A DNA stretch of 64,000 nucleotides from contig NC_014150.1 of assembly GCF_000092845.1 (NCBI RefSeq), positions 1,760,919 to 1,824,918 of the forward strand, written 5' to 3'. The position numbers and the translations under genes are program-made. This document shows positions 1 to 64,000 of the stretch, piece after piece. The first letter of the stretch is position 1. Every line of letters starts with the position of its first letter. The DNA comes from Brachyspira murdochii DSM 12563 (GTDB taxonomy: Bacteria; Spirochaetota; Brachyspiria; Brachyspirales; Brachyspiraceae). Below the pieces are notes generated by a model. It was not told where the DNA came from and made no database searches. It worked only from the letters and a program-made list of their open reading frames with translations.

Positions 1-13
1 AAGAATTATAATA

Positions 14-616
14 ATGAAATGGTATGAAAAGTATCCTGAAGAGTTTAGAGAAGTTTTGAGTAAAGTATTTCGTAATAACTTTTTTGATGATTATAATGAC
101 AAACAATATATATTAACTGATCATGGTGTATCTGTAACTATAGAAGTTCTTGAGAATTCTTTATCTATAATAGAATTAGAAGGAGATAAATCATTTCTAT
201 ATTTGAAAAATAAAAAATGTGCTGATAAAGTTATTATTCAAAAAGAAAGTGAAGAAGTTTATAATATGCACATTTTTGAATTTTCTAAAAGCAGAAAGAA
301 AAATGATGAATTGATAGAACAGCTTGAAGGTGCTTGTTTGAGGGCTATAGCAGTATTATCTTATTTTAAGAATGTTACAATTAATAGAGTATATTTATTT
401 TTTGTAAGAAAAGATATCATTACAAACCCCATATATTATAGACGAGAAATTTCAAATAAAAAATTATCAGTTAACAGTAATGAATTTGTGGAATTAGATA
501 ATTCATCGTATATATTTATAGAAGATAAATTAAAAATAAAACTTCTTGAACATAATCAAACATACAGTATAAAAAATCATTCAAATGAATACGGACTTAA
601 ACTCTCTTTTTTATAA
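14..616 (+). CDS. Hypothetical protein
   Basis: A 200-residue protein that I do not recognise. It has no signal peptide or membrane segment. The middle (about residues 69-115: a Cys-Ala-Asp, then a strand ending HIFEFSKS, then a Gln-Leu-Glu helix) has the layout of a PD-(D/E)XK-like fold, with an acidic residue, a strand with Glu, a nearby Lys and an alpha helix. The catalytic spacing is not clean, so I do not assign a nuclease. The gene lies 13 bases inside the window edge, and a stop in another frame at 9-11 suggests it follows closely on an upstream gene. No clear ribosome site is visible because of the edge. The frame is convincing from its codon use and length; the function is unknown. 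Confidence 0.7.
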   Translation: MKWYEKYPEEFREVLSKVFRNNFFDDYNDKQYILTDHGVSVTIEVLENSLSIIELEGDKSFLYLKNKKCADKVIIQKESEEVYNMHIFEFSKSRKKNDELIEQLEGACLRAIAVLSYFKNVTINRVYLFFVRKDIITNPIYYRREISNKKLSVNSNEFVELDNSSYIFIEDKLKIKLLEHNQTYSIKNHSNEYGLKLSFL

Positions 617-634
617 AAAACTTTATTAATTTAA

Positions 635-663
635 TTGAAATAAAAACTGCTTTATGTTATCAT
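635..663 (+). promoter_or_regulatory. Predicted promoter of the aspartate kinase gene
   Basis: TTGAAA at 635-640 and TATCAT at 658-663 are separated by 17 bases, about 40 bases before the kinase start. The same TATCAT -10 box is seen before the Asp-rich gene at 23.4 kb. There is no room for a lysine riboswitch between this promoter and the gene. Confidence 0.45.
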
Positions 664-705
664 ATATAGTAATTTTTACTAGAAAAAATGGAGGATTTAA
701 GTAAA

Positions 706-2064
706 ATGAAAGTAGCAAAATTTGGAGGCTCTTCAGTTGCAAATGCAAGTCAAATAAAAAAAGTTGTGGATATAGTTCTAGCCGATAAGGACAGAAGAAT
801 TGTAGTAGTATCTGCTCCGGGTAAGAGACTTAAGGAAGACACCAAAGTAACCGATTTGCTTATTACTCTTGCTGAAACTATTATTTCTGGTAAGGACGGA
901 AAATTAGAATTAAAAATTATTATAGAAAGATTTAAAAATATCATAGATGAACTTGCCCTCTCCCATGAACTTTTAGAAGAGATGCAAAATGATATTTTAA
1001 ATAGAATAGCAGAAGATAAAAGCCTTCCTACAAAGTTTATAGACGGAGTTAAGGCTTTGGGTGAGGATTTATCTGCAAAAGTAATTGCGGCATACATTAA
1101 CTCTATAGGTGTAAAAGCTAAATATGTTAATCCTAAAGATGCAGGGCTTTTACTTTCAGAGGAGTTTGGCAATGCTGCTGTGCTTGAGAAGTCTTATGCT
1201 AATTTGGCTAAATTAAAAGATGAAACTGCTTTGGTAATATTCCCGGGATTTTTCGGATATACTGAAAAAGGCGATGTAGTAACTTTCCCTAGAGGAGGAA
1301 GTGATATTACTGGTGCTATTTTGGCTAAAGCTGTAAATGCCGAAGTATATGAAAACTTTACTGATGTTGACGGAGTATTTGCTGCAGCTCCAAATATAGT
1401 GGATAATCCTAAACTTATAGATGAGTTTACATATAGAGAGATGAGAGAGTTAAGTTACGGCGGTTTTAATGTTCTTCATGCAGAAGCACTGCAGCCAGTT
1501 TATGAAGCTAATATTCCGGTACATATACTTAATACTAATAATCCATCTGCTAAGGGAACAAGAATAGTAGCAAATAGAAATAAAAATATCAATCCTGTAG
1601 TTGGTGTTTCTGGGGAAAATGATTTCTCTTGTCTTTATGTTAGTAAATACTTGATGAACAGAGAAGTAGGGTTCGGAAGAAAACTTTTAGAGATAATAGA
1701 AGATGAGAATATACCTTATCAGCATGCTCCTTCCGGAATAGATAATATATCAGTAATTGTTAGAAACTCTGCTATTACAGAAGAAAAAGAAAAACGTATA
1801 TATGAACGCGTACGTGATGAGCTTAATGTAGATAATATTTATTTTGAACATGGACTTGCTTTGATAATGCTTGTAGGGGAGGGTATGCAGCAGTGTGTAG
1901 GTGTTTCTGCTAGAGCTATGCATTCTATGGAAAAATCTAATATCAATATTGAAATGCTAAACCAAGGCATAAGTGAAGTAAGTATTATGATAGGAGTAAA
2001 AGACACTGATTTGAATAGGGCTATAAAAAGCATATATAAATCTTTCTTTGAAGAGCAAATATAA
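706..2064 (+). CDS. lysC: Aspartate kinase
   Basis: Phosphorylates aspartate to aspartyl-phosphate, the first step to lysine, diaminopimelate, threonine and methionine. The N-terminus carries the kinase signature KFGGSSV, and FPRGGSDITGA and FTDVDGVF are the nucleotide and substrate loops. Two C-terminal ACT-like segments follow (from about VVGVSGEND, and from ALIMLVGEGM), the usual site of feedback inhibition. The open frame reaches back to an ATG at 688, but the GGAGG at 690-694 would lie inside that longer version and sits 11 bases before the ATG at 706, so I take 706 as the start (452 residues, normal for a monofunctional enzyme). It has its own promoter and terminator and appears monocistronic. 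Whether lysine or threonine inhibits it cannot be read from the sequence. Confidence 0.93.
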   Translation: MKVAKFGGSSVANASQIKKVVDIVLADKDRRIVVVSAPGKRLKEDTKVTDLLITLAETIISGKDGKLELKIIIERFKNIIDELALSHELLEEMQNDILNRIAEDKSLPTKFIDGVKALGEDLSAKVIAAYINSIGVKAKYVNPKDAGLLLSEEFGNAAVLEKSYANLAKLKDETALVIFPGFFGYTEKGDVVTFPRGGSDITGAILAKAVNAEVYENFTDVDGVFAAAPNIVDNPKLIDEFTYREMRELSYGGFNVLHAEALQPVYEANIPVHILNTNNPSAKGTRIVANRNKNINPVVGVSGENDFSCLYVSKYLMNREVGFGRKLLEIIEDENIPYQHAPSGIDNISVIVRNSAITEEKEKRIYERVRDELNVDNIYFEHGLALIMLVGEGMQQCVGVSARAMHSMEKSNINIEMLNQGISEVSIMIGVKDTDLNRAIKSIYKSFFEEQI

Positions 2065-2107
2065 AGCAGATATTAAAAAAAATAAATAACATTGATTTAA
2101 TATAAAG

Positions 2108-2138
2108 GCAGGCTTATTTGATAGGTCTGCTTTTTTAT
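2108..2138 (+). terminator. Rho-independent terminator after aspartate kinase
   Basis: Stem GCAGGC (2108-2113) pairs with GTCTGC (2125-2130), with one G-U pair, and is followed directly by six T residues. Confidence 0.8.
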
Positions 2139-2364
2139 TTTAATTTTTTATTACAATTGTTTTGAAACAAGTCTAATAGATATTGATACTATTTTATAAT
2201 TAGACTTTGCAGTCGTGAAAATTTATTTTCTAATGTCATGCTTGCTTTTTTATATAAGGTATGCAAAATAATAAATTATCAAAATTTGTATATAATTTTG
2301 TCAAGTACTTTTAAAATAAATCTATTTATAATGGAGTTATATGTATTAGGTTATTGTATTATTA
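2139..2364. other. AT-rich gap between converging genes
   Basis: No gene is visible. The only structure is a perfect 9-base inverted repeat, AAGTCTAAT at 2169-2177 and ATTAGACTT at 2199-2207, with a 21-base spacer. It has no T-run, so it is not an obvious terminator. Confidence 0.5.
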
Positions 2365-2402
2365 TAAAAAAATCTGCAGAAGTTATATTTACTCCTGCAG
2401 AT
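2365..2402 (-). terminator. Rho-independent terminator after alcohol dehydrogenase
   Basis: On the minus strand, a long stem with arms ATCTGCAG and CTGCAGAT is followed by seven T residues, about 10 bases after the alcohol dehydrogenase stop codon. Confidence 0.85.
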
Positions 2403-2414
2403 ATAAGAGATTAA

Positions 2415-3644
2415 TTAATTATTATTAAGAGTTTTCATGTCTATTACATATCTAAATTTTACTTCACCATTAATAACTTTATTGTAAGCATCGGATATAG
2501 CCTCAGCATCGGCATTAATTATTTCTACAGGAGGATATATATTGTTAGCCACAGAATAGTCAAGCATTTCCTGAGTTTCTTTTATTCCGCCTATTAGAGA
2601 GCCGAATATTTTTCTGCTTCCATTAAAAATAACTAAATCTGTTATATCTAGTGAAGGGCTGTCATTATGAGGCGGTATTCCCAAAACACACATAGTTCCA
2701 TTTCTTTTTAATATATTCATATACATATTAAGGTCATAATTGGCGGGTATTGTACTTATGATATAATCTAAAGTATTATTAATATTTTCTAAATCTGAAG
2801 GATTATTAATATTAACATATTTAGAAGCTCCCATATTTAAAGCATCTTGTCTTTTATCTTCCGTGATATCAAATACAGTAACGTCTGCCCCCAATTTAAC
2901 GGCATATTGCAAAGCCATAGAACCCAATCCTCCAAATCCAGCTATTCCAACTTTATCTCCCTTTTTTATATTCATTGCTTTTATAGGAGAATAAGTAGTA
3001 ACTCCTGCACAAAGTAAAGGTGCGGTTTTATCTAGTTCTGCATTATTAGGTATCAGTATAGCAAAATTTTCTGAAACAACTATATTATCAGAATATCCTC
3101 CTTGGGTTATTTCATTATTATGGAATCTGTCTTCAGAGCCGTAAGTAAATACTGTTCTATTTAAACAATACTGTTCCTGATTATTTAAGCAATTAATACA
3201 TTCTCCGCATGAATTAACCATACAGCCTACCCCGGCAAGATCGCCTACTTTAAATTTTGTTACAGCACTTCCTACCTGCACAACTCTTCCCGCTATTTCA
3301 TGTCCTGGTACAAATGGGTGTACAGCTTCTCCATGTTCTCCGTTAACTGCATGAATATCACTATGGCAAATTCCTGCATAAAGTATTTCTATAAGTACGT
3401 CATTACTTCCTACAGCATGTCTTGTAAACTCTCTTTTTTCAAAATCCATATTTGTAGAAATAGCCATAAATCCTATTGAATTTATCCTGCCGTCATTATT
3501 AGTTGATATATTGATTGGGGATTGAATGATGTCATTATTGACTGACACAGAGTTTGAAGTCTCTTGATTTGAAGTTGATTTAGGATTATTGCTGCATGAA
3601 AAAGATAATGTGAGAATCGATAAAAATAAAATTATATTTTTCAT
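2415..3644 (-). CDS. Zinc-dependent alcohol dehydrogenase with lipoprotein signal
   Basis: A medium-chain, zinc-dependent alcohol/aldehyde reductase of the cinnamyl-alcohol/YahK-like type. Visible are the catalytic-zinc residues CHSD and GHE, the structural-zinc cluster (four Cys within CMVNSCGECINC and the following YC), and the Rossmann motif GFGGLG. The odd feature is the first 50 or so residues: MKNIILFLSILTLSFSC is a textbook lipoprotein signal with lipobox LSFSC, followed by an Asn/Ser-rich linker before the enzyme core begins near GFMAIST. Family members are normally cytoplasmic because they need NAD(P)H, so export would be unusual. A good ribosome site (AAGGAG) precedes the ATG, so the signal is not an artefact of a start chosen too early. 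The promoter suggests MerR-family control. Confidence 0.88.
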   Translation of the reverse strand: MKNIILFLSILTLSFSCSNNPKSTSNQETSNSVSVNNDIIQSPINISTNNDGRINSIGFMAISTNMDFEKREFTRHAVGSNDVLIEILYAGICHSDIHAVNGEHGEAVHPFVPGHEIAGRVVQVGSAVTKFKVGDLAGVGCMVNSCGECINCLNNQEQYCLNRTVFTYGSEDRFHNNEITQGGYSDNIVVSENFAILIPNNAELDKTAPLLCAGVTTYSPIKAMNIKKGDKVGIAGFGGLGSMALQYAVKLGADVTVFDITEDKRQDALNMGASKYVNINNPSDLENINNTLDYIISTIPANYDLNMYMNILKRNGTMCVLGIPPHNDSPSLDITDLVIFNGSRKIFGSLIGGIKETQEMLDYSVANNIYPPVEIINADAEAISDAYNKVINGEVKFRYVIDMKTLNNN

Positions 3645-3675
3645 AAATTATACTCCTTTTATTTAATTTTTGTAA

Positions 3676-3706
3676 ATTATATCATTGGAGTTCACTCTAA
3701 TGTCAA
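3676..3706 (-). promoter_or_regulatory. MerR-type promoter/operator of the alcohol dehydrogenase
   Basis: Minus strand: -35 TTGACA (3701-3706) and -10 TATAAT (3676-3681) are both perfect but 19 bases apart. The spacer holds a near-palindrome, TTAGAGT-GA-ACTCCAA (3685-3700). A 19-base spacer with an operator centred between the two boxes is the hallmark of MerR-family activators (NmlR/AdhR type), which often control alcohol dehydrogenases. No MerR gene lies in this window. Confidence 0.65.
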
Positions 3707-3877
3707 TATGATTTTATGATTATTATTTACATTATTCTTTAATTTTAGGTATTGTTATATTATAAATGGTGTTATACTAAGGATAAAAACTTTGTCTGAG
3801 TCTGGGTAAAAAAGCTGATAATTCTATATAAAGGTGTATCAGTTTACAAAATAAAATTGTTCAAATATATATTTGCT

Positions 3878-5320
3878 TTATCCCGTATATTCTTCTATAT
3901 ATTTACGCATAAGCATTTTTATAGTTTCTTTATCGGCATCAAGAGAAGCTATATCAAAAGCATCAATCATAACTTTCCTCTCTTCAGGAGTAAGGCATTT
4001 AACTGGGTCTTTTGCTATAAATAATTTTTTGTACTGAGAAGGTATTAATGTTTCATCGTCCATTAAAATTTCTTCATAGAGTTTTTCCCCCTCTCTAATA
4101 CCAGTAAAAATAATTGGAATATCTTTTTCAGTAAGTCCATACATTTTTAGCATGTTTCTAGCCAAGTCCAAAATTTTAACAGGCTTTCCCATATCCAAAG
4201 TAAATATTATACCGTCATTTAAAGTGCAGGCTTTGATTACAAGTCTTGCAGCTTCTCTTATAGACATGAAAAATCTTACCATTTCTGGGTGTGTAACGGT
4301 TAATGCTTTACCCTCTCTTATCTGTTTTTCAAATACTGGTATAACGCTTCCGCTGCTTCCTAAAACATTTCCGAATCTTGTTATTTTGAATGCTGTATTA
4401 TTTTGTTCATGCGACAATGACATTATCATTCTTTCGCATATTCTTTTACTTGCCCCCATTAATGAAGTAGGGCGTACTGCTTTATCTGTTGATATAAATA
4501 CAAAGTTTTTTATATTATTTTTTATAGCAAGTGTTGCAATATTTTCTGTGGCTAATATATTATTTTTAATTGCTTCTTCTGGGTAGCTTTCCATAAATGG
4601 AAGATGTTTATGAGCTGCTGCATGAAAAATTATATCTGGTTTTTCTTCTTTTAAGATTTTATCAACTTTAACATAGTCTCGTACATTCGATATTATATAC
4701 ATAAATTTATGTTTATGTTTTTCATTGTTTCTGTCATTTAAAGACATTATAAGATTATGAACAGCACTTTCAGAATTATCCAAAGCCATAACTTTTTTTA
4801 CAGGAAGTGTAATTAACTGCCTTACAAGTTCGCTTCCTATAGAGCCTCCGCCGCCTGTAACTAGTATAGTTTTATTCTTATAGTATTCTGATATTTCTTT
4901 TTCATCAAAACCAATTTCCTCTCTTCCAAGCAAGTCCGAAGGTTCAAGATTTCTTATATCTTTTATAGAGGCATTGCCTTTTATTATTTCAAAGAATCCG
5001 GGAAGTATTTTATATCTTATTCCAGTAGGATATATTATATCAAGTATTTCAAGAAGTTCTTTTTGTTTGAGGGTGGGGATTGCGATAATAATTTCTTCTA
5101 TATCTATATTTTCATTTTTATATTCTTTTATAATATTTTCTATGTCTTTTACTTTTCCCTTAACTTTTATAGATTGATTTTTTACATTAACTTCTTTTTT
5201 ATTTTTATCATCATCTAAAAAGCATAGTATATTATATTCGTTATTATCATCAGAAATTAGTATTTCAGATGCAAGAGTTTCTCCTGCATTTCCAGCCCCA
5301 ATTATCACTATATTTTTCAT
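3878..5320 (-). CDS. Nucleotide-sugar 4,6-dehydratase (CapD/FlaA1/PglF-like), soluble form
   Basis: Probable UDP-N-acetylhexosamine 4,6-dehydratase supplying modified sugars for surface glycans or glycoproteins. There are two Rossmann parts: an N-terminal nucleotide-binding domain starting VIIGAGNAGE (residues 5-14), and the extended-SDR catalytic domain with TGGGGSIGSE (155-164). The catalytic Tyr of ordinary SDRs is replaced by Met (M288GASK292), with TDK at 278-280, as in the WbpM/PglF/CapD group. Those relatives usually carry four N-terminal membrane helices; here the protein starts directly at the first Rossmann domain (480 residues), so it should be cytosolic. It is transcribed divergently from the repeat-switched unit starting near 5454. 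No other glycan genes are in the window, so its product cannot be named further. Confidence 0.88.
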   Translation of the reverse strand: MKNIVIIGAGNAGETLASEILISDDNNEYNILCFLDDDKNKKEVNVKNQSIKVKGKVKDIENIIKEYKNENIDIEEIIIAIPTLKQKELLEILDIIYPTGIRYKILPGFFEIIKGNASIKDIRNLEPSDLLGREEIGFDEKEISEYYKNKTILVTGGGGSIGSELVRQLITLPVKKVMALDNSESAVHNLIMSLNDRNNEKHKHKFMYIISNVRDYVKVDKILKEEKPDIIFHAAAHKHLPFMESYPEEAIKNNILATENIATLAIKNNIKNFVFISTDKAVRPTSLMGASKRICERMIMSLSHEQNNTAFKITRFGNVLGSSGSVIPVFEKQIREGKALTVTHPEMVRFFMSIREAARLVIKACTLNDGIIFTLDMGKPVKILDLARNMLKMYGLTEKDIPIIFTGIREGEKLYEEILMDDETLIPSQYKKLFIAKDPVKCLTPEERKVMIDAFDIASLDADKETIKMLMRKYIEEYTG

Positions 5321-5453
5321 TTATCAAAGTCCAAAAATAAATATATAATAAGGCTTATAGTATATATTTTTTTTATTTATTATACAAGGATTTTATTATA
5401 TATTGTTTATTTTAGAAAAAGTTTTTATTTAAAAATAAATTGTAAATAAAATA

Positions 5454-5482
5454 TTGACATTAATAATTTGATATTTTATAAT
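5454..5482 (+). promoter_or_regulatory. Perfect sigma-70 promoter of the repeat-switched unit
   Basis: TTGACA at 5454-5459 and TATAAT at 5477-5482 with a 17-base spacer. Transcription should start near 5489, which coincides with the first ATG of the heptamer-repeat ORF, so that ORF would be leaderless. Confidence 0.75.
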
Positions 5483-5488
5483 ATTATT

Positions 5489-5852
5489 ATGAAAGGAATA
5501 TTTACTTTATTAAATAATACACTCGACACTCGACACTCGACACTCGACACTCGACACTCGACACTCGACAAATAATTTAAATCTTTCAAAAAATTTAATA
5601 TCATATAAAAATAATAATAATTCTAAAAAAATACATCTTTCTTTATTTAACTTTAAGCCAGCATTTGTATTGCAAATAATTTTAAAACTTTATATATATA
5701 ATTTAATCAAAAGACAATCAGAAATAATAAAAAACTACATAAATTTTATTATTACATATTTTCTTAATTTTTTGAGAGTATTTTTTTACTATGATAAAAG
5801 CATTTTAAACAATGTTTTTTATAAAAATTATAATTTACACAAGGAGTTCTAA
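5489..5852 (+). pseudogene. Frame-switched ORF with heptamer repeats (OFF in this sequence)
   Basis: From ATG 5489 the frame reads MKGIFTLLNN, enters seven ACTCGAC units (5521-5569) and stops at TAA 5573 after 28 codons. In another frame, sequence with no stop runs from the repeat to TAA 5850 and would add about 94 residues (basic, Asn/Lys-rich, then a hydrophobic stretch around IINFIITYF). Seven bases shift the frame by one, so six or nine copies would join the two parts into one protein of roughly 120 residues, while seven copies keep it off. The closing stop is one base before the start of the next gene, whose AAGGAG lies inside this ORF, so the two would be translationally coupled. The protein is not recognised. 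The start is leaderless and so less certain. Confidence 0.55.
5521..5569 (+). repeat. Seven perfect tandem copies of ACTCGAC
   Basis: 49 bases, seven identical 7-base units with no interruption, in a region otherwise almost free of G and C. The unit length is not a multiple of three, so copy-number change alters the reading frame of the surrounding ORF. Confidence 0.97.
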
Positions 5853-5853
5853 T

Positions 5854-6223
5854 ATGAACAAAAAAACTATTATATATTCTTTTTACTTTATTTTTAACCG
5901 GTATTTTATCTGTAAGCTGTTCCAATGCGGATAAAACAGGTGCAGAAGAAACAATTAATAAATATAAGGGTACTATATATCACTCTGAAAATAATGATGG
6001 GCGTTATGTTTCAATAAATGAAGATGGTTCTATAACTATTAAAGTAAATGATACAGCTGATGAATTTCCAAAAGATTTAGTAAAGCATTTATCTGGAACT
6101 AAATATACATATACTCCTGAACCTCAGTTTGAAGATATTTATACAATAGAATTTCTTGATAATGGCAGCAGAATAGTATTAATATACGGCTCTAAAGATC
6201 ATCCTTTATATTTTAAAAAGTAA
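5854..6223 (+). pseudogene. Small lipoprotein gene broken by one base in an A7 run
   Basis: ATG 5854 follows a strong AAGGAG (5841-5846). Codons 2-5 contain seven A residues (5860-5866). As written, the frame ends after about 26 codons. With one A fewer it reads MNKKLLYILF, then a hydrophobic stretch ending in lipobox LSVSC, then about 100 further residues (TGAEETINKYKGTIYHS through DHPLYFKK) to TAA 6221. The mature part is open throughout and looks like a small secreted lipoprotein that I do not recognise. Either a sequencing error or slipped-strand phase variation explains this. Because the preceding ORF of the same unit is also switched off at a repeat, I favour phase variation. A full-length protein needs A6 (or A9). 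Confidence 0.7.
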
Positions 6224-6292
6224 ATAATTTTTTATACAATTAATATTGATGCTATTTTATCAGATTTGCAATATTTTATTAAAATTTATTTA

Positions 6293-6691
6293 ACGCACGG
6301 TGAATGAATTTATATAAATAGTTTAAATTAAAACTCACAATCAGCTTATTTCGTGCGGTGATTAGGCATTAAATTTAAATAACACTAGGGCGGGCTTCTA
6401 AACAATAAAGAAAGTTAAAAATTATAACGGTATATTAAAATTATAAATCTATATGGTGGGAATTAGTATAAAGCAAAAATTTTATTCTCACTCCCCGCCC
6501 TTCAGAGTTTGTTATTTTACTTTGGATTTTAGTTGGGTACTGTTTTGATATTTAAATAACATCTATTAGCCCCCACCCAAGTTTTTTTTAAATTTTTGAA
6601 TTTTATTTTACGCACGTATAACTTTATATTTTTATATAGTGATATTAGAATATTAAATATATTTTTTATAAAAAGTTTATTCTGCGTGCGT
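6293..6691. repeat. Composite GC-rich intergenic element, copy 1
   Basis: A gene-free stretch holding GC-rich blocks unlike the surrounding AT-rich DNA. In order: ACGCACG (6293-6299) facing CGTGCG (6352-6357); TTTAAATAACACT then GGGCGGG (6374-6394); a hairpin from GGTGGG (6455-6460) to CCCCGCCC (6493-6500); CCCCCACCCAAG followed by a T-run (6570-6589); and ACGCACG (6610-6616) facing CGTGCGT (6685-6691). The same blocks recur in the same cyclic order at 50211-50651. No coding capacity was recognised. Confidence 0.7.
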
Positions 6692-6707
6692 AGGTTTTAT
6701 TTTTATA

Positions 6708-7238
6708 TTATTCGACAACACCGATATAAGGAAGGTTTCTGTATTTTTGGGCATAATCAATACCATATCCCACAACAAACTCGTCTTCTATATCAAAACC
6801 ATTATAGTCTATTTTTATATCTACTTTTCTTCTTGAAGGTTTGTTTAGAAGAGTGCATATTTTAAGGGATGCAGGATTTCTAGTCTTTAATACCTCGCAT
6901 ATTTTCTCTAAAGTACAGCCTGTATCTATAATATCTTCCACTATTATTACATCTCTTCCAGTAAGAGGTACATCAACATCTTTTAGTATTTTGATTTCAG
7001 AACCTATTTTATTATTTCCATAGCTTGATACTATCATAAAATCAATTTCTACAGGTACATCAATATATCTTGTAAGGTCTGCAATAAACATAAATGAGCC
7101 CTTGAGAAGTCCTATAATACATGGGATATTTTCTTTATTTTTAAGATCATTAGAGATTTCTTCGGCTAATTCTTTAACTTTATTATTTATATCTTCTTGA
7201 GAGATAAGTATCTTTGATATATGCTCGTATTTGTTCAT
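6708..7238 (-). CDS. hpt: Hypoxanthine phosphoribosyltransferase
   Basis: Purine salvage enzyme converting hypoxanthine (and usually guanine) with PRPP to IMP or GMP in the cytosol. It has the normal family length of 176 residues. The PRPP-binding signature VIIVEDIIDTGCT is at residues 97-109, the PPi-loop segment LLKGSFMF is near residue 44, and the C-terminal EFVVGYGIDYAQKYRNLPYIG matches the family's purine-binding end. The ribosome site AAGGAA stands 6 bases before the ATG. It ends 16 bases from the GC-rich intergenic element and appears to be a single-gene unit. Confidence 0.95.
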   Translation of the reverse strand: MNKYEHISKILISQEDINNKVKELAEEISNDLKNKENIPCIIGLLKGSFMFIADLTRYIDVPVEIDFMIVSSYGNNKIGSEIKILKDVDVPLTGRDVIIVEDIIDTGCTLEKICEVLKTRNPASLKICTLLNKPSRRKVDIKIDYNGFDIEDEFVVGYGIDYAQKYRNLPYIGVVE

Positions 7239-7363
7239 AGATTATTCCTTAAGTTTTTATTGGATATTTATTTATATATTATCGTATAGAAATAATGATT
7301 TAATTATATGATAAAATGGGAAAATGATTATAGCTTTTAATAATCTTTAACTTAAATAAAATA

Positions 7364-7406
7364 ATAGAGCAGGTATAGAAATTTTATTTTCAGCACCTGC
7401 TCTTAT
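7364..7406 (-). terminator. Terminator of the butyryl-CoA dehydrogenase/Etf operon
   Basis: On the minus strand, the perfect arms AGAGCAGGT and ACCTGCTCT are followed by an A/T-rich tail. It lies about 50 bases after the etfA stop. A 16-base tandem duplication overlaps the etfA stop region just before it (around 7424-7455). Confidence 0.75.
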
Positions 7407-7451
7407 TTATTAAAAAATGTTTCTAAATAATTTTATTACTTAATAATTTTA

Positions 7452-8471
7452 TTACTTAGCTTTTTTAGCTTCTATTGCTTTTGCTAATTCTTCAGCTAAA
7501 AGAGGAAGTACTTTGTTTACATCACCCACTATACCTAAATCAGCAATACCAAACATAGGAGCATCTTTATCTTTGTTTATAGCAATGATGTATTCTGATT
7601 CTTCCATACCAGCCATGTGCTGAATAGCTCCGGATATACCGCAAGCGAAGTATATATCAGGTCTTACAGTTTTACCAGTTTGTCCAACTTGTCTTGCTTG
7701 TTCTATAAATCCGGCATCAACTGCTGCTCTTGAAGCAGAAACTTCAGCACCTATTTTTGAAGCTACAGATTCTAAGTTTTTGAAGTTTTCTTTAGAACCT
7801 ACGCCTCTTCCTCCAGATACTAATATTTTAGCTTCTGTAATGTCAACTTTTTTAGAAGTTTCTTTTACTATATCTAAGATTTTTACTTTCATTTTAGAAG
7901 TATCTATATTTACAGGAAGTACTTCAATTTCACCTTTTCTTCCTTCTTCTCTAGGAAGTTTCTGCATAACGCCTGGTCTTACAGTAGCCATTTGAGGTCT
8001 GTGGTCTGGACATACGATTGTAGCCATTAAGTTACCGCCGAAAGCAGGTCTAGTCATACCGAATACATTTGTAGCTTCGTCTATGTCTAATTTTGTACAG
8101 TCAGCAGTAAGTCCAGTATTCATTCTTGAAGATACTCTAGGAGCTAAGTCTCTTCCTAAAGTAGTTGCACCTAATAATACTATTTCAGGTTTTTTAGCAT
8201 CTATTACTGCTTTGAATGCCTGAGCATATGCTTCAGTATCATATTGTTTTAGATGTTCATTATCCATTACTACTACTATATCAGCACCATATTCTATTAA
8301 AGTTTGAGCTAAATTTTGTATATTATGTCCCATTAAAGCTACTGTTACAGGTGTTTTTAATTGAGCTGCGAGTTTTTTTGCTTCCCCTATTAATTCTAAA
8401 CCTACATTTTGAAGTACGCCGTCTCTTTGTTCAGCAAATACTAATATTCCTTTATAATCACTTAAATTCAT
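7452..8471 (-). CDS. etfA: Electron transfer flavoprotein alpha subunit
   Basis: FAD-carrying half of the electron transfer flavoprotein that exchanges electrons with the acyl-CoA dehydrogenase encoded upstream in the operon. 339 residues. The C-terminal FAD domain shows SGGRGVGSKENF, ASRAAVDAGF, GQTGKTVRPDIYFACGISGAIQH and DLGIVGD, all classical EtfA motifs. It is the last gene of the CoA-transferase/bcd/etfB/etfA operon, 32 bases after etfB. In fermenting anaerobes the Bcd-EtfAB complex couples crotonyl-CoA reduction by NADH to ferredoxin reduction. That role is likely here, but the residues that set bifurcation cannot be judged by eye. Confidence 0.95.
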   Translation of the reverse strand: MNLSDYKGILVFAEQRDGVLQNVGLELIGEAKKLAAQLKTPVTVALMGHNIQNLAQTLIEYGADIVVVMDNEHLKQYDTEAYAQAFKAVIDAKKPEIVLLGATTLGRDLAPRVSSRMNTGLTADCTKLDIDEATNVFGMTRPAFGGNLMATIVCPDHRPQMATVRPGVMQKLPREEGRKGEIEVLPVNIDTSKMKVKILDIVKETSKKVDITEAKILVSGGRGVGSKENFKNLESVASKIGAEVSASRAAVDAGFIEQARQVGQTGKTVRPDIYFACGISGAIQHMAGMEESEYIIAINKDKDAPMFGIADLGIVGDVNKVLPLLAEELAKAIEAKKAK

Positions 8472-8503
8472 TATTCATCTCCTTTGTTTAAGGTTCTTTG
8501 TTA

Positions 8504-9289
8504 TTATATAACAAATTTTTCTTTTAATTTTTCAATTATGATATTAACAGCTTCTTTAGTATCAACTTCAAATACTTTACCAGCCTGTTTAGCTCCTTTA
8601 GTAAATGCTTTTTTTACTTTAGTAGGAGAACCAGTAAGCCCTATTAATGAAGGGTCTATTTTAATAGTTTCAGATGTCCATATTTCAACTTCTTTGTCAT
8701 ATGCTTCCACTATTCCTTTAACTCTCATGTATCTAGGGCTGTTAGCTTCTGATAATACTGTTACTAGAGCAGGTAGTTGAACATTTAGTAGGTAGTATCC
8801 ATCTTCTATCATTCTTTTTACAGTTAATGATTTATCAGCTTCGTTATACTGTATTTCTTTAGCATAAGAAATCTGTGGTATTTGTAAGTGTTCAGCTGTT
8901 TGCGGACCAACTTGAGCAGTATCTCCGTCTATGGCTTGTCTTCCAGAGATTATAAGATCATATTCTAAAGTTCTTAGAGCGGCAGCCAATGTATTAGAAG
9001 TAGCTAAAGTATCAGCACCGCCGAATTTTCTATCAGTTATAAGAATAGCTCTGTCAGCTCCCATAGCAAAAGCCTCTCTTAATATAGCTTCAGCCTGAGG
9101 AGGTCCCATTGTTATTACTGTAACATGAGCACCATATTTATCTTTTAATTTTAAAGCTTCTTCTAATCCGCTTTTATCATCAGGGTTCATTATACTAGGA
9201 ACACCATCTCTTATTAATGTACCTTTAACAGGGTCAAGTCTAATTTCAGTTGTATCTGGCACCTGTTTTACACAAACTACTATTTTCAT
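8504..9289 (-). CDS. etfB: Electron transfer flavoprotein beta subunit
   Basis: Partner of EtfA; it binds the second nucleotide (AMP, or FAD in bifurcating forms) and docks to the dehydrogenase. 261 residues, normal length. The family start MKIVVCVKQVPDT, the segment MNPDDKSGLEEAL and the signature region TVKRMIEDGYYLLNVQLPALVTVLSEANSPRYM are all recognisable. It lies between the acyl-CoA dehydrogenase (37 bases upstream) and etfA, so the stoichiometric partners are made from one transcript. Confidence 0.95.
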   Translation of the reverse strand: MKIVVCVKQVPDTTEIRLDPVKGTLIRDGVPSIMNPDDKSGLEEALKLKDKYGAHVTVITMGPPQAEAILREAFAMGADRAILITDRKFGGADTLATSNTLAAALRTLEYDLIISGRQAIDGDTAQVGPQTAEHLQIPQISYAKEIQYNEADKSLTVKRMIEDGYYLLNVQLPALVTVLSEANSPRYMRVKGIVEAYDKEVEIWTSETIKIDPSLIGLTGSPTKVKKAFTKGAKQAGKVFEVDTKEAVNIIIEKLKEKFVI

Positions 9290-9325
9290 TTCTATTCCTC
9301 CATAAATGTTTATTTACTAATTATA

Positions 9326-10471
9326 TTATTTTAAAAGGCTTCCTGCGATTACCATTCTTTGAACTTCTGAAGTACCTTCATAGATTTCTGTAATCTTAGC
9401 ATCTCTCATCATTCTTTCAACAGGATATTCTCTTGTGTATCCGTAACCTCCATGAAGCTGAACGGCTTTAGTTGTAACTTCCATTGCAGTTTCTGAAGCA
9501 AATAATTTAGCTCTTGCTGCATCTACAGAATAAGGAAGATGATTGCTTTCTCTCCAAGCAGCTTTATAAACTAAAAGTCTTGAAGCTTCTACTTTTACTT
9601 CGAGGTTAGCTAATTGGAATTGAGTATTTTGGAAATTAGCAATAGTTCTTCCGAATTGTTTTCTTTCTTTTACATAAGCTACAGTTTCATCAAGAGCACC
9701 TTGAGCAATACCTAAAGCCTGAGAAGCAATACCTATTCTTCCTCCGTCAAGAGTCATCATAGCAATTTTAAATCCTTTTCCTAATTCGCCTAGTAAGTTG
9801 TCTTTTGGTATTCTTGCATTTTCAAATATTAATTCGCAAGTAGCAGAACCTCTAATACCTAATTTTTTCTCTTTTTTACCAATAGAAAATCCCGGAGCAG
9901 TTGATTCTACTATGAAAGCAGATATACCTTTTAATCCTTTTGATTTATCAGTCATAGCAAATATAACATATACATTAGCATAACCAGAGTTTGTTATAAA
10001 TATTTTAGAACCATTAAGAACCCACTCTTGAGCAGCTTCATCTAATACAGCAGTAGTTTGCTGACCTGCAGCGTCAGTACCAGCATTTGGTTCAGTAAGA
10101 CCGAAAGCACCGAGCCATTCTCCGCTAGCTAGTTTAGGTAGATATTTTTGTTTTTGTGCATCAGTACCGAATTGTAATATAGGCCAAGTTCCAAGAGAAG
10201 TATGAGCAGAAAGTATAACACCAGTAGTACCGCAAACTCTTGATAATTCTTCAACAGCCATAGCATACATTAGATTGTCTCCGCCTGCACCGCCGTATTC
10301 TTTAGGTATAGGTATACCCATAAGCCCTATTTCAGCCATTTTTTTTACAGTTTCAACAGGGAATCTTTCTTCCTCGTCAACTTCTGCAGCTAAAGGTTTT
10401 ACCTCTTTTTCAGCAAATTCTCTGATCATTTGTCTGAAAAGTTCATGTGTTTTAGACAAATTAAATTCCAT
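9326..10471 (-). CDS. bcd: Acyl-CoA dehydrogenase, probably butyryl-CoA dehydrogenase
   Basis: FAD enzyme of the short-chain acyl-CoA dehydrogenase family (381 residues). In a fermenter it would reduce crotonyl-CoA to butyryl-CoA with electrons passed through EtfAB. Family signatures: AFGLTEPNAGTDA for FAD and substrate contacts, QLHGGYGYTREYPVERMMRD near the C-terminus, and the catalytic Glu in EIYEGTSEVQR. Its place between a CoA-transferase gene and etfB/etfA supports a butyrate pathway. Thiolase, hydroxybutyryl-CoA dehydrogenase and crotonase are not in the window. An acryloyl-CoA reductase role (propionate formation) is possible because the CoA-transferase resembles propionate CoA-transferase, but no lactoyl-CoA dehydratase is present. 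Confidence 0.9.
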   Translation of the reverse strand: MEFNLSKTHELFRQMIREFAEKEVKPLAAEVDEEERFPVETVKKMAEIGLMGIPIPKEYGGAGGDNLMYAMAVEELSRVCGTTGVILSAHTSLGTWPILQFGTDAQKQKYLPKLASGEWLGAFGLTEPNAGTDAAGQQTTAVLDEAAQEWVLNGSKIFITNSGYANVYVIFAMTDKSKGLKGISAFIVESTAPGFSIGKKEKKLGIRGSATCELIFENARIPKDNLLGELGKGFKIAMMTLDGGRIGIASQALGIAQGALDETVAYVKERKQFGRTIANFQNTQFQLANLEVKVEASRLLVYKAAWRESNHLPYSVDAARAKLFASETAMEVTTKAVQLHGGYGYTREYPVERMMRDAKITEIYEGTSEVQRMVIAGSLLK

Positions 10472-10528
10472 TATCTAATCCTCCTAATAATTATAATAGT
10501 GTATTTATCAATATTTTTAATTTTAGAT

Positions 10529-11830
10529 TTATCTTATTTTTTCATTAAGAATTCTAAGTTCCCCATTTTCAACACCTATTTTTAATCCTCCAGTTGTAAA
10601 AGTACCTAAAAATACAACTTCTTTTGCATTTTGTGTTATATTAATAAAACCTCCGCATCCTGCGATCTTTGGTCCAAATTTAGAAACATTAATATTTCCA
10701 ACTTCATCACATTGTGCAAGACCTAAAAATGCCATATCCAATCCGCCTCCGTCATAGAAATCAAATTGATAAGGCTGGTCAACTATTGCAGTTGCATTAA
10801 AAGTAGCTCCAAAGCTAAGTCCGCCCATAGGAGTACCTCCAATTGCTCCCGGCTCAACTGTAGGTGTGAAGTATTGTTCCTGACCTTCTTCATTTACTAC
10901 CATTGCTATAACTTCAGGCATTCCTATACCGTAGTTAAGTATTTTTTTATTTCTGTCTAAAAGCATTGCACATCTTCTTGAAATTATTTTTCTTTCATCA
11001 AGCTTTACTTCTTTAAGGCTGCCTTCTACAACAAAATGATTTTTTACATATCCTTCATTAAAATATTCGCCAAATGTCTGCATATGATTTTCAGGAGTTT
11101 CAGATATAACTACATAATCTACTAAAATTCCCGGTATTTTTACTTCTTTTGGCTGTATGCTTCCTCTTTTAACTTTTCTTTTAACTTGTACAATAACTTT
11201 TCCGCCATTATTTTTAGCTGCTGTTGCTACAGATAAGGCTTCAAGTGTAAGAGCTTCTTCTTCAAAAGAGATATTGCCGTCTTCATCTGCTGAAGTACCT
11301 CTTAATATGGCGTAATCTAGTTTTGGAGCATGATAAAATAATAAATCCTGCCCTTTAAATTTACATCTTTCAACTATGTCTTCAGTCGTTACACTATTAA
11401 GTTTTCCGCCCTGAAGTTCCGGATCTACAAAAGTTCCAAGTCCTACATGTGAAAGTATTCCGGGTTTTCCTGCTGCCATTTCTCTAAACATTTGAGAAAT
11501 AACACCCTGAGGAAGATTATATGCTTCAATTTCATTATTATTAGCTAATTCTCCAAGTCTAGGAGCTAATCCCCAGTGCCCTGCTATAACCCTTTTTACA
11601 AGTCCTTTATGACCTAAATGTCCGGCTCCTCTTGTTTTACTGTCCCCAATTCCTGCTGCAAATATAACTCCTAAATTATTAGGAACACCTTTTTCTAAAA
11701 ATGAGTTTTCAATTTGAGTTAAAACCTCTTCAGCAGAACCAATACCTACAAATCCGCATAATCCTATAAAGGAATTATTTTTGATAAGTTCTGCAACTTG
11801 ATTTGGTTTTATGAATTTTACCTTATCCAT
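10529..11830 (-). CDS. Family I acyl-CoA:acetate CoA-transferase (Pct/YdiF-like), short C-terminus
   Basis: Transfers CoA between short-chain acids, most likely releasing butyrate or propionate from its CoA ester with acetate as acceptor. It aligns by eye along nearly its whole length with Clostridium propionicum propionate CoA-transferase: FVGIGSAEEVL at the start, VIAGHWGLAP, LSHVGLGTFVDP, the catalytic Glu326 in VEPGAIGGTPMGG, then YDGGGLDMAFLGLAQ and GFINITQN. It is about 85 residues shorter: the chain stops at LRILNEKIR, where the relative continues. The downstream DNA to the next gene holds no remnant of that tail, so the ending is a clean one. First gene of the operon with bcd, etfB and etfA. 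Substrate is uncertain. Confidence 0.85.
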   Translation of the reverse strand: MDKVKFIKPNQVAELIKNNSFIGLCGFVGIGSAEEVLTQIENSFLEKGVPNNLGVIFAAGIGDSKTRGAGHLGHKGLVKRVIAGHWGLAPRLGELANNNEIEAYNLPQGVISQMFREMAAGKPGILSHVGLGTFVDPELQGGKLNSVTTEDIVERCKFKGQDLLFYHAPKLDYAILRGTSADEDGNISFEEEALTLEALSVATAAKNNGGKVIVQVKRKVKRGSIQPKEVKIPGILVDYVVISETPENHMQTFGEYFNEGYVKNHFVVEGSLKEVKLDERKIISRRCAMLLDRNKKILNYGIGMPEVIAMVVNEEGQEQYFTPTVEPGAIGGTPMGGLSFGATFNATAIVDQPYQFDFYDGGGLDMAFLGLAQCDEVGNINVSKFGPKIAGCGGFINITQNAKEVVFLGTFTTGGLKIGVENGELRILNEKIR

Positions 11831-11876
11831 ATTATTAATACTTTCTTAAAAAAGAATTTAATTTATCTCATAGTTA

Positions 11877-11905
11877 ATTATATGACATTTTTTTGTAAAA
11901 ATCAA
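11877..11905 (-). promoter_or_regulatory. Promoter of the CoA-transferase/bcd/etf operon
   Basis: Minus strand: TTGATT (11900-11905), 17 bases, TATAAT (11877-11882), about 45 bases before the CoA-transferase start. Confidence 0.65.
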
Positions 11906-12456
11906 TTCATAATGTGATAAAAATAACTTTTTGTTTAATATTAAAACTAAAAATAAAATGGAAGAAAAATATATTGTGTTTAAGTACTCTTAATCTTTTA
12001 ATATATCAAAATGATTTTATTTTTTATTTTAAAAAAATATATAATGCATAAAATTATGTTTTTATATAAATTAAATCAAAATCTGTATACGTTTTAATTT
12101 TCTTAAATGCCTCTAAAGCTATATTTTTTTTCAATTTTTTGGTTTTAAAGTTACGCTGCTAAAATTTTTTTTTAATAAATTTTGTTTTGTCCGTATTCTT
12201 GTATTTTGTTAATATAGCAGTATTTTTTATAGTTTGAAAAAAATTGATTTTCTTATATTTATTTTAATATAGATTGAAAAATTTTCTATGTCATAAAAAA
12301 TTCTTAGAGTATAGTAAAAGTTAATACTATAAGTAATATTTTTTTTATTTTGCTTGATTTTTTTCAAAATACTGGTAAACTATAAAGATAGTGTTTTTTT
12401 GGAGAAAATTTTTTAAATTTCTATAAATCAATTTATAAAAACGTTAAGGAGTTATT
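11906..12456. other. Long AT-rich gap before the V-ATPase operon, with a possible promoter
   Basis: About 550 bases between divergent operons, very rich in A and T runs, with no gene seen. A plausible plus-strand promoter for the ATPase operon is TTGATT at 12354-12359 with TAAACT at 12376-12381 (16-base spacer) or TATAAA at 12381-12386. It would leave a 5' leader of about 65 bases, ending in the ribosome site AAGGAG at 12446. No structured leader was recognised. Confidence 0.4.
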
Positions 12457-13071
12457 ATGGCTGAAGAGAAAAAATTAGACTCCCTTCTTGAACGTATATA
12501 TCAAGATGGTGTTGAAAAATCCAACAAAAAAGCTGATGAAATAATCTCAAATGCTAAAAGCGAAGCTGACAGAATAATAAAAGAAGCAGAAGCTAAATCC
12601 GAAGAAATTATTAAAGAAGCCGAAAGAAAGTCAGAAGAGCTAAAGAAAAATACAATAACAGATGTACGTATGGCAGGCGAGCAATCAATTAGTGCTTTAA
12701 AACAAAGAGTAAAAGAATTGGTAACAGCTAAAGTACTTGAAGAAGGCTTGAAAGGAGCTTTTGCAGATACTAGCTTTTTAAAAGACTTAATTCTTGAAGT
12801 AGTAAAAAAATGGGATATATCTTCTACTAATTCAGATGTAACAGTGTATTTCCCAGAATCAAAAAAAGCTGATATAGATTCAGCATTTGAAAAATCTATA
12901 AAAGCAGCTATAAAAAATGCTACTATCAACTTTGATAAAAAATTATCTAATGGTTTTAAAATCGTACCTGAAGGCGGAAATTATCAGCTTCAGTTTACAG
13001 ATGAGGATTTTGTAGAGTTTTTCAGTGATTATATAAAAGCAAAAACGGAAGAAGTAATTTTTAGTAAATAA
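12457..13071 (+). CDS. atpE: V-type ATP synthase/ATPase subunit E
   Basis: Peripheral-stalk subunit joining the V1 head to the membrane part. 204 residues. The N-terminal half is one long Ala/Glu/Lys-rich coiled coil with repeated KSEADRIIKEAEAKSEE-type heptads; the C-terminal half is the globular head-binding domain ending DEDFVEFFSDYIKAKTEEVIF. First gene of the seven-gene V-ATPase operon. The gene order matches the operon of Borrelia and Treponema, where a poorly known gene follows atpE directly. No separate subunit G gene, which normally pairs with E in the stalk, is seen nearby. Confidence 0.85.
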   Translation: MAEEKKLDSLLERIYQDGVEKSNKKADEIISNAKSEADRIIKEAEAKSEEIIKEAERKSEELKKNTITDVRMAGEQSISALKQRVKELVTAKVLEEGLKGAFADTSFLKDLILEVVKKWDISSTNSDVTVYFPESKKADIDSAFEKSIKAAIKNATINFDKKLSNGFKIVPEGGNYQLQFTDEDFVEFFSDYIKAKTEEVIFSK

Positions 13072-13082
13072 GAGGGGTGAGT

Positions 13083-13922
13083 ATGGGATCATATTATTAT
13101 CTTATCTCAGGTCTTCCCGAAGTGAAACTTTCTGATGCTAAGGCTAAGTATGATATTAATGAAATTACTCAAAGCATATTATCTAGTTTAAGTGCCAAAG
13201 ATGCTAAATCTTTTAGTTATCTTATATATCAAAATGATAATAAAAATTTAGTAAGTGCTATAGCTAAGCAAAAAGGTTTATTCAGTCCTTATATAGAGCA
13301 TATAGAACCTTCAATATTCAGTAAAGAAGAGATTCAGAAGTACAGTACAATTTCTAATTTGCCGTCATATATGAGTAAATTTTTAGAAGATAATAAAAAT
13401 GTTGAATGGGAAAATGTAAGACATATAGAAAATGCTTTACTTGCTTTGTATTATGAAGAGATGATAAAAAGCGGCAATTCATTTATAAGAAGTTATGCTT
13501 CATTTATGCGTGATTTGAAAAATATATTGGCAGCTTTAAATGGAAGAGCTTTAGGGTTTTCAAGTGAAGAAATATCTAAAGAGTTAATAGGCGACTATTC
13601 ATTAATATCCGCTTTAACTAAATCTACCGCTTCAGATTTCGGAGTAGGTAAGGAGATGCCTTATATAAACAGTATTATTGACACATTCAATTCTTCAGAT
13701 AAAGCAGACCCATACAATATGGAAAATATTGAATGTTCTTTAGTAAAAGAGTTTTTGGATAGAGCTACATCTATAAAATCTTTTACCACAGATAATGTTT
13801 TTGCTTACTATATAAATCTTACTTATGCTGTTAGTATAAACGGAAGGAATGAAGAGGAAGGTAAAAAGCATTTGGAGACGCTAATTAGTTCTTTAAAATC
13901 AAAAGCGTCTGTGTATAATTAA
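13083..13922 (+). CDS. DUF2764 protein of spirochaete V-ATPase operons
   Basis: A 279-residue cytosolic protein starting MGSYYYLISGLPEV, the typical beginning of DUF2764 proteins, which sit between atpE and atpA in spirochaetes and some other bacteria. The frame opens with a GTG at 13077, but that codon is part of the ribosome site GAGGGG (13072-13077), so the ATG at 13083 is the better start. It is largely helical by composition. Since the operon lacks a recognisable subunit C/d gene, this protein is the best candidate to replace that central-stalk-to-ring connector. That is an inference from position and size, not from sequence similarity I can prove. Confidence 0.85.
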   Translation: MGSYYYLISGLPEVKLSDAKAKYDINEITQSILSSLSAKDAKSFSYLIYQNDNKNLVSAIAKQKGLFSPYIEHIEPSIFSKEEIQKYSTISNLPSYMSKFLEDNKNVEWENVRHIENALLALYYEEMIKSGNSFIRSYASFMRDLKNILAALNGRALGFSSEEISKELIGDYSLISALTKSTASDFGVGKEMPYINSIIDTFNSSDKADPYNMENIECSLVKEFLDRATSIKSFTTDNVFAYYINLTYAVSINGRNEEEGKKHLETLISSLKSKASVYN

Positions 13923-13935
13923 TTAGGAGATAGAA

Positions 13936-15699
13936 ATGACTAAAGGTAATGTAACTGCTATTATATCAAACCTAATTTCAATAGAGGTAGACGGTCCTGT
14001 TTCACAAAACGAGATATGTTATGTATCTTGCGGTAATGCGAAACTTATGGCTGAGGTAATTAAAATATCTGGTACTAGTGCTAGTGCTCAGGTATTTGAA
14101 TCTACTAGGGGTGTAAAATTAGGTGATGCCGTAGAGTTTACTGGTTCAATGTTGGAAATTGAATTAGGACCTGGACTTTTAGGTAAAAACTTTGACGGAC
14201 TTCAAAATGACCTTGATAAATTACAAGGCGTATTCTTGGAAAGAGGTAAATATAACAATCTTTCTGAAGACAAAGAATCAACTTATGACTTTACTCCAAT
14301 AGCTAAAGCTGGAGATGAAGTAGCTGCAGGCGACTGGATAGGTGCTGTAAAAGAAGGCTGGATTGACCATAAAATAATGGTTCCTTTCAAGTTTCAAGGT
14401 AAAGGCGTTGTTGAAAGCGTAGCATCAGCTGGTACTTATCATTTACAAGACACATTAGCTGTTATTAAAACTGCTAACGGCGAAAAAGTTAATGTAACTA
14501 TGATACAAACTTGGCCTGTAAAACTTACTATTAAAGCATATAAAGAAAAACCAAGACCATTTAAATTGTTGGAAACTGGTGTTAGAACTATAGATACATT
14601 CAACCCTATAACTGAAGGCGGTACTGGATTTATTCCTGGACCATTCGGAGCAGGTAAAACAGTATTACAGCACGCTTTGGCTACTAACGCAAATGCTGAC
14701 TTGATTATAATGACAGCATGTGGGGAAAGGGCTAATGAGGTAGTAGAAATATTTACTGAGTTCCCAGAACTTATAGACCCAAGAACTGGAAGAAGTTTGA
14801 TGGAAAGAACTACTATCATCTGTAACACTTCAAACATGCCGGTAGCTGCCCGTGAAGCTTCAGTTTATGTAGGTATGACTATTGCTGAATATTACAGATC
14901 AATGGGACTTAAAGTTCTTCTTCTTGCTGATTCTACTTCTCGTTGGGCTCAGGCTTTAAGAGAGATGTCTAACCGTCTTGAGGAATTACCTGGTCCGGAC
15001 GCGTTCCCTATTGACTTGCCTGCTATTATTTCTAGTTTCTATGCTAGAGCAGGTTTCGTATACTTAAATAACGGAGAAACAGGTTCTATTACATTCATAG
15101 GTACAGTATCTCCTGCAGGCGGTAACTTGAAAGAGCCGGTAACAGAGTCTACTCGTAAAGCAGCCAGATGTTTCTACGCTTTATCACAAAAACGTGCCGA
15201 CAGTAAAAGATATCCTGCTGTTGACCCATTAGATTCTTATTCTAAATATATTGAATATCCAGAGTTCATAGAATTCTCTGATACTAATATAGAAAAAGGC
15301 TGGTCAGAAAAAGTTATTAAAGCTAAAGATATTGCAAGAAGAGGACAGGAAGCTAATGACCAAATAAGCATTCTTGGTGATGACGCAGTACCTCTTGAAT
15401 ACCATCAGCGTTTATGGAAAGCTGAGCTTATAGACTTCGTTATCTTACAGCAAGATGCTTTCGATAAAGTAGATAAAAACTGTCCTATAGAAAGACAAAA
15501 AGAATTATTAAATCAAGTTATGAAAGTTGTAGAAGCTGATTACAGATTTGATGATTACAGCGAAGTAGGTACTTATTTCAAAAGACTTATTAACGCATTC
15601 AAACAAATGAACTATTCTGTATATCAGTCTGATGATCATAAAAAATACACAGCTGAGATGGAATCAATATTTGCTGAAAGGAGTATAACACATGCCTAA
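13936..15699 (+). CDS. atpA: V-type ATPase catalytic subunit A
   Basis: Catalytic nucleotide-binding subunit of the V1 head (587 residues, normal). The Walker A loop GPFGAGKT is at the expected place, followed by ACGERANEVVE with the catalytic Glu, and LADSTSRWAQALREMSNRLEE. The extra non-homologous region typical of A subunits lies between the N-terminal barrel and the P-loop. Fourteen bases separate it from the DUF2764 gene, and it overlaps atpB by eight bases, indicating translational coupling of A and B, which assemble 3:3. Confidence 0.97.
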   Translation: MTKGNVTAIISNLISIEVDGPVSQNEICYVSCGNAKLMAEVIKISGTSASAQVFESTRGVKLGDAVEFTGSMLEIELGPGLLGKNFDGLQNDLDKLQGVFLERGKYNNLSEDKESTYDFTPIAKAGDEVAAGDWIGAVKEGWIDHKIMVPFKFQGKGVVESVASAGTYHLQDTLAVIKTANGEKVNVTMIQTWPVKLTIKAYKEKPRPFKLLETGVRTIDTFNPITEGGTGFIPGPFGAGKTVLQHALATNANADLIIMTACGERANEVVEIFTEFPELIDPRTGRSLMERTTIICNTSNMPVAAREASVYVGMTIAEYYRSMGLKVLLLADSTSRWAQALREMSNRLEELPGPDAFPIDLPAIISSFYARAGFVYLNNGETGSITFIGTVSPAGGNLKEPVTESTRKAARCFYALSQKRADSKRYPAVDPLDSYSKYIEYPEFIEFSDTNIEKGWSEKVIKAKDIARRGQEANDQISILGDDAVPLEYHQRLWKAELIDFVILQQDAFDKVDKNCPIERQKELLNQVMKVVEADYRFDDYSEVGTYFKRLINAFKQMNYSVYQSDDHKKYTAEMESIFAERSITHA

Positions 15700-17014
15700 A
15701 GCATTTCAAAAAGTATATACAAAATTAGTACAGATTACTAAAGCAACTGTATCTTTAAGAGCAGAAAATGTCGGTAACGATGAAATGGCTCTTGTAGCAG
15801 GAAGACCTGCTCAGGTTGTAAAAATGATTGGAGATATTGTTACACTTCAGGTTTTCCAAGGTACTGAAGGTATACCTACTAACGCTGAAGTAGTATTCTT
15901 AGGCAGACCTCCTAGACTTAAAGTAAGCGAGCTTCTTGCTGGAAGATTCTTTAATGCTTACGGTGAGCCTATTGACGGCGGTGCTGAAGTTGAAGGTAAA
16001 GAGGTAGAAATTGGAGGTCCTTCTGTAAACCCTGTAAGAAGAAAACAGCCTTCTGAACTTATTGCTACTGGTATTGCTGGTATTGACCTTAACAATACTC
16101 TTGTTACTGGACAGAAAATACCGTTCTTCGCAGACCCAGACCAGCCTTACAACGCAGTTCTTGCTCAGGTAGCATTGAGAGCTGAAGCTGATAAAATCAT
16201 ACTTGGCGGTATGGGACTTTCTAACGATGACTACTTATCATTTAAAAATACATTTACTGAAGCTGGTGCTTTGGATAAAATTATATGTTTCATCAATACT
16301 ACTGATGACCCTCCAGTAGAAAGACTTTTGATTCCGGATATGGCTTGTACAGCTGCTGAATATTTCGCAGTTGAGAAAAAAGAGAAAGTGCTTGTTCTTC
16401 TTACAGACATGACTCTTTATGCCGATGCTTTGGCTATAGTATCAAACAAAATGGATCAAATTCCTTCTAAAGACTCTATGCCGGGTTCACTATATTCTGA
16501 CCTTGCTAAAATATACGAAAAAGCAGCTCAGTTCCCAGATGGAGGTTCTATTACTATTATTGCTGTTACTACTCTTAACGAAGGTGATATTACTCACGCT
16601 GTACCAGACAACACTGGTTACATCACTGAAGGTCAGCTTTATTTAAGACGTGATTCTGATATAGGTAAAACAATCATCGACCCATTCAGAAGTCTTTCAC
16701 GTTTGAAACAGTTGGTTATAGGTAAGAAAACTAGAGAAGATCACCCTGCTGTAATGAACACTTTGGTTCGTCTTTATTCAGATGCTGCTAATGCTAAAAT
16801 GAAAAAAGAAAACGGTTTCGACTTGACAGAATACGATGAAAGATGTTTAAAATATGCTGCTGAATATTCTGAAAGATTACTTGCTATAGATATTAACATC
16901 AAAATTGATGAGATGTTGGAAACAGGCTGGGAATTGATGGGTAAGTATTTCAGTAAAGCAGAAGTGGGTGTAAAAGAATCATTGGTAGAAAAATACGGCA
17001 AATGGTCAAACTAA
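15692..17014 (+). CDS. atpB: V-type ATPase regulatory subunit B
   Basis: Non-catalytic partner of subunit A in the V1 head. 440 residues. It lacks a Walker A lysine loop, as expected, and has the family segments SVNPVRRKQPSELIATGI, GQKIPFFADPDQPYN, LLTDMTLYADAL and LYSDLAKIYEKA. The start codon lies within the end of atpA. Its codons include more GGT and GAC than the surrounding lipoprotein genes, consistent with strong expression. Confidence 0.97.
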   Translation: MPKAFQKVYTKLVQITKATVSLRAENVGNDEMALVAGRPAQVVKMIGDIVTLQVFQGTEGIPTNAEVVFLGRPPRLKVSELLAGRFFNAYGEPIDGGAEVEGKEVEIGGPSVNPVRRKQPSELIATGIAGIDLNNTLVTGQKIPFFADPDQPYNAVLAQVALRAEADKIILGGMGLSNDDYLSFKNTFTEAGALDKIICFINTTDDPPVERLLIPDMACTAAEYFAVEKKEKVLVLLTDMTLYADALAIVSNKMDQIPSKDSMPGSLYSDLAKIYEKAAQFPDGGSITIIAVTTLNEGDITHAVPDNTGYITEGQLYLRRDSDIGKTIIDPFRSLSRLKQLVIGKKTREDHPAVMNTLVRLYSDAANAKMKKENGFDLTEYDERCLKYAAEYSERLLAIDINIKIDEMLETGWELMGKYFSKAEVGVKESLVEKYGKWSN

Positions 17015-17035
17015 TTTAAAAAAGTAGGTAAAAAT

Positions 17036-17635
17036 ATGGCATTAAAGTTTCAATACAATAAAACGGCTCTTCAAAACCTAAGACGCCAGCTTACTATTCG
17101 TGAGAAAGCTCTTCCTACTTTGAAAAGTAAAGAGGCAGCTTTACGTCTTGAGGTTAGAAAGATTACCGCTGAGATTGAATTACTTAAAGAAGAATATCAA
17201 AAATTAGTTAAAGAAAATCAAAACTACAATGGATTTTGGACTGATTTCCCAGAAATAGTAAAAATCAAAAAAATCAATTCAGAATTAAAAAACATTGCAG
17301 GTGTTAAAGTTTCTATACTATCTGATATAGACTTCGCTATTGAAAATGTCAGCCTTTTTAATATGCCTTCTTGGATTAGACTTGCTATCAGCATGTTTGA
17401 ACGCCTTATGACTATTCAGGTAAAAATTGAAATGACTGAGGCTAGACTTAATGCTTTGGCTTATGCTAGGAAAAAAACTACTCAGAAAGTTAACCTCTAT
17501 GAGAAAGTTCAAATCCCAGAATATAAAACTGCTATAATCAAGATTAAAAGGTATATGGAAGACGAAGACAATTTAAGTAAGTCTTCTCAAAAAATAGTTA
17601 AAGAAAGAAACAGAGCTAAGGAGGCGTCTTTATGA
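17036..17635 (+). CDS. atpD: V-type ATPase subunit D
   Basis: Central rotor shaft, the counterpart of F-type gamma. 199 residues, almost entirely two long coiled-coil helices: the N-terminal one from FQYNKTALQNLRRQLTIREKALPTLKSK onward in short blocks, and the C-terminal one rich in Lys/Arg/Glu. The family segment RVNALEYV-like ARLNALAYARKKTTQKVNLYEKV is visible. It overlaps atpI by four bases (ATGA). Confidence 0.92.
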   Translation: MALKFQYNKTALQNLRRQLTIREKALPTLKSKEAALRLEVRKITAEIELLKEEYQKLVKENQNYNGFWTDFPEIVKIKKINSELKNIAGVKVSILSDIDFAIENVSLFNMPSWIRLAISMFERLMTIQVKIEMTEARLNALAYARKKTTQKVNLYEKVQIPEYKTAIIKIKRYMEDEDNLSKSSQKIVKERNRAKEASL

Positions 17636-19500
17636 TTAGAAAAATGAAGAAACTCTCTCTCTTTGTCTTTCATGAGGATAAGGAAAAAACTTTAAATGAT
17701 TTAGCTTCTCTTGGGCTTGTGCATATAGAAATTGCAAATGGTGTTTCCAGCGAAGAGATAGATAATATCGCTGCTAAAAAACATGATGCTTCAAGAGCTA
17801 AAACTATCATTAATAATGCTTTGGCTGATGCTAAAAAAGCTAAAAAAGATGTTTCTAATGTTAAAGCTGAAAATACTTCTAAAAAAGCATCGGAAGTAAT
17901 AGAAAATGTTATTAATACTTCTCAGGCTTCTGATAAATTAAAAACTGAAAGAGATACGCTTAAAAAAGAATTATCTGTTATAGCTCCTTTCGGTAATTTT
18001 AGCTTTGACAAATTGAATGACTTAAAAGAAAAAACTGGATATAATACTTTATTCTATAGTGCTAATGCTAAAGAATATAATGATTATAAACTTTCAGACC
18101 TTAAAGATATATTTACTTGCACTATCAAAGAAGAGGGCGGAAAAGTTTATTTTGCTGCTTTCAAAAAAGAAGGTACTGAAGAAACACTTCCTTTTGATAT
18201 TATCAATATGCCTTCAAAATCTTATAATGATATAAATGCAAGAATAGCCGAACTTGATAAGGAAATCGAAAATAATGAAACAGAGATTATCAAAAATCAA
18301 GTATATATAGAAGCTATTGATAAAGAAATAGATACTCTTAATATATCTAATCACTTTGAAGAGGCTAAAGAAAGTTTTGTTGCTAGCGAAGGTACTGAAG
18401 GCAAAATACTTTATGTAGAAGCTTATGTACCTAAAGATAAAGAAAGTGAAGTAAAATCTTTATTAGATGCTAAAAATATAGCTTATATATTGGAAGACCC
18501 TAGTAAAGATGATAAAGTACCTGTTGAACTTAAAAACAATAAATATTCAGGTGCTTATGAGCTTATTACTAAATTATTCCAATTGCCGAATTATTTCGAG
18601 ATAGATTTAACTCCTATGATAGCTGTTTTCTATCCGTTATTCTTTGCTTATTGTTTCGGCGATTCTGGTTATGGTGTAGTATTAACTATAGTTGCTTTGA
18701 TAGGCTTATTCACTGTATTAAAGGGAAGTTTAAGAGGAGTAGGTATACTTGCTCTAACATTGGGTATATGTACTACTATTATGGGTATCATTAATGGAGG
18801 AAGTGTATTTGGTGTAAGCATACCTGCCAACACTCAAATACCTTTATTTGCTGCTTTAAGTAAATATTTGATTATTACTGATACTAAAGAAAATTGGTTC
18901 TTAACTCCATTTAATACTGCATTGCTTATAGGCGTACTTCATATATGTTTCGCTTTGGTTGTTGGTGTTGTAGACAGAATCAAAACCAGCTCTATAGGCG
19001 ATATATTTGGTGCTATAGGTAAACTTCTATTTATACCGGGACTTGTTTTATGGTTCCTTGGCGATATGCAGAAAATGGAAGTTATTAAACAATTCAGCAC
19101 TATATATTATGCTTTAATAGTTGTTGGTTTGGTATTCTTAGTAATACTTTCTAATGTTGGTAAAAAACCAGATGTGTTAAACTCTATACTTGGTGTGTAC
19201 TTCGCTGCTACTGGTATAATGGGTGATACACTTTCATACATACGTTTGTTTGCTTTAGGTGCTTCTGGTTCTATATTAGCATTGGTAATAAACCAAATAG
19301 GTATGAGTTTCAAAGCTATACCGGGTGTTGGTGTGGTAATAATGGTGGTATTCCTTGTAGTAGGTCATATTGCTATATTCTTACTAAACATACTTGGTGC
19401 TTTGGTACACCCTTTGAGATTAACATTTGTAGAGTTCTACAATAACGTTGGTTTTGAAGGCGGCGGTAAAGAGTATAAGCCTCTTAAAAAAGCGGCTTGA
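17632..19500 (+). CDS. atpI: V-type ATPase membrane subunit I/a
   Basis: Stator membrane subunit that forms the ion half-channels (622 residues). The N-terminal half, about 330 residues, is a soluble helical arm. From about IDLTPMIAVFYPLFFAYCFGDSGYG onward there are seven to eight membrane helices. The essential arginine is in GDTLSYIRLFALGASG, opposite the c-ring carboxylate. Start ATG 17632 overlaps the atpD stop. The length is typical for bacterial V-ATPases. Confidence 0.95.
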   Translation: MIRKMKKLSLFVFHEDKEKTLNDLASLGLVHIEIANGVSSEEIDNIAAKKHDASRAKTIINNALADAKKAKKDVSNVKAENTSKKASEVIENVINTSQASDKLKTERDTLKKELSVIAPFGNFSFDKLNDLKEKTGYNTLFYSANAKEYNDYKLSDLKDIFTCTIKEEGGKVYFAAFKKEGTEETLPFDIINMPSKSYNDINARIAELDKEIENNETEIIKNQVYIEAIDKEIDTLNISNHFEEAKESFVASEGTEGKILYVEAYVPKDKESEVKSLLDAKNIAYILEDPSKDDKVPVELKNNKYSGAYELITKLFQLPNYFEIDLTPMIAVFYPLFFAYCFGDSGYGVVLTIVALIGLFTVLKGSLRGVGILALTLGICTTIMGIINGGSVFGVSIPANTQIPLFAALSKYLIITDTKENWFLTPFNTALLIGVLHICFALVVGVVDRIKTSSIGDIFGAIGKLLFIPGLVLWFLGDMQKMEVIKQFSTIYYALIVVGLVFLVILSNVGKKPDVLNSILGVYFAATGIMGDTLSYIRLFALGASGSILALVINQIGMSFKAIPGVGVVIMVVFLVVGHIAIFLLNILGALVHPLRLTFVEFYNNVGFEGGGKEYKPLKKAA

Positions 19501-19555
19501 TTTAGTTTTAAGTTTTTTATAAATAAAAATTAATATAAAAATTATATTTCATTAA

Positions 19556-20044
<489 letters not shown>

Positions 20045-20073
20045 TTAAGTAATTAATAAAAGTGAATAAATAG

Positions 20074-20107
20074 AAATCCGTAGGAGTTAATCCTGCGGAT
20101 TTTTTAT
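20074..20107 (+). terminator. Terminator of the V-ATPase operon
   Basis: AATCCGTAGGA pairs with TCCTGCGGATT around a short loop, one T-G pair, followed directly by a T-run. Confidence 0.88.
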
Positions 20108-20648
20108 TTGCATTATATTTTATTAAAATGAATATTAGATTTATTTTTAAACCATAAAATCAAATTCACTTCAATTTATTAACTGATAAAATAATAAAAA
20201 TAACTATGAAATATAATCTTGTTATATACACACTTCTTATTAAATTTTTTACGTATTATAAATAATGCTAAAAAATTAAAAAAATTTGTTTAATTATAAA
20301 TGGGGCGGGTGGGCGGGGTAATTAGATTTTAAATAAAATTTATATTCTATTTTTATACGGCATATTTTTATAAAAAAAACTTCTCTCTATAAAAAATCAT
20401 AAAAAAATCGCTATTTTAGGCTTATTTTGTTAAAAAATAAAATTTTTTAAACTATTTTATAAATATTATTATTTTTGCTTTTTATATAAGTGTTAATATT
20501 TAATTTATGCATTAAATCATTCCATATGCATGTTTAAATTGTGCTTTGGGCTTTGTAATAAAAATCATTTTAATATTAAAATATAAAAATATATAAATAT
20601 ATAAACTTAAAAATTTTTAGTATATCTGCAATAATAATGAATAAAATC
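20108..20648. other. Gene-free AT-rich gap with a G-tract motif
   Basis: About 540 bases with no credible gene. Apart from the G-rich block at 20302-20318 it consists of A/T runs. Sequence just after that block (TAATTAGA... AAATAAAATTTATATTCTA region to about 20352) resembles the hairpin interior of the composite intergenic elements at 6.4 and 50.5 kb, so this may be a decayed third copy. Confidence 0.5.
20302..20318 (+). other. Four-tract G-quadruplex motif with one-base loops
   Basis: GGGGCGGGTGGGCGGGG: four G-tracts of at least three, separated by C, T and C. Single-base loops give the most stable class of parallel quadruplex. It is striking in a genome this poor in G and C, and lies about 430 bases upstream of gap, on its coding strand. 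Confidence 0.8.
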
Positions 20649-20677
20649 TTGACTTAATCTTTTATTTATGTTAGCAT
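20649..20677 (+). promoter_or_regulatory. Promoter of gap
   Basis: TTGACT (20649-20654), 17 bases, TAGCAT (20672-20677), giving a leader of about 50 bases ending in TTAGGAG before the gap start. Confidence 0.5.
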
Positions 20678-20721
20678 AATAGCTATATTTTATATGTTCG
20701 CATTATAGAATATTATTTTAA

Positions 20722-21786
<1,065 letters not shown>

Positions 21787-21823
21787 TTATATAAGTTATA
21801 ATAATTAATTTATTAAGCTATAA

Positions 21824-21866
21824 GGAGGGTGTTATATTTAATTATAGCACCCTTTAAATTTTTATA
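21824..21866 (+). terminator. Hairpin between gap and pgk (weak terminator or processing site)
   Basis: AGGGTG (21826-21831) and CACCCT (21848-21853), extended inward by A/T pairs, are followed by TTAAATTTTTA. The imperfect T-run suggests partial termination, which would set gap above pgk. Confidence 0.55.
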
Positions 21867-21935
21867 GATATATGACACTAAATATTTTTTCTGCTTGTTA
21901 TATATTTATAAGCAATAATAATAAAGGATTAAAAC

Positions 21936-23135
21936 ATGAAAAAAACAGTAAAAGATATTGATATTAAAGGTAAAAAAGTAATAATGAGAGTGGACTTTAA
22001 TGTACCGCTTGATAAAGAAACTAGTTCAAAAATTACAGACACTACAAGAGTAGACGCTGCTATGCCTACTATAGAATATATACTTTCTCAAGGTGCTTGC
22101 CTTATACTTATGAGCCATTTAGGAAGACCTAAGGGAGAGCCTAATCCTAAATATTCTCTTAAACCAGTTTATGATTATTTGAAAACTAAACTTCCGAATA
22201 ATAAAGTAGAATTTGCTAAAGACTGTATAGGAGAAGAAGTTAAAAAACAGGCTTCTGAACTTAAAGCAGGCGATGTACTTTTACTTGAAAACTTAAGATA
22301 CCATGCAGAAGAAGAAAAAAATGATCCGGCATTCTCAAAACAATTAGCTGATTTGGCTGATGTTTATGTTAATGATGCTTTCGGTACTGCACACAGAGCA
22401 CATGCTTCTACAGCTGGAATAGTATCTGCTAAAGCTGGTATGCCTGCTGTTGCCGGATTCTTAATGGAAAAAGAAATTAAATATTTAGGCGATGCTGTTG
22501 CTAATCCTGCTCGTCCTTTTGTTGCTATAATAGGCGGAGCTAAAGTTTCTTCAAAAATTTCTGTACTTAAAAACTTACTTAACAAAGTTGATACTTTAAT
22601 AGTTGTAGGAGGTATGGCTTATACTTTCCTTAAAGCTCAAGGATTGGAAATAGGTTCTTCTTTATGCGAAGATGATTATATATCTACTGCTAAAGAGATT
22701 ATGGATAAAGCAAAAGAATTAAATAAGACTTTATATTTGCCTGTTGATAATGTTATAGCTGATAAATTTGATAATGATGCTAATATAAAAGTAGTAGATT
22801 CTAATGCTATACCTGCAGGCTGGATGGGTATGGACGTTGGACCTAAAACTTTGAAAGAGCTTGAAGATATACTTAAAAATGCTAAAACAGTTGTTTGGAA
22901 CGGACCATTAGGTGTGTTTGAAATGTCTAATTTTGCTAAAGGTACATTTGAAGTAGCTAAATTTATAGCTAATTCTGATTGTGTAAGCATTATCGGCGGA
23001 GGTGATAGTGTATCTGCTGTTAATAAATCAGGTGTTGCTGATAAGATGACACATGTATCTACAGGCGGCGGAGCTTCTTTAGAGTTCCTAGAAGGAATTG
23101 AATTACCAGGTATCGCAGTATTACAGGACAAATAA
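21936..23135 (+). CDS. pgk: Phosphoglycerate kinase
   Basis: Glycolytic ATP-forming enzyme, 399 residues. N-terminal domain: KKVIMRVDFNVPL, the substrate-binding SHLGRPKG, and LLENLRYHAEEE. C-terminal nucleotide domain: AIIGGAKVSSKISVL, VWNGPLGVFE and the glycine-rich IIGGGDSVSAV with STGGGASLEFLEG. Complete and unremarkable. It lies 150 bases after gap, in the order common in bacteria, and ends at a strong terminator. Confidence 0.98.
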   Translation: MKKTVKDIDIKGKKVIMRVDFNVPLDKETSSKITDTTRVDAAMPTIEYILSQGACLILMSHLGRPKGEPNPKYSLKPVYDYLKTKLPNNKVEFAKDCIGEEVKKQASELKAGDVLLLENLRYHAEEEKNDPAFSKQLADLADVYVNDAFGTAHRAHASTAGIVSAKAGMPAVAGFLMEKEIKYLGDAVANPARPFVAIIGGAKVSSKISVLKNLLNKVDTLIVVGGMAYTFLKAQGLEIGSSLCEDDYISTAKEIMDKAKELNKTLYLPVDNVIADKFDNDANIKVVDSNAIPAGWMGMDVGPKTLKELEDILKNAKTVVWNGPLGVFEMSNFAKGTFEVAKFIANSDCVSIIGGGDSVSAVNKSGVADKMTHVSTGGGASLEFLEGIELPGIAVLQDK

Positions 23136-23172
23136 TATATTATAGTTAGATTTGAGTAAATTAAAATATTGA

Positions 23173-23206
23173 GCCCGTAGTAACTTTAGTTGCTGCGGGT
23201 TTTTTA
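23173..23206 (+). terminator. Terminator after pgk
   Basis: CCCGTAGTAAC pairs with GTTGCTGCGGG around a four-base loop (two G-U pairs), then a run of T. Confidence 0.88.
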
Positions 23207-23364
23207 GCGAACTATTTTTTAATTAATAAAGATAGTATCATATAAATAATTACAGTATTATTTCTTTAGTTTTTATATATGTTTTATTGACTTTTATTAT
23301 AAAAATGTTAAATTATAGAAATTAATATTGGTATACATTTTTTTAAAATTGAATGTATTTATAC

Positions 23365-23392
23365 TTGACAAAAAAAACTTATGTATTATCAT
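23365..23392 (+). promoter_or_regulatory. Promoter of the Asp-rich protein gene
   Basis: TTGACA (23365-23370), 16 bases, TATCAT (23387-23392), about 36 bases before the start codon. Confidence 0.6.
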
Positions 23393-23428
23393 AACTTAAA
23401 AATTATACGAATTATGGAGTAAATGAAA

Positions 23429-23821
23429 ATGGAAGAGTTAGAATCTATGAATTTATTAGATGAATTATTAAATAATAATGGTTATTTTGCAAAGTTTGAT
23501 GATGATGAAGATGACTATGATAATGATGATTATAGTGATGATGATGATTTTGATGATGATGATTATGATGACGACTATGACGACGATGATTTTGACGACG
23601 ATGATTTTGATGATGACTACGATGATGACGATGACGACTATGATGATGATTATGACGATGATGATGACTACGACGATGATGACGACTACGACGACGATGA
23701 TGATATAGATGATTTTGATGACGATTTTGACGATGATTTTGATGATGATGATGATTACGATGACGATTATGACGATGATGATTTTGACGACGACTATGAT
23801 GATGACGACTATGATGAATAA
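23429..23821 (+). CDS. Extremely Asp-rich low-complexity protein
   Basis: A protein of about 130 residues. After an ordinary helical N-terminus (MEELESMNLLDELLNNNGYF) the remaining 100 or more residues are almost only Asp, broken every three to five positions by Tyr or Phe. The DNA is a long imperfect GAY repeat (about 23498-23818), so the frame could look like a repeat artefact. The promoter, the ribosome site GGAG (23416-23419), the normal N-terminus, the stop and a following hairpin all argue that it is a real gene. ATG 23423 is an alternative start but stands only 3 bases from the GGAG; 23429 is spaced better. The function is unknown. Polyanionic roles such as metal-ion buffering, nucleic-acid mimicry or chaperoning are conceivable. 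Confidence 0.75.
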   Translation: MEELESMNLLDELLNNNGYFAKFDDDEDDYDNDDYSDDDDFDDDDYDDDYDDDDFDDDDFDDDYDDDDDDYDDDYDDDDDYDDDDDYDDDDDIDDFDDDFDDDFDDDDDYDDDYDDDDFDDDYDDDDYDE

Positions 23822-23838
23822 TTAATTTTTATAATGTA

Positions 23839-23872
23839 TAAAGCAATACTGATAAATTAGTATTGCTTTATT
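23839..23872 (+). terminator. Hairpin after the Asp-rich gene
   Basis: A perfect 10-base stem, AAGCAATACT (23841-23850) with AGTATTGCTT (23859-23868), followed by TATTAT. The next gene starts 20 bases later, so read-through is likely to some extent. Confidence 0.65.
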
Positions 23873-23888
23873 ATAAAAAGGGCTATTG

Positions 23889-24401
23889 ATGTCAGAGAAA
23901 AAATTCAGAAAATTTAATAATAATAACAATAAAGAAAACAGCAGCAAGAAGTTCTACAGCAGCAATAAAAAAAATAAAAATAATTTTTATAAAAAAAAAT
24001 ACAATCATAATAATCAGTATAAATATCATGAAAAAACTATAGAGGAATATGAGAGAAATTATTTAAAAAGACGTATGAAAGAGGACGTTGAAAGACCGCT
24101 TTGTCCTATATGTAATGAGCCTATTTATATTATAGAAGAAGCAATAAGACATAATGCTAGCGGAGAATTAGCACATTTTGAATGTATATTAAATGAGATT
24201 AAAGAAAATAATTCATCAGAGATGGAAGATGAAGATAAAATAGTTTATCTTGGTTCAGGTACATTCGGCATTATACAGGAAAGACAAAACGGAAAGAATA
24301 CTAGATTTTTTGTTCGTAAAAGAATAAATTATGAGAATAAGAAAGTAAAAAGAGTAGAAGATGATACAGATCCGGAAGAGGAGGAATTATTTAATGTATG
24401 A
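23889..24401 (+). CDS. Small protein with zinc-knuckle motif, function unknown
   Basis: A protein of about 170 residues. The first 50 are Asn/Lys/Ser-rich and basic (RKFNNNNNKENSSKKFY and similar), likely disordered and RNA- or DNA-binding in character. The centre has CPICNEPIYIIEEAIRH followed by AHFEC, a Cys-x2-Cys ... His-x2-Cys arrangement typical of a zinc knuckle. It ends in an acidic tail. The frame begins with TTG 23886, but ATG 23889 follows AAAAGGG better. The 3' end overlaps argJ by eight bases. I do not recognise a named family, though similar basic-tail/CPxC proteins are common in spirochaetes. Confidence 0.75.
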   Translation: MSEKKFRKFNNNNNKENSSKKFYSSNKKNKNNFYKKKYNHNNQYKYHEKTIEEYERNYLKRRMKEDVERPLCPICNEPIYIIEEAIRHNASGELAHFECILNEIKENNSSEMEDEDKIVYLGSGTFGIIQERQNGKNTRFFVRKRINYENKKVKRVEDDTDPEEEELFNV

Positions 24402-25581
24402 TATACCTCTGGGGTTTTCATCTGCTGCTGTAAAATCTGGTCTTAAAAATAATGATTATGATTTGGCTGTTATAAAAAGCGAGCCTCCTAGTGTGGTATC
24501 AGCACTTTATACTCAAAATAGTTTTCAGGCTGCTCCGATTATTTTTTCAAAAAAGAATGATAAAAATAATATAGATTTACTTATAGTAAACAGTAAAATA
24601 GCAAATTCTCTTACAGGAAAAAAAGGCTATGATGATGTATTAGATATAGCTAAATATGCTTCAGAAGTTTTTAACATAAAAAAAGAAAATATATTAACGG
24701 CTTCTACTGGAGTTATCGGCGAATATCTTGATACAAAAAAAATCAAAGAAGGAATTAAAAAAGCAAGTAATTCTATGAAATTTGATTTTGATAACATTGC
24801 AAGAGCTATTCAGACCAGAGATAAATTTAATAAAATATACACTTCAAGTATGGAAGTATCAGGTAAAACAGCAAGATTTTATGCAGCTGCTAAAGGAAGT
24901 TCTATAGTTCACCCTAATATGGCTACGGTTTTACTTTTTATATTTACTGACTTGAATGTAGAAAAAACGGCACTTGGTAAGGCATTTAAAGAGGCTGTGA
25001 ATAAAACGTTAAATAGAATATCTATAGACGGTGAAACTTCTACTAATGATATGGCACTCATTATGGCTAATGGTGCTTTAAATAATAAGCCTATCACTGA
25101 AAGAAATAAAAAGCTATTTAAAGAATTAAAAAATAAATTAGATGAAATTTGTGCATATCTTGCCAAAATGATAATACTTGACGGCGAAGGTATGACAAGA
25201 ACTATAATCGTATCAGTAAAAAGGGCTAAAACGCAGAATGATGCTTTTTATGCAGCTCAGAAAATAGCTGTTTCAAATTTGGTAAAGATATTATTTCTTT
25301 CTAAAAATCCTAATTTTGAAAAAATATTATCTGTTTTGGGAAATATTAATATCAATATAAATAATTTATCACTACAGGTTAATGATGTTTATATATATAG
25401 AAATGGGGTAATTAATAAAAATAAAGAAGATATAGCAAAGCTAAAAAAAGATATTGATAGTGAAAGAAAAGAAAATTATATAACTATAGATTTGGGCTTC
25501 AATACCAAATATGAAGATTATTATTATTTTACCGATTTAACTCAGGAATATATATCAATACATTCGTCTTACAATATATAA
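24394..25581 (+). CDS. argJ: ArgJ-family glutamate N-acetyltransferase, divergent
   Basis: Ornithine acetyltransferase family: moves acetyl between acetylornithine and glutamate in arginine synthesis, after self-cleavage before a catalytic Thr. That site is visible as HPNMATVLL, with the oxyanion loop STGVIGE and the conserved IDGETSTNDMALIMANG. The C-terminal landmark usually reading FGxDPNWGRI is poorly kept here (LFLSKNPNFEKILSVLGN), and the end is YFTDLTQEYISIHSSY rather than the usual YTDLTxEYVxINxxY. It is therefore a divergent member that may have shifted activity. GAGGAGG just before ATG 24394 decides the start; the open frame continues upstream only by overlapping the previous gene. 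No other arginine genes are nearby. Confidence 0.85.
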   Translation: MYDIPLGFSSAAVKSGLKNNDYDLAVIKSEPPSVVSALYTQNSFQAAPIIFSKKNDKNNIDLLIVNSKIANSLTGKKGYDDVLDIAKYASEVFNIKKENILTASTGVIGEYLDTKKIKEGIKKASNSMKFDFDNIARAIQTRDKFNKIYTSSMEVSGKTARFYAAAKGSSIVHPNMATVLLFIFTDLNVEKTALGKAFKEAVNKTLNRISIDGETSTNDMALIMANGALNNKPITERNKKLFKELKNKLDEICAYLAKMIILDGEGMTRTIIVSVKRAKTQNDAFYAAQKIAVSNLVKILFLSKNPNFEKILSVLGNINININNLSLQVNDVYIYRNGVINKNKEDIAKLKKDIDSERKENYITIDLGFNTKYEDYYYFTDLTQEYISIHSSYNI

Positions 25582-25605
25582 TCTTTTATATTCTTAAAAA
25601 CAAAA

Positions 25606-25634
25606 TTGACAAAACAGCTTCATTTTAGTATAAT
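25606..25634 (+). promoter_or_regulatory. Perfect consensus promoter of the AddB-like nuclease gene
   Basis: TTGACA (25606-25611), 17 bases, TATAAT (25629-25634). The transcript should begin about 25641, only some 17 bases before ATG 25658. Confidence 0.8.
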
Positions 25635-25657
25635 AAAATAAAAAAGTGATTTTTGTT

Positions 25658-28600
25658 ATGCTAGAATTAATTTTATTTCCAAATTATAAAGCAAAAAATA
25701 ATTATCTTAAAGATAAATTCAAAAAATATACAATGGATATAAGCAATTATCAGATACTCCATAGATATTATAAAGATAATAAAGAAAAGTTTTTTATAAG
25801 CTACAGAATAGATAATCAAAAACAATATATAGATGAATCAATAGCAATAATCAATATTCATAATATATTAAACGAATACAAATATAATAATAAAAACTCT
25901 GTAATAGCAAAACAAAATATTACATATGAGCTTGCATACACTTTATACAAACTTATAGAAGAAATTACTTTAGCTAAATTTTATGGTTTTGATTTGAATA
26001 AATATAAAGAGCTTAAAGAGATAAATACAGTTATAAGGCATTATAAAGAATATAATAAACAAAATGATCTTTTAGATGAGTTCGATATATTTGAGCTTTT
26101 TATAGAGGCTATAAAAAATAGAGAGCTTGATTATTTGAATGAGTATAATAGTATAATCATTTATGGTTTTGAAAAGATACCGCCTTTGCATTTAATATTT
26201 TTAGAGAGCCTTAAAAAATATTATAATATAAATGTGAAAGTGGAACTTCCTTATGACATGAAAAAATATTTTTATGATTATAGATCATTTTATCAGGGTA
26301 TTGATAATTTTGATATTAGTACCAATTCGGATTTTTCAAAGTCGCTTATAGATAAAACTAATTTAACTAAATATAAAGAAAGAATAAAGTTTATAGCTGG
26401 TTTCGGAGCAAAACAGGAAGTTGACACTGCAGTAGATGAGATAATAAAATTAATAAAAAATGGTACTCCTTTATATGATATAGGTATAATATTTTCGGAT
26501 ATTCAAAAATACAGCGATATAGTTTCAAGAAGATTAAAAGAATGTTCTATCAAGTTTAATGAAAGAAGGGCTAATTTTGTTTGGAAAGTGCCTATAATAC
26601 CAGTGCTTACTTCTATATTTTCTATACTTGATAAATATAATGGTGAGCTTAATATAGACGCTTTAATAAAGGTTCTCTCCTCTTCATATATGAAAAATCT
26701 TGATGGATTAAATCCTTATAATATAAGAGACTTGATTTATTCTTATGATAAGTATGATAAATATAATTCAGTAGAGATATATTCAAAGATGGCTTTTAAT
26801 GATTTCAAAGATAAAATAGCGAGAAAGTTTAATAACAATAATACTTCAAAAACTATAATAGAGTTTATTGATTTACTTAATATATTGGTATCAAAGAAAA
26901 CTTATAAAGAAATAGGGCTTGCTTATATAAATATTTTAAAATTTTTAAAAATTGGTTCTATGTCTTATGATGATGAATATGAAAAGGAATATTATAATAG
27001 AGATAATGAGGCATTGGCAATTTTTATTGATTTAGTGCTTACAATATCATATACTGAAGAGATAGAAACTATAGAAAATGAGAGTATAAGTCATTTTGAT
27101 TTTCAAACTGCTTTGAATGTATTATTAAGAGATAAGTCTCTTATGGACAATGATGATAAAGAAATTTCTCTTACTGTAAGCAATTTATATGATGCTAGGG
27201 GACTTAGATTTAAGCATTTATTTATATTGGGCATGAATAATGATTTTATAAACAGAAGACCTAATGTATTTTTTATAAGTGAGAAATTGAGAGAAAGTAT
27301 CAATAAAGATTTGAAAAAGCATGCATTTAATACTCAGCATTATTTATCAGATATTTCTTATGCTTTATTTTTGAATATATTATCTTACTGCTATGAAGAA
27401 ACTCATGTTTATTTTTCTTTCAGATTAAAAGATGATAATGGTAATTTGGAAGTTCCTTTTTATTATCTGGAAGATTTATATAATGAAATGTATCATAATG
27501 ATTTTAAATTTGATAATTTAAAAGAAAACGGACTTATATACAGAAAAGAATATATACAAAAAGAAAATAATATTCACACTAATAAAGAAAATTTAATGAG
27601 TTTATTTTTTAATCATGATGCGGCATATTATATAGATGATGTAAAAAGCATTATGAATAAAGTATATCATAAGAGAAATAAAAACGGATATAATAATTTT
27701 GATAATAAAAGCGAAGAGATAAAAACATTTTTCTATAATATTTTTAAAAGTCCAGTTTCAGTTACAACTCTTCAGTCTATAATGGAATGCTCTGCAAAGT
27801 TTTTTTATTCGAGTTTATATCAAAAAGATTCTGTTGAGGCTAAAGTTCAGGGAATAAATCGTGCTGATAAAGGTATTACTTATCATAGATTTTTTCAGAA
27901 GTTTTATGAAGATGTTAAAGGCAAATCAGCTATTTTTGACTGCTCGCTTAAAGAAGAAGAGTTTAATACTTACTGCAATATAGCTGATGAAGTAGTAGAA
28001 GAGCATATTAATAAAATGATAGAATCATACTCAAAAAAAGATTTGGAGGAGAGGTATTTTATTGAGTATCAGTTAGATCAAAATATTATAAAAAAGGAAG
28101 CATTAAATGTTATGCATGCCTTTATAAGAAAAGAAATTATTACAAATAAAGTTAAAGATATGAACGAGGGTTATCATTATATACCTTTTGATTTTGAAAG
28201 GAGAATAGGATTTGATGAAAAAGAATCTGTAATATATAAAAAAGGTGATTTCACATTAAAGATAAGAGGTGTAATAGACAGAATAGATTTCAGCTATAAA
28301 GATGATAAATATAAAAATATAAATGGTGTTAGGATAGCGGATTATAAAGGAAGCCCTAGAACAGAAAAAAAAGAGAAAAAAGAAAAAACAAATATAGAAA
28401 TTATAAAAGAAACAATACTTACATATCTTCAGCCTATACTTTATTTGAAATTAATTTTAAGCGAATATATAAAAAATAATGTAGCAGAAAAAATAGAACA
28501 CTGTGAAGTGGTATTTACTATATACAGAGAAAAAGATGTTATAGATGAGAATACTGAAATAAATGAAGTATATAATGACAGGGATTTTTTACTTTCAGTA

Positions 28601-28759
28601 TGCGGATATATAGAAAGCGAATATAATTTGAATGATTATTTTGATGAAGTATTTGAAGATATTTTAAATGGAAAACTTAAATATAGTCCAAGTATAAGTA
28701 ACTGCGATGGCTGTTATAATGCACCTTACTGCGAACATGTATATCAAAAAGAAGAGTAA
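25658..28759 (+). CDS. AddB-like PD-(D/E)XK nuclease with Fe-S cysteines
   Basis: A large protein of about 1030 residues resembling the AddB subunit of AddAB-type recombination nucleases, which degrade and resect double-strand ends. The N-terminal part starts LELILFPNYKAKN and has an inactive-helicase look with no Walker A loop. The segment LTVSNLYDARGLRFKHLFILGMNN matches the helicase-like domain 2 region in small part. The C-terminal nuclease has GITYHRFFQKF (His), RGVIDRIDF (Asp) and IADYKG (Asp-x-Lys). One Cys before (MECSAKFF) and three after (CDGCYNAPYC) make the four-cysteine Fe-S staple of AddB. An AddA partner is not in the window. A GTG at 25646 is an alternative start. No clear ribosome site is seen at ATG 25658. 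Confidence 0.8.
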   Translation: MLELILFPNYKAKNNYLKDKFKKYTMDISNYQILHRYYKDNKEKFFISYRIDNQKQYIDESIAIINIHNILNEYKYNNKNSVIAKQNITYELAYTLYKLIEEITLAKFYGFDLNKYKELKEINTVIRHYKEYNKQNDLLDEFDIFELFIEAIKNRELDYLNEYNSIIIYGFEKIPPLHLIFLESLKKYYNINVKVELPYDMKKYFYDYRSFYQGIDNFDISTNSDFSKSLIDKTNLTKYKERIKFIAGFGAKQEVDTAVDEIIKLIKNGTPLYDIGIIFSDIQKYSDIVSRRLKECSIKFNERRANFVWKVPIIPVLTSIFSILDKYNGELNIDALIKVLSSSYMKNLDGLNPYNIRDLIYSYDKYDKYNSVEIYSKMAFNDFKDKIARKFNNNNTSKTIIEFIDLLNILVSKKTYKEIGLAYINILKFLKIGSMSYDDEYEKEYYNRDNEALAIFIDLVLTISYTEEIETIENESISHFDFQTALNVLLRDKSLMDNDDKEISLTVSNLYDARGLRFKHLFILGMNNDFINRRPNVFFISEKLRESINKDLKKHAFNTQHYLSDISYALFLNILSYCYEETHVYFSFRLKDDNGNLEVPFYYLEDLYNEMYHNDFKFDNLKENGLIYRKEYIQKENNIHTNKENLMSLFFNHDAAYYIDDVKSIMNKVYHKRNKNGYNNFDNKSEEIKTFFYNIFKSPVSVTTLQSIMECSAKFFYSSLYQKDSVEAKVQGINRADKGITYHRFFQKFYEDVKGKSAIFDCSLKEEEFNTYCNIADEVVEEHINKMIESYSKKDLEERYFIEYQLDQNIIKKEALNVMHAFIRKEIITNKVKDMNEGYHYIPFDFERRIGFDEKESVIYKKGDFTLKIRGVIDRIDFSYKDDKYKNINGVRIADYKGSPRTEKKEKKEKTNIEIIKETILTYLQPILYLKLILSEYIKNNVAEKIEHCEVVFTIYREKDVIDENTEINEVYNDRDFLLSVCGYIESEYNLNDYFDEVFEDILNGKLKYSPSISNCDGCYNAPYCEHVYQKEE

Positions 28760-28768
28760 ATAATATTT

Positions 28769-30124
28769 TTAACTCTCTAAAGTTTTTAATAATTCTTCTT
28801 CGATTATACGCATATAACTTGCAAAATCTTTTATACTTTCAAAATTATTATTTTTTGCTGAGGGAATTTTTAAGGCGTATTTATATATTTTACAATTAAT
28901 GTTACTGTATTTATTGTTTAAATTTCCTATATAATCATAATCTTTATAATTATTATTTTCAGTAGGATAAATAAAACCAGCCTTTTTAGCATTAAGTGTA
29001 TAAGCGTATGATACTATTTGATGTTTGTCATTTCTATCTATATTTTCACTGATGTAATTATCAAGCCTTTTATATTTGGCATCAAGCACTATATTATTAT
29101 TTTCTGATAATTTATAGAAGTCTGGATAAACTATCCAAGCATTATTAAGTAGGTTTATACCATTTTTTGAGGTTCTATTTTCGGCATGAATAAAATTTAT
29201 TTTGCTTAAAAAAGTATTTAAATACTCTTCAAAAATCCAAGCACCATCAAATAATAATCCATATACAGTGTTATCATCACTTCCATATTTTAATTTTTCA
29301 TGCCTTAATATTTGAATGCATATTTTTCTTAAAGGCTCATATTCATAATAGTAGGGGTGCGATAATTTTTTTAAGTTTTTATTTATAATGCTTTCTCTTT
29401 TATTTTTCTCATAACTAGGAGTTGAATAAAATATCTGCTGAATATAATTTTTTATTTCATTGTCATAGCCTAAAATATATCTGTTTTTCGTGTTTATATA
29501 TTCTATAGTGTGCCTTATTAATTGTGTCATATTATTATCATAGCTGTATTCTCTGGTATTGTACGAAATTTTACCATTAAAAGGAATATTATTTTTGATG
29601 TATCTGTTAATATCAATAGTTCCTTTTACATGACAATCATTATGTTTTATTAATTTGTACTGCTTAAAAAGTCCCTGTCTTAATGCTTTCTTAAAAAAAC
29701 TAATAAACATGTAAATCAAAAAATCAAATGAATTATCATAATCCTTACTATGCTCCAAATTAATAATATTAAGATTAAGAACTTTCATAAGTATGTAGTG
29801 CAGAAAATAATCATTATCATCATCTGCAAATCTTGAAGATATTTTTATTTGAATATTTTTATAGCTAATAAATCCCATTATATTATTGGTGCATATACTG
29901 TCATTAATAATATCAAATATTTTACTTTCTTCTTCCAAGTCTTTACTTTCTTTTCTAGAGTGAGGAAATATTATAATACTATCTCTCACACTAGAAAGAG
30001 TTTTGCCTGCAATTTCTTTAATTGAGCTTATATCTTCTTCAGAAATATTTTCCTTTATACTTATTAATTTTTCATGTTTAGTATTATCTTTTAATTTAAC
30101 AATTTTATTATTTGTGTTATTCAT
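28769..30124 (-). CDS. mcrC: McrC nuclease subunit of a McrBC-type restriction system
   Basis: Nuclease subunit that works with McrB to cut modified (typically methylcytosine) DNA. 451 residues. The N-terminal domain with IKISSRFADDDNDYFLHYIL and the middle KGTIDINRYIKNN are McrC-like. The catalytic PD-(D/E)XK set is PD at residues 334-335 and DAK at 348-350 (IVYPDFYKL ... IVLDAKYKRL). It lies 42 bases after mcrB on the same strand and converges on the AddB-like gene with a nine-base gap, without a visible terminator. Confidence 0.88.
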   Translation of the reverse strand: MNNTNNKIVKLKDNTKHEKLISIKENISEEDISSIKEIAGKTLSSVRDSIIIFPHSRKESKDLEEESKIFDIINDSICTNNIMGFISYKNIQIKISSRFADDDNDYFLHYILMKVLNLNIINLEHSKDYDNSFDFLIYMFISFFKKALRQGLFKQYKLIKHNDCHVKGTIDINRYIKNNIPFNGKISYNTREYSYDNNMTQLIRHTIEYINTKNRYILGYDNEIKNYIQQIFYSTPSYEKNKRESIINKNLKKLSHPYYYEYEPLRKICIQILRHEKLKYGSDDNTVYGLLFDGAWIFEEYLNTFLSKINFIHAENRTSKNGINLLNNAWIVYPDFYKLSENNNIVLDAKYKRLDNYISENIDRNDKHQIVSYAYTLNAKKAGFIYPTENNNYKDYDYIGNLNNKYSNINCKIYKYALKIPSAKNNNFESIKDFASYMRIIEEELLKTLES

Positions 30125-30166
30125 ATTATTATTTTTATTATAAACTTATAAAATTATATATAATAA

Positions 30167-31978
30167 TTAATTATCATCATTTAAGTAATAAGCACTTTTT
30201 AATTCATCAAGTTTATTTTCAGCATCAGGCATACCCCTTAAATACTCATATAAAAGTCCTTTCAAATGATTCTCCCACGAATTATTAAATGCCTCTTCTT
30301 TATTATCTATTGAATTGTCATAATAATTTTTTAGTTTCAGAAAATAGGAAGCCCCTATATGATATGAAGAATTAAATCCTTCAATTTTCTCTATTGCCTC
30401 ATTTAACTTGTTCATTCTGTCTTTAGCTTCATCTAGTATTCCATTATCTAAAACATTATCAAGCATATATTGTGTGTCTTTAGCTTTAATTTCTTTCCAA
30501 GCAAATCTCCTACGCATAGCAAAGTCCATACTCTCAACGCTTCTATCAATATCATTCATAGTTCCTATTATATAAACATTCTCTGGTACAAAGAAACCAT
30601 CTTCAAATTCATCATCTGTTTCATCATTACTAATCAAATTATTATATTGTGTTTTTACTCTTCCTATTTCTCCTCTGTATCCAGTATCAATAGCAAAAAA
30701 TAATTCTCCAAAAATTTTGGAAATCTCTCCTCGGTTAATCTCATCTATTATAAATACAAAATTTTTCTTTTGAACTTTTTCTATTGTTATATCATTACTA
30801 TTTAATTCTTTTTCTATTTCAGAATTATATTTTTCATAGAATGCTTTTAAAAAACCATGAATATATGTATGCTTTCCTTTATATCCAAATTCATTAATGA
30901 AATCCTGATATTCCAATTTATTTTTTACTTCAAATACTTTAATAAATTTTTTATAAAAATCTATAATGGTATCTAAAGTTAATGTAATATACAATCTAGA
31001 TTTTATTTGAGGTGCAAAATACACTGAATCATTATTTAATTCTATTTCTTTTAATGGAGATGCTTTCCTATCAATACCATCAATTTCGAAATATCCTTTT
31101 TCATTTATTATATTAGAAACATCGTCTATAAATTTAATTAAATTATTTTTGATAATAGTATCTTTATTTAATTCTGAAACATCTTTTTGACTATCAATTA
31201 AATTCTTCAATGCTCTTTTACAAAATTCTTTAAAAACTCCATCCTTTCTTTCAAATACCATATTGCCATTACTATCTTTAATGGGTCTTAATCCTTCAAC
31301 AAAATCTGTGTAATCATAAGAAGGGTGAAACTGCACAAACTTGCATTGATTTTTGAAATTATCATCATCTTCCAAATCTTCTGTGTATTCCTTATTATTG
31401 CCAAAAATCATTTTAGCTGCAATTTGTTTAGCCAAATAGGTTTTTCCTGTACCCGGAGCTCCTGTGAGTATGAGATTATAATTTTCTTTAAGAAGTTTGA
31501 TGCAGTTTTCTTTTAGGTTTTCCATATGCATATTTCCTGAATATTTTTTTAATAATTTATCTATATTATCTTTAGTGATGATGTCTTTAATATTGCAGAA
31601 TCTTCTTGCCTGAGAGCCGAAATTAAATTCATCTTCCAAACTTAACTTGTATAATTCGGCTTTAACGCATAATATAGTATCATCAATATAAGAAAGATAA
31701 TTTTTAATTTGCTCTTTATCTTTATTGTTATATTCTTTTATTAATTTATCTAATGTGATAGAATCTGAAATAGCTATACCTACAGCTTTTACTTTTATAC
31801 CTTCAGCAATGACTATTTTTGTGCCTTTTTTGATGTATGTATTTTTTACTTTTTCTAAAGCCTTTTTATAATCTGCATCATTATCTTTAAATCCCACAAA
31901 TACTATATTATATTTGAGAAATATTTCATCTAAAAGCGATTTATCTCCCCATCTGCTTCCAAAATAAACATATGACAT
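30167..31978 (-). CDS. mcrB: McrB AAA+ GTPase with EVE-like N-terminal domain
   Basis: Motor and recognition subunit of the modification-dependent restriction enzyme. 603 residues. The Walker A GAPGTGKT is at residues 173-180; the Walker B and McrB signature is FVFIIDEINRGEISKIFGE; MNDIDRSVESMDFAMRRRFAW holds sensor and arginine-finger residues. The first 130 residues (YVYFGSRWGDKS, KKGTKIVIAEGIKVKAVGIAI) look like an EVE/PUA-type modified-base reader rather than the E. coli McrB N-domain, so the recognised modification may differ. First gene of the mcrB-mcrC pair; ribosome site AGGAT before the ATG. Confidence 0.9.
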   Translation of the reverse strand: MSYVYFGSRWGDKSLLDEIFLKYNIVFVGFKDNDADYKKALEKVKNTYIKKGTKIVIAEGIKVKAVGIAISDSITLDKLIKEYNNKDKEQIKNYLSYIDDTILCVKAELYKLSLEDEFNFGSQARRFCNIKDIITKDNIDKLLKKYSGNMHMENLKENCIKLLKENYNLILTGAPGTGKTYLAKQIAAKMIFGNNKEYTEDLEDDDNFKNQCKFVQFHPSYDYTDFVEGLRPIKDSNGNMVFERKDGVFKEFCKRALKNLIDSQKDVSELNKDTIIKNNLIKFIDDVSNIINEKGYFEIDGIDRKASPLKEIELNNDSVYFAPQIKSRLYITLTLDTIIDFYKKFIKVFEVKNKLEYQDFINEFGYKGKHTYIHGFLKAFYEKYNSEIEKELNSNDITIEKVQKKNFVFIIDEINRGEISKIFGELFFAIDTGYRGEIGRVKTQYNNLISNDETDDEFEDGFFVPENVYIIGTMNDIDRSVESMDFAMRRRFAWKEIKAKDTQYMLDNVLDNGILDEAKDRMNKLNEAIEKIEGFNSSYHIGASYFLKLKNYYDNSIDNKEEAFNNSWENHLKGLLYEYLRGMPDAENKLDELKSAYYLNDDN

Positions 31979-32111
31979 TAAAATATCCTAACACTTAATA
32001 TTTTATAAGTATATAAAAACAAACTATAAAATCAATGTTCTTGTATAGTAAATTATTTGTTATATGGTTAAAAAAACATAAGTTATATAAAAATAGTTTT
32101 GTAGTTATAAA

Positions 32112-33923
32112 CTATTTATTATTATCATCAGTTTTAAGTACGCTTATGAATGCATCTTGAGGTATCTCCACGCTTCCGATGGCTTTCATTCGTTTTTTAC
32201 CTTCTTTTTGTTTTTCAAGAAGTTTTCTTTTTCTTGTGATGTCGCCTCCGTAACATTTGGCTGTAACATTTTTTCTTAAAGCACTAATATTTTCGCGTGC
32301 TATAATTCTTCCTCCTATTGCCGCCTGTAATGGAATCTGAAACATATGTTTTGGAATGAGATGTTTTAATTTTTCTATGATTTGTCTTCCCCGGCTTTCA
32401 GCATTGCTTCTATGTGCCATAAATGATAAAGCGTCTACCACTTCTCCATGAACAAGTATGTCAATTTTTTCTATTTGGCTTTCTCTGAAGTCTGAAAAAT
32501 CATAATCGAATGAAGCATACCCTCTTGATATGGATTTTAATTTATCGTAAAAGTCGTAAACTACTTCTATTAAAGGCAAGTCAAATTTAATTTCTGCTCT
32601 TTTATCATCTAAATAATTTAATGATGTCTGCGTACCTCTTCTGTCTATACAAAGAGATATAATATTACCCAAATAATCGGTAGGCACTATTATAAGAGCA
32701 TTTATAAAAGGCTCATAACATTTTTCTATATACTGTGCAGTAGGAAAATCTGCAGGGTTGTCAATAATTTTCTCTTCGCCGTTTGTGAGTTTTAATTTTA
32801 CCTCTACCGAAGGGCTAGTTATTACAAGATTGAGATTAAACTCTCTTTCAAGTCTTTCCTGCACAATCTCCAAATGTAAAAGTCCTAAAAATCCGCATCT
32901 GTATCCGAAGCCCAAAGCTATAGAGCGTTCTGGTTCATATACTAAAGAAGCATCATTTAATTTTAATTTTTCTAATGCCTTCTGAAGACTAGTATAATCT
33001 TCATCTTCAGCTGGAAATATGCCGGCAAATACCATAGGTAGAACTTCTTTATATCCTATTAAAGGCTCATCAGAAGGATTTTCTTCAAGCGTTATTGTAT
33101 CTCCTATTTTTATATCGGATATATTTTTAATGCCTGCAATAATGTAACCTACCTCTCCGCTTTTAAGTTCATTAGCTGATTTAAGCCCAAGTAAAAGTGT
33201 GCCGCATTCTTCAACTTCGTACTCTGCTTTAGTTTCCATTAAAAGAAGTTTATCATTCTTTTTTATAGAGCCGTCAAATACTCTCACTATCATAACAGCC
33301 CCTCGGAAAGGATCATAATAAGAATCAAATATTAATGCTCTAGTTTTTTTATTAGTATTGTCTTTTGGAGCAGGTATCATCTTAACAACTGCTTCAAGTA
33401 TTTCATCAATGCCTATATCATTTTTAGCACTTGCAAGTACAACATCGTCTTTATTAACGCCGAACTCTTTTTCCATCTGTTCCTTACAAAGTTCAATATT
33501 GGCAGCCGGCAAATCTATTTTATTAATAACAGGGACAATCTCCAAATTATTTTCAAAAGCAAGATAAAAGTTAGAAATAGTCTGAGCTTCCACCCCTTGA
33601 GCAGCATCCACCACTAATATAGCACCCTCGCATGCAGCAAGTGAACGGGAAACCTCATAATTAAAGTCAACGTGTCCGGGAGTATCTATCAAATTAAGAG
33701 TATATATTTCTCCGTCTTTAGCCTCATAAGAAAGTTTTACGGCTTGGCTTTTTATAGTTATTCCTCTCTCTCTTTCTATATCCATAGAGTCTAATATCTG
33801 AGCTTTCATCTCTCTGCTTGATACTGCTTTGGTATGCTCTATAATTCTATCGGCTAATGTACTTTTACCATGGTCAACATGTGCTATGATACAGAAATTT
33901 CTAATTTTTTCAGCGTATGACAT
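32112..33923 (-). CDS. lepA: Elongation factor 4 (back-translocating GTPase)
   Basis: Ribosome-associated GTPase, 603 residues, full length. G-domain motifs: [17 protein letters not shown] and NKIDLP. LepA-specific C-terminal parts include [34 protein letters not shown] and the final basic [23 protein letters not shown]. It is a housekeeping gene lying between the McrBC genes and the single-chain restriction-modification gene, all on the same strand but with its own promoter. Confidence 0.98.
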
Positions 33924-33970
33924 TTATAAAATATATCCTTAAAAATAAAGTATAATTATATTGATGATAT

Positions 33971-33999
33971 ATTATAATATAGTGAGTGCGTTTTTGCAA
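33971..33999 (-). promoter_or_regulatory. Promoter of lepA
   Basis: Minus strand: TTGCAA (33994-33999), 17 bases, TATAAT (33971-33976), about 48 bases before the start codon. Confidence 0.6.
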
Positions 34000-34023
34000 A
34001 TTATTTTTTACAATGAGTATTAA

Positions 34024-37000
34024 TTATTCAACTTGAAATATATCGTCCATTATTTCTCTTTGCTTAATTTTAGCATTATCTATTTTTAATTGAGCTTGAT
34101 CTATTTGTTTTTTGCAATCTAAAATAGTATTTGATATTTCATTTTGTATATTTAAATCAGGTATAGGAATTTGTAATTTTTCTATTCTATCTATAGAAGC
34201 TCTCAAATTTCTATTAAAACCGTATTCCTTTCCAACTATATTAAAAGCATAATTAAAATATATCATGTTTACAGAATTATCAATACATTTTATAACACCG
34301 CAATGATCTGTAGGATAAAAAGGATTATTTGGGAGTATATAATTTGTCATCCAATCACCATCTATGCCCCATAATACAAATGTGAAATCAAAATTATCAA
34401 ATAACAATTCATCAATATATCCGAAAGGTTTATATACATTTGCACTATAAATAGGGTACTTACCATTTTCTTTGATATTCTTTTGTAATACTCTTTTACC
34501 TATAGTTATTTGAAATTTAGTTTTATCAGATAACTTACATTTATCATAATTGACAAAATCTAAACTATTAATTTTATCATTTAATTCTTTAATTATTTTT
34601 TCTTGTTCTAAAATGATATTTTCCTGTTCGTCCATAAGAGAAACTATTTCTTTCTGCTTTTCAATATTTAAATTTGGTATTTTTATTTTAGATAAATCTT
34701 TTTCATATACATGCGGTTGATTGGAACCTGTTTTTAAATCATAGATTAAATCCTGCAATTTTTTTAATGAATAATATATATATTTAGTAATATATTTTTC
34801 TTCATCAAGTGAACGTATTACATTACAATCTGATGCCCAAATTTTATAATTATGGTACCATACATATCCTGCACTTCCAGAAGCACTTACAGTTATACAA
34901 TTCTCATTTTGATTATATTCTGAATGAGAATATGGAGAAGTTTTTCCGCCAGCTATAACAGGTATATTTCCATTTTTTACTTTATTTTTTGTTATAGATT
35001 TTCCTTTTACTATAGATGATATTGCCCCTAATAAAATTAATCCATATTCAGTTAATATTTTTTTTTTAATATTTAAATTAATTCTATTAACAAAATTATC
35101 AGCCTCAAAATTAAAACAATCCTTTAAATCTAAAACATATATATTTTTTTCTAATTCTTTAACTACTTTAGGATAATTATCATAAAAAGCTTGAATCATA
35201 TAATAATTAGCTTTATTTATATTATTATTATTTATATCGTTTTCATCTAATAAACTACCTAAATATGTACCTTCTTTATTTCTTTCTTCTGTTATTCCTT
35301 CACTTCCCCTTCTATTACTGAAACTATATCCCAAAAATTTTTTTTCATCATCTTTTTCACCTGTATCAATTATCAAAATTTTTTTATCTTTACACATATT
35401 TATATAACTTTCTTTATTCTCTAAACGAATAGGTTTTTCCCTTTTTTGTAAAAATAATACAACAGTATTTGTGCCTGTAGCTTGAAATGCATTAGATCCT
35501 AATTTTACAATTCCTTTTAAATAAAAATTTTCAAATATGATAGTTCTTGCCTTTTCATAAAGTCCGTCATTTTGAAGTATAGAAACAGGAAGTATAATTG
35601 CAGCATACCCATTAGGTTTTAATAATTGTTTCATGCGCTCTATAAATATTACTTCTATTTCTTTACTGCTATCTGTTATATCTTTATACAAATCAAAAGC
35701 ATTATTAGAACTCCTATCCATTATAGCTTTAAATCCGCTTACAGAATAAGGAGGATTTGAAACAACTATATCAAATCTTTCATTTTCTTTATTTATAGTA
35801 TCTAATAATGTACCTCTGTAATCATCATGATTAAAAGGATAAATACCTGAAGTTTGAAGTATTTGGGCTTCACCATCTCCATTAAAAAAACATGATAGTT
35901 TAGTTGTCTTTACAAGTCTGTAATCATTTTCTATGCCATATATATTTTTTTCAGCCCAAATAAATTGATCAGGATCATCATTATATCTTTCTAAAATAGT
36001 TCTAACTGTTTTTAATATATCTAAATTTTCTTTTCCTATTTCTAAAAGAGATTTTTGAATTATGTCCATAACTTCTGTTAAAAAGTGTCCGCTTCCGCAT
36101 GCAAAATCTATAACTTTTGGAATAAAATCTTTATTTCCAGAAAGAATTTTTTCTTTAATAATTTTTTTTATTGGAATAGATTGTACAATGAATCTAGTTA
36201 ATATTCTTGGTGTAAAGAATTGTCCCACTTCCTGTTTAAAACCTGTATTTAAAAGATTTTCAAAAAAGTCTCCTAAAAATTGATGTTTTTCTGTATATCT
36301 GAATTGATATCCTTGTAATAATTCAACAACTTCTTTAACTATAGATGTATTTCTTTTAAAGTCTCTTTCATCAAATATATCAACAAATGAAAACTCTTGA
36401 TTTTTATAAATCATAGCCTGCATTAATGACTCTCTTAATTCTTTTTCATTTTTTTGTTTGATATCATCGAGTTTTATATAAAAAATAATTTTATTTAAAT
36501 AATCTTTCATTCCGCTTTGAAATAATTGATTGAGTCTATCAATAAATATTTCATAATTATCTGTAGCTTCACGCCATTGAAAACATAATTCTTCATTTTC
36601 TTTTGTATTATCTTCATCAAATACTTTACATACAAATAGATTAAATATTTTATTAAATGCATTAGGTTTATCTGAAACTACATTGTGTCTTAATATCTCT
36701 AAAAATTGGTTGTATATATTTTTACCATCTTCTGGTGTTATTGTTTTCAAATCCTTTTTTAAAAGAGCTTTTGCTTGTATTCCATATGGTAAAATATCTT
36801 CTTCAAATATTCCATTAAATGAAAATTGTTTATTCCATCTATTATATATTTCTTCTACATTAGCAAGTGTCTTTAATTCTTCATCAATTTTTACTATTTC
36901 ATTTTTGTACTCTATTTTTTCAATATCATTTAATCTTGAAGTATATAAGCATAAATATTCAGCATTTCTATCTTGATTATAATAACTAAATAGTTGTCCT

Positions 37001-37428
37001 CCTTTTTTATCCTTATCCAACATATTTTTATATTCTTTGTTAAACTCATTACCCCAAGTTTTACATTCTATCATCAAGTATGATACATTATATTTTGAAA
37101 CAAGTATGTCTAGTTTGCCTTTCTCTTTTCTACCCATTTCCCACTTTTTTTCAAGTGTTATACTATCAGGACTGTATCCTTTTTCTAAAAGTCTGTCAAC
37201 ACATTCCAAAACAACAAAATTTTCACTATTTTCAAAATTAGATGTAGTTTCATCTCCTAATGTTATTTTTTTATTAAAATTATTGTCTGAATAAAAAATT
37301 TTTTCTTTTTCAAAATCCACATTTATAGTGTAATTATTTTTATATTTTTTATTAAATATTTTAGAATTGATTTCTTTATATCCTAAAGCATATAATAGTT
37401 TTTTTATATATTCAATAGATAATTTCAA
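34024..37428 (-). CDS. Single-chain restriction-modification enzyme (type IIG/I-like: nuclease, methylase, specificity)
   Basis: One 1134-residue protein carries all three parts of a restriction-modification system. The N-terminal PD-(D/E)XK nuclease of the HsdR_N kind is D107 with ECK at 121-123. The N6-adenine methylase follows: helical domain, GQFFTP at 402-407, SAM motif DFACGSGHFL at 441-450, and catalytic NPPY at 558-561. From about residue 790 the specificity part has two target-recognition regions, each followed by a coiled coil (EQENIILEQEKIIKELNDKI; KKQIDQAQLKIDNAKIKQREI), as in HsdS. It would methylate adenine and cut the same asymmetric or bipartite site. It starts at TTG 37428 with AGGA eight bases before; no in-frame ATG is near. 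The recognition sequence cannot be predicted from here. Confidence 0.9.
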   Translation of the reverse strand: MKLSIEYIKKLLYALGYKEINSKIFNKKYKNNYTINVDFEKEKIFYSDNNFNKKITLGDETTSNFENSENFVVLECVDRLLEKGYSPDSITLEKKWEMGRKEKGKLDILVSKYNVSYLMIECKTWGNEFNKEYKNMLDKDKKGGQLFSYYNQDRNAEYLCLYTSRLNDIEKIEYKNEIVKIDEELKTLANVEEIYNRWNKQFSFNGIFEEDILPYGIQAKALLKKDLKTITPEDGKNIYNQFLEILRHNVVSDKPNAFNKIFNLFVCKVFDEDNTKENEELCFQWREATDNYEIFIDRLNQLFQSGMKDYLNKIIFYIKLDDIKQKNEKELRESLMQAMIYKNQEFSFVDIFDERDFKRNTSIVKEVVELLQGYQFRYTEKHQFLGDFFENLLNTGFKQEVGQFFTPRILTRFIVQSIPIKKIIKEKILSGNKDFIPKVIDFACGSGHFLTEVMDIIQKSLLEIGKENLDILKTVRTILERYNDDPDQFIWAEKNIYGIENDYRLVKTTKLSCFFNGDGEAQILQTSGIYPFNHDDYRGTLLDTINKENERFDIVVSNPPYSVSGFKAIMDRSSNNAFDLYKDITDSSKEIEVIFIERMKQLLKPNGYAAIILPVSILQNDGLYEKARTIIFENFYLKGIVKLGSNAFQATGTNTVVLFLQKREKPIRLENKESYINMCKDKKILIIDTGEKDDEKKFLGYSFSNRRGSEGITEERNKEGTYLGSLLDENDINNNNINKANYYMIQAFYDNYPKVVKELEKNIYVLDLKDCFNFEADNFVNRINLNIKKKILTEYGLILLGAISSIVKGKSITKNKVKNGNIPVIAGGKTSPYSHSEYNQNENCITVSASGSAGYVWYHNYKIWASDCNVIRSLDEEKYITKYIYYSLKKLQDLIYDLKTGSNQPHVYEKDLSKIKIPNLNIEKQKEIVSLMDEQENIILEQEKIIKELNDKINSLDFVNYDKCKLSDKTKFQITIGKRVLQKNIKENGKYPIYSANVYKPFGYIDELLFDNFDFTFVLWGIDGDWMTNYILPNNPFYPTDHCGVIKCIDNSVNMIYFNYAFNIVGKEYGFNRNLRASIDRIEKLQIPIPDLNIQNEISNTILDCKKQIDQAQLKIDNAKIKQREIMDDIFQVE

Positions 37429-37464
37429 TTTATAGTCCTAGTTTTCATAAATACAATGTTTATT

Positions 37465-37492
37465 ATTATAATATATAAATACATTTTTGCAA
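37465..37492 (-). promoter_or_regulatory. Promoter of the single-chain restriction-modification gene
   Basis: Minus strand: TTGCAA (37487-37492), 16 bases, TATAAT (37465-37470). The -35 neighbourhood (ATTTGCAAAAA) is nearly the same as that of lepA. Confidence 0.55.
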
Positions 37493-37612
37493 ATGATTTT
37501 TATTCATTACTTATGCCTATATTAACATATATATTATAAAAAAATAGCTTGACTTTTTTATAATATTTTATATTTTATAATAAATACCTATCGTATGTAT
37601 ATTTATTTGTTT

Positions 37613-38377
37613 ATGAATAAAGTAATTATTTTTGTATTATCTGCATTATTTATTCTGATTTCTTTATCAGCATGCCGTAATAATTCTAATAAAGCTGAAG
37701 ATAAAAAAATATATAATAATACTTCTGTAAAGGTTGGAATATATGTTTATGATTATCCTCTTCTTTATTTGAGCAATGATAATTTAGGCGGCTTTGATTA
37801 TGATATAATGAATGAAATAGCAAAGGCAGAAAACTTAAAATTAGAATATATACAAACTCCATTTTCTGAGCTTATACCTTCTTTGCAAAATGATATGATT
37901 GATATTGCTATAGCTGGAATAAGCATTACCGAAGAGAGAAAAAAACTTGTGAGTTTTTCAGATAAATATTATAGTTCATCTCAAAGCATTATTGTGCTTA
38001 AAGATAATAATGATATAAAAGTATTTGATGATTTGATTGGTAAGAGAGTAGGTGTTATAAAAGATACTATTTCGGATACTATTATATCAGCCTCAAATAA
38101 TATTAATGTTGTAAGATTTGATATTGCAGGCAGTGCTTTGCTTTCTTTGAAAATAGAAAATGTAGAAGCTGTTATGCTTGACAGAGTTACTTGCAATAAT
38201 TATATAAGATATGATAATGATATAAAAATAGCAGAGGATATTATATTTCCAGAACTTGATTATGCTATAGCTTTAAAAAAGAATAATAGTATTTTACTAA
38301 AAAAAATTAATAGCGGTCTTAATACAATAATGAGTAACGGAGTGTATGAAAATCTCATAAATAAGCATTTTAATTAA
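37613..38377 (+). CDS. Amino-acid-type ABC substrate-binding lipoprotein (paralogue 1)
   Basis: Periplasmic solute-binding protein of family 3 anchored as a lipoprotein: MNKVIIFVLSALFILISLSAC has a clean lipobox LSAC. Family landmarks: GGFDYDIMNEIA, DIAIAGISITEERKKLVSFSDKYY and LIGKRVGV. 254 residues from ATG 37613; the frame extends four to six codons upstream without a better start. A TTGACT box at 37549 with A/T-rich -10 candidates (37569-37581) lies upstream. It is about half identical by eye to the next gene and clearly arose by tandem duplication. No permease or ATPase gene is near, so it is an orphan binding protein. The ligand is unknown. Confidence 0.88.
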   Translation: MNKVIIFVLSALFILISLSACRNNSNKAEDKKIYNNTSVKVGIYVYDYPLLYLSNDNLGGFDYDIMNEIAKAENLKLEYIQTPFSELIPSLQNDMIDIAIAGISITEERKKLVSFSDKYYSSSQSIIVLKDNNDIKVFDDLIGKRVGVIKDTISDTIISASNNINVVRFDIAGSALLSLKIENVEAVMLDRVTCNNYIRYDNDIKIAEDIIFPELDYAIALKKNNSILLKKINSGLNTIMSNGVYENLINKHFN

Positions 38378-38479
38378 ACATTAATATATTAATAAATTGC
38401 TTGACTTTTTTTATATATGAATTACTTTTATATCATCTTATTAAATCCCATATGCATTTATTTTAGGAAGAAAATAATA

Positions 38480-39241
38480 ATGATAAAGAAAATCATTTTA
38501 ATTATATCAATTATTTTATTTGTATCATGCACTAATAGTTCTAATAATACCGCTTCTAATATAGATAATCTGAATAATAGATATATAAATGTAGGCATAT
38601 ATGTTTATGATTATCCTTTTGGTTATATTTCTAATGGTAATATAGGCGGATTTGATTATGATTTGATGAATGAAATTTCAAGAATATCAGGTTTAAAGAT
38701 GAATTTTAATCCTATGAAGTTTGAAGAGCTTATGTCTGCTTTGGAATCTCATAAGATTGATGTTATTATAGCTGGAATGACTGTAACAGAAGAGAGAAAA
38801 GAGCTTGTGAATTTTTCAGATAAATATTATACGACTAGTCAGGCTGTAATTGTAGAGAAGAGCAATACAAATATAAATAAAGAAGAAGATTTGATAGGTA
38901 AAAATGTAGGTGTAATAATAGGAACTGTAGCAGATAGTATGATTTCAAAGATAGATGCAATTAATATAGAAAGATTCGATACAGGAAGCAGTATTATACT
39001 TGCTTTGAAAGTTAGAAAGGTAGATGCGGCTGTATTTGATAAAACTACATGTGAGCATTTTGCTGCTTATGATAATGACATAAAAATAGTGCAGAAAATT
39101 AAATTTCCTGATGAAGATTATGCTATAGCTTTTAGAAAAGAAGATACTAATTTATTAGATACTGTAAATAAAACTTTAAAAGAGATTATGACAAGCAGTT
39201 TTTATGATGAGCTTATGGCAAAACATTTAAATAGCAATTAA
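38480..39241 (+). CDS. Amino-acid-type ABC substrate-binding lipoprotein (paralogue 2)
   Basis: Tandem paralogue of the preceding gene: same family-3 fold with GGFDYDLMNEIS, VIIAGMTVTEERKELVNFSDKYY and LIGKNVGV. The start is set by AGGAAG (38465-38470) before ATG 38480, giving MIKKIILIISIILFVSC with lipobox FVSC (253 residues). It has a separate TTGACT box at 38401, so the pair need not be co-transcribed. The stop codon overlaps that of the convergent SWIM gene. Confidence 0.88.
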   Translation: MIKKIILIISIILFVSCTNSSNNTASNIDNLNNRYINVGIYVYDYPFGYISNGNIGGFDYDLMNEISRISGLKMNFNPMKFEELMSALESHKIDVIIAGMTVTEERKELVNFSDKYYTTSQAVIVEKSNTNINKEEDLIGKNVGVIIGTVADSMISKIDAINIERFDTGSSIILALKVRKVDAAVFDKTTCEHFAAYDNDIKIVQKIKFPDEDYAIAFRKEDTNLLDTVNKTLKEIMTSSFYDELMAKHLNSN

Positions 39242-41031
39242 TTATTAGTATCTTCAAAAAATATATTAATAACAGCATTGATATTTATTATGCTTATTGG
39301 GCGTATATAATATTTAGTCTTTTCTAATAGTATAAATTTATCTTTATCTATTTTTGAGTTTTTATAATTCATTATATATTTAATCCCGTTTGAATGAATT
39401 GATGTATATTTTATATTTAGGGTTAATCTCTCTTCATCATATTTTTCTGTATAATTTACTATATCAAAATAAAGTATTTGTTCTGTTTTATTAAATTCTA
39501 TATTTTCTATTTTTTGGAATTTTGCTATTATAATTTTTGCTCTGTCATTTTTATTGAAGTAGTCATATTTAAAATCTATATTAAGTATATCATTATAGCT
39601 TTCAGCAAATAATTCTTCATTGTTTTTTGATATTCTTAATTCTTCTAAAAGTTTACAATTAATTCTATCATTTAGTATAACGGAAGTTTTTTTGCTTGAT
39701 GATATTCTCTCTTCGTTATTGACTTTATAATTTATAAATTTAAATTTATGTTTGGAAATTTCTTCTATTGATATATTATTTTCAAAATGAATTTTTTTTC
39801 TGTAATTGCTTCTGATATCATCATATGATATTTTTGCATTATCGTAGAATGTAGGTATTACATAAGAGAAGAAAGATACTTTTTTGGCATTAATATTATA
39901 TAAATAAGCACTAGCTCCCAAATATCCAGTAGAACTTATCCAAGGATAAGCCCCAAGTCCTAAAAACTCTCCGCTTGTTCTGTTTATATATTTACTTCTA
40001 ATCTCTCCAGTAAGCATTTTCACTGTTTTATTATCATTTTCTTTCTTTGCTTTTTCTATTACATGTATTGTATTATAAAGTCTTGATAATGATGCAAATG
40101 CAAACAATTTATTAAAAGAAGCTCTTTTATTTATCATAGCATCAATACTCTCAGCAATACTTCTAAATATCTTTGCTATTTCAGGCATATTTTTTACCTG
40201 AAGTTTTACACTTAATTGTTCTGATATATCAAAGTCTTTTTCGCTGCATGAGTAAAATCCTTTTTCAAATATATTTTCTGCAAACTCTTTTGCAAATTTT
40301 AAAATATTTTCATCTATCTCTTTATCTTCTTCTTTTATATCTTCTAAAGTTCCGTACGTTTCTTTGTATTTTAATATCGCTATTATTTTATGTGCACAAA
40401 GCGAGGAATCTTTGCATGAACATACTGCCTTTTTTATACTGTCTTTTTTAGGAAAATAAATAATTGTATTTTCTTCTGGAATATTAATTTCAAGCATAGC
40501 ATTTTCGTTAATCTCTGCCTCAATATTTTCATAAAACCTGTCTAATGCATATTCAAAATTTATTTTAGTGCTTAATTTTCTAATTTCATCGAAGCTTATA
40601 TTTTTAACTTCATCAAATGTATTATTTGTTATATCATTGTTTTTTTCTTTTGTTTCTTTATTATTATTTTCATTGTTATTTTCATTGTTATTTTCATTGT
40701 TATTTTCTATATCATCATCTGCTTTATTTTCTGTATCAAGATGTTCTATATATAAAAGCGACATTATAATATGTTTGCAAATATCTTTTGACGGGCATGT
40801 ACATTTGCTTGATTTTATATCTTCATCATTAAGTATTACTTCTATTTTCTCTCCTGTATCTATTGTAACTTTTATTTTATTATTATCTTCTTCAATTTTT
40901 ATTTTTTCAGGTGTATTATTTATAATATTATCAATATCTTTAACAGAACGATTGTATATACCTTTATTTGTTAGAGTAAGAAGAAATGTTTCATTTATAT
41001 ATTGTTTCAAGTTGTTAATTTTTTCAGTCAT
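39238..41031 (-). CDS. Double SWIM zinc-finger protein, third gene of an ATPase/TOPRIM operon
   Basis: 597 residues, with two SWIM motifs (CxCx(n)CxH): C77, C79, C85, H87 (KCTCPSKDICKH) and C204, C206, C212, H214 (VCSCKDSSLCAH). Between them is a low-complexity Glu/Asn linker encoded by a 12-base tandem repeat. The remaining 380 residues are Lys/Asn/Ile-rich with no domain I can name. SWIM domains bind DNA or proteins and often accompany helicase or MoxR-type ATPase genes. Here the gene begins 16 bases after the TOPRIM gene and seems to be the last of a three-gene operon. It overlaps the convergent lipoprotein gene by four bases. Confidence 0.85.
   Translation of the reverse strand: MTEKINNLKQYINETFLLTLTNKGIYNRSVKDIDNIINNTPEKIKIEEDNNKIKVTIDTGEKIEVILNDEDIKSSKCTCPSKDICKHIIMSLLYIEHLDTENKADDDIENNNENNNENNNENNNKETKEKNNDITNNTFDEVKNISFDEIRKLSTKINFEYALDRFYENIEAEINENAMLEINIPEENTIIYFPKKDSIKKAVCSCKDSSLCAHKIIAILKYKETYGTLEDIKEEDKEIDENILKFAKEFAENIFEKGFYSCSEKDFDISEQLSVKLQVKNMPEIAKIFRSIAESIDAMINKRASFNKLFAFASLSRLYNTIHVIEKAKKENDNKTVKMLTGEIRSKYINRTSGEFLGLGAYPWISSTGYLGASAYLYNINAKKVSFFSYVIPTFYDNAKISYDDIRSNYRKKIHFENNISIEEISKHKFKFINYKVNNEERISSSKKTSVILNDRINCKLLEELRISKNNEELFAESYNDILNIDFKYDYFNKNDRAKIIIAKFQKIENIEFNKTEQILYFDIVNYTEKYDEERLTLNIKYTSIHSNGIKYIMNYKNSKIDKDKFILLEKTKYYIRPISIININAVINIFFEDTNN
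40659..40706. repeat. 12-base tandem repeat inside the SWIM gene
   Basis: Three exact copies of CATTGTTATTTT (40671-40706) preceded by one degenerate copy. On the coding strand they specify repeated Glu-Asn-Asn-Asn. Copy changes keep the frame and would only lengthen the linker. Confidence 0.9.
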
Positions 41032-41047
41032 TTTATAAGCCTATTTT

Positions 41048-41707
41048 TTATTTGAACATATTATTTAAAAAATCAATTAAATAATATAATACATTTGAAT
41101 CTAAATAATGAGAGCATTCCTGAAATAATCCGCCTATTGTATTTCTCTTTTTGCATCTTACCGATATGAATGCAAGTATTTTTGCTTTTAATAAATGGGC
41201 TTCATTACTGCCTTGATTAATATAATTATCTGCACATTTAAAAAAATTATTAACGCAGTCATTATATAAGTCTTTATCATTTTCTAAAATTATTTTTTCT
41301 ACTAAATGTTCTAAATATCCAGAAGTTTTATCATCAGTTTTAGTTGTTATAAATAAGCCTTTATAATCATCATAATAAATATTTTTGTTTTGATTATATT
41401 CACATTTTATAATATCATTAAAAATATTAAATCTTTTTTGAGCATTACTTTCTGCATCAACTACTATTGCAAGTTTTTCTATATTGTTGTAGTTGGAAGT
41501 TTTTATAAATGAAGTAATATGATTTTTATTATCAACTTTATTGATTGTTATTATATGTATAGTGTCATCATCTTCTATAAAGTTTTTTATATTTTGACTT
41601 GATTCATATTTTAAGTTTAATTTTTCTTTAATTATAAGTGAGCATAAATCTCTCTCATCATTTCCTTCAACAAGAAGAACTTTTTTAGCCATAGGGTTAT
41701 TAAGCAT
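41048..41707 (-). CDS. TOPRIM-domain protein (DUF3226-like), partner of the adjacent ATPase
   Basis: 219 residues. It opens with the TOPRIM strand VLLVEGNDERD (E14), and the second acidic site is IVVDAES (D84, E86, in place of the more usual DxD). The rest fits DUF3226. OLD-family and PARIS (AriA/AriB) defence systems pair an AAA/ABC-type ATPase with a TOPRIM nuclease in just this way; here the two are split over adjacent genes. GGGAGG lies inside the end of the ATPase gene, 12 bases before ATG 41707, and only four bases separate the genes, so translation is probably coupled. Nuclease activity is inferred only. Confidence 0.82.
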   Translation of the reverse strand: MLNNPMAKKVLLVEGNDERDLCSLIIKEKLNLKYESSQNIKNFIEDDDTIHIITINKVDNKNHITSFIKTSNYNNIEKLAIVVDAESNAQKRFNIFNDIIKCEYNQNKNIYYDDYKGLFITTKTDDKTSGYLEHLVEKIILENDKDLYNDCVNNFFKCADNYINQGSNEAHLLKAKILAFISVRCKKRNTIGGLFQECSHYLDSNVLYYLIDFLNNMFK

Positions 41708-41711
41708 TATT

Positions 41712-42776
41712 TTATCTTACCTCCCAATTATCCATAGCATTATTTAATTCTTCATTGCTGTATGTAATAGTATGATACTTATATTTTTCTTTTTTGTCAG
41801 CTTCTATTCTTATACCTTGAATATCATCATTTGAATTGTATTCATCTTTTTTCTCATTATAAACATCATTAAAAGCCTTTATACATTCATAAGAGTGAGT
41901 AGTTGCAAAAATCTGTATATTACCTAAATAAGACACTTTAAATAGAGATAACCATAAATTTCGTAAAGAACTGTAATGAAATCCATTATCGATTTCATCT
42001 ATAAATAAAACTCCATTTGGAAGAAATGAAGCATTAACTATATAATTGAATATTTTTAATATACCGCTCCCCAATGCATTTATTGGTAAATATCTGTCAA
42101 GACCGATATCAACTTCGCAAACTTTGTCTGAGGATATTCTTATTGATTCTATATTTGGTATTATAGCTTTTAAACTTTCTACAACTGTTTTATCTATTTT
42201 TAAATTTTGGAGTCTATTAAACGCTCCTATTGTTTCGTTTTTTACTTTTGTTTCAGAAGTACTATAATCATTTAAAAAAGAAAAATTAAATAAGGCAGCA
42301 TTAATAATAGATGATAATATTTTTTTGTTGTCAAATATAAAAGTATTATTAATAGGAACAAAGCTATTATCAAGATGTCTGTTATTATTTATAAGCATTG
42401 GAAGTTTTATAGTTTTTCCATTATTATTTTCTACCTGATAATAAATTCCATCTAATAGACTATTTGTTAATGATTTTATAGGATATATATTTAATTCTCT
42501 TTTATTAGTTTTTATATTTATAGGTTTTGTATAATCAAAATTATGAAAAATTAATTCCAAATTATTATTTAGAGGTATATCCCTTTGCAAAAAAGAAGAT
42601 AATATTGTATCACTTCTAAACATATTTGAGTATAAATATAATGCTTCCAAAAGATTACTTTTTCCAACACTATTTTTACCGAATATTAAATTGAACCTTT
42701 TAAAACAGTCAATAGAAAATTCTTTGAAGCATTTAAAATTACTTATACTAATATTTGGTATTTGAATATCACTCAT
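41712..42776 (-). CDS. AAA/ABC-type ATPase (OLD/AriA-like), first gene of the operon
   Basis: 354 residues. It begins ISNFKCFKEF, typical of the AAA_15/AAA_21 group. Walker A is GKNSVGKS (33-40), an ABC-like signature ALGSG is at 234-238, Walker B is VLFIDE (256-261) with the following DNGFH, and the H-loop is ATTHS (291-295). These ATPases form dimers that sense a trigger and control a nuclease partner, encoded here by the next gene. It is transcribed from a near-consensus promoter and heads the ATPase/TOPRIM/SWIM operon. Confidence 0.87.
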   Translation of the reverse strand: MSDIQIPNISISNFKCFKEFSIDCFKRFNLIFGKNSVGKSNLLEALYLYSNMFRSDTILSSFLQRDIPLNNNLELIFHNFDYTKPINIKTNKRELNIYPIKSLTNSLLDGIYYQVENNNGKTIKLPMLINNNRHLDNSFVPINNTFIFDNKKILSSIINAALFNFSFLNDYSTSETKVKNETIGAFNRLQNLKIDKTVVESLKAIIPNIESIRISSDKVCEVDIGLDRYLPINALGSGILKIFNYIVNASFLPNGVLFIDEIDNGFHYSSLRNLWLSLFKVSYLGNIQIFATTHSYECIKAFNDVYNEKKDEYNSNDDIQGIRIEADKKEKYKYHTITYSNEELNNAMDNWEVR

Positions 42777-42817
42777 AATTTTTATTCCATTTTTTGTTTA
42801 TATTTGATAGCATAAAA

Positions 42818-42846
42818 ATAATATATTAAAATAAATATCTTGTCAA
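42818..42846 (-). promoter_or_regulatory. Promoter of the ATPase/TOPRIM/SWIM operon
   Basis: Minus strand: TTGACA (42841-42846), exactly 17 bases, TATTAT (42818-42823), giving a leader of about 35 bases. Confidence 0.7.
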
Positions 42847-42867
42847 AGATTAAAAAAATAATTCAAA

Positions 42868-42906
42868 TAAAAAAGAGCATACATAATAATGCATACTCTT
42901 TTTTAT
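42868..42906 (-). terminator. Terminator after secF
   Basis: Minus strand: AAAAGAGTATGCAT and ATGTATGCTCTTTT form a strong stem with A-run before and T-run after, so it can work in both directions. It insulates the Sec genes from the operon that follows on the same strand. Confidence 0.85.
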
Positions 42907-42929
42907 ATTATTAAAAAGTTAAAATATTT

Positions 42930-43868
42930 TTATGCTTTTTTAGTTTTCATAAATAATATTAAAAGACCGCTTGCTATAAAGTTACTAGCATAAGTACCTA
43001 TAATAACACCGCAGAAAAATGTAAAGGCAAAATCATAAAGTATGAAGCCGCCCCATATCATAATGGCAAGTGCGGCAAGAAGTGTTGATATACTAGTTAT
43101 TACAGTTCTTCCTACAACATTATTTAGGCTTATATTAACAATCTCTTTAAATGGTCTTTTAGTGTCAGTATTTTCTCTTATTCTGTCAAATACTACTATA
43201 ATATCGTTAATAGTGTATCCGATTAAAGTAAGCATTGATGAGAGTACAAGTACGGAAAACTCTTTATTTAAGAAAAGCAGTATTCCAAATACTATAACAA
43301 CATTATGTATAAGTGTAATTATAGCAGGTAATGCATATCTGTAATTAAATCTTATGGTAATGTATATCATTATGATAATCCAAGAAACAATTATAAGTAT
43401 GAATGCCAGTTTCAAGTTATCAGAAGATACCACACCGCTTATGATGTTGCTTCCTATTAAATTAACTTTATCAGTACCGTATTTGTCATAAAGTACCTGC
43501 ATAGCTCTGTCAGATTCTTCATTAGAACCTCTGAATCTTAAAAGAAAAGCATTAACATTAGCTTCTCCTTCAAGCTCCTGAATATTAACAGTTTCAGCTC
43601 CAAAGTTATTGTATAAAGCTCTTATTTCAGCAATATTTATAACTTCAGGATTATTTATCTGTACCTTTAATTCCACACCGCCTGCAAAGTCAATACCCAT
43701 ATTAAAACTATTAGTGCTTAGCTTGCTTACAAATAAACCAATAGAGGCTATAAACAATACAGCAGATATAACAGCAGCAATAGGCATAAATTTAACAAAA
43801 GGTATTTTATTTTTTGTTAAATCATTATTTTCTTTTTTATCATTTTCTTTTTTAATGTCTTCACTCAT
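42930..43868 (-). CDS. secF: Protein translocase subunit SecF
   Basis: 312 residues. Inner-membrane partner of SecD that uses ion flow to finish protein export. FNMGIDFAGGVELKVQI follows the first membrane helix; the periplasmic domain and five further helices with YTINDIIVVFDRIRENTD, typical of SecF, follow. The N-terminus is a short charged Lys/Glu/Asn stretch. Last gene of yajC-secD-secF, 72 bases after secD. Confidence 0.96.
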   Translation of the reverse strand: MSEDIKKENDKKENNDLTKNKIPFVKFMPIAAVISAVLFIASIGLFVSKLSTNSFNMGIDFAGGVELKVQINNPEVINIAEIRALYNNFGAETVNIQELEGEANVNAFLLRFRGSNEESDRAMQVLYDKYGTDKVNLIGSNIISGVVSSDNLKLAFILIIVSWIIIMIYITIRFNYRYALPAIITLIHNVVIVFGILLFLNKEFSVLVLSSMLTLIGYTINDIIVVFDRIRENTDTKRPFKEIVNISLNNVVGRTVITSISTLLAALAIMIWGGFILYDFAFTFFCGVIIGTYASNFIASGLLILFMKTKKA

Positions 43869-43940
43869 TATAAAATCCTATTTATTTTAAGCAATTATAT
43901 ATAAATAATTTTTATTCTTTTTATCTTTATATATAAAGAA

Positions 43941-45452
43941 TTATATAAAGAAGAATCCTGCTTTCTTAACCATTTTTGTGCGTATAAGCTCTTCGTATAT
44001 ATATCTGGTAATGAATACAGCAGTAAATAAGTTTATCAATATACCAAAGAATAAGGTAATAGCAAACCCTTGTACCGGACCGCTTCCGAATATCCAAAGT
44101 ATTAAAGCTACAATAATAGTTGTAATGTTGGAGTCAAATATTGTAGCAAATGCTCTGTCATAACCAGATATAATAGCATCAGCAACATTAGATTTTACTT
44201 TTAATTCATCTTTTATACGTTCAAATATAATAACATTAGCATCAACCGCCATACCTATAGTAAGGATAAGTCCGGCTATACCCGGTAATGTTAAAGTAAA
44301 TCTTAATGGTGATAATACCGCTATAATAAGTATAACATTTACAATCATTGCTATAGTAGCTAAAACTCCGGAAAGTCTGTAAACAGCTATCATAAATACA
44401 GCAACTAAAATAGCAGCCATGAGTAAAGCAGTAGCTCCAGCTTTAACAGAGTCAGCACCAATAGACTGCCCCACAACCTCTTCTTCTACTATACTTACAT
44501 TAAGCGGCAAAGCACCTTCTTTTAATATTCTAGCCAAGTCCTGAGCTTCTTCTAAAGTAAATCTTCCAGTAATAACGCCTCTTCCGCCTCTAATTTCATC
44601 ATTGATATTAGGAGCACTTATCACTTTATCATCTAATACTATAGCGAGCATTCTATCTATATTTTGAGCTGTAACTAAAGCAAACTGTTCTGCCCCTTCA
44701 TTATTAAGTTCAAACTCAACAGTGACCTCTCCGAATTGTCCGCCTCCTACTTGGGCATTAACCAAAGAACTTCCCTCAAGAGAAGGCTCTTTATTAACTA
44801 TAACAGGGGCTCCTCTTATTCTTCTGCCGAAATCATCTTTTTCGCTGTAGAAATAAAGAAGCTTTCCATATTCAGGTACTTTAGCCATATTTGTAAATAC
44901 ACCCATAAGCATATCATTGGTAGTTAAAGCAGCAGTAGCCCGTTCATCTACCAAATTAAATGTTAAAGCTCCCTGACTTAATACTACGCTTTTTATTCTG
45001 TCTGGGTCTCTGGCACCCGGAAGTTCAACAACCACTCTGTCTTCGCCCTGTTTTCTTATGCCTACCTCACTTACTCCAAATTGATCAATTCTTCCTCTAA
45101 GTCTTGATATAAGTCTGTCCATAGCATCATTTTTTTCTTCAGCTGTAAGAGAAGAAGCATTTCTATCTAGTCTTGCAGCATATTCTTCAAAATCTGCCTG
45201 AAGTACTATTCTTATACCGCCTTGCAAATCCAAGCCCATATTTACAGATTCGCTTCTTAAGCGTTTAAGAGCTTGAATATCATCAATTTGTTCTTTAGTG
45301 TAGCCTTTAGCTATCATTTCATCTAAAGACAAATTGCTCTCTTCTTTTTTATCTTCAGATGTAAAAAAATACCATCTTACTGTAGGAGTAATAAACCAAG
45401 CCATTACGGCAAGTCCTATAATAATGAATGCTAGTCTTAAATTATGACTCAT
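43941..45452 (-). CDS. secD: Protein translocase subunit SecD
   Basis: 503 residues. One N-terminal helix, then NMGLDLQGGIRIVLQ, the large periplasmic P1 domain with RLRGRIDQFGVSEVGIRKQGEDRVVVELPG, and five C-terminal helices with GMAVDANVIIFERIKDELK, the SecD TM4 motif. Complete. Encoded between yajC and secF, 30 bases after yajC. Confidence 0.97.
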   Translation of the reverse strand: MSHNLRLAFIIIGLAVMAWFITPTVRWYFFTSEDKKEESNLSLDEMIAKGYTKEQIDDIQALKRLRSESVNMGLDLQGGIRIVLQADFEEYAARLDRNASSLTAEEKNDAMDRLISRLRGRIDQFGVSEVGIRKQGEDRVVVELPGARDPDRIKSVVLSQGALTFNLVDERATAALTTNDMLMGVFTNMAKVPEYGKLLYFYSEKDDFGRRIRGAPVIVNKEPSLEGSSLVNAQVGGGQFGEVTVEFELNNEGAEQFALVTAQNIDRMLAIVLDDKVISAPNINDEIRGGRGVITGRFTLEEAQDLARILKEGALPLNVSIVEEEVVGQSIGADSVKAGATALLMAAILVAVFMIAVYRLSGVLATIAMIVNVILIIAVLSPLRFTLTLPGIAGLILTIGMAVDANVIIFERIKDELKVKSNVADAIISGYDRAFATIFDSNITTIIVALILWIFGSGPVQGFAITLFFGILINLFTAVFITRYIYEELIRTKMVKKAGFFFI

Positions 45453-45482
45453 ATTATATTGTCCTGTTATTATTAATTTTTA

Positions 45483-45911
45483 TCAGTCTTTTTTATCTTC
45501 TGCCTGAGCTTTTTCTAAATCTTCTTTTATTTGATTTTTATCTTCTATAGCTTTTTTATCTTTTTTCTCTTCTTTTTTAGGAGGATTTAACATCTCTTCA
45601 GTAACAACAGCTGATATAGACGATTTTATTATTTCCATTTTAGTGTTTTCACCTACTTTTACTACAGCAATTCTTCCGCCTTCTTTATCTGATATATATT
45701 CAGCTATAATTCCGCCTGATACTATTATTTTATCTCCTTTTTTTAATTCAGCTATACTTTGAGCCAATTTTTTCTGCTGCTGTTTCTGCGGTCTTATTAG
45801 TAGGAAGTAGAAAATAGCAAATATAACAACCATCATACCGATGGATACTAATGGGCTTCCTCCTGCCTGTGCTCCTTGGGCAGTTTGTGCATATAATGTG
45901 GCTGTGAACAT
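45483..45911 (-). CDS. yajC: Preprotein translocase accessory subunit YajC
   Basis: 142 residues. A single membrane helix (LVSIGMMVVIFAIFYFLLIRPQ) followed by KQQQKKLAQSIAELKKGDKIIVSGGIIAEY, the YajC domain. A charged, Lys/Glu/Asp-rich tail of about 40 residues makes it longer than the usual 85-110. First gene of the Sec accessory operon; ribosome site AGAGGT. Confidence 0.92.
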   Translation of the reverse strand: MFTATLYAQTAQGAQAGGSPLVSIGMMVVIFAIFYFLLIRPQKQQQKKLAQSIAELKKGDKIIVSGGIIAEYISDKEGGRIAVVKVGENTKMEIIKSSISAVVTEEMLNPPKKEEKKDKKAIEDKNQIKEDLEKAQAEDKKD

Positions 45912-45954
45912 TCTTTAATTACCTCTTGATTTTTTAAAATTTTTTAATTATAAC

Positions 45955-45983
45955 ATATTAACAATATTTTATACTTATGTCAA
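45955..45983 (-). promoter_or_regulatory. Promoter of yajC-secD-secF
   Basis: Minus strand: TTGACA (45978-45983), 17 bases, TAATAT (45955-45960), about 45 bases before yajC. Confidence 0.6.
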
Positions 45984-46000
45984 TATTTATTTTATAATAA

Positions 46001-46060
46001 AAATTGTTAGTTAATATACAGGCATTAAATATGCTAATGAATGTAAATGACTAACAATTT
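46001..46060 (-). terminator. Terminator of the NitT/TauT-type ABC operon
   Basis: Perfect 11-base arms AAATTGTTAGT (46001-46011) and ACTAACAATTT (46050-46060), with a T-rich tail on the minus strand. The 38-base interior is long for a simple terminator. Confidence 0.6.
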
Positions 46061-46082
46061 CTATTTTATATCTTAAATATTA

Positions 46083-47060
46083 TTATTTTATTATCAAATC
46101 ATCTATATTAACTTCAGTTTCTATCATATTATTATTTCTCATAAACTTCTCAGTTTTTTTCATAGAGTTTATATCATTATCAGTAATATCTATACTAAAG
46201 TCATACATAGTATACATCTCTTTTACAGCCTCATCGCTAAGTCCTGTTTCTTTTGCAGAAATTGCCATAGCATCATCATAATTATTTTCTATATAGCTTA
46301 AAACCTCTCTTTGAGCATTAATAAAATCATCTACCAATACTTTATTGCTATTGTAAAAACTTTCACTTACAGCAACTGCTATAGCGGCATCAACTAAACC
46401 TTCTCCTGTAGTTACAACATTGTAGCCGTCTTTTATCATATTATATGCAGAAGGACCAGCTAGCAAAGCCATATCAACAGAACCTCCCGCCAAAGCAGCC
46501 TGAGATTCTGGTATCCCCATTGATATAAACTCTACATCGCTTTCTTTTAATCCTAATGTATTTAAATATGCTGTCAAAAGTTCATGAAGTATAGTTCCTT
46601 TCGGACCTGCTATTTTTTTCCCTTTAACTTCATCTGCTGTTGTAAAAGATGTTCCATTTTGAGAAAATAATGTAAAAGCCTTTGGAGATCTGCTGTACAT
46701 ATTGATAATTTTTATATCAGCACCATTTGCTTTTGCTAATATTACTGAAGTAGCTCCTACGGCATATAAAAATTGAATATCGCCTGATGCTAATGCCTGA
46801 GTTTGTTCTGGGCCTGTTGTAAGTTCAGAATATGTTACAGGTATATTATATTTGCTGAATGTATTACTGAATATTGCTTTTTCTTTTTCAACTATTGATG
46901 GAACATTTAATGGTGATTTTACATATGTAATAGCTATTTTTTTAGCCGTAAAATTAGTTTGCGAATTATTTGAGTTGTTTGAAGATTTATTATTACAAGA
47001 CAAAGTAAATAATAATAAAAATACTGTTATAATAGTTTTAAAAAAAATTTGTTTTTTCAT
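46083..47060 (-). CDS. NitT/TauT-type ABC substrate-binding lipoprotein
   Basis: 325 residues with lipoprotein signal ending FTLSC. It has the SsuA/TauA/NMT1 pattern: ALASGDIQFLYAVGATSVILAKANGADIKIINMYSRSP, KGKKIAGPKGTILHELL, AGGSVDMALLAGPSAYNMI. It would hand a small substrate (sulfonate, nitrate, pyrimidine-like or similar; not determinable) to the permease encoded upstream. Last gene of a permease/ATPase/binding-protein operon on the minus strand, 46 bases after the ATPase gene. Confidence 0.88.
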   Translation of the reverse strand: MKKQIFFKTIITVFLLLFTLSCNNKSSNNSNNSQTNFTAKKIAITYVKSPLNVPSIVEKEKAIFSNTFSKYNIPVTYSELTTGPEQTQALASGDIQFLYAVGATSVILAKANGADIKIINMYSRSPKAFTLFSQNGTSFTTADEVKGKKIAGPKGTILHELLTAYLNTLGLKESDVEFISMGIPESQAALAGGSVDMALLAGPSAYNMIKDGYNVVTTGEGLVDAAIAVAVSESFYNSNKVLVDDFINAQREVLSYIENNYDDAMAISAKETGLSDEAVKEMYTMYDFSIDITDNDINSMKKTEKFMRNNNMIETEVNIDDLIIK

Positions 47061-47106
47061 TTTTATAACTCCTTAAAAAATTTTATATTTATTTGATTAT
47101 CAGTTT

Positions 47107-47817
47107 TTATTTAATAGAAAACAAAATATCTTTTTTTATCTCTATAAACTCATTTGAAAGTATGTTTCTTTTATAAGGCTTATCAATTAAATTATATTCT
47201 TTTTTTATACTTCCATTTTCAAATATTATAATCTTACTTCCTAAAATAATTGCCTCATCAATACTATGTGTTACAAATATAATAGACTTTTTATTTTCTT
47301 TAAAAATATTAATAGTTTCATTCTGCAGAGTTTCTCTAGTAAAATAATCCAAGGAAGCAAAAGGCTCATCCATTAGTATAATATCTCCATCGTATGCTAA
47401 AGCTCTTGCAATAGACACTCTTTGCATCATACCTAAAGATAGTTCATAAGGATAAGCTTTATCAAAACCGTTTAATCCTATCATATTAATAAGTCTGTAT
47501 ATTTTATCTTTATATATATTTTTTTCTTTTTTGTTCATATAAAAAGCTATATTATCAAATACATTAAGCCAAGGCATAAGTCTTGCCTCTTGAAAGACTA
47601 TCGATATTTTAGCATTGTTTTCTGCAATTACATTACCGCTGTCTGCTTTTTCTAATCCTAATAATAATCTTAAAAAAGTAGTTTTGCCGCATCCGCTTTT
47701 TCCTAATATTATTGTAATACCGTTATCTGCCGATTCAAAATTAACATTTTTTATAACATCAATTTTTCTATTATCAACTATAAATGATTTTGAAATATTT
47801 TTGGTTTTAATTTTCAA
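47107..47817 (-). CDS. ABC transporter ATP-binding protein (SsuB/TauB-like)
   Basis: 236 residues from TTG 47817. Walker A GKSGCGKT, Q-loop VFQEARLMPW, signature LSLGMMQRVSIARAL, Walker B IILMDEPFASLD, H-loop VTHSIDEA. The open frame extends 25 codons further upstream, inside the permease gene, but AAGGAG (47824-47829) stands six bases before TTG 47817 and the family N-terminus (KIKTKNISKSF) begins exactly there. The gene overlaps the permease stop by 11 bases. The signature reads LSLGM rather than LSGGM. Confidence 0.9.
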   Translation of the reverse strand: MKIKTKNISKSFIVDNRKIDVIKNVNFESADNGITIILGKSGCGKTTFLRLLLGLEKADSGNVIAENNAKISIVFQEARLMPWLNVFDNIAFYMNKKEKNIYKDKIYRLINMIGLNGFDKAYPYELSLGMMQRVSIARALAYDGDIILMDEPFASLDYFTRETLQNETINIFKENKKSIIFVTHSIDEAIILGSKIIIFENGSIKKEYNLIDKPYKRNILSNEFIEIKKDILFSIK

Positions 47818-48562
47818 TGTATACTCCTTTAGAATAAGGAAGCTTTTTGATAAGATAAGAAAATAAAATATCAAATATATACCCCAAAACACCTATTGTG
47901 ATAATTCCAGCTATAACCTTATCAGACCTAGAAAGCTGCTGGGCATCTAGTATCATATAACCCAAACCACTGGAAGCTGCTATCATTTCAGCCCCTATTA
48001 TAGCCCTAAAGCTATAACCAAGTCCTATTTTCATTCCTGCAAGTATGCTTGGCAAGGCACTAGGAAGCATTATTTTAAAAAATATTTTTAATTTTGTAAA
48101 TCCTAGAGAGTATCCCACTTCTATAAGTTTTTTATCAACAGTACCTATAGATTGTCTTATATTTATAAATATAGGAAAAAAAGAGGCTAGTATTATAATT
48201 ATTATTTTAGATTTTTCGCCTATTCCAAACCATAATATCAATATAGCTATCAAGCTTATAGGAGGTACATTTCTCATAAACTCTATTATATTTCTAAAAT
48301 ATTCAAATCTCTCAGGCTTTATACCAAGAATCATTCCAAATATAAAAGCAAAAACAAAAGCTATAGAAAAACCGATTATTACTCTCAAAAGGCTAACATA
48401 TATATTTTTTATCAAATTGCCATTCATTATTTCTATATAAAAAGCTCTAATTACACGCTGAGGCGAAGGCAGAACATAGTTACTCCATATATGGCTTTCA
48501 CTTGCTATAAACCAAAGTATTAAAATTAATACCAATATAATATTTTGTTTTATGATCTTCAC
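47807..48562 (-). CDS. ABC transporter permease (SsuC/TauC-like)
   Basis: Inner-membrane permease with six helices; starts near KIIKQNIILVLILILWF and continues with NYVLPSPQRVIRAF, the typical SsuC beginning. The EAA loop EVGYSLGFTKLKIFFKIMLPSALPSILAGMKIGLGYSFRAIIGAEM contacts the ATPase. The start is uncertain: the frame is open to TTG 48625 and includes ATG 48607, but the first family-like residues follow GTG 48562, which I chose; no strong ribosome site marks any of them. First gene of the operon. Confidence 0.87.
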   Translation of the reverse strand: MKIIKQNIILVLILILWFIASESHIWSNYVLPSPQRVIRAFYIEIMNGNLIKNIYVSLLRVIIGFSIAFVFAFIFGMILGIKPERFEYFRNIIEFMRNVPPISLIAILILWFGIGEKSKIIIIILASFFPIFINIRQSIGTVDKKLIEVGYSLGFTKLKIFFKIMLPSALPSILAGMKIGLGYSFRAIIGAEMIAASSGLGYMILDAQQLSRSDKVIAGIITIGVLGYIFDILFSYLIKKLPYSKGVYIEN

Positions 48563-48634
48563 ACTATTATCAATTTGTAAATTATATATGTTATAAGAGG
48601 CTAACATATATAAATAATTTGTCAATACATCATA

Positions 48635-48662
48635 TTTTTTATAAAATAAAACTTGATTTTTT
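48635..48662. repeat. 28-base direct repeat, left copy
   Basis: Identical over 28 bases to 49415-49442: six T, the block ATAAAATAAAACTTGA, six T. The right copy is the -35 region of tRNA-Leu. The two copies enclose the short RNA and the NYN gene. Confidence 0.85.
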
Positions 48663-48681
48663 ATAATATAAAATATAAAAT
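48653..48681 (+). promoter_or_regulatory. Promoter of the short RNA before the NYN gene
   Basis: TTGATT (48653-48658), 17 bases, TAAAAT (48676-48681), preceded by the same A/T-rich upstream block as the tRNA-Leu promoter. Expected start of transcription is about 48688. Confidence 0.6.
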
Positions 48682-48687
48682 AATAAC

Positions 48688-48746
48688 CTAAATAAGCGTA
48701 ATGGTTCCTCTGGAGCCTTACTCCCCATCATAGGATGGGGTTTTTT
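48688..48746 (+). ncRNA. Predicted structured short RNA or leader with its own terminator
   Basis: About 60 bases from the predicted start. Hairpin 1: GTAA-T-GGTTCC-TCT-GGAGCC-TTAC (about 48696-48719; one bulged T, one G-U). Hairpin 2: CCCCATC (48723-48729), loop ATAG region, GATGGGG (48734-48740), followed at once by six T: a strong terminator. The NYN gene starts six bases after the T-run, and the only purine-rich stretch that could bind ribosomes (GGATGGGG) is buried in hairpin 2. It may be an independent small RNA or a leader that switches the gene. I could not match it to a known riboswitch. Confidence 0.55.
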
Positions 48747-48752
48747 ATTTTT

Positions 48753-49382
48753 ATGGATAAAGTTAATTTCTACATAGACGGATTTAATATATATCATGCC
48801 ATTGATAGATTAAATAATAATAAGTTAAAATGGATAAACTATTATGATTTATGTAAGAGTTTATTAAAAGATAATGAGATAATAAATAAAGTATATTACT
48901 TTTCAGCATATGCTTTTTGGAAACCATATAGTCAAAATAATCATTATATATTTATACAAGCACTTAAATATTTTAATGTAGAAGTAGTTCTTGGTAATTT
49001 TAAAAAGAAAAGTAAAAATCTAATTATAAATGATAATAATGGTAATATAATAAAATATAATTATGAATATCATGAAGAAAAAGAAAGTGATGTAAATATA
49101 GCGATATATTTAGTAAGAGATGCATGTAAGAGAAATTGTGATAAAGCTATATTGTTATCTGGAGATAGTGATTTAGTACCTGCTATAAAAATGGCAAAAG
49201 AAGAGAATGCAGACTTAAAAGTAGGAGTTGTTGTTCCGCCTAATGTTCAGGCAAGCAGTTTAAAAAATATTTCTGATTTTGATATAAAATTATTAAAAAT
49301 TGATATATCTTCTTTTTTACTTCCTAATTCTATTAAATTAGAAACGGGGCATACGATAACTTGTCCTAAAGATTGGCAGTAA
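48753..49382 (+). CDS. NYN-domain (LabA/DUF88-type) predicted ribonuclease
   Basis: 209 residues. NYN/PIN-like nuclease fold: NFYIDGFNIYHAI at the start, then KESDVNIAIYLVRDA and LLSGDSDLVPAIKMAKEE supply the acidic metal-binding set, and VGVVVPPN fits the last strand. Such proteins are single-strand RNases or, in some cases, toxins. ATG 48753 is used because the frame upstream (from 48735) lies within the terminator hairpin. No classical ribosome site is free. The whole unit sits between two 28-base direct repeats. Confidence 0.85.
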   Translation: MDKVNFYIDGFNIYHAIDRLNNNKLKWINYYDLCKSLLKDNEIINKVYYFSAYAFWKPYSQNNHYIFIQALKYFNVEVVLGNFKKKSKNLIINDNNGNIIKYNYEYHEEKESDVNIAIYLVRDACKRNCDKAILLSGDSDLVPAIKMAKEENADLKVGVVVPPNVQASSLKNISDFDIKLLKIDISSFLLPNSIKLETGHTITCPKDWQ

Positions 49383-49414
49383 TTTTATTTGATTGTATAA
49401 AGACAAATAAATGT

Positions 49415-49442
49415 TTTTTTATAAAATAAAACTTGATTTTTT
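49415..49442. repeat. 28-base direct repeat, right copy
   Basis: Second copy of the repeat at 48635-48662; here it forms the upstream and -35 part of the tRNA-Leu promoter. Confidence 0.85.
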
Positions 49443-49461
49443 TTTGATAATATGATAATAT
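49433..49461 (+). promoter_or_regulatory. Promoter of tRNA-Leu
   Basis: TTGATT (49433-49438), 17 bases, TAATAT (49456-49461). Start of transcription expected near 49468, nine bases before the tRNA. Confidence 0.65.
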
Positions 49462-49476
49462 ATAAAGCAACTACCA

Positions 49477-49561
49477 GCTCGGGTGATGGAATTGGTAGAC
49501 ATAGCAGATTTAAAATCTGCTGGTCCTTGTGACCGTGCCGGTTCGATTCCGGCCCCGAGCA
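49477..49561 (+). tRNA. tRNA-Leu (anticodon UAA)
   Basis: Acceptor stem GCTCGGG with CCCGAGC, anticodon stem GCAGA/TCTGC enclosing TTTAAAA (anticodon TAA), a long variable arm (GGTCC ... class II) and the T-arm GCCGGTTCGATTCCGGC. The discriminator is A, and CCA is not encoded, so it must be added enzymatically. Confidence 0.96.
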
Positions 49562-49594
49562 AATAAACCTAAAGAACGGAGTAAATAATAAGGT

Positions 49595-49626
49595 TTATAG
49601 CAATATTTAAGCTATGAACTTTTTTT
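49595..49626 (+). terminator. Terminator after tRNA-Leu
   Basis: ATAGC (49597-49601) and GCTAT (49611-49615) followed by seven T; an additional outer hairpin TAAACCT/AGGTTTA lies just before it. Confidence 0.55.
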
Positions 49627-49637
49627 GTATATTGAAT

Positions 49638-49838
49638 ATGATAAATAATCATGATAAACTTTCTAAACAAAATTTAATTATCCTAATTATAGGACTTGTA
49701 ATATTTGCTTTAAGTTTTTTATTTATAGCACTTGTAGGGCAGCACCCTGAAGGTTTTATGGGGTTTCTAGCTCCTTTTACTATGCTTGTAGGAATTATTG
49801 TTATAGTTACAGGATTCTTGTATAAATCAAATTCTTAA
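49638..49838 (+). CDS. Small two-helix membrane protein, function unknown
   Basis: 66 residues from ATG 49638: a short polar start (NNHDKLSKQN) and two hydrophobic helices (LIILIIGLVIFALSFLFIALVG and FLAPFTMLVGIIVIVTGFLY) joined by a Gly/Pro/His loop. The frame opens at 49614, but that ATG lies in the tRNA terminator stem. No strong ribosome site was seen, so the call is moderate. Confidence 0.6.
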   Translation: MINNHDKLSKQNLIILIIGLVIFALSFLFIALVGQHPEGFMGFLAPFTMLVGIIVIVTGFLYKSNS

Positions 49839-49841
49839 TTT

Positions 49842-50129
49842 TTATTTGCCAAAAAGTTTTTTATAAATATCATTTTGCTCTTCTAAGTGCACTGCAAACC
49901 CTACGGCTATTTTATTTTCTGTAGCTTCTATTATTTTTCTAGCTCCTTCTTCTCCAAAGCCTCCGCATAGCTCTATACAGTCAATACCTTCACTTTTAAG
50001 TTCTTTTGCAATTTTACAGGCTTCTTCTATATCAGATACTCCTATAATTTGAGATACTTCATTATGTATATATGCTCTGTCTTTACTGCTGTCGAAAATT
50101 GTACCCATTATTAAATAAGCGAATTTCAT
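49842..50129 (-). CDS. DUF6506-like small protein
   Basis: 95 residues. MKFAYLIMGTIFDSSKDRAYI, then VSDIEEACKIAKELKSEGIDCIELCGGFGEEGARKIIEATENKIAVGFAVH. Gly-rich and compact, soluble, and similar in pattern to DUF6506 proteins, which have no known function. It converges on the small membrane protein gene with a gap of three bases. Confidence 0.75.
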   Translation of the reverse strand: MKFAYLIMGTIFDSSKDRAYIHNEVSQIIGVSDIEEACKIAKELKSEGIDCIELCGGFGEEGARKIIEATENKIAVGFAVHLEEQNDIYKKLFGK

Positions 50130-50210
50130 ATTTTATTGCCTCAGGTGTAAAAATTATTTTTTATATCATACAAGATAAATATATAATTTCAAGTTTTAAA
50201 ATCTATTTTC

Positions 50211-50651
50211 ACTCCCACCCTCTAAATTTTTGGGTGCTATTTGTTATTTTTGTGTAGTTTTTCTTTTTTAGCTTTATCTGTTATTTTTGGCTGCCCACCC
50301 AAGTGCTTTTTTTATTTATAATTCTACTCAACGCACGTTAAATTTAATTTTTATAAATAATAAAAATTGTAATTATCAATTAAGCAACATTAAAAAAATC
50401 CGCTCTGCGTGCGTTTAGGAGAGTCTTAATTTAAATAACGCTTTGGGCGGGTGTACTTGAAAAATATAGACTCATAGATTTAATTAAAACCTATATAAAA
50501 AATTAGGCTTTTAAATCTAAATGGGCGGGGATTAAAATAAAGTTTTAAAATTTATTCTAATTCCCACCCTTTAAATCTTTGTGTGCTATTTGTTATTTTT
50601 AGCTTCTTTTTATTTTTTAGCTTTATCTGTTACTTTAACTGCCCACCCAAG
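50211..50651. repeat. Composite GC-rich intergenic element, copy 2
   Basis: Gene-free. Blocks in order: CTCCCACCC (50212-50220); a stretch with TGCTATTTGTTATTTTTG; GCCCACCCAAG then T-run (50293-50312); ACGCACG (50331-50337) facing CGTGCGT (50408-50414); TTTAAATAACGCT with GGGCGGG (50430-50451); hairpin GGGCGGGG (50523-50530) with CCCACCC (50563-50569); the TGCTATTTGTTATTTTTAG stretch again; GCCCACCCAAG then T-run (50641-50658). The blocks and their cyclic order match the element at 6293-6691. Confidence 0.7.
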
Positions 50652-50689
50652 TCTTTTTTAGTTTATAATGCTATAATATAAGGTTAAAA

Positions 50690-50722
50690 TAAAAAGGCTC
50701 AAGTATTAAACTCAAGCCTTTA
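50690..50722 (-). terminator. Terminator of the efflux operon
   Basis: Minus strand: AAAGGCTTGAGT and ACTTGAGCCTTT form a near-perfect stem, followed by TTATT. Confidence 0.85.
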
Positions 50723-50742
50723 TTTATTATTTAATTATTAAT

Positions 50743-53700
50743 TTATTTTCCCGGCGTACTTAAAGCATTATCAATGTTTCCTGTGGTTTCAACACTAGCT
50801 AAGTCTTTAGCATCATAGTCTTTAAGAGGTATTCTGTTTCTAATAGCAGCATAAACAGTAGGTACTATAACAAGAGTAAACATAGTAGATACTGTCAACC
50901 CTCCAAGTACAGCAAGAGATAAAGGCTGATACATTTCATTACCTTCACCGCTTGATAATGCCATAGGAAGAAGTCCAAGTATTGTAGTAAGAGAAGTCAT
51001 AAGTACAGGTCTTAAACGTCTAGGACCCGCTATTAAAGCAGCTTTATCACCGTTAATTTTTTTCTCATGCATAAGCTGATTCATATAGTCAATAAGTACA
51101 ATACCATTATTAACTACAATACCAATAAGCACTATAACTCCTATTCCGCTGTATACACTCAAAGTCTGTCCTGTAACTAATAACAAAGTAAGAGAACCGG
51201 CAAAACCAAAAGGTATAGCAAGAGCAATAACAAAAGGAGCTATGTAAGATTCAAACTGACTTGCCATAATAGCATAAACTAATACCAAAGCCAAAAATAA
51301 AGCCTGTATAAGCTGACCGAAAGCTTCATTCATATCCTCATAATCTCCAGAATAAACAATAGAGAAACCAGAAGGTAAGAATACTTTTTCATTAATAGCA
51401 GCCTGTACATCATTCATTATTTGGTTCATAGGTCTTCCATATCCTGAAGCAGTAATTGAAGTTATTCTGCTGTCATTTTTTCTCTCTATTTCTGAAGGAG
51501 CAAAACTTTTATCTACATTTGCTATAGCAGATACCGGAACCATTCCCGCAGAGGTAGGTATAAGCATTCTTTTAACATCATCTATGTTGATTCTGTCTCT
51601 TTCATTAAGCTGAACTATAACATCAATATCAGTAACATCAGAATTGTCCGGAGTCATTCTAGTAGCAGTAGTACCGCCGAAACTTGTTTTAATGGAGTTA
51701 GCAACAGTATTTATATTAAGTCCCATTTTAGAAGCTAAATCCCTATTAACAGTAACATTAAGTTCAGGGCTGGCATCGCTTTTTTTCAAACGTACATCAC
51801 GCAAACCTGGAACATCTTGCAATGCGGCTATTACACTATTTGCAAGTTCCCTAGCTCTTACCAAATCCTCTCCTACTATATCTATATCAATACCGCTGGA
51901 ATCGCTATTTCCGCCTCCTCTCATACTGCTAACTGTATCTACGTTAATAGTAGCAGGGTAGCTCGCTAATTTTTTTCTAACAAGCTCAACATATTCTGCT
52001 GTTTCAATAGTTCTTCCGTCAGATTTGTCTATAAGTTTGGCTCGGATTTCTCCTTTATTAGCATCAGAACCGGATCTTGCTCTAGTCTGAATTCTGCTTA
52101 AATCTTTTCCTACAACTTCTTCTACATCTTTTCTCATTCTATCAACGAAAGCTCCCGTCTGCTCTTTTCTAGTACCTATAGGCATAGTAATGCTTGCTCT
52201 AAACTGTCCTTCATCAGATTCAGGGAACCCCTCTTTACCTATAAATATTAATCCTACAATGATTACAGCAAATACTATAGTGATAACTGGAATTAATACT
52301 CTGGCTTTATGATGAACTGAGTATGTTAATACTTTCTCATATATAAAGTTTACTTTTGAGTGGAAGTGCTTATCAAAAAAATCTTCAAATTTTGATAAGA
52401 ATTTAGATTTTTTAGTAGTTACAAGTCTTGCCCCAAGCATAGGTACAATAGTTAAAGCAACAGCCAAAGAAGCTATCATAGAAACAGTAACAGTAATACA
52501 TAAGTCTCTGAACATCTGACCAGTCTGACCTTCAACAAAAAGGAAAGGCAAAAATACCGCTATTGTAGTAAGAGTAGAAGCAGATATTGCAAGTGCCACT
52601 GTAGAAGTACCGTCTATAGCAGAAGAATATTTACCATATCCGTTATTTCTATAGAAGAATATATTTTCAAGTACAACAATAGAGTTATCCACCATCATAC
52701 CAATACCAAGTACAAGTCCTGAGAGCGAGATAATATTTAAAGTAGTACCAAAGAAATACATCAAAGTAAATGTAACAATAATAGACATAGGAATAGATAT
52801 TGCTATTATAAGTACAGTTCTAACATTCCATAAATAAAGCATAAGTATTATAACAGCAAATAAACCTCCCTGCCAAGCAGTATCAAGAACGCCTTTTATG
52901 GCATTATTAACATTATCAGCACTGTTAAATAACACTTCGTATTTTATACCTTCAGGGAGATTAAGAGTATCAAGTCTTTTCTTTATACCTTCAGAAACGG
53001 CAACAGTATTAGCTCCGGATTCTTTATTGATAGAAACGTTAACAGCAGGAGTACCATTAACTTTAATAACGTCTCCGTCTTCATCATATCCTTCATAAAT
53101 AGTAGCCAATTCTCTAAGTCTTATAGGAGTATTATTGTCTTTTAATGCCACAACAACATTACCTATATCATCAACGGTTTTAAACTCACCAGTAGTTCTT
53201 AAAGTATATTTGTAAACGCCTTCATAAGTTTCACCGCCTGAAATATTCTGATTTTCTATAGCCAATGTGTTTACAATAGTATTAATATCAAGTCCGTAAG
53301 CCTGAAGCCTATTCATATCTACATCAACTTTAATCTGAGTTTTAAGACCTCCTCTAATTTCGGCCATAGCAACACCGCCTACCTGCTCTATACTAGTTAA
53401 TATTTGATTATCAACTAAATTGTATAATGCAGATAAATTATCAGTACCATAAAATGATATTTCCATAACTGGAATGTTGTCGGTGGAGAATTTATAAACG
53501 GCAGGGCTTTCAGCATCATCAGGCAGCGATTTTCTTATTCTATCTATTGCCTCTCTAATATCTGCAGTAGCAGAAGCTAAATCACTTCCCCAGTTAAACT
53601 CAATAAAAACTCTTGAGTCCTCTTCTTCTGAAGTAGAACTTACCTCCTTAATATTATTAACTGATGAAACAGCTCCTTCAATTATTTTTGAAACAGATTT

Positions 53701-53883
53701 TTCAACTTCTTCAGGACCTGCATTGTCATAAGTAGTTCTTATACTAATAAAAGGAAGCTCCATGTCCGGCAGAAAATCGACAGGAAGCCTAGATAAACTT
53801 ACAATACCAAGTATTACAACGGCAACTATTCCCATAAAAACGGCAACAGGCCTTTTTACTATTAGTTCAATAAAACTTCTCAT
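50743..53883 (-). CDS. RND-family efflux permease (HAE1 type)
   Basis: 1046 residues, with twelve membrane helices in two repeats and two large periplasmic loops. N-terminal FIELIVKRPVAVFMGIVAVVILG is standard. In TM4 the proton-relay region reads GIGMMVDNSIVVLEN: the first Asp of the AcrB DD pair is kept, the second is Asn, as in several Gram-positive and spirochaetal homologues. It exports hydrophobic compounds across both membranes together with the adaptor and TolC proteins encoded before it. Last gene of the operon. The substrates are unknown. Confidence 0.95.
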   Translation of the reverse strand: MRSFIELIVKRPVAVFMGIVAVVILGIVSLSRLPVDFLPDMELPFISIRTTYDNAGPEEVEKSVSKIIEGAVSSVNNIKEVSSTSEEEDSRVFIEFNWGSDLASATADIREAIDRIRKSLPDDAESPAVYKFSTDNIPVMEISFYGTDNLSALYNLVDNQILTSIEQVGGVAMAEIRGGLKTQIKVDVDMNRLQAYGLDINTIVNTLAIENQNISGGETYEGVYKYTLRTTGEFKTVDDIGNVVVALKDNNTPIRLRELATIYEGYDEDGDVIKVNGTPAVNVSINKESGANTVAVSEGIKKRLDTLNLPEGIKYEVLFNSADNVNNAIKGVLDTAWQGGLFAVIILMLYLWNVRTVLIIAISIPMSIIVTFTLMYFFGTTLNIISLSGLVLGIGMMVDNSIVVLENIFFYRNNGYGKYSSAIDGTSTVALAISASTLTTIAVFLPFLFVEGQTGQMFRDLCITVTVSMIASLAVALTIVPMLGARLVTTKKSKFLSKFEDFFDKHFHSKVNFIYEKVLTYSVHHKARVLIPVITIVFAVIIVGLIFIGKEGFPESDEGQFRASITMPIGTRKEQTGAFVDRMRKDVEEVVGKDLSRIQTRARSGSDANKGEIRAKLIDKSDGRTIETAEYVELVRKKLASYPATINVDTVSSMRGGGNSDSSGIDIDIVGEDLVRARELANSVIAALQDVPGLRDVRLKKSDASPELNVTVNRDLASKMGLNINTVANSIKTSFGGTTATRMTPDNSDVTDIDVIVQLNERDRINIDDVKRMLIPTSAGMVPVSAIANVDKSFAPSEIERKNDSRITSITASGYGRPMNQIMNDVQAAINEKVFLPSGFSIVYSGDYEDMNEAFGQLIQALFLALVLVYAIMASQFESYIAPFVIALAIPFGFAGSLTLLLVTGQTLSVYSGIGVIVLIGIVVNNGIVLIDYMNQLMHEKKINGDKAALIAGPRRLRPVLMTSLTTILGLLPMALSSGEGNEMYQPLSLAVLGGLTVSTMFTLVIVPTVYAAIRNRIPLKDYDAKDLASVETTGNIDNALSTPGK

Positions 53884-53914
53884 AAATAAATCGCTCCTTT
53901 AATTAAATATATAA

Positions 53915-55105
53915 TTAACCGCCAATGGAATAAATACTATTATCACTGCTATTATCTGCAGTTTTTGATGTATTAGTAGTTGTTGTTGTTTGTTTAGCAG
54001 CAGCTGGCTTAGATGCTGTTGTAGTTTGTTTGGCAGTAGTTGCTGGTTTAGATGTATCTTCTTTTTTAACTGCAGCAGTTTGATTTGCAGATGTATTTTG
54101 ATTAGTATTAGCCGAAGCAACTGCTGTAGCCTGAGGTGTGATATATTCTAATATAGTAGGGTCATTTTCTATTCTATTAACCAATGAACCGTTTTTTAAG
54201 AATTCACGTCCGAACATAACAACCTCTTCTCCCTCTTCAAGTCCGCTGCTTAAAGCAACTTTATCTTTTGAAGTAAATAATATATTAACTTCTCTTGAAT
54301 ATGCTCTGTATTGTTTGTTTGTACTTTGAGCAAGTTCCTGAGGCGGGTTATTAGAATTATCCTCTTTTACAACATATACATAGTTTTTTCCTAAATCATC
54401 GCTGAATATTGCACTGTTAGGTATAACAAATACATTATCAGCAGAGTTTAGAAGTATTGAAACATCGGAAAACATACCGGGAAGTAAAAGTCTGTCTTTA
54501 TTATCTATTAGAGCTTTAACCATCAATGTACGTGTTGAAGGATTAACAGCATAATCTCTTTTTGTTATTTTAGCTTCTATTTCTTTATTAGGAGAAGAAG
54601 GCACTCTTATTAATACTTTCTGACCCAATTCTATTCCAGATATAGATCGTTCTGGAACTTGTATTTCTACTTCTAATTGGTTTATGTCAGCAACATTTGC
54701 TATTGGAGTGGATGCTGCTATTGATGCTCCTACTGCCATATAAGTAGTAGTAACATATCCGGAAATAGGAGTTCTTGCTGGGGCATAAGCATAATTAGCA
54801 CCTATTACGAATCTGTCAATTAATGCTATAGTATCTCCCTTATTAACAAAACTTCCTTCATATTTAAGTATATTAGCTATTTTACCCGGAACATCTGAAG
54901 ATATTTCTACTTCTTTAGTAGCTTTAATTTCAGCAGAAAGCTCTAAGTATTCATCTAGGTGCTGTTTTATAGGGGCTGCTACCAATACACTTATAGGATT
55001 TTCTTTCTTTTTTAAGTCTGCCTGTGATTTTTTACATGAAACAGATAAAACAGACAAAACAAAAAGACATAATATAAAAATTTGTACGCTTATTTTTTTT
55101 ATCAT
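53915..55105 (-). CDS. RND efflux periplasmic adaptor lipoprotein
   Basis: Membrane-fusion protein joining the RND pump to the outer-membrane channel. AAGGAG six bases before ATG 55105 sets the start, giving a signal ending LSVSC (lipobox). Then come the lipoyl/barrel-sandwich halves (SAEIKATKEVEISSDVPGKI ... APARTPISGYVTTTYMAVGASI) and the beta-barrel domain. The last 70 residues are an unusual Thr/Ala/Lys/Gln-rich low-complexity tail ending NSIYSIGG. 396 residues. Confidence 0.92.
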   Translation of the reverse strand: MIKKISVQIFILCLFVLSVLSVSCKKSQADLKKKENPISVLVAAPIKQHLDEYLELSAEIKATKEVEISSDVPGKIANILKYEGSFVNKGDTIALIDRFVIGANYAYAPARTPISGYVTTTYMAVGASIAASTPIANVADINQLEVEIQVPERSISGIELGQKVLIRVPSSPNKEIEAKITKRDYAVNPSTRTLMVKALIDNKDRLLLPGMFSDVSILLNSADNVFVIPNSAIFSDDLGKNYVYVVKEDNSNNPPQELAQSTNKQYRAYSREVNILFTSKDKVALSSGLEEGEEVVMFGREFLKNGSLVNRIENDPTILEYITPQATAVASANTNQNTSANQTAAVKKEDTSKPATTAKQTTTASKPAAAKQTTTTTNTSKTADNSSDNSIYSIGG

Positions 55106-55115
55106 CACAATCTCC

Positions 55116-56480
55116 TTAAGCACCTAAAAGTTTTAACACTTGTAAAGTACTTGAAAAATATTCATATATAGCCTGCAGATAAGCAAGCTGTGCATTTAAA
55201 TATACTACTTCGGCATCATTTACTTCGAGCATAGATATAGTACCTCCTCTATACTGTCTTTGTGCCATCTGCAGGGCATAAGCTGCTGTTCTTGCATTTT
55301 CAGCCTGCGACTGTAAGTTTAAAGCCTGAGACCTAGCAGTTGATATTAAGTCCCTGCTGCTTACTTCTATTGTATCTCTTAATTGTTCGTAACTTACTTC
55401 CATCTGCTTTATGCTTAATTCTATTTCTTCAGCTCCTTTTGCAGTAGAAGAGAAAGGAAGTAATGAATCAAGTGCATAGTTTAATGAGAAGCCTACTCCC
55501 CAGTTAAACTCGCCTCCTCTGTTTTTTGTAAAAGTGCCGTTTTCCATTTTTACTTTATCTACTGTAGTTACTCCTACATTAGCACTTGCTGATAATGTAG
55601 GCCATAAATAACTTCTTGCAACTCTTCTGTTATATTCAAGCATTTCCAAATTACTGCTCATATTTTTTAATTCTATATTATTATTCATAATAATAGTAAG
55701 CAAATCATCATATGCCATATCTGGAAGTGTAATATTAGTAGCATCTAGTATGCTTCCTATCAAATCTACATCATCAGCTGCATTTGTAAGTCCAATTTGT
55801 CTTATAAATGTTAATTTCAAACTCTGATACTGATTGCTTAATGTTACAACCTGAGGTTTTGTAGTTTCATACTGTACTTTAGCATTTAAATATTCATATT
55901 CTGAAACCTGACCATTTCTGTATTTTACATATGTTTCTCTCATTCTGTTGCTGTAGTTCATCTGCTGCTGTAAGTATACTCTGTAATTTTCCTGTGCTAC
56001 GAATGTATTGTAAAAGTTTAATTTTGTATTGAGATCAACATTTTTCTTTTCATCATAATATATATCTTTCTGCATTTGCAGGTTAACATCTCTGGCTTTG
56101 TCAGTGTTCCAATTTCTAAAACCATTAAAAAGAGTTTTTGATAAAGAGGCACTAGCAGACCAAGTATCCGGACTTGAATAAACACCTGTTGGTACATTAT
56201 TCACATTATATTCCTGCGATTCGGATAGATTTAATCCTCCGCTTATGCTTAAAGAAGGCATAAATAAATCAGAGAATGAGGCATCTTTTTGAACTTGTGC
56301 TATGCGTACATTATATTCAGCCTGTTTTAATGTTTTATCATTATCAAAAGCTATAGTTAAGGCATCTTCCAATGTTATAGCAATCTTATCTGCTGTATTA
56401 ATAGTATTTGTATCTGCTTCCTGAGAGTATAAAGCAAAACTGAATATTAAGCTTAAAAATAAAGTAGCATAAAATCTCAC
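55116..56480 (-). CDS. TolC-like outer-membrane efflux protein
   Basis: About 454 residues. Signal peptide RFYATLFLSLIFSFALYSQ, then two repeats of the outer-membrane efflux protein family (ALTIAFDNDKTLKQAEYNVRIAQ; DDLLTIIMNNNIELKNMSSNLEMLEYNRRVARSYLWPTL), long coiled-coil helices and a C-terminus with GGTISMLEVNDAEVVYLNAQ. The frame starts at ATG 56495, but AGGAG lies inside that extension, six bases before GTG 56480, which gives a proper signal peptide. First gene of the TolC-adaptor-pump operon. Confidence 0.9.
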   Translation of the reverse strand: MRFYATLFLSLIFSFALYSQEADTNTINTADKIAITLEDALTIAFDNDKTLKQAEYNVRIAQVQKDASFSDLFMPSLSISGGLNLSESQEYNVNNVPTGVYSSPDTWSASASLSKTLFNGFRNWNTDKARDVNLQMQKDIYYDEKKNVDLNTKLNFYNTFVAQENYRVYLQQQMNYSNRMRETYVKYRNGQVSEYEYLNAKVQYETTKPQVVTLSNQYQSLKLTFIRQIGLTNAADDVDLIGSILDATNITLPDMAYDDLLTIIMNNNIELKNMSSNLEMLEYNRRVARSYLWPTLSASANVGVTTVDKVKMENGTFTKNRGGEFNWGVGFSLNYALDSLLPFSSTAKGAEEIELSIKQMEVSYEQLRDTIEVSSRDLISTARSQALNLQSQAENARTAAYALQMAQRQYRGGTISMLEVNDAEVVYLNAQLAYLQAIYEYFSSTLQVLKLLGA

Positions 56481-56535
56481 TATCTGCTCCTGCATAAGTT
56501 TATATTAATTTTACATTTTTATTATAAAATTTTAT

Positions 56536-56563
56536 ATTATAAACTTAGGGTAAAAAATATCAA
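56536..56563 (-). promoter_or_regulatory. Promoter of the efflux operon
   Basis: Minus strand: TTGATA (56558-56563), 16 bases, TATAAT (56536-56541), about 50 bases before the TolC start. Confidence 0.55.
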
Positions 56564-56584
56564 GTTATTATAAATAATAATATC

Positions 56585-56604
56585 TCTAACTTCCGCATGT
56601 TAGA
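56585..56604. promoter_or_regulatory. Palindrome upstream of the efflux promoter, possible operator
   Basis: TCTAAC-TTCCGCAT-GTTAGA: perfect six-base arms with an eight-base spacer, located about 22 bases upstream of the -35 box. The position suits an activator site. No regulator gene is adjacent. Confidence 0.4.
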
Positions 56605-56965
56605 CGAATAATTATGAAAATAGTTCCCGTCATTCTTTATAATTCAATTATACAATTGTAAAAAAAACTTACAATACCTAAAAAGATAATTTTTCATAAA
56701 AATATATAAAAACATTAATAAATATATAATATGTACATATCTATAGTACAAATTATACAAACATATGTATGAATTGTTCATTTTATGTGTATTAAGCTTG
56801 ATAAATACTAATTTATTATCATTAATCATTATTTTAATGAAAATTAATAAAAAGCATTATGCCGGAAATTTTATTATTTTTTATAATTTTTTATTAAAAA
56901 AAATTATTTGAGACATTTTCTGTCACTGCATCGTATTATATTTTTGTTAGTCATTTTATAAAATT
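56605..56965. other. AT-rich gap, no gene supported
   Basis: About 360 bases between divergent units. A 61-codon minus-strand frame (56644-56829) lacks a ribosome site and has AT-run composition, so it is not accepted. A possible plus-strand promoter, TTGAGA near 56909 with TATTAT near 56935, has a spacer of about 20 bases. Confidence 0.45.
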
Positions 56966-56985
56966 AGGGGGATTATAATATATAT

Positions 56986-57243
56986 ATGAGTTTAATAATT
57001 CTTATAATTTTTTCATTAGCAGCATTATTAATTGTTTTATTTATGTTTGAAGATTTTTTAGATTTGGTTACTGATATTATCTTAATGCTTCTTACTTGTA
57101 TATTTGTATTTTTTTACAGTGTATGCTTTTTGATTGTTGATATTTTTTATGTATTTATAGCGGATTATCTTTTGGCTTTTGTTAATTTTATCTTCATAAG
57201 ACCTTTTATTTATTTTTATAAGCGTTTATTTTTAAGACAATAG
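56986..57243 (+). CDS. Small hydrophobic membrane protein, function unknown
   Basis: 85 residues, almost entirely hydrophobic: two to three membrane helices (LIILIIFSLAALLIVLFMF; ILMLLTCIFVFFYSVCFLIV; VFIADYLLAFVNFIF), ending in a basic tail YKRLFLRQ that should face the cytosol. AGGGGG lies 14 bases upstream, rather far. A terminator hairpin follows. No family recognised. Confidence 0.6.
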   Translation: MSLIILIIFSLAALLIVLFMFEDFLDLVTDIILMLLTCIFVFFYSVCFLIVDIFYVFIADYLLAFVNFIFIRPFIYFYKRLFLRQ

Positions 57244-57270
57244 TTATTTTTCTTATTTTCTCACTAATAA

Positions 57271-57306
57271 AAAGGGCAGCATTAAATTATTATGCTGTCC
57301 TTATTT
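57271..57306. terminator. Bidirectional terminator
   Basis: AAGGGCAGCAT and ATGCTGTCCTT form a strong stem with A-run on one side and T-run on the other, between two converging genes. Confidence 0.82.
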
Positions 57307-57328
57307 TTATTATTGTTTAGTAATATAA

Positions 57329-58156
57329 TCAGTCTGTAAATATTTGAACCCAATATATTCTATTATTGTATTCAAAAACACCTACGCCTATTTTTCCAAA
57401 ACTTTTATTAAGTATATTTGCTCTATGACCTTTAGAATTAAGCCAAGAGTTCATAACATCATCAGCATCTACCTGACCATTTGCTATATTCTCTCCAGCT
57501 GTTTTGTAAGTGATATTATATTCTTTTAATATAGTAGAAAATGCCGTTTTATTAGGTCTTGTATGTGAAAATAGGCTCTTTAACTCTTCTGCTCTTTTTT
57601 GTGCTGCCTCACTTAATTTACTGTCAAGCACCAATGAAACAGTTACATTATTCTCTTTTCTCGCTTCATTGCATAATTCAGTTACTCTTTCTCTCTCTTT
57701 TTGTATATTTAATTCTCTTTTTATTATGTCCCCATTTCTTGAAGATGCATAGAGCATAACCCAATATTTTTTGCCTCCTTTTTCATAAACTCCTGCAGCA
57801 GCATGTGTAAATGTTTTATTTAATACCAAATTTTTTTGGCTTTTCATTATCTGATTAAATATTTCTTCTGCAGTCATATCAGCAATAATAGAGCCTTCGG
57901 AGTATGATGCAAATTGTATATTATTTTCTTGTAAAGCTGTTGATTTTCTTATACCTTCTGCTATTTCTTTAGCTCTTTGGTTTGCAGCATTTTGTAATTG
58001 TGTTTCTGTTTTGTATTCATTAAGAGATGATTTTTTTCTTTCGCTGTTTATTAATTGAAGTAATTGAGATGCTTCATCATTGTTCTGTGAAAAAGATGTT
58101 TGAGCATAAATAATAAAACTAAATAACACTAAAGATAATATTTTTAATAATTTCAT
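57329..58156 (-). CDS. Secreted tandem CAP-domain protein
   Basis: 275 residues from ATG 58156, with GGGAGG ten bases before it. Signal peptide LLKILSLVLFSFIIYAQTSFSQ. Two CAP (SCP/PR1) domains follow. The first (LLQLINSERKKSSLNEYKTETQLQNAANQRAKEI ... THAAAGVYEKGGKKYWVML) is degenerate and lacks the metal-binding His/Glu set. The second is canonical, with FSHTRPN, AGENIANG and SWLNSKGHRANILNKSFGKIGVG, ending YWVQIFTD. Bacterial CAP proteins are secreted and of mostly unknown function (sterol or lipid binding and proteolysis have been suggested elsewhere). Monocistronic. Confidence 0.88.
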   Translation of the reverse strand: MKLLKILSLVLFSFIIYAQTSFSQNNDEASQLLQLINSERKKSSLNEYKTETQLQNAANQRAKEIAEGIRKSTALQENNIQFASYSEGSIIADMTAEEIFNQIMKSQKNLVLNKTFTHAAAGVYEKGGKKYWVMLYASSRNGDIIKRELNIQKERERVTELCNEARKENNVTVSLVLDSKLSEAAQKRAEELKSLFSHTRPNKTAFSTILKEYNITYKTAGENIANGQVDADDVMNSWLNSKGHRANILNKSFGKIGVGVFEYNNRIYWVQIFTD

Positions 58157-58361
58157 TTTTTTGATACCTCCCAACACTTTATTTACAAAATTTTTTTTTC
58201 AATATATAATCTGTAAAATAAAAAAACTATTTATATATGTTTATGTAAAAATAATGATGAATTAATTAAAAAGCGTTAAACTGTAATTTGCTTTTTAGTC
58301 ATTAATCATAATTTAAGTTTATCGCTGTTAATATTAAGGATAATAAAAAAAGGATAATAAG

Positions 58362-59921
58362 ATGAAATATACAATAGCCTTAACAGGTGCTACGGGAAAT
58401 ATGGGTCTTGAAACATTAAGACAATTAATGGAGATAGAAGATATTAAATTAGTAAAGGTGCTTGTAAGAAAAGAAAGCAAAAAAGCGGCTGATAAGTTTA
58501 AAAGGCAGTACGGAAAGAGAGTTGAAATTATTATAGGATATTTATATGAGAGAGATGACTGCGTAAAATTATTAAAAGACTGCGATTATATACTTAATCT
58601 TGCGGCAGTTATACCTCCTAATTCTGATAAATACCCAAAACTTGCACATCTGACTAATTTTGTAGGTGTTAAACATATTGTAGATATATTAGAAGAAATG
58701 CCTAAAGATAAACGTCCAAAACTTGTACATATATCAACAGTGGCTCTTTACGGCAACAGAAATGAAAAACACCCTTGGGGGAGAGTTGGGGATCCTTTAT
58801 TAATAAGTCCTTATGATGCATATTCTTTTTCAAAATTAAAAGGCGAAAGATATGTTCTTGATTCATCATTAGAAAACAGGGCTGTAATAAGACAAACTGC
58901 TATGCTTCATAATAGAATGCTTACTGACAATATGAGCGACGGGCTTATGTTTCATACTTGTTATAATGCTCCTCTTGAGTGGGCTACTGCAAGAGACAGC
59001 GGTCTTTTGATGAAGAGAATTATTGAAGAGGATATTAAAGGAAAATTAGACGATTATTTTTGGAAAGGCTGTTTTAATTTGGGAAGCAAGGCAGAAAATA
59101 GGCTAGTTGGATACGATACTTTTAATGACGGCTTCAAACTCATCGGAGGCTCTACAAAAAAATATATGAAGCCTAATTGGAATGCTACAAGAAATTTTCA
59201 TGGACTTTGGTATTATGACGGATACAAATTAGAAGAATTATTTTCTTATCAGAAAGAGTCAGTTACTGATTACTGGAATGAAATAGGAAAAACTCATTGG
59301 TATTATGCTTTCGGTAAACTTGTGCCTCCTTCTATAATATCGTTTTTTGCTATACAGAGACTTTTATCTCACCCTAATTCACCTACATATTGGAGAAAAA
59401 ACGGAGAGAAAGGAAAAGTTATAGCAACATTTGGAAGCGAAGAGGCTTTTGATAGCTTACCTAAAAAATGGGAAGATTTTAATCTGCTTTTTGAAAATAA
59501 AGATTCCAAAGGCAATTATATAGACTATAAGGCTTTGCTTGATATAAAAAATGCTGAGCTTCTTAATCATGGCTATGATGAAAATAAAAAAGACAGTGAA
59601 ATAGATTTGGAAGATTTGAAAAAAGCTGCAGAGTTCAGAGGCGGAAAACTTTTAAGCACTAGTATGATTAAAGGAGATTTGCATACAAAATTAAGATGGG
59701 CTTGTGCTGAAGGACATGAATTTGAGGCTTCTCCATTTACTGTTATAAAAGCAGGTCATTGGTGTATGGAATGTATGCCGGATTATACTTGGAACTTTGA
59801 TATTTTAGCGAAAAAAAATCCTTTCTTTGCTCAGGTTTGGTATGATTCTCATGATAAAGATGAAAATATACTTTATTATTTTGATGAAGATTTTAATGCT
59901 CATTACAAAAAAATTGATTAA
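58362..59921 (+). CDS. NAD-dependent epimerase/dehydratase fused to a zinc ribbon
   Basis: 519 residues. The N-terminal 300 are an extended SDR: ALTGATGNMGLETLRQL (nucleotide loop), ILNLAAVIPP, HISTVALYG and the catalytic YxxxK in PYDAYSFSKLKGERY. The C-terminal 100 residues contain a zinc ribbon/treble clef of the type found in nucleic-acid-binding proteins: FRGGKLLS, then LRWACAEGHEFEASPFTVIKAG in two blocks, then HWCMECMP (Cys-x3-His ... Cys-x2-Cys). The fusion is unusual. It is followed after 27 bases by an EFR1-type flavodoxin/ferredoxin gene, so the two may share a redox pathway. The substrate is unknown. Confidence 0.85.
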   Translation: MKYTIALTGATGNMGLETLRQLMEIEDIKLVKVLVRKESKKAADKFKRQYGKRVEIIIGYLYERDDCVKLLKDCDYILNLAAVIPPNSDKYPKLAHLTNFVGVKHIVDILEEMPKDKRPKLVHISTVALYGNRNEKHPWGRVGDPLLISPYDAYSFSKLKGERYVLDSSLENRAVIRQTAMLHNRMLTDNMSDGLMFHTCYNAPLEWATARDSGLLMKRIIEEDIKGKLDDYFWKGCFNLGSKAENRLVGYDTFNDGFKLIGGSTKKYMKPNWNATRNFHGLWYYDGYKLEELFSYQKESVTDYWNEIGKTHWYYAFGKLVPPSIISFFAIQRLLSHPNSPTYWRKNGEKGKVIATFGSEEAFDSLPKKWEDFNLLFENKDSKGNYIDYKALLDIKNAELLNHGYDENKKDSEIDLEDLKKAAEFRGGKLLSTSMIKGDLHTKLRWACAEGHEFEASPFTVIKAGHWCMECMPDYTWNFDILAKKNPFFAQVWYDSHDKDENILYYFDEDFNAHYKKID

Positions 59922-59948
59922 TTATAATAATTTATAAAGGTAATAAAT

Positions 59949-60896
59949 ATGTCTGAAAATAAAAAGGCTGTAATATATTGTTTTTCTGGTACTGGTAATA
60001 CTGAAAAGGTTGCAAGAGAGTATAAAAAAATATTTGAAGAAAACGGCGTTGAAACTTTGCTTTATAGTGTAAGCGATAATTTTGATAATATGCCTAATAT
60101 AAAAGATTATGATTATGTTGGTATTGCTTATCCTATACATGGATTTAATGCTCCTTATCCTATTTTTGATTTGATAAAACTCTTTCCTAAATTTGAAAAT
60201 GAGAAGAAAAAAATATTTATTATAAAAACTTCAGGAGAGCCTCTCACTATTAATAATATATCTTCAGAGCCTTTGATGGCAAGACTTAAAAATAAAGGCT
60301 ATATTCTTACTAATGAATATCATTATGTAATGCCTTATAATATTATGTTTAGGCATACTGATGAGTTTGCTGCTAAGATGTGGAAGACTGCTAAGGCTTT
60401 ATGTGTTATAGAGGCTAATGAGGTTTTGGACGGCAGAGAAAGTTTTTTAAAGAAATTTCCTTTCGGCAGATTTATAGCATTTTTATTTAGAATAGAACAC
60501 CCTGCTATGAAAGTTAATGGGCATTTATTTAAAGTTAAAAAGATTTGCACTCATTGTAATTTATGCGTTAAGAAATGCCCTGTTCATAATATTTATAATG
60601 ATGAAAAAGGCGATATTAAGTTTAAAAATAAATGCGTAATGTGTACAAGCTGTTCATTTAGATGTCCTGTTGATGCTATAACTATAGGCATACTTAATGG
60701 CTGGAGAGTTAATGGAGTTTATAAATTTGAAAATCCTCCTGTAGGTATAAAAACTAAACATGACAATTACTGCAAAAAGGCTTATGAGCGATATTTTGCC
60801 GATGCTGATAAAAAAATACAGGATTATGCTATTAATTCTAAAGTAGAATATAAACAAAAATCATACTACAAAAATATAGAAAATTATACATCATAA
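59949..60896 (+). CDS. EFR1-family flavodoxin/ferredoxin protein
   Basis: 315 residues. The N-terminal flavodoxin-like domain has the FMN phosphate loop FSGTGNTEKVA. The C-terminal part has two [4Fe-4S] motifs, CTHCNLCVKKCP and CVMCTSCSFRCP. It should carry electrons between FMN and Fe-S clusters in the cytosol of an anaerobe. It lies 27 bases after the SDR/zinc-ribbon gene on the same strand, with AAAGG before the ATG. The electron donor and acceptor are unknown. Confidence 0.9.
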   Translation: MSENKKAVIYCFSGTGNTEKVAREYKKIFEENGVETLLYSVSDNFDNMPNIKDYDYVGIAYPIHGFNAPYPIFDLIKLFPKFENEKKKIFIIKTSGEPLTINNISSEPLMARLKNKGYILTNEYHYVMPYNIMFRHTDEFAAKMWKTAKALCVIEANEVLDGRESFLKKFPFGRFIAFLFRIEHPAMKVNGHLFKVKKICTHCNLCVKKCPVHNIYNDEKGDIKFKNKCVMCTSCSFRCPVDAITIGILNGWRVNGVYKFENPPVGIKTKHDNYCKKAYERYFADADKKIQDYAINSKVEYKQKSYYKNIENYTS

Positions 60897-60988
60897 TACT
60901 TATTATACAATTATTTGTTCTAACGCTTTTTTTGTATTTTCCGAGAAATAAAAATAAACAATATTAAAAAATAGTTTTGGAGCAAAAA

Positions 60989-61921
60989 ATGATTAAACAA
61001 TCTTTAGCAGTTCTATTAGTGATTTTATTGTCCTTTGCATTATCTTGTAAAAACCCTAATAATCAGAATAATTTGGAAGAGGATTATATTAATGAGATAG
61101 AAAAAGAGTATCAAAACTCATCAAGCAATGATGTAGTAGTAGAAACTAATGATTATACTGATGATTACATGAATAGTAATAATGATAATACTCAGATAAA
61201 TAATAATTCTAATAATAATTATCAGCCGAATAATAATAGTTCGGTAAAAGATACCTATTCAAGTTCTTCTTCTTCAAGCAGTTCTGTTAATGCTAAAAGA
61301 AGACCTTTAAAAGCTACTATAGATACTTTTTACAGCCCTTGGACTTCTAAAGATGACCCTCTAATTATTAGGGAAATTAGAGTTATGATTGCTAATAATG
61401 AATATACTCAGGCTTTAGATTATATTAATAAATTAGATTTTAATAATCTTCCTGCCGATGTAGATGTTGGTCAGTTGTATCAATTTAAAGGAATAGTGCA
61501 TTATTTTCTTGCTAAAGGCGGTTATAAATCAAATAATATTGTAGCGAAAAATAATATTGTTTCAGCTGATGAATGTTTTAAAAAAGTGGAAGGACTTACA
61601 AAAATAGAAAAGTTTAAACCGCTTTCATTATTATGGAATGGAATGCTCTATCAAACTTATTCTAATGATGAAGCTCAATTGCAGGAGGCTATAGCTCTAT
61701 TTGACAGAGTAATTACTGAATATCCTAGAACTAGATTTGCTAATGATGCTGTATTTTATAAGGCTGTAACTATGAAAAAATTGGGAATGCCTGAAAACGA
61801 ATATAACGATCTTTTTCTCTCTATAAAAAGAGGAGGATTTGTTGATACTTTGGTGTTCTCTCAGGTTATAAATGACTATGTTCCTGCTAATGATTTAGTA
61901 GACAAAGAGATGGTAAAATAA
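60989..61921 (+). CDS. Lipoprotein with TPR-like C-terminal half
   Basis: 310 residues from ATG 60989, set by GGAG six bases before; the frame opens at TTG 60977. Signal MIKQSLAVLLVILLSFALSC with lipobox ALSC. Residues about 20-100 are a low-complexity Asn/Ser/Asp linker. The C-terminal 200 residues are helical with repeats of the tetratricopeptide kind (EYTQALDYINKL; EAIALFDRVITEYPRTRFANDAVFYKAVTMKKLG), similar to BamD/YbgF-like periplasmic scaffolds. Exact role unknown. Confidence 0.82.
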   Translation: MIKQSLAVLLVILLSFALSCKNPNNQNNLEEDYINEIEKEYQNSSSNDVVVETNDYTDDYMNSNNDNTQINNNSNNNYQPNNNSSVKDTYSSSSSSSSSVNAKRRPLKATIDTFYSPWTSKDDPLIIREIRVMIANNEYTQALDYINKLDFNNLPADVDVGQLYQFKGIVHYFLAKGGYKSNNIVAKNNIVSADECFKKVEGLTKIEKFKPLSLLWNGMLYQTYSNDEAQLQEAIALFDRVITEYPRTRFANDAVFYKAVTMKKLGMPENEYNDLFLSIKRGGFVDTLVFSQVINDYVPANDLVDKEMVK

Positions 61922-62282
61922 TTTATATTATTAATTTTAAAAAATATTTGCTGCTGTATATTTTTGATTATTTATATATGAGTTGGCTTAAAAGTGACGT
62001 GAAAAATTATTATTGTTGATTTTTATATTTTAGAGTGATAACCTAATTATATATGGGTTATCACTTTATTATATATTTTCATCTTTAAAGAAAATTATTA
62101 AACTATTTAATACGCTGTGATTTTATTGTTATGCTATGCAAAACTTTTGGTATTATTACTTAATTTTTCCAGATTTTGAATGATATTAAAGTTAAATCTT
62201 TTTTATTGCACTTGTATGATAAGCTATATAGTTTACTTCATAAAAAAAATTGACAAACTTAAAAAAATTTACTATATAAAAA
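61922..62282. other. AT-rich gap between converging genes
   Basis: About 360 bases with no gene seen; it contains only the terminator hairpin at 62034-62070. Confidence 0.5.
62034..62070. terminator. Terminator hairpin between converging lipoprotein genes
   Basis: Perfect ten-base arms AGTGATAACC (62034-62043) and GGTTATCACT (62056-62065), followed by TTATTAT. It is about 110 bases after the TPR lipoprotein gene. Confidence 0.65.
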
Positions 62283-63521
62283 TTATTCCAGTATATATGA
62301 ATATTCATCTTTTATAAACGGTCTAATTTCATTAAAGCTTAAAGCTATTTCTGTTTCGCCTAAAACATAAGGAGTTATAGTATATATAGGCCATATAAAA
62401 TACATACCATCAGCATAGATGTAAAAAGATGTATCAGCTAAAGTTATTTCATCTAAAGGAACTAAGTAACTTTCTTCATTTCTATCTTCTATTGATAAAA
62501 GTTTTTCTATCATAATGCTTTTTAATTCAGTATCATCAAAATCTTTTATAAAATTAGTAACTTCTATTTTTTCGCCTGTTTCTAATGAATATACTAAATT
62601 ATAATTATTGTACACTCCATGTGCTCCGCCTAAATATAGTGTTGAAGTTCTTCTTATAGATATAGTTTTATCATTAAAATAAGTTATGTTGATAGATTTA
62701 CTTGATTCATAGCTGCCAACTGAATTTGTTAACCATTCATTATAGAAATCATTCATATCGTTTTCAAATAATTTTGATATGCTTCCCTTTTTATCATCAA
62801 ATTCTAAATTTTCATTTCTTTTTATATTATTTAAATTAAAATCTTCATTTATATCAAAAGAAATTTTATCATATACTTCCAATTTGTTAGCGTCATCAGG
62901 TATAAGCAAAAATATAGAATCTTTATATGAGAATGTAGATGCACTTCCGTATTCATTAGTTTCAGATACATCTGAGTACACATAGTTATATACTGCTGCT
63001 TTTAATGATGAAGTAGTATTTATTTCTTTTGATGAACTGTTTAATGATTTTGATGTCATTTTAAATGATGTGATATTTGAATATGTACTTTCTATACTGT
63101 TTCCGTTTTCAGCTTCTGCATATATTTTATTGTTAGTTATATCAAGAATACTGTTTTTATCATAGAATTGATTTATATCATTTAAATTTTTATAATTAAA
63201 AGCTGCCTTTATTTTTTTATAATTAGGTATTAATTCAGAATCGTTATTTATATAATCGGGCCATCTGTCATTTAAATATACAGAAAAGAAATCTCCTTCA
63301 TCATTTTTCATATAGTAGTAATGAGATATCCATTCTATATTTTTTGTATTGTTATTGTTTAATTCTTCGTCTTGTTTTAATTCATTTGTTTTTGTTTCAT
63401 TAGTTTGAGTTTCTATTAAGTTAGTATTTGTTTTATTATTATTAATTTGATTATTTTTATTATTATTTGAACATGATATTATTAAAAGCATAAGAGATAA
63501 TGTAAGGATATTTTTTATCAT
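62283..63521 (-). CDS. Lipoprotein with DUF3298-like domain
   Basis: About 412 residues. GAGGAA before ATG 63521 sets the start, giving MIKNILTLSLMLLIISC (lipobox IISC). An Asn/Thr/Lys-rich linker follows. The C-terminal half has the DUF3298/RsiV-like pattern: ISIRRTSTLYLGGAHGVYNNYNLVYSLETGEKIEVTNF ... LADTSFYIYADGMYFIWPIYTITPY. Such domains are found in envelope proteins, including an anti-sigma factor that binds lysozyme; the role here is unknown. Confidence 0.83.
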   Translation of the reverse strand: MIKNILTLSLMLLIISCSNNNKNNQINNNKTNTNLIETQTNETKTNELKQDEELNNNNTKNIEWISHYYYMKNDEGDFFSVYLNDRWPDYINNDSELIPNYKKIKAAFNYKNLNDINQFYDKNSILDITNNKIYAEAENGNSIESTYSNITSFKMTSKSLNSSSKEINTTSSLKAAVYNYVYSDVSETNEYGSASTFSYKDSIFLLIPDDANKLEVYDKISFDINEDFNLNNIKRNENLEFDDKKGSISKLFENDMNDFYNEWLTNSVGSYESSKSINITYFNDKTISIRRTSTLYLGGAHGVYNNYNLVYSLETGEKIEVTNFIKDFDDTELKSIMIEKLLSIEDRNEESYLVPLDEITLADTSFYIYADGMYFIWPIYTITPYVLGETEIALSFNEIRPFIKDEYSYILE

Positions 63522-63633
63522 AATAAATTGTTTCCTCAAAAATATTTAGTATAATTAGTAAACATAATATTATTTTTTTTGTTTTTTGTCAATATTGCAA
63601 GATAACAGAGGTTACTGTATAAAGAATTATTTA

Positions 63634-63660
63634 TTGACACAAAAAAAATTATAGTATAAC
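63634..63660 (+). promoter_or_regulatory. Promoter of the OppA-like gene
   Basis: TTGACA (63634-63639) and TATAAC (63655-63660), 15-base spacer, 30 bases before the start codon. Confidence 0.5.
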
Positions 63661-63689
63661 ATAGAATAAATTTATATAAGGACAAAAAT

Positions 63690-64000
63690 ATGAAAAAAAT
63701 ATTAGTAATTTTATCTGTTATACTTTTGTTTGTTTTTTCATGCTCAAAAACAGATAATAATGAAGAATCATCAATATCAATAAATTTGGGACCGGAACCA
63801 AAAACAATAGACCCAACATTAAATTCTTTAAATATGGCATCATGTTATATACATCATGCATTTGAAGGACTTACAAAAATAGATTCCAATAATAATGTAA
63901 AGCCGGGTATGGCAGAAAGTTGGAATATATCTGATGATGGATTAACTTATACTTTTAATATAAGAAGAAATGCTAAATGGTCTGACGGCAAACCAGTAAC
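63690..64000 (+). CDS. Peptide ABC transporter substrate-binding lipoprotein (OppA/DppA-like), cut by window end
   Basis: The first 103 codons only; the frame is open at the window edge. ATG 63690 follows AAGGA. Signal MKKILVILSVILLFVFSC with lipobox FSC. It then shows the family-5 binding-protein beginning: LGPEPKTIDPTLNSLN, HHAFEGLTKID, GMAESWNISDDGLTYTFNIR, AKWSDGKPV. Full-length relatives have about 530 residues. It binds oligopeptides for import; permease genes may follow outside the window. Confidence 0.92.
   Translation, partial: MKKILVILSVILLFVFSCSKTDNNEESSISINLGPEPKTIDPTLNSLNMASCYIHHAFEGLTKIDSNNNVKPGMAESWNISDDGLTYTFNIRRNAKWSDGKPV

Follow-up and report, generated by a model that had tools for sequence, protein, structure and literature searches.

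An ATPase/DUF3226 gene pair with a putative role in phage defense separates the promoter of a core SWIM gene from its ribosome site in Brachyspira

Results

The window, by which we mean the whole 64,000-nucleotide stretch of the Brachyspira murdochii DSM 12563 genome analyzed here (G000; 3.24 Mb, a single contig), carries three co-directional genes on its minus strand. They code, in this order, for an ABC-type AAA ATPase of 354 aa (41712..42776), a DUF3226 TOPRIM protein of 219 aa that is a putative nuclease effector (41048..41707), and a YehQ-like double-SWIM zinc-finger protein of 597 aa (39238..41031), referred to below as SWIM. An earlier sequence-only reading of this DNA had described these ORFs and their junctions, and the ORF and Pfam analyses bear it out on each point of the layout. 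The ATPase stop and the TOPRIM start are 4 bases apart, with the ribosome site GGGAGG inside the 3′ end of the ATPase gene, and 16 bases (41032..41047, minus strand) separate the TOPRIM gene from SWIM. The promoter that it had proposed, TTGACA-17-TATTAT (42846-42818, minus strand), scores higher (11/12) than any other promoter-like site in the region; with a spacer of 15-19 bases, the window contains the pattern three times, where 0.25 occurrences would be expected. No minus-strand terminator-like site was found within the three genes, which probably form one transcription unit here. Since the arrangement is kept in 7/26 genomes of the genus, it is not a matter of chance.

The ATPase carries a Walker A motif (GKNSVGKS), a Walker B motif (LFIDE), and an H-loop (ATTHS), and matches Pfam AAA_15 (2e-18) and AAA_21 (7e-18). 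Among the PADLOC profiles, it matches PDC-M38A (PDLC04611) at 3e-46 over residues 8-354 of 354, AbiLi (PDLC02336) slightly better at 9.6e-50, and the AriA profiles at 1e-21. The TOPRIM protein matches DUF3226 (3e-16) and, weakly, OLD-like_TOPRIM in Pfam, as well as PDC-M38B (PDLC04623) over residues 6-218 of 219 (1.3e-10); no match was found to AbiLii among the PADLOC profiles at E values up to 1, nor to AriB (PADLOC) or DUF4435 (Pfam). The acidic residues E14 and D84 and a D/E two residues on (D84-A-E86 in the window protein) are kept in nearly all aligned members. The AlphaFold model of the TOPRIM protein (pLDDT 49) was too low in confidence to check the TOPRIM fold, and searches of solved structures with this protein returned no informative relatives. 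With this pair, PDC-M38, a candidate kind that was already known, gains a new member.

SWIM matches Pfam PF04434 in two stretches. Residues C77, C79, C85, and H87 of finger 1 (CTCPSKDICKH; 40771..40803, minus strand) and C204, C206, C212, and H214 of finger 2 (CSCKDSSLCAH; 40390..40422, minus strand) are invariant in the genus alignment. The SWIM gene of G015 is interrupted by an assembly gap. The AlphaFold model of SWIM (pLDDT 51) was too low in confidence for a fold search, and searches of solved structures with SWIM were likewise uninformative. At their convergent stop ends, SWIM and the solute-binding protein gene (38417-39241) overlap by 4 bases (39238-39241).

The defense-related neighborhood reported by the sequence-only reading is present. 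It comprises McrBC-type genes (28769-31978), a PDDEXK nuclease for the gene read as AddB-like (25646-28759), and, for the single-chain restriction-modification gene, a type IIG gene (34024-37428). The latter lies between lepA and the solute-binding protein gene and is an accessory insertion, as these two genes are only ~190 bases apart in G008 and G015. On the far side of the locus, the window also contains an NYN-domain protein gene (48735-49382) that matches PADLOC HEC-09 (1e-43) and adjoins a tRNA-Leu gene (49477-49561).

Co-directional genes, a 16-base gap, a single promoter with no terminator in between, and an arrangement kept in seven species all favor a three-component defense operon, in which SWIM would be an accessory or DNA-binding part of the ATPase/TOPRIM system. 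However, the distribution of the genes among 26 Brachyspira genomes, several of them drafts, speaks against it. SWIM is universal (26/26) and the pair is patchy: an ATPase orthologue (≥73% protein identity) occurs in 12/26 genomes, and the TOPRIM gene is intact in 9/26, split in G018, and a remnant in G014, which has kept the ATPase but, of the deleted TOPRIM gene, only a short initial piece. G003 and G024 are 85-88% complete, and gene absence there is weaker evidence. The intact pair lies directly upstream of SWIM in seven genomes (G000, G005, G006, G009, G015, G021, and G023). It lies away from both secF and SWIM in G011 and G013, and is thus found without SWIM. In two further genomes, SWIM is elsewhere and what adjoins secF is the ATPase, together with a split TOPRIM gene in G018 and without a TOPRIM gene in G002.

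The secF-to-SWIM interval is free of the pair in G004, G007, G022, and G025. At these empty sites, a TTGACA + TATAT.AT element is followed by a short leader and then SWIM; the same leader is present in G024, at a contig end. In the filled genomes, the ATPase gene comes next after a matching promoter, and the SWIM leader, TAGGCTTATA.AATG, appears again right after the TOPRIM stop. The pair, hereafter the cassette, is therefore positioned between the SWIM promoter and the SWIM ribosome site. The promoter repeat was considered as the cause of the insertion site and rejected, as its full match occurs only once in the genome; the next-best match, with one mismatch, precedes a gene that we take to be mnmG/gidA. 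The leaders at the empty sites of several species are similar, which suggests that the empty state is old and did not arise by separate deletions. In G017, the SWIM leader is fused to what has been kept ahead of it, namely the promoter and the leader and first codons of the ATPase gene, and this fusion is a deletion scar. In G008, a fucosyltransferase-like gene (L072:14793-15917) occupies the secF-SWIM slot instead of the pair.

From this position, found in seven species behind the promoter but ahead of the ribosome site of a gene that all genomes keep, one could imagine the cassette as a regulatory parasite whose loss or silencing disturbs SWIM expression, which in turn would stabilize the cassette. 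However, cassette loss is tolerated, since both the promoter and SWIM are intact at the clean empty sites and at the deletion scar, and further copies of the cassette adjoin secF with no SWIM beside them. Such addiction is in our view quite unlikely.

The cassette also has a history apart from that of SWIM. Both pair genes of the mosaic genome G023 share 97% DNA identity with those of G000, with SWIM at 82%; against G009, the figures are 97% for SWIM and 84% for the pair. The ATPase gene is similarly 97% identical between G014 and G002 (SWIM 80%) and between G015 and G005 (SWIM 85%). Followed along the region, G023 turns G000-like within the secF-ATPase gap and switches to G009-like at the TOPRIM/SWIM junction, which is the 3′ boundary of the exchanged cassette. 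AU tests reject the pair grouping on SWIM data and vice versa (p 9e-6 and 2e-112), although these p-values are only descriptive, since the clades were picked after seeing the identities. These identity patterns indicate that the cassette was swapped between species without SWIM.

DUF3226 loci were also searched for across the phylum, and flanks of ~1.5 kb were scanned at 23 loci besides the window cassette, 14 of them outside the genus and 9 being paralogous pairs in Brachyspira. An ATPase gene lies directly upstream at 23/23. The sequence-only reading had suggested tabulating the neighborhoods of ATPase homologues to see if SWIM is retained, and no SWIM match was found within these flanks at any of the 23 loci. 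Several paralogous ATPase/DUF3226 pairs can be present per genome. G000 itself contains a further pair at 1661570-1663140 (L205:6565-8147) and another at 2340243-2341829 (L206), whose DUF3226 part has decayed and contains several stops.

The literature searched contained nothing on anti-phage systems in Brachyspira. DUF3226 was not found mentioned there either, and the exact family is, as far as we found, without a tested member; the pair could accordingly be read as a housekeeping pair for DNA or RNA processing with no part in defense. Against this stand its patchy occurrence, ATPase presence changing at least 10 times on a poorly resolved lepA tree, its decay and its several paralogous copies per genome, the allelic exchange, and the match to a PADLOC candidate. 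We regard a housekeeping function as unlikely.

Outside the genus, SWIM stands in another set of genes. Its profile matched well in Bacteroides and Parabacteroides and in three further genera of spirochaetes (G310, G209, and G321). In Bacteroides, Parabacteroides, G310, and G321, the SWIM-type relatives share a gene row with MoxR-, DUF5682-, and VWA_CoxE-type genes. Pfam matches place the SWIM relative beside MoxR (AAA_5), DUF5682, and VWA_CoxE genes at loci L197 and L202, and similarity identifies the same partner genes at L198, L200, and L203; only L200, which is close to the end of a contig, showed no MoxR part. The window protein aligns with the Bacteroides set member at 30% over 578 positions (E 8e-84). 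The corresponding gene row in E. coli K-12 is yehL-yehM-yehP-yehQ, and SWIM aligns with YehQ across both fingers (hhalign probability 88.8, E 2.5e-6, 167 columns); the alignment did not extend to the C-terminal part of SWIM. These alignments identify the Brachyspira SWIM gene as the YehQ counterpart and as belonging to a YehLMPQ-like set.

The partners are kept in Brachyspira at separate loci: DUF5682 in 26/26 genomes, VWA_CoxE in 26/26, and a MoxR orthologue in 25/26. In G000, the four genes are scattered rather than in one operon, with MoxR at 1415218, VWA_CoxE at 1567813, SWIM at 1800159, and DUF5682 at 1860605 (1.42, 1.57, 1.80, and 1.86 Mb). Members of the set had no match among the PADLOC models, and the literature searched contained only incidental mentions of the yehLMPQ genes. 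In operons of this set, SWIM is followed by a small gene, 91-99 codons long (L197:7677-7952 and L202:6891-7190). The L198, L200, and L202 copies of this gene are related and have no Pfam match, and it is possibly a fifth member of the set.

The presence of SWIM in the MoxR-DUF5682-VWA set elsewhere, together with its distribution and the exchange of the pair without it, led us to reject it as a component of the defense system, and a three-component operon now appears highly improbable. Of the three-gene system proposed by the sequence-only reading, an ATPase/TOPRIM pair of the defense type, probably co-transcribed with SWIM, stands, and the inclusion of SWIM does not. Nor is SWIM tied to the pair as had been supposed: its homologues mostly lack the pair as a neighbor (SWIM in 26/26 genomes, the pair in a minority).

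Discussion

The locus very probably combines two unrelated units under one promoter, a movable ATPase/TOPRIM cassette and a core SWIM gene. A phage-defense role of the pair is suggested by its resemblance to known proteins, and its mode of action is probably similar to that of AbiL and PARIS, two split ATPase/TOPRIM systems. As to the biochemical activity that we infer by analogy with these two systems, the ATPase would probably keep the TOPRIM protein inactive until a phage product is sensed. The TOPRIM protein would then cut nucleic acid, possibly host tRNA, halting phage growth. With the cassette between its promoter and ribosome site, SWIM has become third in the transcript, and it would probably be expressed by readthrough.

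Given that the adjacency is kept in seven species, the position of SWIM behind the pair may bring some regulatory benefit. One could go further and propose that the placement was selected, with the MoxR-DUF5682-VWA-SWIM machinery co-induced with the pair, or guarded by it, where the pair is present. There is only a slim chance of this; if true, it would be a lineage-specific coupling of a movable defense cassette to a core chaperone-like system.

The reading as two unrelated units has a more general meaning for the search for defense genes. When a cassette sits behind a core gene's promoter but ahead of its ribosome site, that core gene looks like a member of the system. Guilt-by-association searches for defense components can be misled by such an operon-like layout, even one that several species have conserved. 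The filled, empty, and scarred sites also form a natural series for testing the ATPase/DUF3226 pair. In addition, the MoxR-DUF5682-VWA-SWIM set, scattered yet co-retained, is now placed in Brachyspira.

Among known systems, the closest is PDC-M38, a PADLOC candidate for phage defense, of which the window pair matches both the A and B proteins over nearly their full length, with the two genes adjacent across the 4-base gap. However, PDC-M38 is, as far as we found, only a computational candidate, the match of the window TOPRIM protein is modest (1e-10), and SWIM comes after the pair in some Brachyspira only. The ATPase also resembles AbiLi (1e-49), but the second protein is a DUF3226 protein, and membership in AbiL was rejected for want of an AbiLii.

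PARIS likewise has separate genes for an ABC ATPase (AriA) and a TOPRIM protein (AriB) (PMC12409363, PMC10568477). In PARIS, AriA sequesters the AriB nuclease and releases it on sensing a phage protein, and the freed AriB cleaves tRNA (PMC12409363). The window shares with it the use of two separate genes, with that for the ATPase upstream of that for the TOPRIM protein, a likeness of architecture and not of membership; an effector of the AriB/DUF4435 type is absent from the pair, and membership in PARIS was rejected on this ground. OLD systems of classes 1-3 carry the ATPase and TOPRIM domains in one chain, whereas the window has two separate ORFs; PARIS, in which each domain has a gene of its own, has been put forward as class 4 of the OLD systems (PMC10568477). 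For SWIM, the appropriate comparison is with E. coli yehL-yehM-yehP-yehQ: although the Brachyspira genes are scattered, SWIM aligns with YehQ and all the partner families are present in the genus.
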